Shown here: in pieces, positions 1-50,235 of the stretch
Layout of the letters: every line of letters begins with the position of its first letter
How positions within the stretch are numbered: the first letter of the stretch is position 1
From: Microcaldota archaeon
Lineage (GTDB): Archaea > Micrarchaeota > Micrarchaeia > Micrarchaeales > CABMGC01
Reading direction: 5' to 3'
Length of the DNA: 50,235 bases
Assembly: GCA_028867335.1 (NCBI GenBank)
Contig: JAGWGN010000006.1
Span: 1 to 50,235, forward strand
Position numbers and translations under genes: made by a program
Notes under the pieces: generated by a model
The model's database searches: none
What the model was told of the DNA's origin: nothing
Seen by the model: the letters and a program-made list of their open reading frames with translations, nothing else

Positions 1-1
1 A

Positions 2-289
2 TCTTATCTTCTGATGGACGAAACAGGTAAGAGGATAGGTAGGATCGGTGAGATACAGCACAACGGGGTCAATCTGCCCGAGGGGAAGATGGGCGAGAGC
101 CTTGCGATCTCGGTCGACGATGCGGTCCTGGGAAGGAACGTCAAGGAGAACATGAAGTTCTACACGCTTGTGGACGACCAGAGCGAGATGCTCCTTAGGC
201 AAAAGTTCAAGCACCTGCTCACCGAGCAGGAGATAGCGCTGCTTGACAAGATCTCCGAGCTCAAGAGGCAGATGATAGAAAGGCAGTAG
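2..289 (+). CDS. infB: Translation initiation factor aIF5B (IF-2 family), C-terminal fragment, 5' truncated by window edge
   Basis: Frame is open to the window edge (SYLLMDETGKRIGRIGEIQHNGVNLPEGKMGESLAISVDDAVLGRNVKE...); matches the aIF5B domain IV pattern (GK.IG.I..IQHNG.N...A..G...A.S). Confidence 0.85.
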   Translation, partial: SYLLMDETGKRIGRIGEIQHNGVNLPEGKMGESLAISVDDAVLGRNVKENMKFYTLVDDQSEMLLRQKFKHLLTEQEIALLDKISELKRQMIERQ

Positions 290-290
290 A

Positions 291-962
291 ATGGATAAGA
301 AGATAAAAACAGAGTTCGGGGAGATAAACTACTCGGTGGTCAGGGAAAAGAGAAAGAGCATCTCCCTCAAGTTCCACGACAGCTCGACCTTGATCGTATC
401 GATCCCCCGATACTCGCTTGTCAACATAGAGCGGCTCATCGAGGGGCACAGGAGCTGGATAATCAAGCACTCGTCAGAAATTGCAAGTTCCAGGAACTTC
501 ATGCGCGGAGACGAGGTGCTCTACGCCGGATCCTACTACCCCATGGAGTTTCGGGAAAAAATAGGGAGATCTAGGGTAACAAAGCTGAATGACAGAATTA
601 TTGTGGAATCGGAAGGGCGCGAAGCTGGAATCAGGGCGGTATCCAATTTCATGAAGAGGCAGACGGAGGGGATAGTGGCCCCGATACTTGCGGAAAAGCT
701 CCGCGTTGCTGGCAAGGAGATAAAAAGCGTGAAATACAGGAAGATGCGAAAGTGGGGATACTGCACATCCGACAGGAGGATAAAGTTCAACGCATACCTC
801 TCGATGCTCCCAATCCCGATACTGGATTACATCGTAAGCCACGAGGTATCGCATCTAATCGAGCTAAACCACTCAAAGAAATTCTGGGCGGTCGTCTCGG
901 GATTCTGCCCAGAGTACAGGGAGCTTAGAAAGGAGCTTAAAAAGTATAACGTCTCAAGCTAA
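291..962 (+). CDS. YgjP-like metallopeptidase (DUF45, M48-like)
   Basis: Zn-protease motif SHEVSHLIELNHSKKFW and CxSDRRIKFNAYLSMLP typical of the DUF45/YgjP family. Confidence 0.9.
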   Translation: MDKKIKTEFGEINYSVVREKRKSISLKFHDSSTLIVSIPRYSLVNIERLIEGHRSWIIKHSSEIASSRNFMRGDEVLYAGSYYPMEFREKIGRSRVTKLNDRIIVESEGREAGIRAVSNFMKRQTEGIVAPILAEKLRVAGKEIKSVKYRKMRKWGYCTSDRRIKFNAYLSMLPIPILDYIVSHEVSHLIELNHSKKFWAVVSGFCPEYRELRKELKKYNVSS

Positions 963-1417
963 GTGCGCTGGCAGGACGAGAAGGGCTTGGAGCCCCTTTG
1001 CTCAGGCGGGGACATCCCGATCACAGAATAGATATATGCGCGCTGATCATCGATTTTTATGCCCAGTTTATCAAACAGTGTTTTTATCGAATCGAATTCG
1101 GCCTGCGCGCGCTTCTTCTCCCCAACAATTACAAGGTACTGTTTTTCGCTTGGGCCGATTGCCAATGAGTTCATTGGAGCGTGGATATCCAAAAAGGATT
1201 CCATGAATTTTGAGATGGTTGGGGCGCCCCAGTTGCCCGTGCGGATTATCTTGTCCGGTGCCAATGAAGAGATAGCCTTATTCCCGTTAAGCACAACTAT
1301 GCCTTCCCCGGCATCTCTCACTTTTTTAATCATCTCACCCGCCTCCTCGGAAAGCTCAGCCTGTTCCACTTTCCGCCTAAACTCCTTGTAGCCCCTCATT
1401 GGATCACTTGAAAGCAA
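959..1417 (-). CDS. Hypothetical protein
   Basis: 152-aa ORF, coherent with neighbours; no family recognised. Confidence 0.6.
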   Translation of the reverse strand: MLSSDPMRGYKEFRRKVEQAELSEEAGEMIKKVRDAGEGIVVLNGNKAISSLAPDKIIRTGNWGAPTISKFMESFLDIHAPMNSLAIGPSEKQYLVIVGEKKRAQAEFDSIKTLFDKLGIKIDDQRAYIYSVIGMSPPEQRGSKPFSSCQRT

Positions 1418-1487
1418 ATTCCTATCTTTGGATAAAACATCCTGTTTACAGTTATTTATACGTTAGGCGGGGATTTGTTTGCTGCAC

Positions 1488-2192
1488 TCACTGCTGGTAC
1501 GGCTTGTTGTCCTTTGGGTTTTGCAGCTTGCCCTGATGGTATATCTCCGCCGAGAGCTTGTATCTTGAGATGCTGTGCAGATACAGCTTTCCCTTCCCGG
1601 TGAAGTTTGCAAGGAACAGTCCCACCCCGCCGAACATCGCGGTCCTTATGTTGTCGACAAAGCGCACCTTGAACTGGAGGGTGGAGGAGTATCCGGCAAT
1701 GTGCCCCGGGTCAACCTCGATTGCTGATGATTCGTCAACATCGTGCTCTATTATGTCGCCTACAACATGTATGAAGATTGTTCCGGGGCCCACTAGTTTT
1801 TGTAGAATAATCCCTTCGCCGCCAAAGAATGTTGCTCCGAATCCCAGCGTCTGCATCGAGAAGGTTACAGTGTCCTGAGCGGCAAGGAAGGCGTACTGCT
1901 CTGCAACGAATGCCTCATTTGCGCCGAGCTCTATTGCAACTACCTTTCCAGGCATGACTCCTGAAAGCGATGCATACCCGTTGGCCTTGTCAGCCTTGAA
2001 CTCGGTGAGCATTCCTGTCGCCCCGGTCATCTTCCTCTCTATCGCTCCGACTATCCCCCCGACCATTCGCGGGGTCATTGAGACCGTTGAACTCTTGCTC
2101 AGTATCTTTCCAGAATCGGAATAGAACTTCTCACCCTGCTTTAGGTTTATCCTAAGGGACTGCATCGAGCTTCCGATTATCTCGTAATCCAT
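1488..2192 (-). CDS. AIM24 / TIGR00266 family protein
   Basis: Beta-rich Gly-patterned sequence: MDYEIIGSSMQSLRINLKQGEKFYSDSGKILSKSSTVSM...FFGGEGIILQKLVGPGTIFIH. Confidence 0.9.
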   Translation of the reverse strand: MDYEIIGSSMQSLRINLKQGEKFYSDSGKILSKSSTVSMTPRMVGGIVGAIERKMTGATGMLTEFKADKANGYASLSGVMPGKVVAIELGANEAFVAEQYAFLAAQDTVTFSMQTLGFGATFFGGEGIILQKLVGPGTIFIHVVGDIIEHDVDESSAIEVDPGHIAGYSSTLQFKVRFVDNIRTAMFGGVGLFLANFTGKGKLYLHSISRYKLSAEIYHQGKLQNPKDNKPYQQ

Positions 2193-2196
2193 ATAA

Positions 2197-4029
2197 TCAT
2201 TTCAGCAGGGAGTTGAGCTCCTCGCCGTCAACATTCAGCCTGTACTGGGACATTATCTTCTTTATCAGCATTCCCTTGTTCTTCTCGTCGAATCCGGCAA
2301 TCAGCTTCTCGAGCTTTGCCCCCGATATCTTCTCAAGCTTCTTCTGCGACACGATCCTGTCGACATCGTCAGGGTTCTTCGGAAGCGCCTTCACCACCTC
2401 CTCTATTGCGTTCTTTGTTATGTTCCCCTGCCCGTATCCGGTGAAGAGGTAGACCAAAACTTCCTCGGGTATCGCGTCGACCTCGAGCCCACTCCTCCTG
2501 AAGTCCTTCATCTTCTCGAGAAGAAACGCTGCTATGAACTTCGGATCGGACTGCGATTTCTCGACAATTGAGTTGTAGAGCGGAAGCTGGATAGATTTGA
2601 GCATCTGCTCGGCAAGCTGCTCGTTGCCTATCTCCCGCTTTAGCCTCTTTGTCATTTTCTCGATGTTTGGCACCGACTCCTTTAGCACCCCCATCCTCTT
2701 CGGGTCAACCTCAACCGGCCTTGTGTCAGTCTCGGGATAGAGCCTTGCGCCTCCGGGAATTGGCCTCATGAACCTGCTTGTCATGTTCTTTGAGTCCACG
2801 GCCCTTGTCTCCGCAGGAATTTCGGAAAGCGCAAGCCTTGCCCGCATTATCGCCCTTGAGATTGCAAGCCTTGCAGATTCGCTTTTGCCGCTCACCAGCA
2901 TGAACGCATCGCCTTCGACAAGGCCTAGCCGGTTCTCAAGGCCTATCACCTCCTTGTTTGAGATTGCGTACTTCTCAAGGTCCTCATCGCTGTGTATTAT
3001 GCCCTTTATCCCGGAGACCTTCGCGTAGTCGCTTATCTCGCTTCCCAGCCTTCTGTTCGGGTTTATCTCAAATCCGATTATTCCTGCGAAGCCCTTGAGC
3101 CTAACCCCGTAGACCGCACCCTCCCTTTGGGTGTTCTCCTTGATTATCTTGGAGGCCGTCTCGGCAAAAATCTCGGTTACATCGATGGCCTCCCCGACCT
3201 CCGCGTGCTTTGCCTGCAGCTCATCCCTTAACTTTAAAAGATTCAGCTGCCTCTCCACCTCGTTTTCTATCACCGCATCCACAATGTCGAGCTCCTGGAA
3301 TCCCTTGAGTTCGACTCTCACGCCTTTGGCGATGGACAAGTTGACGTCCTGCCTGATTGATCCGATTCCCCTTTGCACCTTTCCGGTGAGCCTTAGGAGC
3401 ATCCCGATCTTGAATGCGACTTCCTTCGCCTCCTGTGGGGTTGCGATAACCGGGTCGGTGTCTATCTCGATGAGCGGGATCCCAAGCCTGTCGGTGTTGT
3501 AGAGGACGCTGTTCTCATCCTGCGAGACTATTCCGCTTGACTCTTCCTCAAGGAATATCGATGGCATCGGGATCTTCTTCTTGCCGACCTCAAGGTTCCC
3601 CCCATATCCAACCTGCATCGTCCTTTGGAATCCGCTCGGGTCGCTGCCATCCACCACCCCCTTCCGCATGACCTCAATCTCATCTGGCACGCTGCAGTTG
3701 AACGTCGCCGCGACAAGAAGCGCGGTATCAAGGGCCTCTGCGTTCAATTCGTGCGGAGGCTCCTCGTCGACGTCCACAAGGCAGGTCGCATCCCTAAAGG
3801 AGTTGTAGACGAAGCTCCTCTTCTTTGCGCTCTCAAAGCTGGTTGAAATATCCACCTTTCCAAGCTCCCCAGCAACTGCCCTCTGCACCCTCTCTATCTT
3901 GCCTATCTCCTCCTCTTCTGTGAGGTTTGGGTTGCAGGCGCAAAAGAGCTTGTGGGCGCTTGCAAGCCGTTGGTGTATCTCGAGCCCGCACTTAAATCCG
4001 AGCTTTGAATAGTAATCAGAATCGTGCAT
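2197..4029 (-). CDS. gatE: Glutamyl-tRNA(Gln) amidotransferase subunit E
   Basis: 610 aa; GLEIHQRLASAHKLFCACNPNLTEEE and RFMRPIPGGARLYPETDTRPVEVD; GatB/GatE signature, archaeal GatE length. Confidence 0.96.
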   Translation of the reverse strand: MHDSDYYSKLGFKCGLEIHQRLASAHKLFCACNPNLTEEEEIGKIERVQRAVAGELGKVDISTSFESAKKRSFVYNSFRDATCLVDVDEEPPHELNAEALDTALLVAATFNCSVPDEIEVMRKGVVDGSDPSGFQRTMQVGYGGNLEVGKKKIPMPSIFLEEESSGIVSQDENSVLYNTDRLGIPLIEIDTDPVIATPQEAKEVAFKIGMLLRLTGKVQRGIGSIRQDVNLSIAKGVRVELKGFQELDIVDAVIENEVERQLNLLKLRDELQAKHAEVGEAIDVTEIFAETASKIIKENTQREGAVYGVRLKGFAGIIGFEINPNRRLGSEISDYAKVSGIKGIIHSDEDLEKYAISNKEVIGLENRLGLVEGDAFMLVSGKSESARLAISRAIMRARLALSEIPAETRAVDSKNMTSRFMRPIPGGARLYPETDTRPVEVDPKRMGVLKESVPNIEKMTKRLKREIGNEQLAEQMLKSIQLPLYNSIVEKSQSDPKFIAAFLLEKMKDFRRSGLEVDAIPEEVLVYLFTGYGQGNITKNAIEEVVKALPKNPDDVDRIVSQKKLEKISGAKLEKLIAGFDEKNKGMLIKKIMSQYRLNVDGEELNSLLK

Positions 4030-4109
4030 TTATCCGCCTTAAAATCCATTAAACAAAGCAATACAAGATATATAAATATATCAAAAAGAGATTGAGCTAA
4101 GTCATTTTT

Positions 4110-4778
4110 ATGAGGATAAAGAACACCGCTGAGCTGCTCAAAAACAATGCTGACCAGAGGAAGCCGATTCTTGCCGCATGGAGCCATGCGATAAACGAGC
4201 TTGAGTTAAAGGCGTATCGAAGGGACCTTGTTGGAGAAACCAGAAAGTACAACATGGTTGAGAGCAACGACACCGCATGCAAGGCGGTCATAGAGTACCT
4301 TGAGGCGAGTAAGAAAAACACCGTTCACTATCTTGGCCCCGCAATTGAGGGGGACGTTGAGACCGTAGCGAAGGAGATTTGCGAACTGATACTGAATATT
4401 TCGAGCGGGAAGGGGGAGATAAGGCCACCGTGCTACATAGTGTTTGGTCAAAAGGACATGAGAGTTAACCTTGGAAAGCAGCCCGGATTCGGAGGGAAGA
4501 CACTCGAGCAGGCTCTGAGGCTGATGCTCGAACTGAGAGGAAACCCAAGGGTGACTGCGATGTTCGGAAAAACGAACGGGAAGGACGGAAACACAAAGGC
4601 TGCTGGGGCAATAATCGACGACCTCACATTCCTCAAGGCGACAGTAGGGATAAATGTGGACTACTATCTTGAGAATAACGAGGCATACACTATACTGCAC
4701 CAGGCAAAATCCCTGGTAATGACTGGAGAAACGCATGCCGAGAAGGCAAGGATATGCATAGTAAGCATAGCCGTATGA
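4110..4778 (+). CDS. Truncated/degenerate MOFRL-type glycerate-kinase-like protein
   Basis: Aligns by eye to the C-terminal half of the adjacent glycerate kinase (PGFGGKTLEQALRL vs PGLGGRNQQEALYA; GKTNGKDGNTKAAGAIID vs GSDGIDGNSYAAGAAFN); lacks the N-terminal domain. Confidence 0.75.
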   Translation: MRIKNTAELLKNNADQRKPILAAWSHAINELELKAYRRDLVGETRKYNMVESNDTACKAVIEYLEASKKNTVHYLGPAIEGDVETVAKEICELILNISSGKGEIRPPCYIVFGQKDMRVNLGKQPGFGGKTLEQALRLMLELRGNPRVTAMFGKTNGKDGNTKAAGAIIDDLTFLKATVGINVDYYLENNEAYTILHQAKSLVMTGETHAEKARICIVSIAV

Positions 4779-4806
4779 CAATAATGATTTGGTGTAGGGA
4801 GAACAG

Positions 4807-6189
4807 ATGGAGAACATAATACTAAACAGGCAAAAGGTTCTAACAAACGACTTTAACGGAAAGCTTGAACCGCTCCTCAACTCCGCGGAGCAGGCAATAC
4901 TGAGCGTCAAGCCCGAAACGCTTCTCCGCAACTCTATGGTCCTTGAGGATCGCGACACGCTGAAGATAATGGGAAGGTGCATTGACCTCTACAGATATGA
5001 GAGGATATTTGTCGGGATAACAGGGAAAGCATCCGGACCAGCGGCAGAGGTGGTGGAACGGATACTGACTCCACGTGGATCTGAGAGAAGTCTGATAAAC
5101 GAGGGAATCGCGATAGTGCCTCCGGGAGTTAAGCAAAAGACAAGGACCGCAGTCATTGAAGTAATCGAGTCAGATCATCCGACACCGACAGAAAGGGGCG
5201 TCTATGCAGGGAGCAGACTGATGAATCTTGCAAGCCGCGCGGATGAGAGGACCCTTTTTATCCTGATCATAAGCGGCGGAGCGTCGTCTCTAAACACATT
5301 GCCGCAGCCTGATGTCCCCCTGCGTGATAGCATAGCGATGAATGGCATAATGCTTGGCGTGGGGGCAGAGATCTCTGAGATAAACGCGGTCAGAAAGCAC
5401 ATATCTGCCATAAGCGGAGGCCGGCTTGCCGGAAAGACAAAGGGAGGGCTTGTTGTTTCATTGATAGTTTCTGATGTTGTGGGGGACGACATAGGATCAA
5501 TAGGCTCGGGGCTCACGGCTCCAGACAAAACAACTTTCAAGGACGTGCTCGAAATTTTCAGAAAGTACGACATAGTCGGAGAGGTGCCGAGATCCGTCCT
5601 CAGGCATGTGCAAAGGGGGGCTGAGGGCAGGGTGAGCGAGACGCTCAAGCCCGATGATCCTATCTTCAACCGCGTTGCAAACATTATAATAGGGAACAAC
5701 CAACTTGCATGCTACGCTGCAATCGCATCGATTCGTGCCTCGGAGCCTGATAGGCGGGTTTATTATTTGGGGTCCGATCTGGTAGGAGATGCTGGAATAG
5801 AGGGGACAAAATTTGCAAGGATGGTGCTCAGGTTCCAGCAAATGGGAAAGAAAATCGCATTTGTCGGAGGGGGAGAGAGAACGGTCATACTGAGCAAGAA
5901 CCCAGGGCTTGGAGGCCGAAATCAACAGGAGGCGCTATATGCGATGAAGGTGCTTGGCGAAAACAAATACGTATCCGCGGTTTACCTGGGTAGTGACGGA
6001 ATTGACGGGAACAGCTATGCTGCGGGGGCCGCATTTAACTCTGTCATATACGATAGAATATCGGAGGGGATAGATAGGGGCATAACGCAGAACAGTTCAA
6101 ACACCCTGCTAAACGGAGCCGATGCAGCGATAATTACTGGGCCAAGCGGCACCAACGTGTATGACATCAAAGCAATAAGCATCAACTGA
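4807..6189 (+). CDS. Glycerate 2-kinase (DUF4147 + MOFRL)
   Basis: IISGGASSL, PGLGGRNQ, GSDGIDGNSYAAGA, TGPSGTNVYDI motifs. Confidence 0.92.
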   Translation: MENIILNRQKVLTNDFNGKLEPLLNSAEQAILSVKPETLLRNSMVLEDRDTLKIMGRCIDLYRYERIFVGITGKASGPAAEVVERILTPRGSERSLINEGIAIVPPGVKQKTRTAVIEVIESDHPTPTERGVYAGSRLMNLASRADERTLFILIISGGASSLNTLPQPDVPLRDSIAMNGIMLGVGAEISEINAVRKHISAISGGRLAGKTKGGLVVSLIVSDVVGDDIGSIGSGLTAPDKTTFKDVLEIFRKYDIVGEVPRSVLRHVQRGAEGRVSETLKPDDPIFNRVANIIIGNNQLACYAAIASIRASEPDRRVYYLGSDLVGDAGIEGTKFARMVLRFQQMGKKIAFVGGGERTVILSKNPGLGGRNQQEALYAMKVLGENKYVSAVYLGSDGIDGNSYAAGAAFNSVIYDRISEGIDRGITQNSSNTLLNGADAAIITGPSGTNVYDIKAISIN

Positions 6190-6712
6190 GCAGCTTCTTT
6201 AATTTCCTGAACGCCTTTCCCCTCTGGGAGATCTTGTTTTTTAGTTTCACATTCATCTCCGCATAGGTCTGCTTTTGTCCACGAGGTATAAATATCACGT
6301 CCCAGCCAAAGCTGCTTGTGCCCGAGGGCTTTTTCGAGATTGTGCCGTAGGTCCTTCCCTGAAAGGTAATCGGCTTCTTCCCGTCGTAAAGGCACAGGTA
6401 GACCTCCGCGTAAGCCTCCCGCTTATTGTCTTGTACCATAGCGCAGATCGCCGGATATCCTATTACTGATAGCCACTTCACAAGAGCTCCGGGAAAGCCG
6501 CCGAGGCTCTTGATGTAGAGCCCGCCGTCCTCCACCAGAACCGGCTTTTTTAGCTTTGAATAGGCCCTCATCGCCTTATCCACCACTATGTCACGCACCT
6601 GGATCGATTGAATCTCTGGGATATCCATCGGGGAGTTTACGATTTTTCTTCCCAATATCTGCTCCGCCTCGCGTAGCTTGTTCTTGTTCGATGTTACGAA
6701 TACAAACTCCAT
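6182..6712 (-). CDS. XTP/dITP diphosphatase (RdgB/HAM1 family)
   Basis: FVTSNKNKLREAEQILG, VEDGGLYIKSLGGFPGALVKW, FGWDVIFIPRGQKQTYAEM. Confidence 0.95.
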   Translation of the reverse strand: MEFVFVTSNKNKLREAEQILGRKIVNSPMDIPEIQSIQVRDIVVDKAMRAYSKLKKPVLVEDGGLYIKSLGGFPGALVKWLSVIGYPAICAMVQDNKREAYAEVYLCLYDGKKPITFQGRTYGTISKKPSGTSSFGWDVIFIPRGQKQTYAEMNVKLKNKISQRGKAFRKLKKLLS

Positions 6713-6717
6713 TTAGA

Positions 6718-7179
6718 TCACCTTGAGTTGATGTACGAGAGGAAAATCGAGGTGAAGCCATCTGGGTTTAGAACTTTTTTGGCTTCCTCAACAGTGGCCC
6801 ACATGTACTCTGTGTGCTCGGTCGGATTTGGGCACACCTCGGAATCATCGGCAGTTATGTCGAACATGAACAGCCTCACCTTCCTCCTCGGATTTGGGGA
6901 GTAGTCCACATGACCGACATAGCTCTTTACCTCCTTTAGCCTAAGGTTTGTCTCCTCCCTGACCTCCCTTGCCAGCGCAGCATTAAGCGACTCTCCCTTC
7001 TCCACCTTGCCTCCCGGTATCTCCCAGTGTCCGCCGCGGTGCTTTTCTGGAGCCCGCTTTATGAGGAGGAACTTTTCATCCCGCGAAATTATGCCGCAGA
7101 CCGCTATGCTTGATGCGCCATGGGCCTTGGCCTCAGAGGCGAGCTTGGCGTAGTTTATCTTCTTTATCGAAAATGTCAT
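6718..7179 (-). CDS. NUDIX hydrolase
   Basis: Nudix box GGKVEKGESLNAALAREVREETNL; probable start MTFSIKK internal to the longer ORF in the track. Confidence 0.92.
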   Translation of the reverse strand: MTFSIKKINYAKLASEAKAHGASSIAVCGIISRDEKFLLIKRAPEKHRGGHWEIPGGKVEKGESLNAALAREVREETNLRLKEVKSYVGHVDYSPNPRRKVRLFMFDITADDSEVCPNPTEHTEYMWATVEEAKKVLNPDGFTSIFLSYINSR

Positions 7180-7187
7180 GTGATCCA

Positions 7188-7931
7188 CTAGATGTAATTT
7201 ACTATGAATGCGAAGGCGAAACCTAAAAGGATTCCAGAGTATGTGAGCCAAAGCCCTCCGTCCGCCTTCGCCTGCGCGCTCTTGTGCAAATTGACGTGGA
7301 AGAGCACCAAGATGACGTAGAGTATCGCGGCGCTTGCGATCGCATCGAAGAACGTGATGAAGACATCAGAGTAGAAGACAAGCCCGATTAGAGTTCCGAT
7401 TATCACGGGGATTCCTCCGAGCAGGAACGCTCCGGCAAGGAACTTCTTTGAGAGCTTCTCCTTTAGCCCCACCAGCGGAGCAGCGATAGGGAATCCTTCC
7501 GAGATGTTCTGTAGGGTGAATCCCATGAATGAGATAAGGTAGATTGAGACCAGGCCCGCGGCGCCCGCAGATCCGAACACAAGTCCCTCGGTCAGGTTCT
7601 GAAAACCTATCCCAAGCGCCGCTATTATCGAGGTGCGCTTTGGGTTCTTGTGTGGGTGCCTGTTGTCCTTTGGGAGTATGAAGAAGAGAAATGCCAGGGC
7701 AAATCCCACAAGGAATATCAGCTCAAGCGAATTCAGATGGCCGCCCCCGAAAAGCGCCGCCACATCCCCAAAGATATCCATAAGTAGAAAGACGAGTATC
7801 CCTATTGCGATGGCATTGAAGAAGATTATCTTTCTGGGGCTCATCCTCTTATGGAAGAGGATGGGCATGGAGAGGAATATGGCGAAGCCCATGACCACGG
7901 AGAGTGCCACTGTGAGCGTCGCGTCTATCAT
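7188..7931 (-). CDS. ZIP-family metal transporter
   Basis: Polytopic, with two (Q)NxxEG metal motifs (FQNLTEGLVFG, LQNISEGFPIAAPL). Confidence 0.88.
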   Translation of the reverse strand: MIDATLTVALSVVMGFAIFLSMPILFHKRMSPRKIIFFNAIAIGILVFLLMDIFGDVAALFGGGHLNSLELIFLVGFALAFLFFILPKDNRHPHKNPKRTSIIAALGIGFQNLTEGLVFGSAGAAGLVSIYLISFMGFTLQNISEGFPIAAPLVGLKEKLSKKFLAGAFLLGGIPVIIGTLIGLVFYSDVFITFFDAIASAAILYVILVLFHVNLHKSAQAKADGGLWLTYSGILLGFAFAFIVNYI

Positions 7932-7998
7932 CGGATTTCCCCAGAATTATAACTCAGTTATGAAGGAGGAATAATTTAAATCTTTGCTGGTCTTGCGG

Positions 7999-8463
7999 CT
8001 AGTCCAAGCTCGTGCTTGTGTTCGCAGCATCACTCAAATCTTCCTCTGGCCTCTTTAGGGGAGTCATGAGCTTCCTTAGGCTTCCTATGTGTAGGAAGTC
8101 TTTGGTCTCCACGCCGTAAAACATCTCCGAAGCCTCCTCAAGGTCTGCGACCCTTGCGATATGCTTGTAGTCGCTATCAGTCATCTTGCTGCATTCTAAG
8201 ACAAAGCCATCCGATTCCCCGGAAACCCTCTTTATCGTGACCCTTGCGTGTTCCTCTGAAAAGCTCAGCAGCATTGTGCCGCAGACGTAGAGTTCGCCCG
8301 ACTTTATCACGACCACGAGCCCTGAGGCAGGGATCGTGCCGGACTTTCCGACCTCCATGTTCTTGATTTCAGGATGATCTAATATGGCCTTCCTAAATTT
8401 CACAGGGTCAAAGCCTATGATCTTTGAGGGCCCCTCCGAGAAGCCACCGTTGCCGCTTGACAT
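7999..8463 (-). CDS. Hypothetical protein
   Basis: 154-aa ORF; no family recognised. Confidence 0.6.
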   Translation of the reverse strand: MSSGNGGFSEGPSKIIGFDPVKFRKAILDHPEIKNMEVGKSGTIPASGLVVVIKSGELYVCGTMLLSFSEEHARVTIKRVSGESDGFVLECSKMTDSDYKHIARVADLEEASEMFYGVETKDFLHIGSLRKLMTPLKRPEEDLSDAANTSTSLD

Positions 8464-8549
8464 ACTATCTAGCAGACTCTATTTTTTCCATTTAAATACT
8501 ATGGCTAGGGATTTGTTTTTCGGCGGCTGGGACGACAAAAAGAGCACCA

Positions 8550-9629
8550 TCATACTGAGGAAGGCACGAACGCTTTCCCGTCATTTCCGATGAAGATCGT
8601 GTAGGATCCGCCGATGAAGGACATATTTGTATTTGTCTTGTTTAACCAGACCAGCACGGTGTACTCGCCGGCGCCGTTTTTGCTTATCAGGTTCTGCATG
8701 TTAAATGAGACCGTAAAGCTTCCCGGAGCCTGAGTGTACTGGTCCGCCACAATGGTTGTCAGGCCCGAATAGTAGTAGTTTGAGTTTTGGACGACGCCCG
8801 CTATGTTCTGCCCGTAGCCATACTCGAAGGTTGAGTTCAGCTGCGCACGGCTCATGTTTGAGACAGGACGGTCATATGTTACAAAAACCGATGAGAGGGA
8901 GTAGCCCCCGCTCAGCGTGCCTGAAAGGTAGACCGCCCCGTTTGAGAAGCCAGGGGAGTTGCCGTTCCAGAGGATGTAGCTGTCAAGGAAATCCTCGGTG
9001 AAGTATATAGTGCTAGAGTTGTATGCTATCCCGATGCTCACCTGGTTGTGGCTTGGGTCTAGGATGTTGTTGCGGTGCCCGTTGTTGCAGCAGAGCGAAT
9101 CGTTGTACATCATGCTGTACTCCATCCCCTCGATTGCGCTCCTGGGATTAAGATCGCCTCCGCACAAAAGCAGCGTGCAGTAGCTGCTCGTTTTGTAGGC
9201 TATGTTCTCGGATACGCTCTGGGTGCCGCCCAGCAGGGTGTATCGCATATACGGCTTCATGCCGTATTGGTCCCAGTGGCTGAAGTAGTTGTTTTGGAGC
9301 ATGCTCTCGGAGTGCTGCTGTCCCGAGGGCTCGTTTGAGAGCGTTACCGGGCCAAGACCAAACTTTGCGCGGTCGTTGTTTATCAGACCAAGCGCGTACT
9401 CGTAGAGCGAGGAGTTGCCGCCCGCAATTGTCGTGGGCACTGTGGTCGTGGCCTGAGTGATTGTGGTGAGGTTCTGCGGGTAGATTGTGGTTGTCGAAGG
9501 AATCGTGCTGAACTGGTCGATTATCAAATTGCCAATAGGGGTGTGCAGGTAAAGATACGAGTATGCGCCAGCGGCTATGAGCAGGACAAGCAGCAGATAG
9601 ATTATTCCCCTTATCACTTTGGACCACAT
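8550..9629 (-). CDS. Membrane-anchored/secreted CAP (SCP/PR-1) domain protein
   Basis: N-terminal TM, Thr-rich linker, then LINNDRAKFGLGPVTLSNEPSGQQHSESMLQNNYFSHWD...SENIAY and GHRNNILDPSHNQVSIGIAY. Confidence 0.92.
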   Translation of the reverse strand: MWSKVIRGIIYLLLVLLIAAGAYSYLYLHTPIGNLIIDQFSTIPSTTTIYPQNLTTITQATTTVPTTIAGGNSSLYEYALGLINNDRAKFGLGPVTLSNEPSGQQHSESMLQNNYFSHWDQYGMKPYMRYTLLGGTQSVSENIAYKTSSYCTLLLCGGDLNPRSAIEGMEYSMMYNDSLCCNNGHRNNILDPSHNQVSIGIAYNSSTIYFTEDFLDSYILWNGNSPGFSNGAVYLSGTLSGGYSLSSVFVTYDRPVSNMSRAQLNSTFEYGYGQNIAGVVQNSNYYYSGLTTIVADQYTQAPGSFTVSFNMQNLISKNGAGEYTVLVWLNKTNTNMSFIGGSYTIFIGNDGKAFVPSSV

Positions 9630-9668
9630 GCAGTTGTGGGATTGAACGTTTAAATCGCTTGCGGAAGC

Positions 9669-10754
9669 CTACCCGAATGTGAATGTGTATATCCTGAAGT
9701 TGGGGCTTGAATCTATCTCAAGGTAGTGCTGCCCGTATGATGGCGCTGAGACGATGTTGTAGAGCCTTGATGCAGTTATGTTTGCGCTCGCAGTTCCGTT
9801 CAGGGCCCGGACATCCGCGCCTAGGTAAGACTGGTTTAAGGCATGGCCATCAAGCTTGAGTATTATCTTCGCGTTTCCTGATGCCACTATGTTGACTTTC
9901 TTGGCGCTGTAGACCAAAAAGACCCTGGAGTTGTTTATCGAGAGCATGCTGTCTGGTGCATTGAACCACTCGCCTGAAAGATACGGGACATTGCTCTGAG
10001 TCACATTCGGATACGAATAGTTCACGTTCTGCCCCTCGGAGAATCCCTCCTTGTTCCCGATCGGATTGCGTCCCTCGCCTGCGCCCAGATACAGCTCGGG
10101 GGTATTGATCATCGAGAAGTTAACAGAGCTTGTTATGTTGACAAGTCCTGATTGGGGACTGTATCCCGCGTCACGCAGCAGGAGCTGTATCTCCTGCTCT
10201 GTCTGCGCATAGTCTCCCTCCCCAAAGGTGGCGGCGCGGACATTCCCGTTCTTGTCAATAAGATAGTCCGCAGGCCAGTAGCGGTTTCCATATGCGCTCC
10301 AGGTGGAGTAGTTGCTGTCCATCGCCACAGGATAGGTTATGTTGAATCTGTTCACAGCGGAAAGCACGTTGCTGTAGTTCTTCTCGAACTCAAACTCGGG
10401 GGTGTGGACACCGATTATCACAAGGCCGCTGCCGCCGTACTTGCTCTCCCACGCGTTTAGGTAGGGTATTGTCCTTATGCAGTTTATGCACGAGTACGTC
10501 CAGAAGTCGACTAGAACAACCTTGCCCTTAAGGCTTGAAATGCTTAGTGGCGGGGAGTTGATCCAATGAGAGATTCCCTGCATGTTTGGCGCAGGGCCGT
10601 AGTTTGAGAGATTTGAGAGCGAGACGTTCTGGGAGAGGTTTTGGTTGAACGCGAATGTAGATATCCAGGCCAGGATCGCAACCACTGCTATTATCCCGAA
10701 TACTATCTGATATATGCTGACCGCCTTCTTGCCTTTCTTGTTTTCGCCCTTCAT
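9669..10754 (-). CDS. Membrane-anchored thioredoxin-like protein (TlpA/DipZ C-terminal type)
   Basis: KVVLVDFWTYSCINCIRTIPYLNAWESKYGGSGLVIIGVHTPEFEFEK; CxxC within WTYSCINC; DipZ-like C-terminal extension. Confidence 0.93.
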   Translation of the reverse strand: MKGENKKGKKAVSIYQIVFGIIAVVAILAWISTFAFNQNLSQNVSLSNLSNYGPAPNMQGISHWINSPPLSISSLKGKVVLVDFWTYSCINCIRTIPYLNAWESKYGGSGLVIIGVHTPEFEFEKNYSNVLSAVNRFNITYPVAMDSNYSTWSAYGNRYWPADYLIDKNGNVRAATFGEGDYAQTEQEIQLLLRDAGYSPQSGLVNITSSVNFSMINTPELYLGAGEGRNPIGNKEGFSEGQNVNYSYPNVTQSNVPYLSGEWFNAPDSMLSINNSRVFLVYSAKKVNIVASGNAKIILKLDGHALNQSYLGADVRALNGTASANITASRLYNIVSAPSYGQHYLEIDSSPNFRIYTFTFG

Positions 10755-11470
10755 CTCCTGACCTCCTCAGCTGTTGTTCCCGCCATGTATGAAAAGAACG
10801 CAGGAAGCAGCGGCAGTATGCACGGCGAGAGGAACGTTAAGATCCCTGCTATGAGCGCAATCAGAAAATTGAGTTGTCCGCTGCTAGATACCGCCCCTGA
10901 GGTCCCCAGAAGGAACACTGAGAGAAGCCCGATGTAGTTGAAGACGACAAGCAGCCCTATCGCAATCAGGAACACTCCGCTGATTATGTTGAAGTATTTT
11001 AGGAATCCCTTTATTTTGTGCAAAAAGTCCGACAGCTTCGATGTGAAAGCCCCAACAATCAGAAATGGTATCCCGATGCCAAGGGAATATGTGAGCAAAA
11101 GAAGGAATCCAAGTCCCGGCGATGTCAGTGCAAGGGTGTAGATTGCCCCGAGAATGGCGCCGACGCAGGGAGTCCAGCCTATCGCGAAGGCGATACCGAA
11201 GACAAATGAGGTTAGGAAGCTGCTGCTGAACCTTTTCACCTTTATCTTGTGCTCACTGCTGAAGAACGGGATTATGTATTTTAGGGAGAGGATGAGGATT
11301 ATGCCGAACAAAATTATTATGAGCCCGCCAATCACCCTTAATATGTTCATTGCCATCAGTGCAAAGCTTGCAAGGAAGGTCTGGAGCAGTATCCCGACCA
11401 CCGAGAAAACAACAGTAAACCCGAGGACGAAGAAAACCGAATTCAGAAATATTATCTCCTGCTTCTGCAT
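10751..11470 (-). CDS. CcdA/DsbD-like transmembrane electron-transfer protein
   Basis: Polytopic; GWTPCVGAILG and FLSPCILPLLPAF Cys-Pro motifs; overlaps the thioredoxin gene by 4 nt. Confidence 0.93.
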   Translation of the reverse strand: MQKQEIIFLNSVFFVLGFTVVFSVVGILLQTFLASFALMAMNILRVIGGLIIILFGIILILSLKYIIPFFSSEHKIKVKRFSSSFLTSFVFGIAFAIGWTPCVGAILGAIYTLALTSPGLGFLLLLTYSLGIGIPFLIVGAFTSKLSDFLHKIKGFLKYFNIISGVFLIAIGLLVVFNYIGLLSVFLLGTSGAVSSSGQLNFLIALIAGILTFLSPCILPLLPAFFSYMAGTTAEEVRR

Positions 11471-11761
11471 GAAAACAGATAGAATCTGCTTTTGGGGATT
11501 ATAAAACTTGGCAGATTTGTGTTGTAGTTGTTTAAAGGCTTCAAAAGTTGTAGAAAACGCTTAAGAACCAGAAAAAGCACAAACAGATTAGGTGCATTGA
11601 TGGAGGATTCACTTCACAACCATACTGCGGGTATCGCAAAACCAGCTAGCGCCAGCCAGATCTGCCAGGACTAACCTTGGCAAATCGCTTATTTTGAAAG
11701 CCCTCAAAATTCTCCCCGGCAGAGCTTCTTTTTCCAAAGATTTCTACTCAATGGTGAAAAT

Positions 11762-12304
11762 ATGAGAAGACTACAAATAGGGGTAATGGGATCTGCAGCT
11801 GACCTTAGGTATTCCAAGGACGCCGAGATGGTGGCCGAGGAGCTTGGGTATAACATCGCAAAGAACAATGCGGTGCTCTTCTTTGGGGCGGAGAAGGACT
11901 ACGACTCGCTATCTACAGCAGCCTGTCGCGGGGCGAAGAGGGGGAACGGGCTGACCGTCGGCGTGACATATGAAAAAGGAAAGGATGTCTACCAAAAGGA
12001 CGCTGACGTGATACTGCCATCCGGACTGACGCGTGGTGGCGGAAGGGAGATGGTGCTGGTTCTAGCCTGCGACTCGATAATCAGCATAAGCGGGGGATCT
12101 GGAACGCTGACGGAAATGGCCATTGCCTATCAGGCTGACATCCCGATCATCGGAATGAAGGGATTCGGCGGATGGACAGACAGGCTCACTGGGCAGTTCA
12201 TAGACGCGAGGAACAGAAGGAAAGTTCTTCTAGCCCAAACGCCGGAGGAGGCGGTGAGGCTTGCGCTAAGGGAGGGGGAGGAGTACAGAAAGAGGTTTGA
12301 CTGA
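11762..12304 (+). CDS. TIGR00725-like / LOG-family Rossmann nucleotide-binding protein
   Basis: IGVMGSA, FFGAEKDYDSLSTAACRGAKRGNGLTVGVT, SISGGSGTLTEMAIAYQ. Confidence 0.87.
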   Translation: MRRLQIGVMGSAADLRYSKDAEMVAEELGYNIAKNNAVLFFGAEKDYDSLSTAACRGAKRGNGLTVGVTYEKGKDVYQKDADVILPSGLTRGGGREMVLVLACDSIISISGGSGTLTEMAIAYQADIPIIGMKGFGGWTDRLTGQFIDARNRRKVLLAQTPEEAVRLALREGEEYRKRFD

Positions 12305-12312
12305 TGAGCTTC

Positions 12313-13425
12313 TCAGACCCACTTTTGAAGAACTTTGCCGAAGACGGCTGTGGCTTTTTTGAGGTTTTCAACCTCCACAAACTCATCGGGCTTGTGGATT
12401 ACCTCCATTCGACCAGGGCCGAAGACCACGGATCTTATACCGGCGCCTGAGTGGTAGAGCTCCGCTTCCGTATATCCTGTTGTCCAGGTTAGCCTTGGGG
12501 CCTTGCTTGAAGACTGCACCAATTTGACAATCTGCGAGGATTTGTCTAGCTTGTAGGGCCCGTGCGCGAACCTGACTTCCATTTTGTATTTTGCCTTGAT
12601 CGAGCCAAGAATCCTTTTTATCTGCAACTCAGCCTCTGCGATGCTCTCCCCAGGCACGATCCTGCGGTCTATCGAGACGGAGCATCTCTCCGGAACGACG
12701 TTTGTCACTGTCCCTCCGCCTATCTTGCCGACATTTATCGTGCCCCTGCCCATCAGCTTGTCCTTTTTCCTGAAGTTTGAGGCAAGATCCTCAAGCCCCA
12801 CGATCAGCTCCGCCCCCTTGAGTATCGCACTCTCTCCCTCCCAAGGCTGTGAACCGTGTGCGGACTTGCCGAATATCTCAACCTGGATGTGCATCGCCCC
12901 CTTTTGCGCGATCTGTATCCTAAGATTGGTGGGCTCTGCGATTATCCCGTACCTCACCCCCTTTAGCAGAGAGCGCCTCTTCTCTATCAGAAACTTTGAG
13001 CCGTTAAGCGCCACCTCCTCGTCGGCAACAAAGGCCAGGACCAATCTTCGCTTTGGCTTTGAGAGATCCATTCCCTTCAGGGAGGCAAGGATTGCGGCAA
13101 TGCCCCCTTTCATGTCCGAGGTCCCCCTGCCGTACACCTTTCCGTTTTTAACTAGGGGCTCAGTCCCCATTTTCCATCGAGAGGAATCGCCGATCGGAAC
13201 CGTATCCATGTGGCCGTTGAGCATCAGGCCATCGCCTTTGCCTACGGATGCGACAATGTCGCATCTTCCTTTCTGGTACTCTATTATTTCGGAGTCTATC
13301 TTCAGATCTGAAAGGTAATCCCTTATGTATTTTGCGACCTCCTTTTCGCCATCCTCGAGGCTGGAGGACTTGATGCTAACCAGATCGCGTGTAAGCTCGA
13401 CAACTTCGGATATTCTAGGATTCAT
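12313..13425 (-). CDS. M20-family metallopeptidase (ArgE/DapE-like)
   Basis: LMLNGHMDTVPIGD, YGRGTSDMKGGIAA, FVADEEVALNGSKFL; likely start MNPRISEVVEL. Confidence 0.93.
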   Translation of the reverse strand: MNPRISEVVELTRDLVSIKSSSLEDGEKEVAKYIRDYLSDLKIDSEIIEYQKGRCDIVASVGKGDGLMLNGHMDTVPIGDSSRWKMGTEPLVKNGKVYGRGTSDMKGGIAAILASLKGMDLSKPKRRLVLAFVADEEVALNGSKFLIEKRRSLLKGVRYGIIAEPTNLRIQIAQKGAMHIQVEIFGKSAHGSQPWEGESAILKGAELIVGLEDLASNFRKKDKLMGRGTINVGKIGGGTVTNVVPERCSVSIDRRIVPGESIAEAELQIKRILGSIKAKYKMEVRFAHGPYKLDKSSQIVKLVQSSSKAPRLTWTTGYTEAELYHSGAGIRSVVFGPGRMEVIHKPDEFVEVENLKKATAVFGKVLQKWV

Positions 13426-13598
13426 CACAATAAACAGGACATACAAGCCTTTTAGCCATGCTCTCCAACTTTGTGGAATAAAGCCCAAAATTTAAATCTT
13501 ACGAAAAAATAATAATTTTTTCTTAGGGGTTTTTATTTATCTGGTTAGATTCTTTAAATGATGTTCCTTAACAAAAAGATATTTATATCTGTTAATTT

Positions 13599-13621
13599 CA
13601 TATTAATTCGGTATTAATATG
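13599..13621. promoter_or_regulatory. Perfect inverted repeat CATATTAAT-tcggt-ATTAATATG overlapping the antitoxin start codon (candidate operator)
   Basis: 9-bp arms, 5-nt spacer, read directly; ATG start at 13619-13621 lies inside the right arm. Confidence 0.7.
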
Positions 13622-13861
13622 GTAAAAGCCATAATCGATATAGATGAGAGCACTAACAGGCTCCTAAACATAATAAAAGCGCAATTTGGTTTAAGAGACA
13701 AGTCTGCGGCAATTGAGGTGCTTGCAGAAGAATATGAGGAGCTTGTTTCCAGCCATAATCTTAAGCCCGCATATTTGAAAAGATTAAAACAGGTGCAAAA
13801 GGAGAGAACTGTCAGAGTGGGCAGCGTCGAAGGACTTAGAAAAAGATACTCGAAGAGATGA
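13619..13861 (+). CDS. RelB/VapB-like antitoxin (putative)
   Basis: 80-aa ORF with ribbon-helix-helix-like start (VKAIIDIDESTNRLLNIIKAQFGLRDKSAAIEVLAEEYEEL), immediately upstream of a RelE-like gene. Confidence 0.75.
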   Translation: MVKAIIDIDESTNRLLNIIKAQFGLRDKSAAIEVLAEEYEELVSSHNLKPAYLKRLKQVQKERTVRVGSVEGLRKRYSKR

Positions 13862-13876
13862 TTATTCAGTGATGGC

Positions 13877-14149
13877 TTGGGGGCTTACCTATTAGAAATT
13901 AGAGAGCATGTTGACAATATCTTTGCTAAGATGCAAAAGAAAGACCCAAAAACGCTGGAAATTATTTATAAGAAACTTGAGAAAGTGCTTGAAGATCCCT
14001 TCAAATTCAAACCCTTAAGAAATAACATGCGTTTGTATGGGGAAGTCCATGTGAATACGCACTTTGTTCTGGTCTATTCGATAGACAATGATGCTAAAAC
14101 AGTAATAATTGAAGATTATGACCACCACGACAAAATCTTCGGGAAATAG
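13877..14149 (+). CDS. RelE/ParE-superfamily toxin (putative), TTG start
   Basis: YLLEIREHVDNIFAKMQKKDPKTLEIIYKKLEKVLEDPFKFKPLRNNMRLYGEVHVNTHFVLVYSIDNDAKTVIIEDYDHHDKIFGK, RelE-like fold pattern; GTGAT Shine-Dalgarno-like element just before TTG. Confidence 0.82.
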   Translation: MGAYLLEIREHVDNIFAKMQKKDPKTLEIIYKKLEKVLEDPFKFKPLRNNMRLYGEVHVNTHFVLVYSIDNDAKTVIIEDYDHHDKIFGK

Positions 14150-14151
14150 AG

Positions 14152-15489
14152 CTACATATACCAGTCAGTCTCGATGCGTTCGGTTATCTCGCCGGCAAGG
14201 TTAGTGACAAGCAGCCTCTTGACATCCTCTTCCTTCTTGTGGTTTGCAAGCAGCCATCCGAGCTTGACGTATGCAACCTCCGGAAGCATGTCTTCGCAGT
14301 GTATCGCTCCGGCCTTTGCGACCTCCCTGAGGTTTCGGTAGACGTTGCTGCTCACGCGGCCGTACAGGGTCTGGGAGGTCATCCCGATTACGACTCCCTT
14401 CTCGTTTGCCCGCTCTATATGCGGAATCCAGGACATCTCCTTGATGCTAGGTGAGGTCGGCACATGGCCTAGTCCCGTGCCCTCAAGGACTATTCCCTTG
14501 TACGCCTTGCCCACATAGTGGTCGATTATTTCCGGGTCGGAATTAGGATATACCTTGATGAGTGCGACCTTTGGCTCAAAGTCTGTGTTTGCGACAACCT
14601 TGTGCTTTCCCTCGCTGTCGATCTCCCTGTGCTCGGAGAGATACTCGATGTTGCTGTCCGTTGTGATCCGTGCGATTGGAAGGTTGTTGATCGACTTGAA
14701 TGCGTCCCTGCGAGAGGTGTGCATCTTGCGGACCTTGGTTCCGCGGTTGAAGTCGCAGAAGTTGTCAGATGAAGAGCCGTGCATCAGTATGCCCACTTCT
14801 GCAACATTGCTTCGCGCGGCAATCTGCGTCGCGCTAATTAAATTGATGAACGCATCGCTTGATCCCCTGTCGCTGCTTCTCTGCGCGCCCGTGTAAACAA
14901 CGGGGCCGTTGAGGCCGCTGAGCATGAAACTTAGCGCCGCAGAGGAGTAGTGCATTGTATCGGTCCCATGGGTCACTACGACGCCCCTTGCGCCGCCGTT
15001 GAGGGACTTTGCGACCTCCTGAGCAATCCTCTGCCAGTCCTTGTAGTTCATGTCCTCGCTGAGTATGCTAAATGGGTTTGAGATCTCAAGGTTTGCAATT
15101 CCTGCGAGCTCCGGAACGTCGGCTATGAGCTCCTCGGGCTTTGTGAAGCTGTATACCCCTCCGCTGACGTAATCGATCTTGCTTCCGATTGTGCCACCGG
15201 TGTAGATGAGCCCCACCTTTGGCAGGTCCTTGTCGTACTTCACATCCGCCTTCGCAAATGAGAAGGACTTTTTTTCTAGGGGAAGTTTGGAGATCTTTGC
15301 GCCCTTCCCCACGCGGATGCCTATGTTGTATCCGTTCTGCTGCTTTATCACAAGTATAGAGTCGTCGCCAATCTCTGGGCGCGGCATTATGGTCCCCGAG
15401 AACTTTTCCTTGCCGAAGGTGAGTTCGATGGAGTCGCCAATCTCTGCCTTGTGGGACTTGAGAAGCGACTCGATCTCCTTGCTGTACAT
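14152..15489 (-). CDS. gatD: Glutamyl-tRNA(Gln) amidotransferase subunit D
   Basis: Asparaginase motifs IYTGGTIGSKIDY and VVTHGTDTMHYSS; N-terminal GatD-like domain. Confidence 0.96.
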   Translation of the reverse strand: MYSKEIESLLKSHKAEIGDSIELTFGKEKFSGTIMPRPEIGDDSILVIKQQNGYNIGIRVGKGAKISKLPLEKKSFSFAKADVKYDKDLPKVGLIYTGGTIGSKIDYVSGGVYSFTKPEELIADVPELAGIANLEISNPFSILSEDMNYKDWQRIAQEVAKSLNGGARGVVVTHGTDTMHYSSAALSFMLSGLNGPVVYTGAQRSSDRGSSDAFINLISATQIAARSNVAEVGILMHGSSSDNFCDFNRGTKVRKMHTSRRDAFKSINNLPIARITTDSNIEYLSEHREIDSEGKHKVVANTDFEPKVALIKVYPNSDPEIIDHYVGKAYKGIVLEGTGLGHVPTSPSIKEMSWIPHIERANEKGVVIGMTSQTLYGRVSSNVYRNLREVAKAGAIHCEDMLPEVAYVKLGWLLANHKKEEDVKRLLVTNLAGEITERIETDWYM

Positions 15490-15546
15490 GGTTAGGGATA
15501 AGGAAATGATATTTAAATGGTTTGTGGGGTTCGGATGCTAGAATGC

Positions 15547-16434
15547 CTAGTGCCAGCCAAGGGTCTTGAGGAAATTGAGTATCGCATTTATTAATGGGCC
15601 GAGAAGGTCGCTGCCGGGCTGCGATGGTTGAGGGACTGTGGTCGTGGAGGAGGAGACCATCGTTGTGGTTATGGTGGTTCCCCGATAGGAGATCAGAATG
15701 CATTGGGACTTTTCCTTGTTGAAGAGATATGTTGGTGGGCATATGCTCGCATTCACGGACGTGCCAGAGCACGTGAAGTATGTGGGGGAATTTGGATAGT
15801 TTGGAGGGCAGGCGGGAGAGATTGTCTGTGGGGCGCAGCCCGTGGAGTTGTAGTAGTAGAAGCTTGGGCACGCAGGCACGGTGGTGGTAGCTTGTATCGA
15901 GGTTGATGCCGTGGTCGCGATCGTCGTTATTTGGGTAGTTGTCGTTGTAGGCCCTGTGAGCTTGAGGATTGCCGAGGAGATGCTCTGTGCGGCGAGCCTC
16001 TCTGCTGCTGTGGGGTAGCTGCCCACAACAATCACCGCTAGCGCGTTGCCGTTGAGGTCAACGATCTGTATGCCGTTGTAGAGCAGCGCGCTGTTGCTTG
16101 ACACTGTTATTGAGGATGTAAAGTTGCTTGCCGCATTTATGATCTCGTTTCCGGGATAGCATGGGCCGCAACCCACCAGAATCGTGTTCTTTCCGAAGGT
16201 TTGCACGCTTGCGCTGGAGCTGAGGTTCGGGTATCGGTTTGCAATCTGGCCTATCTGGCCATTATCATACGCCCCGCCGACCATTATCTGCACTGTGTTC
16301 TCAGTCAGCGATGGCGTCGTGACGTTCGAATCGGTGTAGATCGAGATGTTGGTGGCCGCCGAAGCCGCCCCGAAGAGTAGAGAGAGCGTCAAAAGTGCCA
16401 GCAGAATCGGCTTTAAACCGACAGTCCCATCCAT
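15547..16434 (-). CDS. Predicted exported Thr-rich protein
   Basis: Signal-peptide-like N-terminus (LKPILLALLTLSLLFGAASA), Thr-rich tracts (TTTTTQITTIATTAST), paired Cys, C-terminal hydrophobic stretch. Confidence 0.65.
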   Translation of the reverse strand: MDGTVGLKPILLALLTLSLLFGAASAATNISIYTDSNVTTPSLTENTVQIMVGGAYDNGQIGQIANRYPNLSSSASVQTFGKNTILVGCGPCYPGNEIINAASNFTSSITVSSNSALLYNGIQIVDLNGNALAVIVVGSYPTAAERLAAQSISSAILKLTGPTTTTTQITTIATTASTSIQATTTVPACPSFYYYNSTGCAPQTISPACPPNYPNSPTYFTCSGTSVNASICPPTYLFNKEKSQCILISYRGTTITTTMVSSSTTTVPQPSQPGSDLLGPLINAILNFLKTLGWH

Positions 16435-16515
16435 TGAAACAATAGGATTATTCTGCCAAGATTCATAAGATTATTGGGAGGCAATAACAGAAAGCCATTT
16501 TAATCTTCCATTGGA

Positions 16516-17073
16516 ATGCTAAGCATGGACAAATTTCCGATCAACACAAAGGAGTTCAGGAAGCTAATGATGCTGACAGTGTTCTTCGCGGCTCTTGGCG
16601 CACTCTTCTATTTCGTGCACGTGGGACAGCTCGCATGGACGATCCTTATCGTGAGCGCTCTAGTCTGGTTTGTGATAGAGGCGCAAAACGACAGGAAGAG
16701 GCTCAGCCGCGCGCTTGAGGTGGGCGTCTTCCTCTTCCTCTTCGACTTTGCCTTTGAGAACTCAGGATGGCTGCTTGGCCTCTGGCACACAGTCAGTGCT
16801 TACGCCATAGGGGTCGTGCCTCTTGAGGTAATCGGAATCTGCTTCTTTGGAGGGACGGCATGGGCGCTATATCTGCCAAAGAAGTTCAACTTATGGCACT
16901 CAGCAATCGACTGTCTGGTCTTTGCGCTCTTCGGCTCTCTTGGGGAGTGGCTGCTGATACACCAGGGGCTCTTCTACTACAACCTGTGGTGGTCCACGCC
17001 GCTTGCGTTCCTGGCATACCTTGGCACCTGGATAATACTGCACTTTGTGAAGTACAGGATCGTCAAGGTGTGA
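16516..17073 (+). CDS. Hypothetical integral membrane protein
   Basis: 185 aa, multiple hydrophobic helices. Confidence 0.7.
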   Translation: MLSMDKFPINTKEFRKLMMLTVFFAALGALFYFVHVGQLAWTILIVSALVWFVIEAQNDRKRLSRALEVGVFLFLFDFAFENSGWLLGLWHTVSAYAIGVVPLEVIGICFFGGTAWALYLPKKFNLWHSAIDCLVFALFGSLGEWLLIHQGLFYYNLWWSTPLAFLAYLGTWIILHFVKYRIVKV

Positions 17074-17076
17074 TGG

Positions 17077-17481
17077 ATGGAGGGCAAGGTCAGGACAAAG
17101 GACCTCAAGCAGACTGCAAAGTTTGCCTGCTCGCCGCATGAGATCTACGAGATGCTTATGGACGCGGAGAAGCACGCGCAGTTCACAGGGTCGGGCGCAA
17201 AGATCAGCCGAAAGGTGGGCGGCAAGTTCGAGACCTATGACGGATGGGCTTACGGGAAGAACGTGGAACTTGTGAAGGACAGGAGGATTGTGCAGCTCTG
17301 GAGGGGGGATGACTGGCCAGAGGGGCATTACTCAACCGTGACCTTCAAGTTGAGCAAATCTGGAAACGGGACAAAGCTTGAGTTCACGCAAAAGGGCATA
17401 CCTGTCCAGTTCTACAAGGACATATCTGAGGGCTGGAAGGAATACTACTGGAAGGCGATGAAGGAGCATCTGGAGGCCTAG
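17077..17481 (+). CDS. SRPBCC / AHSA1-like domain protein
   Basis: FACSPHEIYEMLMDAEKHAQFTGSGAKISRKVGGKFETYDGWAYGKNVELVKDRRIVQLWRGDDWPEGHYSTVTFKL. Confidence 0.9.
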   Translation: MEGKVRTKDLKQTAKFACSPHEIYEMLMDAEKHAQFTGSGAKISRKVGGKFETYDGWAYGKNVELVKDRRIVQLWRGDDWPEGHYSTVTFKLSKSGNGTKLEFTQKGIPVQFYKDISEGWKEYYWKAMKEHLEA

Positions 17482-17540
17482 CATTATCGCGTGGAGAGGG
17501 CTTTTTATATTTTGTTCTAGATAAGTATTGTGCTTATTAA

Positions 17541-17744
17541 GTGATATTTATGATGTGTGAGCGCTGCGGAAGGGACATATTCAAGTACAGCACGTGCAAC
17601 TACTGCAAGAAGAAGATCTGCGTCAACTGCATGAAGAGCTCAAGGAAGGTCACAAAGACCAACCGAATAGTCATCTGCAAGGACGACTGGAGCAAGATGG
17701 CAAAGAGAAAGACCTTCAAGAGCGCGACCGTCGAGACGGCCTAA
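17541..17744 (+). CDS. Small zinc-ribbon protein
   Basis: CERCGRDIFKYSTCNYCKKKICVNCMKSS; multiple CxxC. Confidence 0.7.
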   Translation: MIFMMCERCGRDIFKYSTCNYCKKKICVNCMKSSRKVTKTNRIVICKDDWSKMAKRKTFKSATVETA

Positions 17745-18143
17745 TTATTGTTGCTTTAGGGCTTGGGATATTAGAAATAGCCTTAGTAGAACGTACATAA
17801 TGACAATGGCTGAGAAAATTGATACTGGTGTTATGCCACCTGTAAATTCAGGGAGTAAACTTTGAGAAACTATTTTAATCAAAGTTGCACTAATTGCATA
17901 ACCTACTCCCCAAACTAAGGTTCTTCGTGGTTCATCAATTATTTTTGTGGCCCCATAAATACAACCAATAATATAACCGATGACCGTTAGTAATCCAAAT
18001 GAATTGTAAAGTGCTTGAGAAAAATAATATACTAATAATACAGCAATTAATAGCATTACTACGCTTTTCTTAGGATTTTGAAAGAATTTGGTAATTAGAG
18101 AGTCTAACCACAAAATGATGTGTGAGATAATTAGGTCAATCAT
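17745..18143 (-). CDS. Hypothetical small membrane protein (AT-rich gene)
   Basis: 132 aa, several hydrophobic helices; stop abuts the zinc-ribbon gene, start abuts the IleRS stop. Confidence 0.6.
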   Translation of the reverse strand: MIDLIISHIILWLDSLITKFFQNPKKSVVMLLIAVLLVYYFSQALYNSFGLLTVIGYIIGCIYGATKIIDEPRRTLVWGVGYAISATLIKIVSQSLLPEFTGGITPVSIFSAIVIMYVLLRLFLISQALKQQ

Positions 18144-21100
18144 TTACTCCTTTGCTTTTTTTATTGATATTTTTAATGTTTCTCCGTCTATCTCGAAAGT
18201 TCTAAGTATAACATTGTTATTGCCTTCAGGTAGTTCTTCGGTAGGAATGTGGTAAAGAAATAGCATGTCTGATTTATTGAAATCAGGAGATGTTGTTTTT
18301 GAAATAGGAATACAATCTTTTAAGGAAATTGTATTGAGCTCTTTCTTTAGCTTCTGCAGGTTGTGGCCGATTGCCTCAGCCATCTCGCCGCCTGCAAGGT
18401 ATCCCAGATGTATCCTGTCCTGCTTTTTGAGGTTGAACTCCTTTCTCATCATCTGCACTCTTCGCTCAAACTCCCTGATCAGAGCCTCTTCCTTTAGTTC
18501 CTTGTTTACCGATTTGTCAACTGTGACCCGTCCGTACTTGAAACTTATTGCGTCAGACTCGACGACCCTTTGGACAATGTTGAAGTGCTCGGCAGTTATC
18601 TCAAACGGGCCCTTTGAGGTATGCAATGTGTAGCTTCCGTGCTGTTCCACCGCCTTCCTAAGCTCATCGGCCTTTGCACCCCTGAGCGCCTCTGCAACAA
18701 CTGACGCATTCTGCTTAAAGGAGGGACCTAGCTTTCCGAAGTTTGGCCTTACCTCATCGCTTGTTCCCTCAACCCTCTTTAGATCCAATTTCTTTGCATT
18801 GGCGTAGTCCTCGACGACATTCGCAAGTCTCTCAAGTGAGTTATATGCGGAATCCGAACTAACCTCGATTGTGGCGCTCATTATAGGCCATCTTAGTTTG
18901 ATGCCGGCTTTCTCCCTGCTGCTAAGTATGGCAGTGATCGCCTGCGTTGCAACGTCAAACTGCTCCTCGAGCTCCTTTGCAATCAGCTTCTTGTTTGCCT
19001 TTGGCCAACTCTCAAGTGAGATGCTCTGCTGCATCTTGAACTGCTTTAGGTAGATGCTCTCCGCCACGAAAGGTGTTATTGGTGAAAGAATAATCAGCGA
19101 TCTGTATAGGACATAGCTGATTACGTCAACTATCTTCTTCGACTTGCCCTTTCCGTAGAGCGAGAGCTTCTTCTTTGCGATCTTGAGGTAGAATCTGCTG
19201 AAGTCCTCGTTGATGAAGTTCTTTATCGCAACCGCGGCCTCATATGGCTCGTAGGCATCGTAGCTCTCCGTCGCCTTCTGGACGGTGCTCTCAAGCCTTG
19301 ATAGTATCCACTTCTCCTCGTTCTCAAGGCTTGATGCGGAAATCCTTGACTTCCTCTCTGGCCTATACTGCAGAAGATTCTGGTATTCCTCCAGAAGATT
19401 TGCTATGTTGTGAAGTATGATAACTGTTCTCTCCGAATCCTTGAGCTCTGGCCTGAGGAACTGCAGGTCAAGCCATGGTGTGTGGCTTGTCGCCCAGAGC
19501 CTAAATGAGTCTGCGCTCGTGAGCTTTAGTATCTCTGGCATTGAGATGTAGTTGCCCAGCTTCTTGTGCATCTCCCTTCCGTCCTCGGATAGCAGCATTC
19601 CGCCCACTCCGATATTGTCAAACGGCCTCTTGCCGTAGGCAAGGACTCCGATCTTCAGCAGCCCGGAGAACCATCCCCTCAGCTGGTCCTTCCCTTCGTG
19701 GATATAATCAATCGGGAAGAGCTCCTTGAACTCGGTTTCGCTCAGGCTTGCCCTAAATGCAATGCTTGAGTCAAACCAGACGTCGAAAACATCTGGTATC
19801 TTCTTCATCGTCCCCCCGCAGACGCATGTGAGGTGAACCTTGTCCTCAAGGAACGGCCTGTGTATCTGCGCATCCCTGCTCGTATTGCTTGGATTGATTA
19901 GCGATTGAACATTCTCCTTCTCCTTCGCAAGCTGCCTAAGCTCCTCAAGCGATCCGACAACCTTCTCGCTATGGCACTTCTCGCAGACCCAGACGGGAAT
20001 CGGTATTCCCCAGTACCTCTGCCTTGAGATGCACCAGTCCGGAGAGTTCTTCAGCACCTCCGACTGCCATGAAGCGGCTGCACTTGGGTGCCAGTGGACC
20101 TTCTCGTTCTCCTTGAGCAGCCTTTTCTTTATCTTCTGTATGTTGAAGAACCACTGGTCGGTTGCGATGTAGATTATCTTGTTGTCGCATCTCCAGCAGT
20201 GCGGGTAGCTGTGGGTGATGTTTCCCTTCCAGAGAAGCACGCCAAGCGACTCAAGCTCCTTTTGGATCAGGGCGTTTGCGTCAAGCGGCACTGCGACTCC
20301 CTTGTACTCGCCCGCCTCCTCGCTGTACTCTGCGTTCTGCGCGACTGGAGAGAAAATTGGGAGCTTGTTCTTCTTTCCTATCTGGTAGTCCTCAAGTCCG
20401 TGCCCAGGGGCAATGTGGACCAGTCCCGTTCCCTCCTCCATCGAGACTAGCTCCTCTGCGAATACCACTTTGTGGTATTTTTGCATGCTCTTTTGCGCGG
20501 GGATCTTCTTTTCAAGAGGGCTCTTGTAGTAAACCCCCTCAAGCTCGCTTCCGTAGAACTCGAGGATCGGCTCGAGCTTTTGGTTTAGCTTCTTTGAGAG
20601 CTCCTCAAGCCTTGGCTTTGCAATCACAAGGTTCTTGTCCTTGAACTTTGCGATTACATACCTCTCCTTGGGATTTACGGCTATTGCGACGTTCGCAGGG
20701 ATTGTCCAGGGCGTTGTGGTGTAAATGAGAAGGTAGCTCTCCACCGGAAGCTCCACCCTTGGCGTGGACTTCCTGAGATTTACCGGGAATGCGACGAAAA
20801 TGGATGGGTCGTTTGCGCTCTTGTACTCGACCTCCATAGTTCCCTGCGAGACCGCGGTCTGGCAGTGCGTGCAGTAGGGGGTTGTCTTGTTGCTCCTGTA
20901 GACTGACTTCTTTGAATGGATCAGTTTGAAGATGTTCCAGGCACTCTCGATGTACTCGACCTTGTATGGAAGGTACGGGTTTGAGAAGTCAAGGGTCATG
21001 GCAAAGCGCTCGTAGTCCGCGTCCATTCTGCCCATGTATGTCTGGACGTATGCGAGGCAGTTCTTTATGAAATCGGATATCCCCTCGGGTCTCTGCTCTA

Positions 21101-21401
21101 TCTCCTTCTTTGAGGTTAGGTTGAGCGACTTCTCCACCTTGTTCTCGATCGGCAGCCCGTGGACGTCAAATCCCGCCTTGTCTCGAACGTCGAATCCGCG
21201 GTACCTCTTGTACCTTAATATGACATCCTTTAGGGTTTTCACCCACATTTGCCCCGGATGCAGATCTCCTGTGACAAATGGAGGGCCGTCAAGGAAGTAG
21301 AATGGCCTGCCGCCCTTGTTCTTTGCGCGGATGCTCTGGAGGATCTGGTTTGCCTTCCAGTAGGACAGGACTTCCTCTTCATACTTGGTCGTTTCGAACA
21401 T
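18144..21401 (-). CDS. ileS: Isoleucyl-tRNA synthetase
   Basis: PFYFLDGPPFVTGDLHPGQMW, KAGFDVHGLPIE, DWCISRQRYWGIPIPVW, LSEDGREMHKKLGNYISM; start probably MFETTKYEEEV. Confidence 0.96.
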   Translation of the reverse strand: MFETTKYEEEVLSYWKANQILQSIRAKNKGGRPFYFLDGPPFVTGDLHPGQMWVKTLKDVILRYKRYRGFDVRDKAGFDVHGLPIENKVEKSLNLTSKKEIEQRPEGISDFIKNCLAYVQTYMGRMDADYERFAMTLDFSNPYLPYKVEYIESAWNIFKLIHSKKSVYRSNKTTPYCTHCQTAVSQGTMEVEYKSANDPSIFVAFPVNLRKSTPRVELPVESYLLIYTTTPWTIPANVAIAVNPKERYVIAKFKDKNLVIAKPRLEELSKKLNQKLEPILEFYGSELEGVYYKSPLEKKIPAQKSMQKYHKVVFAEELVSMEEGTGLVHIAPGHGLEDYQIGKKNKLPIFSPVAQNAEYSEEAGEYKGVAVPLDANALIQKELESLGVLLWKGNITHSYPHCWRCDNKIIYIATDQWFFNIQKIKKRLLKENEKVHWHPSAAASWQSEVLKNSPDWCISRQRYWGIPIPVWVCEKCHSEKVVGSLEELRQLAKEKENVQSLINPSNTSRDAQIHRPFLEDKVHLTCVCGGTMKKIPDVFDVWFDSSIAFRASLSETEFKELFPIDYIHEGKDQLRGWFSGLLKIGVLAYGKRPFDNIGVGGMLLSEDGREMHKKLGNYISMPEILKLTSADSFRLWATSHTPWLDLQFLRPELKDSERTVIILHNIANLLEEYQNLLQYRPERKSRISASSLENEEKWILSRLESTVQKATESYDAYEPYEAAVAIKNFINEDFSRFYLKIAKKKLSLYGKGKSKKIVDVISYVLYRSLIILSPITPFVAESIYLKQFKMQQSISLESWPKANKKLIAKELEEQFDVATQAITAILSSREKAGIKLRWPIMSATIEVSSDSAYNSLERLANVVEDYANAKKLDLKRVEGTSDEVRPNFGKLGPSFKQNASVVAEALRGAKADELRKAVEQHGSYTLHTSKGPFEITAEHFNIVQRVVESDAISFKYGRVTVDKSVNKELKEEALIREFERRVQMMRKEFNLKKQDRIHLGYLAGGEMAEAIGHNLQKLKKELNTISLKDCIPISKTTSPDFNKSDMLFLYHIPTEELPEGNNNVILRTFEIDGETLKISIKKAKE

Positions 21402-21498
21402 TCTATCCGTGCCCCGATAGGAAACGCTAGGGTGCGCTAACTTCAATTTCTCTGTAAGCTCTTATAAATATTGTGTAGGGAATAATAATGATGGTTTC

Positions 21499-22035
21499 AT
21501 GAGGATAGCAGACGCGGCTACGCTCTTTAGGACGTTGCTTGTTTTCGTTGTGGCGTACATGATATTTGTCAAGTACGATGCGCTCACAACAATAATCGTG
21601 ATCGCGATAATGTTCCTTCTTGACGCGGTTGACGGAAAGCTCGCGCGCTTTGACAAGGGCAAGTCAAAGTTCGGCCCGAGGCTCGACGTTGCAGGGGATA
21701 GGGTCACGGAGTACGTCTTTTGGATAGTCTTTGTGGTTCTAAACATCGTTCCGCTCTTTGTGCTCTTCATAATAGTTATGAGGCACTCCTTTGTCGATGC
21801 GTTCATGGCGGGCAAGGGGACCTCCTCAAAGATGAGGACGGGATTTGCGCGCCAGATATACGCATCCGACCTATTCAGGGGTGGGATTGGGGTTGTGAAG
21901 GCAGTTGTGTTCTCATACCTGACGCTCGTCTACTTGGCAGGATGGAACGCCCAGATAGGAAATTTGCTTGTCGCCTTCCTGGTGCTATACATCCTGGTCA
22001 GGGGAGCTGCGGAGATATACGAGAGCACGGCGTAG
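21499..22035 (+). CDS. CDP-alcohol phosphatidyltransferase family protein
   Basis: DAVDGKLARFDKGKSKFGPRLDVAGDRVTE approximates the DG..AR...G..D...D motif. Confidence 0.9.
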   Translation: MRIADAATLFRTLLVFVVAYMIFVKYDALTTIIVIAIMFLLDAVDGKLARFDKGKSKFGPRLDVAGDRVTEYVFWIVFVVLNIVPLFVLFIIVMRHSFVDAFMAGKGTSSKMRTGFARQIYASDLFRGGIGVVKAVVFSYLTLVYLAGWNAQIGNLLVAFLVLYILVRGAAEIYESTA

Positions 22036-22042
22036 TGATTGG

Positions 22043-22816
22043 ATGGTTGATTTTAGGTCAAAGAAGATTGTGATAGCAGACCTTGACGGCACTCTTGCGC
22101 CAAGCAAGAGCAAGATGGACAAGGAGATGTCAGATCTTATAATCGAGCTTCTGCAGTACAAGGACTTCGCAGTTATTAGCGGCGGACGTTACGAACAGTT
22201 CGAGAAGCAGTTTGTTAGTGGTCTTGAGTACGGGCAGGAAAGATTCTCTAGATTATATCTTCTTCCTACCTGTGCCACATCCTTCTACAGGTTCGAAAGT
22301 GGGAAGTGGAAAAATGTTTACGCAGAGAATCTTGATGAGGATCAGAAGATAAAGATAATCAAGGCGTTTGAGACAGCGCTGAAGGAGGCTGGGTACCAAA
22401 AACCGGAGAAAGTGTATGGGCAGCTAATTGAAGATAGAGGCAGCCAGATAACATTCTCCGCAATAGGACAGGAGGCGCCTCTCGTGCTGAAGGAGAAGTG
22501 GGATAGAGATCAGAAAAAAAGGATGCAAATCAAAAGCCAACTCGATAAATTAATACCAGAGTTTGAGATTAGGATTGGAGGAAGCACATCTATAGACGTC
22601 ACAAAGAAGGGAATTGACAAGGCTTACGGAATAAGAAAGATAGAGGACTATTTCGGATACAAGGTGGATGAGATGCTCTTCATTGGGGATGCACTCTTTG
22701 AGGGAGGAAACGATTATCCGGTTAAGAATGTTGGGGTGGATTCGATATCAGTGTCGGGCCCCGAAGACACAAAGAAGATAATCAGAGAGATAATAGCCCA
22801 GTCCAAAAATCAGTAA
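22043..22816 (+). CDS. HAD-superfamily phosphatase (phosphomannomutase-like, HAD-IIB)
   Basis: IVIADLDGTLAPSKSKM, AVISGGRYEQFEKQFV, EIRIGGSTSIDVTKKGIDKAYGI, LFIGDALFEGGNDYPV. Confidence 0.9.
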   Translation: MVDFRSKKIVIADLDGTLAPSKSKMDKEMSDLIIELLQYKDFAVISGGRYEQFEKQFVSGLEYGQERFSRLYLLPTCATSFYRFESGKWKNVYAENLDEDQKIKIIKAFETALKEAGYQKPEKVYGQLIEDRGSQITFSAIGQEAPLVLKEKWDRDQKKRMQIKSQLDKLIPEFEIRIGGSTSIDVTKKGIDKAYGIRKIEDYFGYKVDEMLFIGDALFEGGNDYPVKNVGVDSISVSGPEDTKKIIREIIAQSKNQ

Positions 22817-23094
22817 TAGTTCGGCACTACCCTTCGCCTTGCTTCCTTAACAATTTTAAGAAGCTCGTTTAGGCTGGCCTTGTGGGTTGCCGCCTCCTTA
22901 TCCAGAGCCTTTATCTCCTCCTTTGGAGATCGTGAGATCTTCACTGAATGCCCGTTTATTATGTCCTGCTTCTTTTGGACTATTTTCCTAAGGGCCTGGG
23001 TGGCAGTCAAGTGCATGTTTTGTAGGTCTATCGCCTCGCGCACGCTGATCTTATGCTCAAGCTTTAGCTTCTCAACCCTCTTCTCGAAATTCAT
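22810..23094 (-). CDS. Hypothetical helical protein
   Basis: 94 aa, charged helical; coherent ORF. Confidence 0.6.
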   Translation of the reverse strand: MNFEKRVEKLKLEHKISVREAIDLQNMHLTATQALRKIVQKKQDIINGHSVKISRSPKEEIKALDKEAATHKASLNELLKIVKEARRRVVPNYY

Positions 23095-23165
23095 GGTTTT
23101 AGTTGAGTTTCCGACTTTATAAAGTTGCTCTGCAACTTCGTATATTGTGGAAGTTGGGCTTAGAA

Positions 23166-23429
23166 CTAGCCCTTCCTTATCAGCTGCGGGATCTGCCTCT
23201 GGAGATTGGTGTCCATCTCCTCCATCTTTTCCTTGGTCTCCCCTAGCCTCTCAAGCAGCTCCTTTCGCTCTTCCTTGTGCTCCCTCTTGTGCAACTTCTC
23301 AAACTTGCGGTTTATGGAGGTCACCTCGTCATGCAGCTTCAGGTAGTCGTTGGTGAGTTTTGTGCCCTCGCTTATAGTGATCTCCTTCTCCTTCACAAGC
23401 AGTGCTACCTTCCTAACAAATGGATCCAT
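23166..23429 (-). CDS. Hypothetical coiled-coil protein
   Basis: 87 aa, charged coiled-coil composition. Confidence 0.6.
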   Translation of the reverse strand: MDPFVRKVALLVKEKEITISEGTKLTNDYLKLHDEVTSINRKFEKLHKREHKEERKELLERLGETKEKMEEMDTNLQRQIPQLIRKG

Positions 23430-23574
23430 CTTTTTGCCCCAGCAACGGATAATTATACAAAAATATTTCTAATTTATAAACTTTTCTTAGAATTTGTTTC
23501 ATCAAGGTAACGAATTTTCTCGGAGCTAAGTAGCTATAAATATCTTGACTAGGCATAGCATATGGGGACTGATT

Positions 23575-24543
23575 ATGGCTGTTTTGGACCTATCATGGAC
23601 TGAAAAGTACCGACCGACTAAGCTAGCGGACGTGATAGGCCAGGGCGCGATTGTCGAGAGGCTTCAGACATTCGTTGGCGCAAAGAGCTTCCCGAACATG
23701 ATCTTCTCAGGTACCGCAGGGGTCGGAAAGACTACCTGCGCGATCGCAATGGCAAAGGAGCTCTACAAGGACAAGATAAACGAGGCGTTCCTTGAGCTCA
23801 ACGCATCCGACACCAGGGGAATAGATGTGATTCGCGGAAAGGTGAAGGAGTTCGCAAGAACGATTGCACTATCCGGGGACATGATAAAGATAATTTTTCT
23901 TGACGAGGCGGACGCGCTCACACCAGAGGCCCAGCACGCACTGAGAAGGACTATGGAGAAGTACAGCGCAACGACGCGTTTCATACTCAGCGCAAACTAC
24001 GCAAGCAAGATAATCGAACCGATACAGAGCAGGTGCGTGGTGCTGAGGTTCAAGCCCCTCAACGAGGAGGACATGAGAAAGTACATCAAGAGGGTTGCAA
24101 AGGGGGAGGAGATAGAGGTCGATGACAAGGCGGTTGAGGCGCTGCTTTATGTGAGCGAAGGGGACCTCAGGAAGCTGACCAACATACTTCAGAGCGCGGG
24201 CTTCAGCAGAAAGAAGGTCACCGACAAGGAGATCTACGACATCGCGGCGCGCGCAAGGCCAAAGGAGGTGGCGGTGATGCTAAGGTGTGCGCTCTCAGGG
24301 GACTTCATGAAGGCGAGAGACGAGTTAAACCAGCTTGTCCTCTCTTACGGGATGAGCGGCGAGGACATACTGCTTCAGTGCTACAGGGAGGCCCTCACGC
24401 TTGACGTTCCGGACAAGGTGAGGCTCAAGCTGATAAGCGCGATCGGCGACTACAACTTCAGGATAGTGGAGGGCGCAAACGACCGAATACAGCTGGAGGC
24501 GATGCTCGCAAGGTTCGCGCTTCTAGAAAAGGAGAAGGCCTGA
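23575..24543 (+). CDS. rfcS: Replication factor C small subunit
   Basis: WTEKYRPTKLADVIGQ, FSGTAGVGKTTCAIAMAKEL, FLDEADALTPEAQHALRRTMEKYS, RFILSANYASKIIEPIQSRC. Confidence 0.97.
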   Translation: MAVLDLSWTEKYRPTKLADVIGQGAIVERLQTFVGAKSFPNMIFSGTAGVGKTTCAIAMAKELYKDKINEAFLELNASDTRGIDVIRGKVKEFARTIALSGDMIKIIFLDEADALTPEAQHALRRTMEKYSATTRFILSANYASKIIEPIQSRCVVLRFKPLNEEDMRKYIKRVAKGEEIEVDDKAVEALLYVSEGDLRKLTNILQSAGFSRKKVTDKEIYDIAARARPKEVAVMLRCALSGDFMKARDELNQLVLSYGMSGEDILLQCYREALTLDVPDKVRLKLISAIGDYNFRIVEGANDRIQLEAMLARFALLEKEKA

Positions 24544-24547
24544 TTTT

Positions 24548-24808
24548 ATGAACAAAATCATTGACAGGGAGAATAATCTTGAAGGCCTTCCCACACTAGA
24601 AAAGGTAAGAGAACTGCTCAAGACGCATAGTACAACGGAGGTGACCAGGATTCTGAGGCTTCCGAACGGAGGACTATCCAAGTACACAGATGTTCTTCAC
24701 GCAGAGGCGATAACGCACGGGAAGGATAAGAAGACGCCTTCGGGGGACATAGACGCGTTCAAGCTTGCAAGAAACGGGTTCAAAGAAGAAAAGGACTCGG
24801 CAGATTAG
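24548..24808 (+). CDS. Hypothetical protein
   Basis: 86-aa ORF directly following rfcS. Confidence 0.55.
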   Translation: MNKIIDRENNLEGLPTLEKVRELLKTHSTTEVTRILRLPNGGLSKYTDVLHAEAITHGKDKKTPSGDIDAFKLARNGFKEEKDSAD

Positions 24809-24884
24809 CAAAGTGGCTTGAAACAAATCCTAAGTCTATTATTTAAATGGGAAAATAAAAGCCATTTTGTAAATTCGGGAGTCT

Positions 24885-25577
24885 ATGGGATATCACGCAT
24901 ACGATCCTAAAATCTATCAGAAGAAGGTTGAGCGCATAGACGATCCCATATTCCAAAATTACCAGAAAGAGGAGATAAGGTACATAAGAAGGAATATTGA
25001 GAATCCCAAGCAAAAAACAGTAATCGAGATTGGGGCGGGATACGGGCGAGGAGTGAAGCGGCTTGCTAGGATCGGAAAGGAAGTAATAGGCGTGGAGCTT
25101 GGGGATCGGATGTATGATGCGCTTAAGGAAAATGTAAGGAACCTAAACAATGTCACTGTGATACACGGCGATGCGGCAAAGCTTTCGTCCTTGGTCGGAA
25201 ATGTGGAAAGTCCGGCAATAGTGCTCCTACAAAACACAGTAGGGATATTCGGAAAGGACTTGAATAAAATATTGCTCGAGATGAAAAAGGTGGCTGAAGA
25301 AGGAAGGGGGGAAATAATAATTTCAGCTTTCAACTCCTGCTCCCTGAGAGCTTGGGGTGTGCCGATTATTTACAAGAAGGCCCAAGACGTGGTGGGGGAA
25401 AACGACCCGGAAAAGACGGATTATGAAAGGGGGATATTTGCGACGAAGAGCGGGTACGTGAGCAAGTGGTGGACCCCGGATGAGATGCGCGGGATGGCCG
25501 AACTGCTCGGAGGTAAGAGAAGGGAACTCTGCGTGAATAATTATTACCAAATACTGCACGTTAGCTATTCTTCCTAG
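24885..25577 (+). CDS. Class I SAM-dependent methyltransferase
   Basis: TVIEIGAGYGRGVKRLARIGKEVIGVELG motif I. Confidence 0.9.
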   Translation: MGYHAYDPKIYQKKVERIDDPIFQNYQKEEIRYIRRNIENPKQKTVIEIGAGYGRGVKRLARIGKEVIGVELGDRMYDALKENVRNLNNVTVIHGDAAKLSSLVGNVESPAIVLLQNTVGIFGKDLNKILLEMKKVAEEGRGEIIISAFNSCSLRAWGVPIIYKKAQDVVGENDPEKTDYERGIFATKSGYVSKWWTPDEMRGMAELLGGKRRELCVNNYYQILHVSYSS

Positions 25578-26136
25578 CGAAAACAAGATAGGCGGTGTGC
25601 CAAAGGCCAGTGTTTGTCGGACGCATTCCCTCCTTTCGAACCAGCATCTCCCTGACAACCACCTCTATTGTGTGAACCTCGACGAACTTGAGAGTGTTTA
25701 GCTTCTTTACAAAGCTCTTCACCTGCTCCATGTTCGGCAAGTATCCGACAACCATCCCGTCGACCTTTAGGGCCTTCTTCGCATTAACAAGGGCCTTCTC
25801 GGATCCGGGCAAGTCTAGAACTAGGACATCGGCGTTCTTCGCGGGAATCTTCTTCGTCACATCCGCCTTCTTTATCACAAGGTTGTCAAGGCCCAGCATC
25901 GCCTTGTTGCGCTCTGCGATAGCTATGAAGTCCTCCCTTAGATCGTAGCTGTAGACCTTCTTTGCAATCTTCGCAAGGGAGACTGCGAGCCATCCGCTCC
26001 CGGTTCCCGCATCGATGCATATGCTGTCCTTGTTCACGCCTGCGTAAGCGATTATCATCCCGATGTCCTTTGGGAGTATCACCTGCGGCCCCCTCTTTAG
26101 TTTCCTGTACATTTTTGGATAGATGAACATCGACAT
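25561..26136 (-). CDS. tRNA (adenine-N1) methyltransferase-like (TrmI type)
   Basis: RGPQVILPKDIGMIIAYAGVNKDSICIDAGTGSGWLAVSLAKIAKKVYSYDLRED; VLDLPGSEKALVNAKKALKVDGMVVGYLPNMEQV. Confidence 0.86.
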   Translation of the reverse strand: MSMFIYPKMYRKLKRGPQVILPKDIGMIIAYAGVNKDSICIDAGTGSGWLAVSLAKIAKKVYSYDLREDFIAIAERNKAMLGLDNLVIKKADVTKKIPAKNADVLVLDLPGSEKALVNAKKALKVDGMVVGYLPNMEQVKSFVKKLNTLKFVEVHTIEVVVREMLVRKEGMRPTNTGLWHTAYLVFARKNS

Positions 26137-26140
26137 ATTC

Positions 26141-28354
26141 TCACTTTGTCTTTTTGGCTTTGGATGTTTTAGGCTTTTCCTTTGCGGCGCTCTTTCGCGG
26201 AGCCCTCGGCTTCTTTGCTTTCGGAGCCTCTGCCACGGTTTTTTCTGACTTAACCTGCGCTGCGGTCTTTATTGCAACGACTTCTTTCTCCTCAGCGGGC
26301 TTTGGCTTTCCCCAATCCGCCTTGGTTACGCAGTTTGGATCAAGGTCCATCTCAAATGGCCTCTTTCCCTTCCGAAACACCTTTACAAACGGAGTGTGGC
26401 ACTTCTCGCAGACCTTCTTTGTCGGCACGATCTTCGCGTACTGAGGAAGAGGATATGTGGTGCTGCAGTTTGGCCAGTTTGCGCACGATACGAACTGCTT
26501 TCCGATCTTTGACCTCTTTACTACGAGGTTCCCCCCATCGGTCGGGCATTTGCCCAAGACATCCGCCATCTCGCTCTCCTCGAGTCCCTTTGAGAGAGCG
26601 GTGCCGATCTGCTTCTCGTTCGCCTTGAACTTTGCTATAAGCTTCTGGATTATCTCCTTCCCCTCGTTTATCACATCGCTCTCCGCAATGGTGCCCTTCA
26701 TTATCTTCTCCATGTCCGAGTCAAGCTGCTTTGTGAGGTCCTCCTCCACTATGTCCGGGCAGTAGCTGTGCAGAGCGTTGTAGACGCTCAGGCCATAGTC
26801 CGTGACCTCGATGAACGCCCCCTTCACGTATCCCCTCTTGAACAGGGTCTCGATGACCTCCGCCCTTGTCGCCTTCGTCCCAAGCTCCTTTCTCTCAAGA
26901 AGCGCAATGAGGCTCGCCTTGGAGTACCTTGACGGCGGTTTTGTCTGCGACTCCTTTGATGAGATCTTCTCCGCCTTTACCTTCTCCGCGACCTCGAAGA
27001 CGGGCATCTCGACGTCCTCCGCCCTAAAGTACGGCGCATAGAGGTCAATCCATGCCTTCTCCTTGTAGAGCTTCCCCTGGGCGGCATACTTTTCTCCGTC
27101 TGCGTCAAGAACCACGGTTGTTAGCTCCGACTTTGCGTAGTTACCAAAGCAGGATAGGAACCTCTTCACGATCAGATCGTAAACGTTCTCCTCCTCTGCG
27201 CTCAGGCCCTTGGGCATAACTCCAGTCGGGAAGATTGCGGGGTGCGCCTCATCGGTCTTTGCGCCCTCATTTGGCCTGAACATCCTTGCATTCGTCAGAT
27301 ACTCTGCGGTCTTCCTGTACTTCTCATTCTTTGCAAGCTCCGATATGATCTTTGGAAGGTTAAGCGTGTAGGGAAGCTTCTGCGAAGAGGTTCTCGGATA
27401 CGAGGTGTATGCCTTTTCGTAGAGGGACTGAGCAATCTGTAGCGTCCTTGATGGATCGAGCTTGAACACTTTGCTAGCTTCGATCTGCAATGAGGTCAGG
27501 TCGAACGGAGGGTAGGGACGGATCAGGTTTTCCTTCTTGTCCACTTTTTCCACAACAATCTCCGCCTGCTTTGTTGCGCCGAGAATCTTCTCCGCGACCT
27601 CCTTATCGAAGATGCTTCCTTTCGTGTTTGAGAACTCCGTTCCCTTCGCCTTCAGGAAGATCTGCCAGAGCGGCTTTGAGACGAAGTTCTTTATCTCGTT
27701 CTCTCTCTCCGCGACAATCGCAAGAGTCGGGCCCTGCACCCTTCCGATGCTGATTATCTTTTTTATTCCGGTGGTGAGCAGCGCATGCATGAGAGCGCGG
27801 CTCATGTTGATTCCCCACATCCAGTCAAGGCTGTGCCTTGCCTCTCCGGCGCTGAAGTTGTTCAAGTCGAACTCCGTGACGTTCTTGTACGCCTCGAGTA
27901 TGTCCGGCCTTGTCGTGGTGGAGAAGCGCATCCTCTTCACGTTCGAATTGCTCACCGATGAGTTGACGTTTCCGCTTGTGACGAACTTTATGATGTTTGT
28001 CCCTATGACCGTGCCCTCGATGTCGTAGTCGCACGCATTGATGAATGCGGTGCACTTCTTTGCGATCACCTCGATTGTGTCAAGGTACTTCTTTGTGAAA
28101 TAGGAAGATGGGTTCTGCTTGTACGATGGCACCCACTCGATGCTGAAGACGGGAAATCCTGACGCACCTTCCTTCTGCCGTATCGTGAAGAGGTGTCCCG
28201 CCGCGGCGACGATGTAGAGCGTGTCGCCATCGCTTGCCACCTCGTAGTACGGAACGCCGTTCACCGTCTTGCGCGCCGGATATCCGCTCTCGCTAAAGGC
28301 CATCGCTATTGTGAGCGCAACGCTAGGCTTTTCTGCGATGATCAGCTTGTTCAT
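26141..28354 (-). CDS. topA: DNA topoisomerase I (type IA)
   Basis: LIIAEKPSVALTIA, NACDYDIEGTVIG, SIGRVQGPTLAIV, YEKAYTSYPRTSSQKLP, C-terminal zinc-finger-like segment and Lys/Ala-rich tail. Confidence 0.96.
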   Translation of the reverse strand: MNKLIIAEKPSVALTIAMAFSESGYPARKTVNGVPYYEVASDGDTLYIVAAAGHLFTIRQKEGASGFPVFSIEWVPSYKQNPSSYFTKKYLDTIEVIAKKCTAFINACDYDIEGTVIGTNIIKFVTSGNVNSSVSNSNVKRMRFSTTTRPDILEAYKNVTEFDLNNFSAGEARHSLDWMWGINMSRALMHALLTTGIKKIISIGRVQGPTLAIVAERENEIKNFVSKPLWQIFLKAKGTEFSNTKGSIFDKEVAEKILGATKQAEIVVEKVDKKENLIRPYPPFDLTSLQIEASKVFKLDPSRTLQIAQSLYEKAYTSYPRTSSQKLPYTLNLPKIISELAKNEKYRKTAEYLTNARMFRPNEGAKTDEAHPAIFPTGVMPKGLSAEEENVYDLIVKRFLSCFGNYAKSELTTVVLDADGEKYAAQGKLYKEKAWIDLYAPYFRAEDVEMPVFEVAEKVKAEKISSKESQTKPPSRYSKASLIALLERKELGTKATRAEVIETLFKRGYVKGAFIEVTDYGLSVYNALHSYCPDIVEEDLTKQLDSDMEKIMKGTIAESDVINEGKEIIQKLIAKFKANEKQIGTALSKGLEESEMADVLGKCPTDGGNLVVKRSKIGKQFVSCANWPNCSTTYPLPQYAKIVPTKKVCEKCHTPFVKVFRKGKRPFEMDLDPNCVTKADWGKPKPAEEKEVVAIKTAAQVKSEKTVAEAPKAKKPRAPRKSAAKEKPKTSKAKKTK

Positions 28355-28362
28355 TCAACCAG

Positions 28363-28575
28363 CTACTTTTTTGCCTTCCTTGCAGGCTGCTCCTGCTCCA
28401 CCTTGGAGAGATGATAGTTGATGTAGAATCCGAGCACGACCGCGACTATTGCGACTATGTAGAAGATCGTGCTGCCTCCAGTCACGATGAAAGTGCCGAT
28501 TGATATTGCGCTGAGCGCGACCATCCCAACTGCGAGACCGATCGCGAGCTTCTCCTTGTCTGAAAACTGAGGCAT
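28363..28575 (-). CDS. Hypothetical small membrane protein
   Basis: Two hydrophobic helices; likely start MPQFSDKEK inside the longer ORF. Confidence 0.6.
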   Translation of the reverse strand: MPQFSDKEKLAIGLAVGMVALSAISIGTFIVTGGSTIFYIVAIVAVVLGFYINYHLSKVEQEQPARKAKK

Positions 28576-28651
28576 GCTCCAACCGATAACAATATTCTTA
28601 CAAAACTCTAAATAGTCTTCGAAGACATAAGGATTTAGCCAGTGCAATCCC

Positions 28652-29017
28652 ATGCTCGATCTCCTCTATATAATTGTTCTGACACTGATCTCGGCACTTA
28701 TGATAGCGTTCGCGCAATACAAGTTCAAGAAGGAGATGCCGAAGTTCGAGATGACCATCAAGGGGATAAAATCGATTCTCCACAACAGGGAGATACTCCT
28801 CGGGGGGTTTGTTTATGTTATCAGCCTCGGGATTTATCTTGTCGCGCTCAGCATCGGGCAGCTCTCGATTGTGTATCCGATATTTGCTAGCGTCTTCATC
28901 TTTGTGATGCTCGTTTCTAGACAGATGCTACGCGAGCTGGTCAGCCCTATTAGGATGCTCGGGATCGGATTGATAGTTGTAGGGATAGTGCTCACCGCAC
29001 TTACGTTTGGGATGTGA
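28652..29017 (+). CDS. EamA/SMR-like half transporter
   Basis: 4-TM pattern; abuts a second half-size homologous ORF. Confidence 0.78.
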   Translation: MLDLLYIIVLTLISALMIAFAQYKFKKEMPKFEMTIKGIKSILHNREILLGGFVYVISLGIYLVALSIGQLSIVYPIFASVFIFVMLVSRQMLRELVSPIRMLGIGLIVVGIVLTALTFGM

Positions 29018-29365
29018 ATGGAGATAGCAAAAAACACCAAGGTCGCCTTTGCGCTCGTCCTGGTAGTGAGCACGCTGCTTGGCGCAGTTGGCCAGCTCTC
29101 CTTTAAGATAGGGGTCTCATCCGCCACTCCCATTATGATAGCACTATACGTTCTGCTCGGATTTGTGGTTTACGGGATCTCAACAATACTCTACTTCTAC
29201 ATACTGGGCAGGACGCACCTTAGCTGGGCCTATAGCTTCGGGGGGCTCAGCTACATCTTCACGACCATCCTCGCGCTGACAGTCCTCGGGGAGGGCATAC
29301 CCCTGCTGAGGTGGGCGGGTGTGCTGGTGATAGCGCTCGGTGTCGCGCTGATCGGAGTGAGCTAG
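29018..29365 (+). CDS. EamA/SMR-like half transporter
   Basis: VVSTLLGAVGQLSFKIGV...LSWAYSFGGLSYIFTTILALTVLGEGIPLLRWAGVLVIALGVALIG. Confidence 0.83.
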   Translation: MEIAKNTKVAFALVLVVSTLLGAVGQLSFKIGVSSATPIMIALYVLLGFVVYGISTILYFYILGRTHLSWAYSFGGLSYIFTTILALTVLGEGIPLLRWAGVLVIALGVALIGVS

Positions 29366-29419
29366 CCGATTAGACGAACATACAAAAATGCTTAAAAAGG
29401 GGCTCTGCCATCTACTAGC

Positions 29420-29821
29420 ATGGCAATCGCGCAGAAGGAGGATATATCGCATAGGATACGTGAGCTGGTGGACACAATCCAGCTGAACACCGCCTCGATA
29501 AGAAAGAACCTCAACGAGCAGGAGGTTGCGGATTTCCAAAAGCACTTCAAAAGGATTTGGAGCAAGCTGACCATAAAGGATTACGAATGGCTGACAAGCT
29601 ACCCAAACTTAAACGTGAGGTTGGCCATCGCCCAGAGCGATGATGCGGTGAGTTTCATACAGTCAAGCAACAGGAAGATGATCATCAAGATGGCTGAGGA
29701 CATGTTGGCTCCGGTAAGAGAGGCCCTGTCTGAAAGGATCTGCATCCCAAAGGACGTCAGGCTCTATGCCAAGGGGAATGAGGCATGCAGGGAAAGGGCA
29801 AACGCCTGGGCAAAATACTAG
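29420..29821 (+). CDS. Hypothetical protein
   Basis: 133-aa ORF with TATA-like upstream sequence. Confidence 0.6.
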   Translation: MAIAQKEDISHRIRELVDTIQLNTASIRKNLNEQEVADFQKHFKRIWSKLTIKDYEWLTSYPNLNVRLAIAQSDDAVSFIQSSNRKMIIKMAEDMLAPVREALSERICIPKDVRLYAKGNEACRERANAWAKY

Positions 29822-29824
29822 GGC

Positions 29825-29926
29825 TCATCTTGTTATCGAGTATCCCCTGACCTGCTCGTATAGGGCCTTTGCCTCCTTATTGTTTTCAAAGGACTTCCAT
29901 ATTAGCTTTACCTTCTTACCACATTC
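29825..29926 (-). pseudogene. C-terminal ORF remnant (ECGKKVKLIWKSFENNKEAKALYEQVRGYSITR*)
   Basis: Protein-like 33-codon open segment preceded in frame by TGA with no plausible start; at the left edge of the AT-rich island. Confidence 0.4.
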
Positions 29927-30079
29927 TCATCCTTGTTTTGGATTCGAGTGAGATAGTTCTAAAAATAGTTGAAGGTTGATAACAATCCCTCTAAAATATA
30001 TATCTATCCTTATCTCCGTCAAAACGGCGGAGAATAATCCTCTAATTTAAATCAGATTTTAGATTATATATAAGATTAT

Positions 30080-30871
30080 ATGTTAAAGGAAAACGAAAGA
30101 AAAAATGTTGTCATAATAAGTGATTGCAAAGATATAGCATACAATGAAATGAGAGCAGTAATTCTAAAAGAGATAAAAAGATATGGCGGTGAAAATAGAA
30201 TACTGGTAGAGCCTTTAGTTCCTGTTAAAGAGATGTCAGTAATAAATTGTTCCTTTTCATTAAGACTAATGGCAGAAATATATGAACCAAAAGAAACAGT
30301 TTTTGTTATCGTAGTTAATCCATTGAAAATTAAGGGTGAGAAATTGGTAGGTGAAACCGAAAATGGATTTAAGTTTGTTAGCGGAAATACAGGTGCAATA
30401 AACTGGCTTATAGAGGATTTTGGAATTAAGGAATTATATCAAATTAAAGACAAAGGTTTTTTACCGTTTGGGGGGAAATACTCAAATTCACCATTAGCTG
30501 CAAAAATTTCTTGTGGGAAGAAACTTTCAACTTTGGGAGATAGAGTTGGTAAAAAAATTTTAAGACCGTTAGAAATGTGTGCTGGAACTATAGTGCATAT
30601 AGATAATTTTGGGCTAATTAAATTTAAGGGTAAACTTGATTCATTTAAAGAAGGGGATAATTTGGATATATTTGTAAATGGAAAAAAGAAAATTGTTGCG
30701 ATATTTTCGGAGCGAATGATGAATAAGGAAGATGGAGTTTGGGTACTTTACAAGGGTAGTTCATTGAATGGAATGCCGGAGTTGGGTAAAGTTAGAGATC
30801 CTCAGGGTGCCGAAAAGTTAGGAGTAAAAATAGGGGATGTGATAACTTGGAAACTTAATAAAGCTTTATGA
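30080..30871 (+). CDS. Divergent SAM hydrolase/fluorinase-superfamily (DUF62, SAM hydroxide adenosyltransferase-like) protein
   Basis: NVVIISDCKDIAYNEMRAVILKEI, TVFVIVVNPLKIKGEKLVGE, GTIVHIDNFGLIKFKGKL, VRDPQGAEKLGVKIGDVITWKL collinear with archaeal DUF62 proteins (recalled pattern). Confidence 0.75.
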   Translation: MLKENERKNVVIISDCKDIAYNEMRAVILKEIKRYGGENRILVEPLVPVKEMSVINCSFSLRLMAEIYEPKETVFVIVVNPLKIKGEKLVGETENGFKFVSGNTGAINWLIEDFGIKELYQIKDKGFLPFGGKYSNSPLAAKISCGKKLSTLGDRVGKKILRPLEMCAGTIVHIDNFGLIKFKGKLDSFKEGDNLDIFVNGKKKIVAIFSERMMNKEDGVWVLYKGSSLNGMPELGKVRDPQGAEKLGVKIGDVITWKLNKAL

Positions 30872-31045
30872 TTGAGAATTGCGGGATTTGTACCACACAA
30901 GACTTATAAGATTTGTAGGGGGAATCTTCTTGAGGCGTTTGAGCGATATTTTGATGCCTCCATACAGAGTCTGAATCCTGTAGGATGCACGCTTTATGTA
31001 AGCCAATCTATAAACAGACAAATCAACCTAGTCCACAAAAGGTAG
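30872..31045 (+). CDS. Possible small ORF (TTG start) sharing an N-terminal segment with the 36970-37164 ORF
   Basis: In-frame LRIAGFVPHKTYKICRGNLLEAFERYFDASIQSLNP...* resembling PHKPYKDCRNKLLRAFGASF of the downstream copy. Confidence 0.35.
   Translation: MRIAGFVPHKTYKICRGNLLEAFERYFDASIQSLNPVGCTLYVSQSINRQINLVHKR
30893..30960 (+). repeat. R1, left member of an imperfect direct repeat
   Basis: CCACACAAGaCTTATAAGatTTGTAGG vs R2 CCACACAAGcCTTATAAGgaTTGTAGG: 24 of 27 positions identical, weaker similarity beyond. Confidence 0.6.
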
Positions 31046-31049
31046 TTTT

Positions 31050-32051
31050 ATGATTACGGAAAAAGGATTAAAATTAGATAGTATAATTAAAGGTCATGGC
31101 GACTTCTCAGAGATATTGAACTATAATGAACTTATAAATAAACTGGATAACAGGCACATCAGATCTATGTGGGGAGTCTCTGTTGGAAAAATACTACATT
31201 TCGGATACGACCCAATAATAGTTAAGCAATGGTCATTTTTAAGGGCAAATTTTGATCACACAATACTAATCGCCGATTTACATACTGCAATTGAAGAACC
31301 AAAAATTGAGAATCTGGAAGAAAAAAGTAGATATACTTACACCTATTTCAAAGATTTATGCAATATGCACGGGGCGTCAATATCTTATGGGTCTTCATTT
31401 CAATATCACTCAGAATACACACAACTCTTGTATAAACTACTTTCAATAACTCCAACAAAATCACTAGATAAAATAAGAATAGCGAACAAGCAAGGAACTA
31501 TAGGAAGTCTTGTCTACCCGATGATGCAGATTGCTGATAGTGCTTATCTAAAAGCAGACATAACATATGGGGGACAGAATCAAAGAGCCACGTATATGGT
31601 GGGTAGAGAAATTTTACCGAAATTAGGTCTACCAAAACCAGTAGTGTTACTTAGCCCAATGAGTAAGGACATCATGGGCAAGGAACTAGTAAAATCTACA
31701 ACAGCTACACGAATAACAATACATGATACCGATGAAACACTAAAGCAAAAGATTGGAAAAATGTTTGCCCCTCAGAGCATTGAGGATAATCCACTTCTAG
31801 ACAGTTTTAGATATTCAATAATACCGTGGTTTAAAAAGATTAATATAGATACAATTTATGGAAAAATTAGTATAAAGGATTACAATCAACTGTGCGAAAT
31901 ATTTCTAAAAAATGAAACAGACCCATACAAATTAAAACTTAGTGCATATTTTTATTTATCACAAAGGCTCAATAAGATAAGGAGATATTTTGACAAAAAG
32001 AGTTATCTGATTGATTGGATTGATATTGGGGCCCTAAATAAGAAGGTGTGA
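31050..32051 (+). CDS. TyrRS-like paralog with degenerate HIGH and KMSKS motifs
   Basis: Aligns throughout with the canonical TyrRS in the same island (LIADLHTAIEEPK, YPMMQIADSAYLKADITYGGQNQRATYMVGREILP); HIGH region is GKILHFGY, KMSKS region is MSKDIMGKELVKST. Confidence 0.88.
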   Translation: MITEKGLKLDSIIKGHGDFSEILNYNELINKLDNRHIRSMWGVSVGKILHFGYDPIIVKQWSFLRANFDHTILIADLHTAIEEPKIENLEEKSRYTYTYFKDLCNMHGASISYGSSFQYHSEYTQLLYKLLSITPTKSLDKIRIANKQGTIGSLVYPMMQIADSAYLKADITYGGQNQRATYMVGREILPKLGLPKPVVLLSPMSKDIMGKELVKSTTATRITIHDTDETLKQKIGKMFAPQSIEDNPLLDSFRYSIIPWFKKINIDTIYGKISIKDYNQLCEIFLKNETDPYKLKLSAYFYLSQRLNKIRRYFDKKSYLIDWIDIGALNKKV

Positions 32052-33115
32052 GTATGGAGAAATCAATCTTAGATAAAATTTCCGCTGAATTACTGAGAAA
32101 TAAGAAGACAATTTGTAGAGTTTCAGCAGATTGCACAAAAACACCCATAAAGTATCATTTTCAGGACTTAGAGTACCTAATTAAATTTTTAAATTCGCTC
32201 CCAAAACAGATTGAACTTAGTCAAAAATACATTCTAAAACCTAAAGGAACAGTGGTGATAGGGCTTTCAAAAAATGAGCCAATAATAACTTCTATCGTCC
32301 CAGTAATTTCAGCAATCTACGCAAATAATAAAGTAATAGTTAAACCTTCACGTGCAAATCTAAAGATAACAAGTTTACTAATAAAGATTTTAATAGACTC
32401 GGGAATTAAAAGAGAGAGGATAAAATTAGAATACAGAAATAAAAAAGAGATTAAAAAACTTATTTCTAGAGCAGATTTTGTTTTCTGGATGGGTAGTTAT
32501 AAGGTATGTAGAAAAATTTCTTTAATTTGTGCAAAACTTGGAAAAAAATTATATTTTGAAGCAGAGGGTAATGATATTGCGATAATAGATAACACTATGA
32601 AAAAAAGTTATAAAGTAGCGAGGATGTTGGTTAAAGAAATTTCACACCATAATGGTGAAAGATGCCAAGCAGTTAAAGGGATATATTTACATAAGGACAT
32701 AAGCAAAGATTTTAAATTAAATTTTTATAAAGAAATTGAGCTATTGAATATTGGAAATTATTTAAATAGTAATACTGAACTGAGCTTAGGTTGCGAATTT
32801 AAGATCACAAAATTTTCATTAAATCCTGTTTTTGGGGCATCAGTGTGGATTGAAGAGTACAGCTCTGATTTAGCTTTGATTAAAGCTCTGCAGAAAAATG
32901 GCTATTTCCTATCCCTTTCGATTTTCAGTAAAAAACCTTACGCGAAAATATTTAAAAACCTCATAAGAAAAGTAAGCTTTTCGAGGATTAACATTAATAA
33001 AGACCCTGGTTATATTAGACCTGATGAGTCGTGGGGCGGAATTAAAAAAAGTGGTATGTTTGGGCCAGAGGGGTGGGTCAACAAATTTTCCGATAGAAAT
33101 TACATAAATAGATAG
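32048..33115 (+). CDS. Short aldehyde dehydrogenase-superfamily protein
   Basis: PKGTVVIGLSKNEPIITSIVPVISAIYANNKVIVKPS, FEAEGNDIAIID (Glu), HHNGERCQAVKG (Cys), DESWGGIKKSGMFGPEGW; overlaps the TyrRS paralog stop by 4 nt. Confidence 0.88.
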   Translation: MSMEKSILDKISAELLRNKKTICRVSADCTKTPIKYHFQDLEYLIKFLNSLPKQIELSQKYILKPKGTVVIGLSKNEPIITSIVPVISAIYANNKVIVKPSRANLKITSLLIKILIDSGIKRERIKLEYRNKKEIKKLISRADFVFWMGSYKVCRKISLICAKLGKKLYFEAEGNDIAIIDNTMKKSYKVARMLVKEISHHNGERCQAVKGIYLHKDISKDFKLNFYKEIELLNIGNYLNSNTELSLGCEFKITKFSLNPVFGASVWIEEYSSDLALIKALQKNGYFLSLSIFSKKPYAKIFKNLIRKVSFSRININKDPGYIRPDESWGGIKKSGMFGPEGWVNKFSDRNYINR

Positions 33116-33117
33116 GA

Positions 33118-33939
33118 TTAGTCACCTTTTTCAACATAGTTAAGGAGGGAATTAATTTTTGATACTCTCTGTTTAATTGTATAATCGCCATAAAAAGAAT
33201 CAACAAATTTAAAATATAGTTTCTTTGACTTAATAAGCTCTAAAAATTGCTTTTTAATCCACTTCTCATAGCTATATGGGTAGACCTTATAGTAAATGAA
33301 TGCGTATTGAAGCATCATCCTTTCAATTACGTAGAGCAGATTTAATTGGGCCAATTTGTCTGGAGAAAAATTGGCAAGGTATTTTATTTTTTCAGTCAGA
33401 GCAAGCTTTAGAACGCGGATCCTTAAAATTCTTAGGCTTTCATCATAATAAGGAGTAAACTTTTCTTTTATTTTATGATAATTCGATCTAGGAAGATCAT
33501 AAAAACATATACCATAAATAAAAAGATTTCCAATGTGCCTCTCAAATTCGTCCTTTCTTATAAGATGGGGGGTTAGCTCAAAGTTTAAGTCCCAATCAAG
33601 AATAGCGATCTCAATTAGTATCCCTGAAATTTGAAGGTTTAATTCTATTCTGCGGTTATGATAATCTGAAATGTACCTTGGTGCTTCGATACATTTAATT
33701 TGTGGTCTGTCAATAATTTTCTTAATTGAATTTATAAGCTCTTTTGAATTATTTATCTGGTTTGTGTAGAAGCATAGGTCTAAATCAGATTTTCTTTTAG
33801 GACTATGGACTTGGGAGCCGATCAGTACTCCCGTGCAAATTTTAGGATGTCTTGATTTTTGAAAAACAGATAGAAGAAAACTCAAGGTTTCTAGATATTT
33901 TGGTGTAAGTACCTTCTTTAATATTTTACGATTCTTCAT
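33118..33939 (-). CDS. DNA polymerase beta-type nucleotidyltransferase (DUF4037-like)
   Basis: GVLIGSQVHSPKRKSDLDLCFYT (GS...SDLDL) followed by RIELNLQISGILIEIAILDWD. Confidence 0.75.
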   Translation of the reverse strand: MKNRKILKKVLTPKYLETLSFLLSVFQKSRHPKICTGVLIGSQVHSPKRKSDLDLCFYTNQINNSKELINSIKKIIDRPQIKCIEAPRYISDYHNRRIELNLQISGILIEIAILDWDLNFELTPHLIRKDEFERHIGNLFIYGICFYDLPRSNYHKIKEKFTPYYDESLRILRIRVLKLALTEKIKYLANFSPDKLAQLNLLYVIERMMLQYAFIYYKVYPYSYEKWIKKQFLELIKSKKLYFKFVDSFYGDYTIKQRVSKINSLLNYVEKGD

Positions 33940-33941
33940 TT

Positions 33942-34604
33942 CTAAGATTTTAGTCGATAGTACGCGAAGATATTTCCATTTAGCACTTTCACTTTATTTA
34001 GTTTAAGGGGATAAAGTAGCTTTTTAAAACCATTCCCATCAAATAAGGCCGGAGCATTGCTATTTCCAACTGCAAATGGAAAAAATGCAACAATCAGAAT
34101 GTCGATTAGTCTTTCATGGAGTAGAGAATAATTCAATATTCCACCACCCTCTACTAGAACCGATTTTATTCCTAATTTATAGAGATTTCTAAACAAGTCT
34201 TTAAGATTGACACGGTCCGTTCCACAAATAATCACCTTGGCACCAGTTCGAATTATTTTGTTAATTTTTATTTTGGATGCTGAAGAGGAAGTTGCTATTA
34301 TTGTTCGCTCTGGATTTAAAGTAAAAATCCTAGCGGTTATTGAGATCCTACACCTACTATCTAAAACGATTCTTTTAATTTTATTATTAATCCCGTAGAA
34401 CTCATTGCCTATTAGATTTGCATTATCTGCGATTATAGTATTACAGCCTACCATCACTGCATCGCTTTTTTCTTTTAGGGCAATTAGGGGCTTAAAGGCT
34501 TCTTTTGTTATACTTTTATCAAAAATCTTACTAGACATCATTTTGCCAGGACTTATTCTGCCATCTACACTAACTCCAGTTATTATCGTTATTTTTGGTC
34601 TTAT
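33942..34604 (-). CDS. RibD C-terminal-type pyrimidine reductase, apparent AUA start
   Basis: Extended translation (M/I)RPKITIITGVSVDGRISPGKMMSSK...KSDAVMVGCNTIIADNANL...GIKSVLVEGGGILNYSLL; conserved N-terminus lies upstream of the first ATG. Confidence 0.82.
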   Translation of the reverse strand: MRPKITIITGVSVDGRISPGKMMSSKIFDKSITKEAFKPLIALKEKSDAVMVGCNTIIADNANLIGNEFYGINNKIKRIVLDSRCRISITARIFTLNPERTIIATSSSASKIKINKIIRTGAKVIICGTDRVNLKDLFRNLYKLGIKSVLVEGGGILNYSLLHERLIDILIVAFFPFAVGNSNAPALFDGNGFKKLLYPLKLNKVKVLNGNIFAYYRLKS

Positions 34605-34715
34605 TTAATCACCAATATTTGTTGTGTGATATGAAAATATAAACCCTTTTTAGATAAAAACGAATTGGTGATATATGTTTATAAATAACAAGAAAACAAT
34701 AGTTTCAGTAGGGAA

Positions 34716-35750
34716 TTGATAATGGAATTAAAAGATAGAACTGAGATAGCTTCTAGAAATGCAAAGGAGATAGTTACTAAAGAAGACCTTAACGAGCTTT
34801 TGAGGAAGGGGCCTTCGTTTAATTTTTATTACGGGACTGCACCAACAGGACCAGTGCATATTGGTTATATGGTGCCACTGGGCAAGGTCGCAGATTTAAT
34901 AAAAAGTGGGGGAGATGCAAAAATATTAATTGCGGATTATCATGCCTACCTAGATGATAGAAAGAGCCCTTGGGAGGAAATTTCTATTAGAAGTGATTAT
35001 TATCAGAAGTGTATAGAGTTGATTCTTGGAGAATTTAAAGATAAAGTTGAATTTGTAAGAGGTTCAAGTTTTCAAACGAGTCCAGAATATGTTTCAGACT
35101 TATTCAGAATATCGGGGGAAACAACTGCAACTAGAGCACAAAGGGCAGCCTCAGAAGTGTGTAGGATGAGGGAGCCAAAGGTATCAGAGTTGATGTACCC
35201 GTTATTGCAGACACTTGATGTCAAGTATTTAGAATCTGACCTAGTAGTAGGGGGGATGGATCAAAGGCATATCTACATGCTAAGTAGAGCCATTCTGCCT
35301 ACGATCAAATGGGAAAAACCAGTATGCATATTTACCCCTTTAATCACCTCGCTAAAGGGGCCTGGAGAAAAGATGTCTGCGAGCATAAAAGGGACATACA
35401 TAAAAGTTCATGAATCAGAAAATGAACTAAGGAAGCTTGTCTCTTCAGCACATTGTCCACCGAAAGAGATTGAGAGCAATCCAATATTGGACGTTGTCAG
35501 ATATATTATATTGCCAATAAAGAGCATGTTAAAAGTCGAGAGGGATGCTAAATTCGGAGGAGATGTGGCATATGAGGATTATGAATCTTTAGAGAATGAT
35601 TTTAATGAGGGTAGATTGCATCCGGCAGATCTTAAAAACGGTGTTTCATCAGCCTTACTCGAAATGACTAAGCCCATAAGAGACTATTTTGAGAAGCATA
35701 CATCCCTCAAAGAAGATATAAATAAGACTTATGCGCAAGATTTATTCTAA
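34716..35750 (+). CDS. tyrS: Tyrosyl-tRNA synthetase (archaeal/eukaryotic type)
   Basis: FYYGTAPTGPVHIGYMVPLGKVADLIKSGGDAKILIADYHAYLDDRKSPWEE, YPLLQTLDVKYLESDLVVGGMDQRHIYM, GPGEKMSASIKG. Confidence 0.95.
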   Translation: MIMELKDRTEIASRNAKEIVTKEDLNELLRKGPSFNFYYGTAPTGPVHIGYMVPLGKVADLIKSGGDAKILIADYHAYLDDRKSPWEEISIRSDYYQKCIELILGEFKDKVEFVRGSSFQTSPEYVSDLFRISGETTATRAQRAASEVCRMREPKVSELMYPLLQTLDVKYLESDLVVGGMDQRHIYMLSRAILPTIKWEKPVCIFTPLITSLKGPGEKMSASIKGTYIKVHESENELRKLVSSAHCPPKEIESNPILDVVRYIILPIKSMLKVERDAKFGGDVAYEDYESLENDFNEGRLHPADLKNGVSSALLEMTKPIRDYFEKHTSLKEDINKTYAQDLF

Positions 35751-36937
35751 TTTTGCACAGTATTTTTCAGGGCAGAGATTAGTTTTTCTATGATTTCTTT
35801 AGAAACCGAAGCGTGGGAAAGCGACAGAAAACAAGATTCGGAATGATTAGGTGGGAGGAATATTCCCCTTTTTGCAAGCAGACTCGCAAAAAATGCATAT
35901 TTTTCTGAGCTACTTTTTTTAAGATCCCCATTATTTATAAGTATGTCTTTTGAAAAAGCAATCCCGAACATTGGGCCTTGGGAGGAAATCTTTATGCCAT
36001 CATACTTTTCAACCATATCTCTAATTGGATTTATTATTTGTTTAGCCTCCTTGTGCAACTGATTTAATCCCCCAAATTTCAATTTGGAGACGGTATAAAT
36101 GGCCGCAGTAAGCGATAATGGATTAGCATTGAATGTGCCACCTAAAAATGCACCTTGATCGGAAAACAAATCCATTATCTCTTTTTTACCACACACGGCA
36201 GAAATTGGAAATCCACCACCCATCGCCTTTGAGAATGTTGAAAGATCTGGAATAACTTTGTAGAGTTTTTGTGCGCCACCGATTGAGACTCTAAATCCTG
36301 TAACAATCTCATCAAAAATTAACAAAACACCGTATTCGTTACATAATTTCTTAACGGAATTCAAATAATTTTTCTCTGGAAGGATACAATTTGAATTCGT
36401 CATTATAGGTTCCATTATCAGTGCAGCATATTCTTCGTTTTTAAAGTGCTTTTCAATTGCGTCTAAATCATTAAATTCTACATAATCTACCGTAGAATTC
36501 AGGCATGATGGTCTTCCTTTGGTTGGCATCAAAACATCATTTGCACCATGATAATTACCAGTAATATCCAAGACCTTTTCTTTCTTTGTAAAGCATCTTG
36601 CCACCCTAATCGCATACATAGTTGCTTCCGAACCAGTTGTGGCAAATTTGATAGATTTTGCATTTGGTATTGTAGTGTGTAACAAATCTGCAAGCTTTTG
36701 TTCCAGTACTGAAGGTGCAGGATATAGAATTCCTTTGTATAATTGAGAGGAAACGGACTCTAGTAGCCCAAAATCAGAATGCCCCAATATTGCCGCCCCG
36801 TAGGAACTCCATAAGTCAATATATTTGTGTAGTTTTACATCATATATAAATGGGCCATTTGCTTTGCAAATTGAAAGTGGGTAACTCTTTGGATAAATCA
36901 TGGGTGAATTAATTTTACCGGCAATGTAATTCGACAT
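35747..36937 (-). CDS. Class III PLP aminotransferase, glutamate-1-semialdehyde aminomutase-like
   Basis: FIYDVKLHKYIDLWSSYGAAILGHS, TTGSEATMYAIRVARCFT, LLIFDEIVTGFRVSIGGAQKLYKVIPDLSTFSKAMGGGFPISAVCG (PLP Lys), FLGGTFNANPLSLTAAI. Confidence 0.93.
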   Translation of the reverse strand: MSNYIAGKINSPMIYPKSYPLSICKANGPFIYDVKLHKYIDLWSSYGAAILGHSDFGLLESVSSQLYKGILYPAPSVLEQKLADLLHTTIPNAKSIKFATTGSEATMYAIRVARCFTKKEKVLDITGNYHGANDVLMPTKGRPSCLNSTVDYVEFNDLDAIEKHFKNEEYAALIMEPIMTNSNCILPEKNYLNSVKKLCNEYGVLLIFDEIVTGFRVSIGGAQKLYKVIPDLSTFSKAMGGGFPISAVCGKKEIMDLFSDQGAFLGGTFNANPLSLTAAIYTVSKLKFGGLNQLHKEAKQIINPIRDMVEKYDGIKISSQGPMFGIAFSKDILINNGDLKKSSSEKYAFFASLLAKRGIFLPPNHSESCFLSLSHASVSKEIIEKLISALKNTVQN

Positions 36938-36969
36938 TAAGTTTAATTATCAAAAGAAGATTATTAAAT

Positions 36970-37164
36970 ATGGGTTCAGACAGCGATCTATTTCTTCCAC
37001 ACAAGCCTTATAAGGATTGTAGGAATAAGTTGCTTAGGGCGTTTGGAGCATCTTTTGCATTCCCTGCACACTCCTTGCGCCTTTACCGTGATTTTTGGTG
37101 GATTTTGTCTCTTGGGCCATTCTTGCGCCATTTTGTCCTCGACAACGGGAAAAGGTATAAATAG
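36970..37164 (+). CDS. Possible small ORF carrying the R2 repeat
   Basis: MGSDSDLFLPHKPYKDCRNKLLRAFGASFAFPAHSLRLYRDFWW...; N-terminal similarity to the 30872-31045 ORF. Confidence 0.35.
   Translation: MGSDSDLFLPHKPYKDCRNKLLRAFGASFAFPAHSLRLYRDFWWILSLGPFLRHFVLDNGKRYK
36997..37064 (+). repeat. R2, right member of the imperfect direct repeat; contains the palindrome CCTTATAAGG
   Basis: See R1. Confidence 0.6.
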
Positions 37165-37181
37165 TTGTAATAATTTAGAGT

Positions 37182-39170
37182 ATGTTGGTTTGGATGAAGT
37201 TCAAGACTACTGCTGATATCAAGATACCTGAAAGCACTGTCGACCAGATAATAGGGCAGGAAAACGCCGTGGCGATAGTCAAAAAGGCGTCAAAGCAGCA
37301 CAGAAACATCCTGCTGATAGGCGAGCCGGGGACAGGAAAGACAATGCTTGCCCAGGCGATGGCGGAGCTCTTGCCGATCGCCTCGCTTGAGGACGTGCTC
37401 GTCTACAAGAACGTGAACGACGAGAACCGCCCGATAGTTAAGGTGGTGAAGACCTACCCGAACCCTCCGGAGAAGGGAAAGCCGCTGGGTGACGGGCAGG
37501 GGAGGCAGATCGTGCAGAAGGAGAAGCTCAAGGGGAGGCTTGAGAGCGGGCAGGGAAACAAGAGCGTTGTGCCGATCGTCATACTGATCGTAGCGGTACT
37601 ATTCATATTGTCGATATCCAACATATTCACCGGGTACGAGATCGTCGTTCTCGCGGCGCTCATACTCGGAAGCCTGATCTTCGGGTCGATGGCACTCTTT
37701 GTTGGCGGGCTCACCAAAAGGGTAGGGGTCCTGCCGGGAATGTTTGAGAGCAACGAGCCAAAGCTCATTGTCGACAACACAGGCAAGGAGCACGCGCCAT
37801 TCGTTGACGGGACGGGATCGAAGGCGGGATCGCTCTTTGGGGACGTAAAGCACGACCCGCTCCAGTCCGGCGGGCTTGGGACTCCGCCGCACCTGAGGGT
37901 CGAGAGCGGATCGGTCCACAAGGCGAACAACGGCGTTCTATTCATCGATGAAGTGGCAAACCTCGAGCCAAGGTCGCAGCAGGAGCTGCTCACCGCAATG
38001 CAGGAGAAGAGGTACTCGATAACCGGCCAGAGCGAACTGAGCTCTGGTGCAATCGTGAAGACTGAGCCCGTACCATGCGACTTCATACTTGTCGCGGCGG
38101 GAAACCTCCAGGACATACAGAAGATGCACCCTGCGCTCAGGTCAAGGATTCGGGGTTACGGCTACGAGGTCTACATGCAGTCAAGCATGGACGACACTGC
38201 GGCAAACAGGGATAAGATAGTTCACTTCATCGCGCAGGAGATCAAGAAGGACGGGAAGATCCCGCCGTTCGACTACGAGGCGTGCATGGAGATAATAGAG
38301 GAGGCGAGGCGAAGGAGCGGGAGAAAGAACAAGCTCTCCCTTGTGCTAAGGGACCTCGGAGGGCTCATCAGGGCTGCTGGGGACATTGCAATCGAGAACG
38401 GAAAGAAGGTTGTCACAAAGCAGGAGGTCATGGGGGCGAAGAGGCTCGCGAAGCCGATCGAGGCGCAGTACGTTGAGCAGACCCTCGAATACAGAAAGGA
38501 CTACAAGGTATTCAACACTGAAGGGTTCGGAATCGGAAGGGTTAACGGGCTTGCGGTCGTCGGATCGTCATACCTTAGCGCGGGAATAATCATCCCAATA
38601 GTCGCAGAGGTTACCCCGGCGAGCTCGAGGTCGGAAGGGAAGCTGATTGCGACAGGAAAGCTAGGCAAGCTTGCGCAGGAGGCGGTCAAGAACATCAGCG
38701 CAGTGATCAAGAGGCACATGAGCCGCGACATAGCAAGCTACGACATCCACGTGCAGTTCCTGCAGACCTATGAGGGGGTCGAGGGGGACAGCGCAAGCAT
38801 CTCGGTTGCAATCAGCGTGATCTCCGCGATGGAGGGAATACCTGTAGACCAGAGCGTCGCGATGACCGGATCCCTGTCAGTGAGGGGGGACGTGCTTCCG
38901 GTCGGCGGGATAACCGGCAAGGTGGAGGCTGCAATCGATGCAGGGATGAAGAAGGTCATAATTCCAAAGAGCAACCTAAACGACATCTACATCGACAAGG
39001 CGAAGCTGAGGAAGATCAAGATAATAACGGTCAAGAACATAGCGGACGTGATCGAGGCGGCACTCAAGAAGAGCTCGAGAAGGGATGCTATAATAAGGGA
39101 GCTGAGAAAGTACATGAGTGCGGACTACAAGGAGAAGCCTCCGCTTGACGTTGATGTAAAGGGCAAGTGA
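37182..39170 (+). CDS. lonB: Archaeal membrane-anchored ATP-dependent protease LonB
   Basis: [22 protein letters not shown], two internal TM helices, [85 protein letters not shown]. Confidence 0.97.
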
Positions 39171-39174
39171 TTTT

Positions 39175-40305
39175 TTGGCAGAGAAGAAAGTTGCAAAGGC
39201 AAAGGAGAGTAGCAATGGGGGAGCCAAGCCCGAACTCGAGAAGATGGGCAAGAACATCATCGAGGAGATAAAGAAGGGCGAGAACCCAAGGTTCGTCGCA
39301 ACAACCAGGACAAGGTCAAACATTCTCTACGACGCAAAGGTGGGATATCTAAGGCTCGGCAAGAACGAGGAGGAGAGAAGCTTCCTCAACGTCGCGCAGA
39401 GCAAGAAGTTCATGCAGACCATGGCGATTGCGGCAAAGTGCCACCAGTTCCTCACGCAGAATCTTCACACCACAATCAGAGGTCTCTACTACCAGCTTAA
39501 GTTCTCGCTCGGCGAGGACGTGGACGAGAGCATATTCGATGAGCAGGCGGAGTCAAACCCGCTCATTGAGGACCTCGAGGTCTCACTTGGCGTAAAGAGA
39601 GAGGGGCTGAACCTCAACGCAAACAGAAAGGGAGTCCTTGCAGGGAACATGAAGGTGCTAGACACATTCGGAAACGAGAAGGTCGAGATAGACTGCAGCA
39701 AGATGGGAAGATCGGGATGGCAGATCCCAAGCGACGTGGACAACGACATAGAGTTCGTTGACATAAAGGCAAAGTACGTGCTCGTTGTCGAGAAGGACGC
39801 TCTGTGGCAGAGGCTCAACGAGGATAACTTCTGGAAGACAGAAAACATCATACTCATAACCCCTCAGGGACAGGCATCAAGAGGAACGCGAAGGATAATT
39901 AGAAAGCTGGCTGACAAGGGATTGCCAATCTACGTGTTCACCGACTCGGACGCATGGGGATGGTACATATACTGGACGATAAAGACCGGTAGCATCAACC
40001 TCGCATACATTGGAAGCGCTGTCGCAACCCCGGAGGCAAGATTCATAGGAGTCACGATGTCGGACCTCGACAAGTACACGTTCCTGAACAAGCTCACGAT
40101 CGCTGCCTCGGAGGTTGACGTGAAGAGGGCACAGGAGATGCTCAACTACGAGTGGATAAAGGCGCACAAGGAGTGGGTGGTCGAGCTTGAGAGGATGATC
40201 AAGAGCAAGAAGAAGCTTGAGCAGGACGCGCTCCAGGGGCCGAGGCTCACATTCGTTGGCGAATACATAAAGGACAAGATAAAGAACAAGGAAGTGCTGC
40301 CGTAA
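39175..40305 (+). CDS. top6A: DNA topoisomerase VI subunit A (Spo11-like), TTG start
   Basis: TTIRGLYYQLKFSLG (catalytic Tyr region), LVVEKDALWQRL, PIYVFTDSDAWGWYIYWTIKTGSINLAYIG (Toprim). Confidence 0.95.
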   Translation: MAEKKVAKAKESSNGGAKPELEKMGKNIIEEIKKGENPRFVATTRTRSNILYDAKVGYLRLGKNEEERSFLNVAQSKKFMQTMAIAAKCHQFLTQNLHTTIRGLYYQLKFSLGEDVDESIFDEQAESNPLIEDLEVSLGVKREGLNLNANRKGVLAGNMKVLDTFGNEKVEIDCSKMGRSGWQIPSDVDNDIEFVDIKAKYVLVVEKDALWQRLNEDNFWKTENIILITPQGQASRGTRRIIRKLADKGLPIYVFTDSDAWGWYIYWTIKTGSINLAYIGSAVATPEARFIGVTMSDLDKYTFLNKLTIAASEVDVKRAQEMLNYEWIKAHKEWVVELERMIKSKKKLEQDALQGPRLTFVGEYIKDKIKNKEVLP

Positions 40306-40307
40306 CT

Positions 40308-40532
40308 TTACTTTCTCTGCAACTTTTTAATCTGGCGAGTCAGCTCGCGCCTTCTGTCAAGGCGCTCCTTTTTCTCCTGGGGCGTTTCCTTGTCGCCTGC
40401 GACCCTGTGCTTGCTGTAGAAATCGTCGCTTTCCAGCAAATATTTTAGCTCTTCTAGTGTTGCTGGCCTGTTTATGTAGGCCTCGAAATTCCTTGCGTCT
40501 TTTCCCTTCAGCACTGGCATTAGCGATGACAT
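40308..40532 (-). CDS. Hypothetical small basic protein
   Basis: Lys/Arg-rich C-terminus; likely start MSSLMPVLKGK inside the longer ORF. Confidence 0.5.
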   Translation of the reverse strand: MSSLMPVLKGKDARNFEAYINRPATLEELKYLLESDDFYSKHRVAGDKETPQEKKERLDRRRELTRQIKKLQRK

Positions 40533-40536
40533 GTTT

Positions 40537-41859
40537 TCACCAAGGGAGCGTTCCAAGCTCCTTGAGCCCGATCTTCTCAAGAGCAGCCTCGGGGCTGTAG
40601 TAGTACTCCCTGCAGAACTGGTTGATCCCCCTCAAATCGTGTATCCCCATCTGGTTTAGCTTCTCGAGTATCTTCGCCCTCCTCTGTTCCTCGATTATTA
40701 TCTCAGATGGCGGGTACCCGGTGAGCTTTGATAGCAGGTCCCTGTAGGTTACGCTAGGGAGGATGTTCGAGTTCTTGTGTGTCTTGTAATCGTATAGGTA
40801 CAGGTCCGAGAGCAAAACCTGCGTCTCGATTCCGGAGATCTCCGAGATCTGGGTGATCTTCCTCACCATCTTGCCGCCCTCCTCGACCTGCGAGATCATT
40901 ATTATCGCGTCGATCAGGGGTATTATGTCCTTCTCGATGTTCATCGGGGTGTGCTGCAGCCTTGTGATGACGTCCCTTGCGTTGCTTGCGTGGATTGTGG
41001 CCATGGAGATCTTTCCGATGTTCATCGCGGTCATCATGTCCTTTGCCTCCTCGCCCCTGACCTCGCCGATCATTATTATATCCGGCCTCATCCTAAGCGA
41101 GTTCTTGACCAGCGCCTGCGTGTCCAGCGCGGTGCTTGTCTCAAGCCTCACGCAGTTGTCCTGGGTCTCGGTGTTGAGCTCGTATGTTTCCTCAATCAGC
41201 ACGATTCGCTCCTCCGGCCTAAAGAAGCTGAAGATCGCATTGAGCAATGTCGTCTTTCCGCTTGCAGGCATCCCGCCGATCATCAGGTTCGCAGGCCTCA
41301 CCTTGAGGCCATCGACGTAGAGCCACAGCCTTGCCGCCACCGCGTAGTTCAGCTCTCCCTTGTTTATCAGATCGATTATGCTAAGCGCCTGTGGCTTGAA
41401 GTTTCTTATCGTGATGTCAGCGCCCAGCGGGGAGTCGACCACGTTTACCCTTGAGCCCATAGGCAGGTGGATGTCGAAGATCCTGTTGCCTGCGCCCTCG
41501 TTTGTCACGTACATCTTGAGCTTCTTGACGAGCATGCCCAGCTCCTTTCTCGTAGCAATCTTCTCCGGGGCCTTCATCTGCCCGCGCGTGCCGGTGTATA
41601 GGAAGATGTTTGCGGTGTTGTTCACCATGATGTCCTCGACATCCGGGTCGTAGAGGTACTTGTCGATCGGGTCGAAGACCTTCGAGTCCTTGATCACCGC
41701 GGCTATGTCCTCCTCGGTAGCGGCAAGGTTTACGCTCTTCACAGCGCCCCTTATCGCCGCGTCCCTGTCGGCCTCCTCTGTGAATCGGCTCAGCTTCTCG
41801 CTGAGCTCGTCGAAGACCGCGCTGCGGAAATTGAAGAAGTCGCTCTCGTTCATGGTCAC
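40537..41859 (-). CDS. Type II/IV secretion system (pilus/archaellum-type) ATPase
   Basis: MIGGMPASGKTTLLNAIFSFF (Walker A), RIVLIEETYEL, MRPDIIMIGEVRGEEAKDMMTAMNIG, ATIHASNARDVITRL. Confidence 0.95.
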   Translation of the reverse strand: MTMNESDFFNFRSAVFDELSEKLSRFTEEADRDAAIRGAVKSVNLAATEEDIAAVIKDSKVFDPIDKYLYDPDVEDIMVNNTANIFLYTGTRGQMKAPEKIATRKELGMLVKKLKMYVTNEGAGNRIFDIHLPMGSRVNVVDSPLGADITIRNFKPQALSIIDLINKGELNYAVAARLWLYVDGLKVRPANLMIGGMPASGKTTLLNAIFSFFRPEERIVLIEETYELNTETQDNCVRLETSTALDTQALVKNSLRMRPDIIMIGEVRGEEAKDMMTAMNIGKISMATIHASNARDVITRLQHTPMNIEKDIIPLIDAIIMISQVEEGGKMVRKITQISEISGIETQVLLSDLYLYDYKTHKNSNILPSVTYRDLLSKLTGYPPSEIIIEEQRRAKILEKLNQMGIHDLRGINQFCREYYYSPEAALEKIGLKELGTLPW

Positions 41860-41902
41860 AGTATCGGTTATAATAAAAATCGAAGATACTTAAATCTTGC
41901 TT

Positions 41903-42712
41903 CTAAAGTCGAACAGAGGTGCACTCTACATGATTGCCCATTAGAAGGTTCTCGATAACTCTCGGCTTTGACGCATTTGCTATGTAGCCCTGCGCGCCTG
42001 TGCTTTTCACCATCCCATAAAGGGTCTCAAGCTTTGTCTTCATCCCACCTGTGACGTCAACCTTTTGGGCGCCTGAGGCACTGCTTGAGAGAATCGCATC
42101 GATGTTACTTGAATCCACAACCGGAATGAGCTTCGCAGAAGGATTTGTCCTAGGGTCCGAATCGAATACGCCGTCCATGTCCGTCCCGATTATTATCTTA
42201 TCCGGCTTTATCCCGCTTAAAAGAAACCTAAACACTTCCTCTGTTGAGGCGATGGAAATTCCCTGCCTGGAATCAGACATGCCATCGCCGTGTACTATTG
42301 GCATGGAGCCTGCATCAAGTGAGTTTCTAATCCCTTCCAGAGTTCCCCCAACAATCTTCTTGCCAGAGCTGTAGGCAAAGCTTGATGGGGTAAATGGATG
42401 TGGAGAGAGTTGTGCCTTGATGGCCGCATCGGTTATTAGCATATTTAGATTGTGCATGGCATTTTGGGTTTCGACAAATCCCTTCATGCTATCGGAATTT
42501 ATGATCCCCTCGTTTATGCGATACTTTTTAGCTGGGAAATGGCCGAACGAACCCCCACCGTGACCAAGTATGATCTGAAAATCCTTTGCCTCCCTTGCTA
42601 CCTGTATTTCTCCGAGCAGCCTTGAAATCTCCGCTTTTCGTGGGGTGGAGGGTTTTTGGGTGTCAGTTATGACGCTGCCACCAAGCTTGACAAAATAAAG
42701 CTCCTTTTTCAT
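41903..42712 (-). CDS. Isopentenyl phosphate kinase-like amino-acid-kinase-fold protein (copy 1)
   Basis: FVKLGGSVITDTQKPS, IILGHGGGSFGHFPAKKY, IIIGTDMDGVFDSDP, VDVTGGMKTKLE. Confidence 0.88.
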   Translation of the reverse strand: MKKELYFVKLGGSVITDTQKPSTPRKAEISRLLGEIQVAREAKDFQIILGHGGGSFGHFPAKKYRINEGIINSDSMKGFVETQNAMHNLNMLITDAAIKAQLSPHPFTPSSFAYSSGKKIVGGTLEGIRNSLDAGSMPIVHGDGMSDSRQGISIASTEEVFRFLLSGIKPDKIIIGTDMDGVFDSDPRTNPSAKLIPVVDSSNIDAILSSSASGAQKVDVTGGMKTKLETLYGMVKSTGAQGYIANASKPRVIENLLMGNHVECTSVRL

Positions 42713-43074
42713 TATTTTTCCTCCTGCGATTGCTTCTTTAGATTCTGGAATATGGCTTTTAGTGAAACCTCTAGAAAATTCTTTTCAGAATTGGTTAGCT
42801 TCAATCTCAAGTCGCTTTTTATGCTAGAGAGCGCAAAGCCTGTGTTTATGTTAGCCGTTCCATCCTCTGGCATAACACACAGAACGCTCTTTGTGTAGTC
42901 GAAGTTCGTCTTTTCAAGGATTCGCTTCTGCTCAGCATCGCTTAGCATCCTTGTGAGCAGCAGTTTGTCGCCCATATGGCTTACTTCATAGATCTTGCGT
43001 TCTAAAAGTAGCAGGCTTGAGTCAGTTCCACGCTGTACTACAATTTGCATAGCAAAACTTCTGAATCCCATCAT
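42712..43074 (-). CDS. Hypothetical protein
   Basis: 120 aa ORF overlapping the IPK start by 1 nt; operonic arrangement. Confidence 0.55.
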   Translation of the reverse strand: MMGFRSFAMQIVVQRGTDSSLLLLERKIYEVSHMGDKLLLTRMLSDAEQKRILEKTNFDYTKSVLCVMPEDGTANINTGFALSSIKSDLRLKLTNSEKNFLEVSLKAIFQNLKKQSQEEK

Positions 43075-43166
43075 ATTTAAGCCTTGACAGGCAATCGCAT
43101 ATTAGCGAAAATCCACGGAGTTTCATACCTTATCAATTTCGGCACCCAATAACAATCTAGATCAGC

Positions 43167-44252
43167 CTATAAACTGAGTAGCTTTTCAAGATTCTTCACC
43201 AACACATCATTTTTACCCTTGTCCTTTACGGTTACCCTTAGGAATCTTGGCCCGGCACCCCTTATCTGGCTTCCATCCCTAACTATAATCCCCTTCTTTG
43301 CAAGTTCCTCGAATATATCTTTGGCGTCAATCCTCTCATCCAGAATCTTTATGAAGAAAAAGTTAGTTTCGGAGGGGAATACATGGACGCCTTCTAACTT
43401 GCTTAATTTTCGATGGAAAATTCGCTTTTGCTCGAAGAATTCTTGGTACGCCCTTAGGTCGTTCTTATATTTGGAAAGTAACTCTTCAGCTACGCTAATT
43501 GCAATGCTATTTACAGACCAAGGAACTCTAAATTTCCTAATTTCGTCGACAATCTCTTGATTACCGATTCCCCATCCTAATCTCAATGATGGCACTCCAA
43601 AAAATTTGGACATACCATTTATCACAAACACAGGGTACTTGTTAACAAGACCTATATTCGAGTGCCTATTTTTCTTTTCGGTAAACCACAAATAATTCTC
43701 GTCTATCAGAAGTTTAATCCCTTCCTCCTTTGCAAGCTTTGCGAGTTCAAGCACCGAATTTTTAGAGTAGAGTTTGCCAGTAGGATTGTTCGGATTGCAC
43801 AAGAATATTGCGCTTGTTTTATTTGACACCGCATCTTTAATTTTGTCTAAATCGATATCAAAATCAGAGCCTAGACGAACAAATTTGTTTTTGATCCCGT
43901 ATTTTTTAGTGGCGACTTCGTAGCTACTATAGGTGGGAATGGGGATTATTACTTCCTCCCTGCAGATCGCCTGGGCGAAAAGGTAAATCAGTTCCTCAGA
44001 GCCGTTACCTACAATTATTTTACTTCTCAAGTCCCTCTTTCCCTGTGCGAGTATCTCGATTAACTTATAGGGATATTTTTGTGGATAGAGATGAAGTAAG
44101 TTAAATTTGCTTATTATTTTATGGGACTTTCTTGTCTGTATCTCTGAAACGGTGCTTGCGAAACTTATAACTTTCTTAATTGGGATACCGTACTTCTTAC
44201 TTATTGCCCATTCTATCTCGCCGCCATGAAGCTTTCCCAAATTTTCGCTCAT
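43167..44252 (-). CDS. Class I/II PLP aminotransferase, HisC/CobD-like
   Basis: GNGSEELIYLFAQAI, CNPNNPTGKLYSK, LLIDENYLWF, NGMSKFFGVPSLRLGWGIG. Confidence 0.92.
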   Translation of the reverse strand: MSENLGKLHGGEIEWAISKKYGIPIKKVISFASTVSEIQTRKSHKIISKFNLLHLYPQKYPYKLIEILAQGKRDLRSKIIVGNGSEELIYLFAQAICREEVIIPIPTYSSYEVATKKYGIKNKFVRLGSDFDIDLDKIKDAVSNKTSAIFLCNPNNPTGKLYSKNSVLELAKLAKEEGIKLLIDENYLWFTEKKNRHSNIGLVNKYPVFVINGMSKFFGVPSLRLGWGIGNQEIVDEIRKFRVPWSVNSIAISVAEELLSKYKNDLRAYQEFFEQKRIFHRKLSKLEGVHVFPSETNFFFIKILDERIDAKDIFEELAKKGIIVRDGSQIRGAGPRFLRVTVKDKGKNDVLVKNLEKLLSL

Positions 44253-44318
44253 TGATAAGGCACCTAATAAGCGAATACCGCGAAAGAATATATAACTTAA
44301 TCTCCCATCTTTTCTTGT

Positions 44319-44789
44319 ATGCCATTAGCACAAAAAGATTTTAAAAATGCCAATACAGGCAAACTTAGGTTTGTGCCAGATGCGTTACCAGGGATAAACC
44401 TATCCGAAGTAGATATTAAGGCCAGGATCAAAATTAACGGCATATCTGTGGATACCGTGCCTCTTGCTATTGAAGTTTTAAACGAGAGTGAGGCGAGAGA
44501 TCTTAGCGTCAAAAAAAAACATCCTCTCTTTTATCAGAGAAAGGAGTGCCAGATAATTGTTGTTGAAGAGGGGAAGGTAAAAGCCAAAGAGAGTTTTGAG
44601 ATAGACAGAGAGGTATCAAACGGCCTCGACCTTGCAAAGTGCATAAGACTTGACCTTGAACCTTGCATAATCACAAGGGAGTTCCTGAAAGATTTTGAGA
44701 TCGTTAAAGAACAGCTGAAAATAGCAATGTTCCTTGTGAATGCAAAGAGCATCGCGGAGCTCAAAAAGTCAAGTGTATTTGTGGTTTAG
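44319..44789 (+). CDS. Hypothetical protein, translationally linked to fni
   Basis: 156-aa ORF ending at the start of the fni ORF; no family recognised. Confidence 0.65.
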   Translation: MPLAQKDFKNANTGKLRFVPDALPGINLSEVDIKARIKINGISVDTVPLAIEVLNESEARDLSVKKKHPLFYQRKECQIIVVEEGKVKAKESFEIDREVSNGLDLAKCIRLDLEPCIITREFLKDFEIVKEQLKIAMFLVNAKSIAELKKSSVFVV

Positions 44790-45916
44790 TGGAGAAGGTG
44801 AAAAAATTGCCAGACGAAGATATTGAATTCTCAAATGTCCAGTCTGTTGGAAACGAGACTAAATCCAGAAAGATTGAGCACGTGAAAGTCGCCCTCAACG
44901 TTGACGTACAGTACAAGCTTCTTACTACAATGTTCAATGATGTTACGCTTCTGCCAAATGGCAAGGAGGTTGATATCGACACGATTAAAACAGAAGCAAA
45001 ATTCTTGAGGAAAAATATAACTGCGCCCATTTTTGTTTCTGGGATGACTGGGGGGGATCAAAGGGTCGGAAAGATAAATTATGATATCGCAAGGGCCGTA
45101 AGCGAGCTGAAGCTTCCGATGGGTGTGGGTAGCCAGAGGGCGATGATTGAGGATAAAAATGTTGTAGAGACCTATGCGGTAAAACGCGAATATGATGTAA
45201 TCCTCCTGGGAAATATCGGGGCTGCGCAGGCGATAAATTACAAGGTGGAGCAGATTGTGGATATGCTCTCAAAGATCGACGCGGATGCGCTTTGTATACA
45301 CACCAACCCTGCCCAAGAAATTGCCCAGCCAGAGGGGGATATTAAGTTCAAGGGTGCACTTGAGGCAATTGAGAGGCTTGCGGATAATTTGGATCAGAAG
45401 GTAATAGTTAAGGAAGTGGGCAATGGGATTTCTAAAGAGGTGGCAAAGCGCCTTGCTCAGACTAATATATATGGGATGGATACGGGAGGCGCCGGAGGGA
45501 CGAATTGGGTTGCGATAGAGTTATATAGGGCTGGGAAGAGTGGCGAATACAAACACATCTTTAAAGAGTGGGGGCTTTCAACCGCCCAATCACTTCTTGA
45601 AATTAAGTCCGAGTTCAACGGATTTGTTACGGCAACTGGCGGGATAAGGACCGGGCTTGACTTAGTCAAGGCGGTGGTTCTTGGCGCTGACGCATGCGGT
45701 ATTGCAACGCCAATCATCCAAGCGCAGAGCACTGGCGGCAGCGACGGGATAAAGAGTTACCTTAACAACTTGATTTATGATTTCAAGCTTGAAATGGCAA
45801 AGCTTGGAGTTTCTGACATACAAGAATTGAAAGGCATCAAGTATAATCTGAGCGGCAGTCTCTACCGCATAGTGCAGCAAAGACTCTACAATAAACCGCT
45901 AGTGGAGTATCTTTGA
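44789..45916 (+). CDS. fni: Isopentenyl-diphosphate delta-isomerase, type 2
   Basis: APIFVSGMTGGDQRVGKINYDIARAVSELKLPMGVGSQRAM, YGMDTGGAGGTNWVAIE, VTATGGIRTGLDLVKAVVLGADACGIATPI. Confidence 0.96.
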   Translation: MEKVKKLPDEDIEFSNVQSVGNETKSRKIEHVKVALNVDVQYKLLTTMFNDVTLLPNGKEVDIDTIKTEAKFLRKNITAPIFVSGMTGGDQRVGKINYDIARAVSELKLPMGVGSQRAMIEDKNVVETYAVKREYDVILLGNIGAAQAINYKVEQIVDMLSKIDADALCIHTNPAQEIAQPEGDIKFKGALEAIERLADNLDQKVIVKEVGNGISKEVAKRLAQTNIYGMDTGGAGGTNWVAIELYRAGKSGEYKHIFKEWGLSTAQSLLEIKSEFNGFVTATGGIRTGLDLVKAVVLGADACGIATPIIQAQSTGGSDGIKSYLNNLIYDFKLEMAKLGVSDIQELKGIKYNLSGSLYRIVQQRLYNKPLVEYL

Positions 45917-46671
45917 GGTTGGATTTGAAAATGGAAAAGATGTATGGGCAATTTGCGGAGTATTTCGATGAGTTATTTGCTTACAAAGATTATCCAAAAG
46001 AAGCAAGGTTTATCGAGTGGGCGGTAACGAAGAAAAGGAGCAAAGGGAATAATCTACTTGACATAGGCTGTGGAAGCGGAACACACCTAAACTTGCTTAG
46101 GAAAAGATACAATATATTTGGGATAGACAAGAGTAGCCAGATGATAAAGATTGCAAGGCAGAAAGTGAAAGGAGGTAAGTTCTTCGTGAAAGACATGAAG
46201 ACCTTTTCACTCAATCACAGATTTGACACAATAATCTGCATGTTTAGCGCAATAAACTACAATCTTAACTACTCTGAACTAGAGTCTTCACTGAAAAGAA
46301 TGCGAGACCATCTCAATAGTGGGGGAGTCTTAATTTTTGATCTTTACAACAATACCGACACTTACAAACCCGATACTGTAAGAGTTCGAACTCTTCGTAA
46401 GAAAAATCTGGATTTGGCCGTAATCTCTCAACCAAAGGTAACCGGGACCGAGTATAAAATAGGATATATTTACCTTGCCAAGCGCGACGGCAAAACCGAG
46501 CTGTTCATAGACGATCATGTGAGGGGGATCTTTGAGGTTTCGAAGGTCTATGCACTTATGAAGCGTCTTGGGTTTAAGACAAAAATATACGGGGATTATT
46601 CAAGCCGTGCCTGGAGGAAAGGTAAAAGTTCGATGCCATTGTTTGTGGGAATTAAACAGGTACATAGATGA
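45913..46671 (+). CDS. Class I SAM-dependent methyltransferase
   Basis: NNLLDIGCGSGTHLNLLRKRYNIFGIDKSSQMIKIARQK; FDTIICMFSAINY. Confidence 0.93.
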   Translation: MRLDLKMEKMYGQFAEYFDELFAYKDYPKEARFIEWAVTKKRSKGNNLLDIGCGSGTHLNLLRKRYNIFGIDKSSQMIKIARQKVKGGKFFVKDMKTFSLNHRFDTIICMFSAINYNLNYSELESSLKRMRDHLNSGGVLIFDLYNNTDTYKPDTVRVRTLRKKNLDLAVISQPKVTGTEYKIGYIYLAKRDGKTELFIDDHVRGIFEVSKVYALMKRLGFKTKIYGDYSSRAWRKGKSSMPLFVGIKQVHR

Positions 46672-47471
46672 AGCACAAAAACCTGTATTTTCTGAAGTTG
46701 GGCGGAAGTGTAATAACACACCAAAACATAGAAAATTCGGCCGATATGTTAGAAATTTCCCGTTTGTTAAAGGAAGTGAAGAGTGGGATTGGAGATTTTG
46801 ATTTGGTTTTGGGCCACGGCAGCGGCTCCTTCGGACATATTGCATCAAACAGGTATAACCTAGCCGCTGGTTTCACGAATATCCAAAGTAGAATTGGAAC
46901 TTCAATCGCTCAAGATGTACATGCAAAGCTTCATCGTATAGTTATCGAGCGGATGCTTGATTTTAAAATGCTGCCTTCTTCTTTTGCCCCATCAAACTGC
47001 GCTCTGACCAAGAAAGGCAAAATAATAAGCTGGAATCTAGGCCCAATAAAACAAAGTTTGGATCTGGGGTTCATTCCTGTAACTTATGGAGACATAATAT
47101 TGGACAGAGAGAAAGGTGTGTCTGATCTGTCTACTGAGGAGGTATTTAGATTTCTAGGACAAAAGCTCAGGCCCTCAAAAATAATCGTAGGCACTAATAT
47201 TGATGGGCTTTACACCGGAGATCCTAACTTGAATAAGGATGCGGAGTTGGTCAGGGAGGTTAACAGAGGAAACATCAAGAAAGTGTTGAAATTCGCTGGC
47301 GGCTCAAGAAAGATAGATACCACAGGAGGAATGAGAAGCAAACTTCTCTCTTTATATGAAACTTCGAGAGTCAGTGGTGCAGAGTGTTACATAGTTAATG
47401 CAAAAAAGAAGAATAGAGTATACGACATACTTCGTGGAAAAAAGGGCGACTGGACCAGAATTTGCTACTAA
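46668..47471 (+). CDS. Isopentenyl phosphate kinase-like protein (copy 2)
   Basis: FLKLGGSVITHQNIENS, LVLGHGSGSFGHIASNRY, PVTYGDIILDREKGVSDLSTEEVFRFL, IIVGTNIDGLYTGDP, IDTTGGMRSKL. Confidence 0.9.
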   Translation: MKHKNLYFLKLGGSVITHQNIENSADMLEISRLLKEVKSGIGDFDLVLGHGSGSFGHIASNRYNLAAGFTNIQSRIGTSIAQDVHAKLHRIVIERMLDFKMLPSSFAPSNCALTKKGKIISWNLGPIKQSLDLGFIPVTYGDIILDREKGVSDLSTEEVFRFLGQKLRPSKIIVGTNIDGLYTGDPNLNKDAELVREVNRGNIKKVLKFAGGSRKIDTTGGMRSKLLSLYETSRVSGAECYIVNAKKKNRVYDILRGKKGDWTRICY

Positions 47472-47556
47472 ACTAGGTCAATGTAATTTTTTCTACCTAG
47501 CTCGTTCGATTTGGTCATCTCGCACAGAGAGGGCAAGGGTAGACAAAGAAGAGCAG

Positions 47557-48072
47557 CTACGCGACTATCTTACGTTTTGGCTTAGGGATGGGCAGGGCTA
47601 CATCCCCGGAGATGTAGAAGAACCCCTTGCTCTCATACCTTGAGATCGCCTCCTCCCGGCTAATGGAAGAGAAGGAGCTTCTCGGGGTCACAAGCTTCCA
47701 CACGCCGATCTGCGCGCCTAGCGCGAGCAGCTGGTAGGTCTCGTACTTATCAAGCCCGCAGCTTCTTGCGAACTTGACTGGGTCGATTCCGTCCGCAAGC
47801 GCCTTTTTGTGGGGATAGTTAGACATTATCTCCCGGATCATCGGGGAATACATCCTGGCGATGTCGAGGTTGACCTTGACATCGATGTATAGAACGTCCA
47901 CCATTCTCTCGTTTGGCGCAAGCTTTGCGTCATTGGTGTGGGGAAGGGAGGTAAATACCATCTTGTCCCTTTGAATGAGCGAGATTGCCCTGTTATCGTA
48001 GGCCTCTGTAGAATCAGCGATTATCTGCGCAAGCAAACCTGAATATGTCTCAATAAACTCCTGCGTCCGCAT
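47557..48072 (-). CDS. Hypothetical protein
   Basis: 171-aa ORF; no family recognised. Confidence 0.6.
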   Translation of the reverse strand: MRTQEFIETYSGLLAQIIADSTEAYDNRAISLIQRDKMVFTSLPHTNDAKLAPNERMVDVLYIDVKVNLDIARMYSPMIREIMSNYPHKKALADGIDPVKFARSCGLDKYETYQLLALGAQIGVWKLVTPRSSFSSISREEAISRYESKGFFYISGDVALPIPKPKRKIVA

Positions 48073-48138
48073 TTGTGCACCGATATACTCTTCTTTTTAC
48101 CTTATTATAGCTTGGGTGCAGGTTCGCCTATGCCCAAA

Positions 48139-48591
48139 TCAGACGGATCTGCACTGTGCCTTCATCACTACCAGTTCGTAGAAGTCCTTATCCGACTGGG
48201 AGAACCCCATCACCGTCATCCTGTGAAGTACGCTTGCATCCAGGGTCTTCTCCGCCTCCTTGAGCGCCTCTTCCACCCTCCCCAGCACCCTTGAATTGGG
48301 GGTGTTTTCATCAACCATTATCGTCCTTATTGCGGCAAAACCCTCCTCTCTGCCGCTCTTTACCTTGTAGATCTCAACATTCCAGAGGCCGTCCTTTGTC
48401 TTGGCCCCGGGATTTAGGAACTGAGTAACGTTCCAGTGCCTTCCGTCCTGGTCGCGAATCCCATTTCTCTTCAGTAGCTCAAAATTCTTGGATACATTGA
48501 CTTGTGCAAAACTCATGCGATCACTTACTGCAAAAATCACAGACTGTAAGAGATCTGTTGCCTCTTCCCATTTAAAAGGCTTATTCATCAA
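48139..48591 (-). CDS. Hypothetical protein
   Basis: 150-aa ORF; no family recognised. Confidence 0.6.
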   Translation of the reverse strand: MMNKPFKWEEATDLLQSVIFAVSDRMSFAQVNVSKNFELLKRNGIRDQDGRHWNVTQFLNPGAKTKDGLWNVEIYKVKSGREEGFAAIRTIMVDENTPNSRVLGRVEEALKEAEKTLDASVLHRMTVMGFSQSDKDFYELVVMKAQCRSV

Positions 48592-48627
48592 TCGTTTGGA
48601 TAAAATAAGCGATTTTGATAGGGAAAA

Positions 48628-49218
48628 TCAGATCCTTCCTCTCACAAGGCTTATCCCCACGACAAATGCCCAGATCAGTTCGGTGTAGAAAAGGATCTCT
48701 TCGATTCCTCCGTGTCCCAGGGGAAGATTAACGTGAAGTCCGATCATGTTCATAACTGAGAGCAGCAGAACGAGGAGCGAGAGAAGCCCTGTTGCAAGCG
48801 AGTAGTAGGAAAGTGGCCTTTTGAAAACCTTCGTGAAGCAAAGTGCGAGCACCGATATTGAACCGAATACAATCAGCGCTGAGATTATGTGGGGAGCACC
48901 AGTGGTCTCTGGAAATGTGCCTACCCCGATTCCGCCGATTGCAGCTATGAAAAATCCTAGCGCCGAGTACTTTCGACCTGACTTGAATAGGAGGTAAGAC
49001 GCAGCGATTACCAGAAGACCAAATAGCTGTATTGCAGGATTGAAGATCGCCGATGTTGCTCCGACACCGAGGTCGCTTATGTAATTGTTGTTTAGGCTGT
49101 AGTTAGGATAAAAATGCTGGGCAAGGAGCACGAAAAAGACAAGCTCTGCGGCTGCAAGCATGAGGGTCATGCCGGCATTCCTAGAGAATTTTTCCACTAC
49201 CTCTTTTTTCATATGCAT
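48628..49218 (-). CDS. DUF998-like integral membrane protein
   Basis: Multi-TM; NNNYISDLGVGATSAIFNPAIQLFGLLVIAASYLLF and GTFPETTGAPHIISA, typical DUF998 pattern. Confidence 0.82.
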   Translation of the reverse strand: MHMKKEVVEKFSRNAGMTLMLAAAELVFFVLLAQHFYPNYSLNNNYISDLGVGATSAIFNPAIQLFGLLVIAASYLLFKSGRKYSALGFFIAAIGGIGVGTFPETTGAPHIISALIVFGSISVLALCFTKVFKRPLSYYSLATGLLSLLVLLLSVMNMIGLHVNLPLGHGGIEEILFYTELIWAFVVGISLVRGRI

Positions 49219-49351
49219 GCTATTAATTCTATATGTGGATATATTAAACTTGCTAGAGAAGTATTTCCCAATATTTTAAATTCTTTTTAGACACCAAATT
49301 TATACCACTAATTATATTAATAATCTGAGATCTAATAGGTATCGAATAAAA

Positions 49352-49954
49352 ATGGGAACAATAGATACGATAAAAAAATATCTAGATAGAGATAGGATAA
49401 TAATTTGGACAGTAGTTACCCTATTTATTGCAACAGCAATTTTAGAGAACTTAAATTATGTGTCCCATGTTCAAGGACAGGTAATATTTCTCTCAATATC
49501 AGTACTTTACTTTATTTATGCGTTATATGCAATAATAGAACGCAGAACTAAAAATAAAGCCCCGACATCTCTTTTGTACTTCTTGTTTTTACTTGCAGTT
49601 ACCGGATCGATAGCATATTATACTGCCCAAATTATAAATCCAAGTTCAATAGATGCAACGGTATTGGAACAAATAAGTTATAATTTTGTAATCGTATCGA
49701 GCATATTGATTGCTGCAATAACTATATGGAAAAGACCACACAGATATATATTGGAACATACGGTATTTGCTGCTGCAATCATAATACTCATTTCTTTTGC
49801 ATCACTCATATTTTTAGCACTTGGACCAACAGGCGTTACTTCAATATTCGATACACCCATCGCACAACTTACTTTTGTAATTACACAATTCATATTATCA
49901 ATTATAGTATTTTCAATAGTATTTAGCAAACTTGGAGATAGAGAGCAGGAGTAA
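49352..49954 (+). CDS. Hypothetical integral membrane protein (AT-rich gene)
   Basis: 200 aa with about six hydrophobic segments. Confidence 0.65.
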   Translation: MGTIDTIKKYLDRDRIIIWTVVTLFIATAILENLNYVSHVQGQVIFLSISVLYFIYALYAIIERRTKNKAPTSLLYFLFLLAVTGSIAYYTAQIINPSSIDATVLEQISYNFVIVSSILIAAITIWKRPHRYILEHTVFAAAIIILISFASLIFLALGPTGVTSIFDTPIAQLTFVITQFILSIIVFSIVFSKLGDREQE

Positions 49955-50162
49955 CTCTAATGACGATCTATGAATTTTTAGGATTTTTTTCGATTACTTT
50001 AACAACAGATCTATCGAAATTAAAATTTTCTAATTCCGCCATATTCTCTTAAAATTTTACAATTTTTAATTGTTTCCCGAGATTCTATCCAACAGGTAGG
50101 CAAGAACATAAAAGAAACAAAAAAGAATTTGTTGCTGGGAGTCAATCTCTGAGAAGTAGGAT

Positions 50163-50235
50163 TGGGGTTGCCGAGATTTGAACTCGGACTTGCTGGTGGC
50201 ACCTATTCACATATCATAGTTCCAAATTCAGGTCA
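50163..50235 (-). tRNA. Partial tRNA (3' part), truncated by window edge; identity undetermined, possibly intron-containing
   Basis: Minus strand ...AAGT-CCGAG-TTCAAAT-CTCGG-CAACCCC-A: perfect 5-bp T-stem with TTCAAAT loop plus acceptor 3' strand and discriminator. Confidence 0.7.

Follow-up and report, generated by a model that had tools for sequence, protein, structure and literature searches.

A horizontally acquired seven-gene island occupies the place of the native tyrosyl-tRNA synthetase gene in a micrarchaeal genome

Within the window, the whole 50,235-nucleotide stretch of DNA analysed here, an AT-rich island of about 7 kb has displaced the essential resident tyrosyl-tRNA synthetase (TyrRS) gene, tyrS, at its exact native locus beside lonB. 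Its seven genes, A to G, were acquired horizontally; A encodes a SAM_HAT-fold protein, B a degenerate TyrRS paralog and F a canonical TyrRS. By analogy with known clusters, the island is tentatively read as encoding the tRNA-dependent synthesis of a small molecule, with F as a self-immune TyrRS, a reading given somewhat less than an even chance.

A TyrRS gene lies between the DMT genes and lonB in all four congeners (G001-G004). In the present genome, tblastn with congener TyrRS locates a remnant of the last 33 codons (29822-29926, minus strand), with 64% identity to the last 33 residues of the G001 enzyme (E 3e-8), and the DNA at 29819-29891 is 79% identical to G001. An AT-rich junction (29927-30079, GC 0.29) separates this scar from gene A. 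The right boundary is the native tyrS-lonB intergenic sequence (IG, 36990-37181, plus strand), recognised by aligning it with its counterparts in G001-G004. A second copy, IG' (30886-30953, plus strand), forms a direct repeat with 36990-37057, 74% identical over 68 nt, with a local alignment score of 70 compared with 20.6 ± 2.9 for shuffles and at most 30 for congener intergenic sequences. The repeats flank genes B to G and leave gene A outside. The repeat pattern is present at the same site in G002 and G004; one further match, in G015, was discarded as an unrelated promoter, and a known RNA at the repeat was ruled out by the absence of any Rfam match. The original prediction drew the island as 29822-37170; the first ~100 bases of that interval are native and represent what is left of tyrS at its 3' end.

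The island has a GC content of 0.34 (mean 0.338 over 29,931-36,960) against ~0.50 in its surroundings, with abrupt steps at ~29.9 and ~37.0 kb. In a contig-wide control of 289 equal-length windows outside the island, GC averages 0.490 (SD 0.022, minimum 0.418). Third-codon-position GC is 0.24-0.35 in the island genes versus 0.66-0.81 in most flanking housekeeping genes, and AAA accounts for 70% of lysine codons in the island versus 10% in the flanking genes. Both GC windows and codon usage bear out the predicted composition shift, including its sharpness at both boundaries, and the G/C counts made by hand on single 60-nt lines (18/60 and 42/60) are exact on recount. All seven genes named in advance are present, each as an intact ORF. 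Packing is tight, with gaps or overlaps of 2-4 nt at B/C, C/D, D/E and F/G, which favours the pathway reading. Counting against it, D and E are encoded on the other strand from B and C, as is G relative to F, and adenylation, carrier-protein, sulfation and export genes are absent from the island. No integrase or transposase occurs among ORFs A-G.

Gene F (34722-35750, plus strand) is identified as a TyrRS by a score of 362.5 bits against the PRK08560 model (cut-off 220) and by intact HIGY, KMSAS and HPADLK motifs. A PF00579 search of the host genome returns F, B, one tryptophanyl-tRNA synthetase (TrpRS) and nothing more, leaving F as the sole TyrRS found in the assembly. In the tree, F falls in a clade with Thorarchaeota/Aenigmatarchaeota (support 100/97), different from that of the congener TyrRS. 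Of different origin and located inside the island, F replaced the native copy instead of adding to it; the notion of F as a spare copy was dropped because a second TyrRS was not found and the native gene is reduced to a scar.

Such a swap resembles xenologous displacement, in which a foreign synthetase takes over from the resident one, and aaRS genes are frequently exchanged across lineages. A stretch of foreign archaeal DNA carrying a functional TyrRS could have recombined near tyrS, with subsequent decay of the old gene; F would then be a housekeeping enzyme, A-E and G unrelated passengers, and B a duplicate that is decaying or moonlighting. This explanation, unlikely though by no means negligible, draws support from G049, a genome of the same order in which an F-like TyrRS (45%) sits in an ordinary housekeeping neighbourhood. 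It is also favoured by the C-E/G set, which was not found elsewhere in searches of phylum relatives and of the neighbourhoods of A and F-type TyrRSs; at 40 genome loci around F-type TyrRS, B-E or G are nearby in none, save for a weak match to a 93-aa fragment of G. What sets the present case apart from the usual displacement is the scar still to be seen at the locus, together with the arrival of a degenerate paralog and five further genes.

Gene B (31050-32051, plus strand) scores 173 bits against PRK08560, below the cut-off. The ATP motif KMSKS is changed to ELVKS, the contact residue Tyr32 to Met, and the HPxDLK motif of anticodon recognition to DPYKLK, losses that are unique within a 75-sequence alignment. 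Y151, Q155, D158 and Q173 are retained, and the alpha-amino pocket is preserved. The structure model (pLDDT 87.6) has A. fulgidus TyrRS as its best PDB match (TM 0.84), and B is predicted to keep the TyrRS fold. At the level of sequence, the residue losses are consistent with the earlier label of a repurposed TyrRS; the branch of B is very long (2.84), so that loss of function is possible on the same grounds. Against decay, and thus against a displacement with passengers, the 333-aa ORF of B is intact and linked to C by a 4-nt overlap, and the substrate pocket is retained. No ortholog of B was found in 60 relatives, 371 Nanoarchaeota-type genomes or 227 Asgard genomes. The aaRS fold, the damaged activation motifs and the full synthetase in the same cluster together give B the structural profile of an AcmF/SbzA-type transferase.

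Gene A (30080-30871, plus strand) matches Pfam SAM_HAT_N at 28.6 bits (cut-off 26.3) and is a distant member of the fold superfamily of SAM hydrolases (DUF62), fluorinase and chlorinase (PMC10491745). It scores 14.5 bits against the (R)-SAM hydrolase model NF058624 (cut-off 350), outside that family; its best PDB match is MJ1651 (1.5e-9). Residue comparison assigns A as a SAM_HAT-fold protein whose water-activating Asp-Arg-His triad is swapped for family-conserved residues, with VNP in place of VDP and FGGK(Y) in place of FHGRD. The triad is likewise absent from the halogenases, although the match to the SalL chlorinase is weak (E 0.01); a structure model of A built without relatives reached pLDDT 33 and is uninformative. 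A differs from hydrolases and halogenases alike in its own conserved substitutions and its aaRS neighbours. Among other genomes of the phylum, orthologs (50% identical) occur only in G171 and G172, and the altered active-site residues are conserved across all three proteins.

In G171 and G172, A lies in one operon with a canonical TrpRS and a diverged TrpRS paralog, Trp2, which scores below threshold and has TMSSS in place of KMSKS. Together with A, B and F here, this operon means that a unit of an aaRS, its degenerate copy and a SAM_HAT protein lacking the triad occurs again with a second amino acid. Trp2 retains HLGH and MSSS and so may still activate its amino acid. Neither genome has homologs of C, D, E or G next to A, and these four genes are therefore possibly passengers. 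The expectation that the genes co-occur in related genomes consequently stands for the core of A, aaRS and degenerate copy, which recurs with TrpRS in two genomes, and fails for the full set, found in none. That A is linked to a pair of aaRS genes elsewhere too argues against an unrelated passenger status for A.

The repeated association of a SAM-fold protein with aaRS copies, for Tyr and Trp alike, could also reflect tRNA or translation quality control, in which B (and Trp2) would bind tRNA or aminoacyl-tRNA and A would use SAM to modify either the tRNA or its aminoacyl moiety. Specialised metabolism is rare in DPANN genomes, which favours this possibility. It is nevertheless very unlikely: the anticodon-recognition residues are gone from B, SAM_HAT enzymes move adenosyl from SAM to water or halide, we know of no tRNA-modifying member, and C and G would be left without a role.

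The TrpRS of the host (C11) is also foreign. It is a xenolog of the G171/G172 type, 61-63% identical to these and 29-37% to 38 relatives; the assignment of this third class Ic gene as a vertical TrpRS was abandoned accordingly. Two different class Ic synthetases of foreign origin in one host argue against plain displacement. They would fit a non-producing host that survives a TyrRS and TrpRS inhibitor of its neighbours, with resistant substitutes in F and the C11 TrpRS, and with A, B and the other gene products binding, modifying or destroying the inhibitor. In line with such immunity, A accompanies swapped or duplicated synthetases in 3/3 A-bearing genomes, and resistance to indolmycin is known to be provided by an auxiliary TrpRS (PMC6804068). 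F also carries the HxxY motif of the human TyrRS kind (HVAY), the human enzyme being less susceptible to nucleoside-sulfamate hijacking than that of Plasmodium (PMC7613620); however, HxxY is widespread in the F clade. That C, E and G appear biosynthetic and that the island has no transporter or known resistance enzyme make this explanation rather improbable. A point against the self-immunity in the preferred pathway is that the F clade shows no direct sign of inhibitor resistance.

The remaining four genes encode putative enzymes. Gene C (32048-33115, plus strand; alternative ATG start at 32054) is a short aldehyde dehydrogenase (Pfam Aldedh 3e-25) that retains all of the catalytic Asn, Lys, Glu and Cys and for which a search of 301 genomes from the phylum gave no match at 1e-15. 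Gene D (33118-33939, minus strand) is pol-beta-type nucleotidyltransferase-like, with weak similarity to Polbeta (0.0099) and MntA (0.011), a GSQ..SDLDL motif and no match in a PDB search. Gene E (33942-34601, minus strand) is a RibD_C reductase (8.7e-34; PDB 2azn, 1.6e-26) with a conserved N-terminus upstream of its first ATG (34541) that lacks an ordinary start codon. Its 199-aa ORF, N-terminus excluded, reaches 130 bits against the archaeal riboflavin reductase model TIGR01508 (cut-off 186), making E a member of the RibD_C fold with an uncertain substrate. Gene G (35747-36937, minus strand) is a GSAM-family class-III aminotransferase (PDB GSAM match 5e-71) with a gate loop ~12 aa shorter; at 335 bits against hemL (cut-off 527), it falls outside glutamate-1-semialdehyde aminomutase proper.

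A viral or plasmid origin of the island was rejected. Viral contigs yielded no relatives of A, B or C, phages none of B, and plasmids none of A; plasmid matches of B are ordinary haloarchaeal TyrRSs only (26%), and the PADLOC defence-system search is empty. The view that the island genes are not housekeeping orthologs of relatives is upheld, C and B being without matches or orthologs in the genomes searched.

In the preferred pathway, F, the only TyrRS found and with its motifs intact, would charge tRNA(Tyr) for the cell, while B, without KMSKS and anticodon-recognition residues, would no longer charge tRNA. Like AcmF, which handles alanine, B would most likely take tyrosine or a similar amino acid off an aminoacyl-tRNA and attach it to a small molecule. 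A probably transfers the adenosyl group of SAM to a non-water nucleophile, giving a 5'-substituted adenosine as acceptor or AMP mimic, and C, E, G and D may build or finish the amine-bearing part. F would be both the source of tyrosyl-tRNA and the self-immune copy, which would render the native enzyme dispensable or its loss necessary.

The ascamycin (acm) cluster is a close parallel, with a full AlaRS, AcmD, serving as the resistant copy and a degenerate AlaRS-like transferase, AcmF (PMC12945691, PMC4257720). Both clusters combine full and degenerate synthetases of the same specificity with an aminotransferase, the degenerate protein lacking ATP-binding residues, and the self-resistance conferred by the full copy in acm is the role proposed for F. 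They differ in that acm uses a class II AlaRS in Streptomyces and the island a class I TyrRS in an archaeon, that the island has no sulfate genes, transporter or hydrolase, and that the native synthetase is retained there and destroyed here. The SB-203208 (sbz) cluster likewise joins a class I aaRS-like transferase, SbzA, to an aldehyde dehydrogenase, SbzJ (PMC6331615). SbzA has slightly changed HIGH and KMSKS motifs and charges tRNA weakly, whereas B lacks KMSKS entirely, and sbz, unlike the island, includes carrier proteins and adenylation and GNAT enzymes. In the agrocin 84 system, a mobile gene set carries a second synthetase, the immune LeuRS AgnB2, which protects the producer (PMC5059758). 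AgnB2 is plasmid-borne and non-essential, with an intact chromosomal LeuRS alongside, whereas F is apparently the sole TyrRS. The agrocin analogy, already drawn in the original prediction, gains support from the destruction of native tyrS at its own locus and its replacement by F. A broader proposal, considered quite doubtful, is that an undescribed archaeal module of triad-less SAM_HAT adenosyltransferase, class Ic aaRS and degenerate copy makes aminoacylated adenosine analogues in Tyr and Trp versions, its hosts swapping essential TyrRS and TrpRS for immune xenologs.

DPANN archaea are commonly viewed as reduced dependents with little specialised metabolism. To our knowledge, no case of tRNA-dependent specialised metabolism has been described in them, and the module, if true, would be the first. 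It would place specialised chemistry, achieved through takeover of an essential translation gene together with a pseudo-synthetase, in a genome of ~1 Mb. F would be a natural TyrRS selected for immunity, perhaps joined by the TrpRS, and the cluster would offer a starting point in archaea for finding aminoacyl-nucleoside compounds such as those now used to hijack the malaria-parasite TyrRS. The recurring unit of A, aaRS and degenerate aaRS provides a concrete marker for further such systems. Even under plain displacement, the locus shows with unusual clarity how an essential synthetase was exchanged on site, the remnant of the old gene being still legible.

Seven intact ORFs, the set named in the original prediction, fill 29.9-37.0 kb of the window. 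The window corresponds to contig C58 in an archaeal draft assembly of 0.96 Mb (61 contigs, 82.7% complete), from a lineage that has Micrarchaeota as its named relatives. The ORFs encode a SAM_HAT-like protein (A), a TyrRS-like protein (B), an ALDH (C), a nucleotidyltransferase-like protein (D), a RibD_C protein (E), a TyrRS (F) and a GSAM-like aminotransferase (G). B and C share 4 nt, as do F and G, and 2 nt separate C from D and D from E. The proposed composition shift is likewise borne out: GC is 0.34 in the island against about 0.50 on either side, codon usage shifts together with GC, and the two lines counted by hand (18 G/C of 60 at 32461-32520, 42 of 60 at 37861-37920) are exact on recount. 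A conserved N-terminus of gene E (RPKITIITGVSVDGRIS) lies at window 34541-34604, upstream of the first ATG and right after a stop codon, with ATA as the sole possible start of this extension; a non-canonical start, a sequencing error and damage are the alternatives.

The island displaces the native tyrS at its own locus. In all four congeners, the order is RfcS, methyltransferase, topoisomerase I, two DMT genes, the site, lonB and topoisomerase VI A, and the site is occupied by the genus's own TyrRS gene, on the minus strand and adjoining lonB. In the host, the ancestral tyrS is gone from its place. Its last 33 codons persist at 29,828-29,926 (64% identity to congener G001, E 3e-8, with a DNA match too), no remnant of the N-terminal part is found in the host, and native sequence resumes towards lonB at about 36,990. 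Gene A sits where the deleted tyrS part was; the new DNA there measures 945 bp, and the loss amounts to about 980 bp. Between A and B (30886-30953), a 68-nt piece of the host's own tyrS-lonB intergenic sequence (36990-37181) is repeated in the same orientation (74%). The repeat aligns to the local copy with a score of 70, against 20.6 +/- 2.9 for shuffles and 30 or less for the congener versions. A pattern search of 36 relatives and the host finds it twice in the host and once at the corresponding site of each of congeners G002 and G004; a single match in a further relative, G015, is unrelated. These scores and the pattern search indicate that B-G are flanked by a direct repeat that arose in the host's lineage. 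The island holds no integrase. A misjoin in the draft contig is conceivable, though the two joins, the tyrS scar and the repeat speak against it.

Across the genus, the tyrS-lonB intergenic sequence (window 37000-37100; loci L066, L068 and L069 near 10.2-10.7 kb) contains a TATA-like box, then a stretch whose two ends are complementary; a number of congeners have GGCGTTTAGAG...CTCTAAACGC here. It could be a small RNA gene; Rfam gives no match.

A profile search of the whole host assembly returns only F, B and one TrpRS, and F is thus the sole TyrRS seen, though the missing 17% could hold another. In archaeal TyrRS, the residues compared here, numbered after MjTyrRS, are assigned to tyrosine, ATP and anticodon recognition. 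F is intact in its motifs (HIGY, KMSAS, HPADLK). B retains Y151, Q155, D158, Q173 and an HxGY form of HIGH, but it has Met at the position of Tyr32, ELVKS in place of KMSKS, and an anticodon motif that reads DPYKLK instead of HPxDLK. A structure model of B (pLDDT 87.6) matches A. fulgidus TyrRS over its full length (TM 0.84); because its alignment consisted of 25 TyrRS relatives, the model shows compatibility with the TyrRS fold and says nothing on function.

On a 76-sequence tree, F groups at support 100/97 with enzymes from Thorarchaeota and Aenigmatarchaeota, well away from the native TyrRSs, and the exact place of B is unsure because its branch length is 2.84 vs a median of 0.26. Searches with B covered 60 relatives, which are a sample of those existing, together with 371 genomes of Nanoarchaeota type and 227 Asgard genomes; they return ordinary TyrRSs only, at no more than 130 bits. 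For C, none of the 301 genomes of the phylum gives a match at 1e-15, and elsewhere its matches are generic ALDHs only. The nearest relatives of F within Thorarchaeota-type genomes belong to a conserved run, DUF362 - UbiA - PHP - LPG_synthase_TM - TyrRS (L159 6869-12798, L160 4653-9542, L119). In L159, the F-type gene converges with that of another TyrRS, which is of a different type. The F-type enzyme there has the look of an accessory TyrRS with a possible link to lipid chemistry. An F-like TyrRS (45%) lies in an ordinary housekeeping neighbourhood in G049, of the same order (G049:C34:19345-20340, L065), so that this type also occurs by itself in the order.

Gene A is associated with synthetase pairs outside the host as well. 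Among the 301 genomes of the phylum, it is found only in G171 and G172 (~50% identity), both of another genus of the family. There, a tight run (L165 8078-11174, L166 7437-10583) consists of a canonical TrpRS, 15 nt, a diverged TrpRS paralog and A as the third gene, which follows a 45-nt gap in G172 and overlaps the paralog in G171. At 138-146 bits, the paralog falls short of the trpS cut-off of 177, and it has TMSSS in place of KMSKS. The three members of A have the SAM-hydrolase triad positions conserved as Asn and Gly-Gly-Lys. According to a review (PMC10491745), DUF62 hydrolases strictly keep the His-Arg-Asp triad, which the halogenases lack. It is therefore more likely that A represents a neofunctional family than that it is a hydrolase in decay. 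As the Trp version does not have C, D, E and G beside A, these four may be passengers.

The sole TrpRS of the host (G000:C11:4681-5778, L002/L174; GC 0.43, flanks 0.52) is 61-63% identical to the first TrpRS of G171 and G172, with which it forms a separate clade; its identity to the enzymes of 38 relatives sampled, congeners G001 and G003 among them, is 29-37%. It is thus a xenolog that shares its type with the enzyme next to A in those two genomes and differs from the congeners' vertical type. All three A-positive genomes carry this xenologous type. The tie between A and this TrpRS type is suggestive only, because TrpRS was typed in about 40 of the 301 genomes. With both TrpRS and F foreign, both class Ic synthetases of the host seem to have been replaced; the apparent loss of native trpS could in principle be an assembly gap.

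The closest functional precedents are clusters that pair a full and a degenerate synthetase of the same specificity. In the ascamycin cluster, AcmD serves both to charge tRNA(Ala) and as the resistant copy (PMC12945691; gene table PMC4257720), and AcmF, in which ATP-binding residues are missing, transfers the tRNA-borne alanine to a nucleoside sulfamate (PMC12945691). SbzA performs the same transfer with isoleucine, and its cluster holds an ALDH (PMC6331615), as the island holds B and the ALDH C. AgnB2 protects the agrocin producer (PMC5059758). By analogy, F would supply Tyr-tRNA and immunity, A would make a 5'-substituted adenosine, B would transfer tyrosine, and C, E, G and D would make or finish the remainder of the product.
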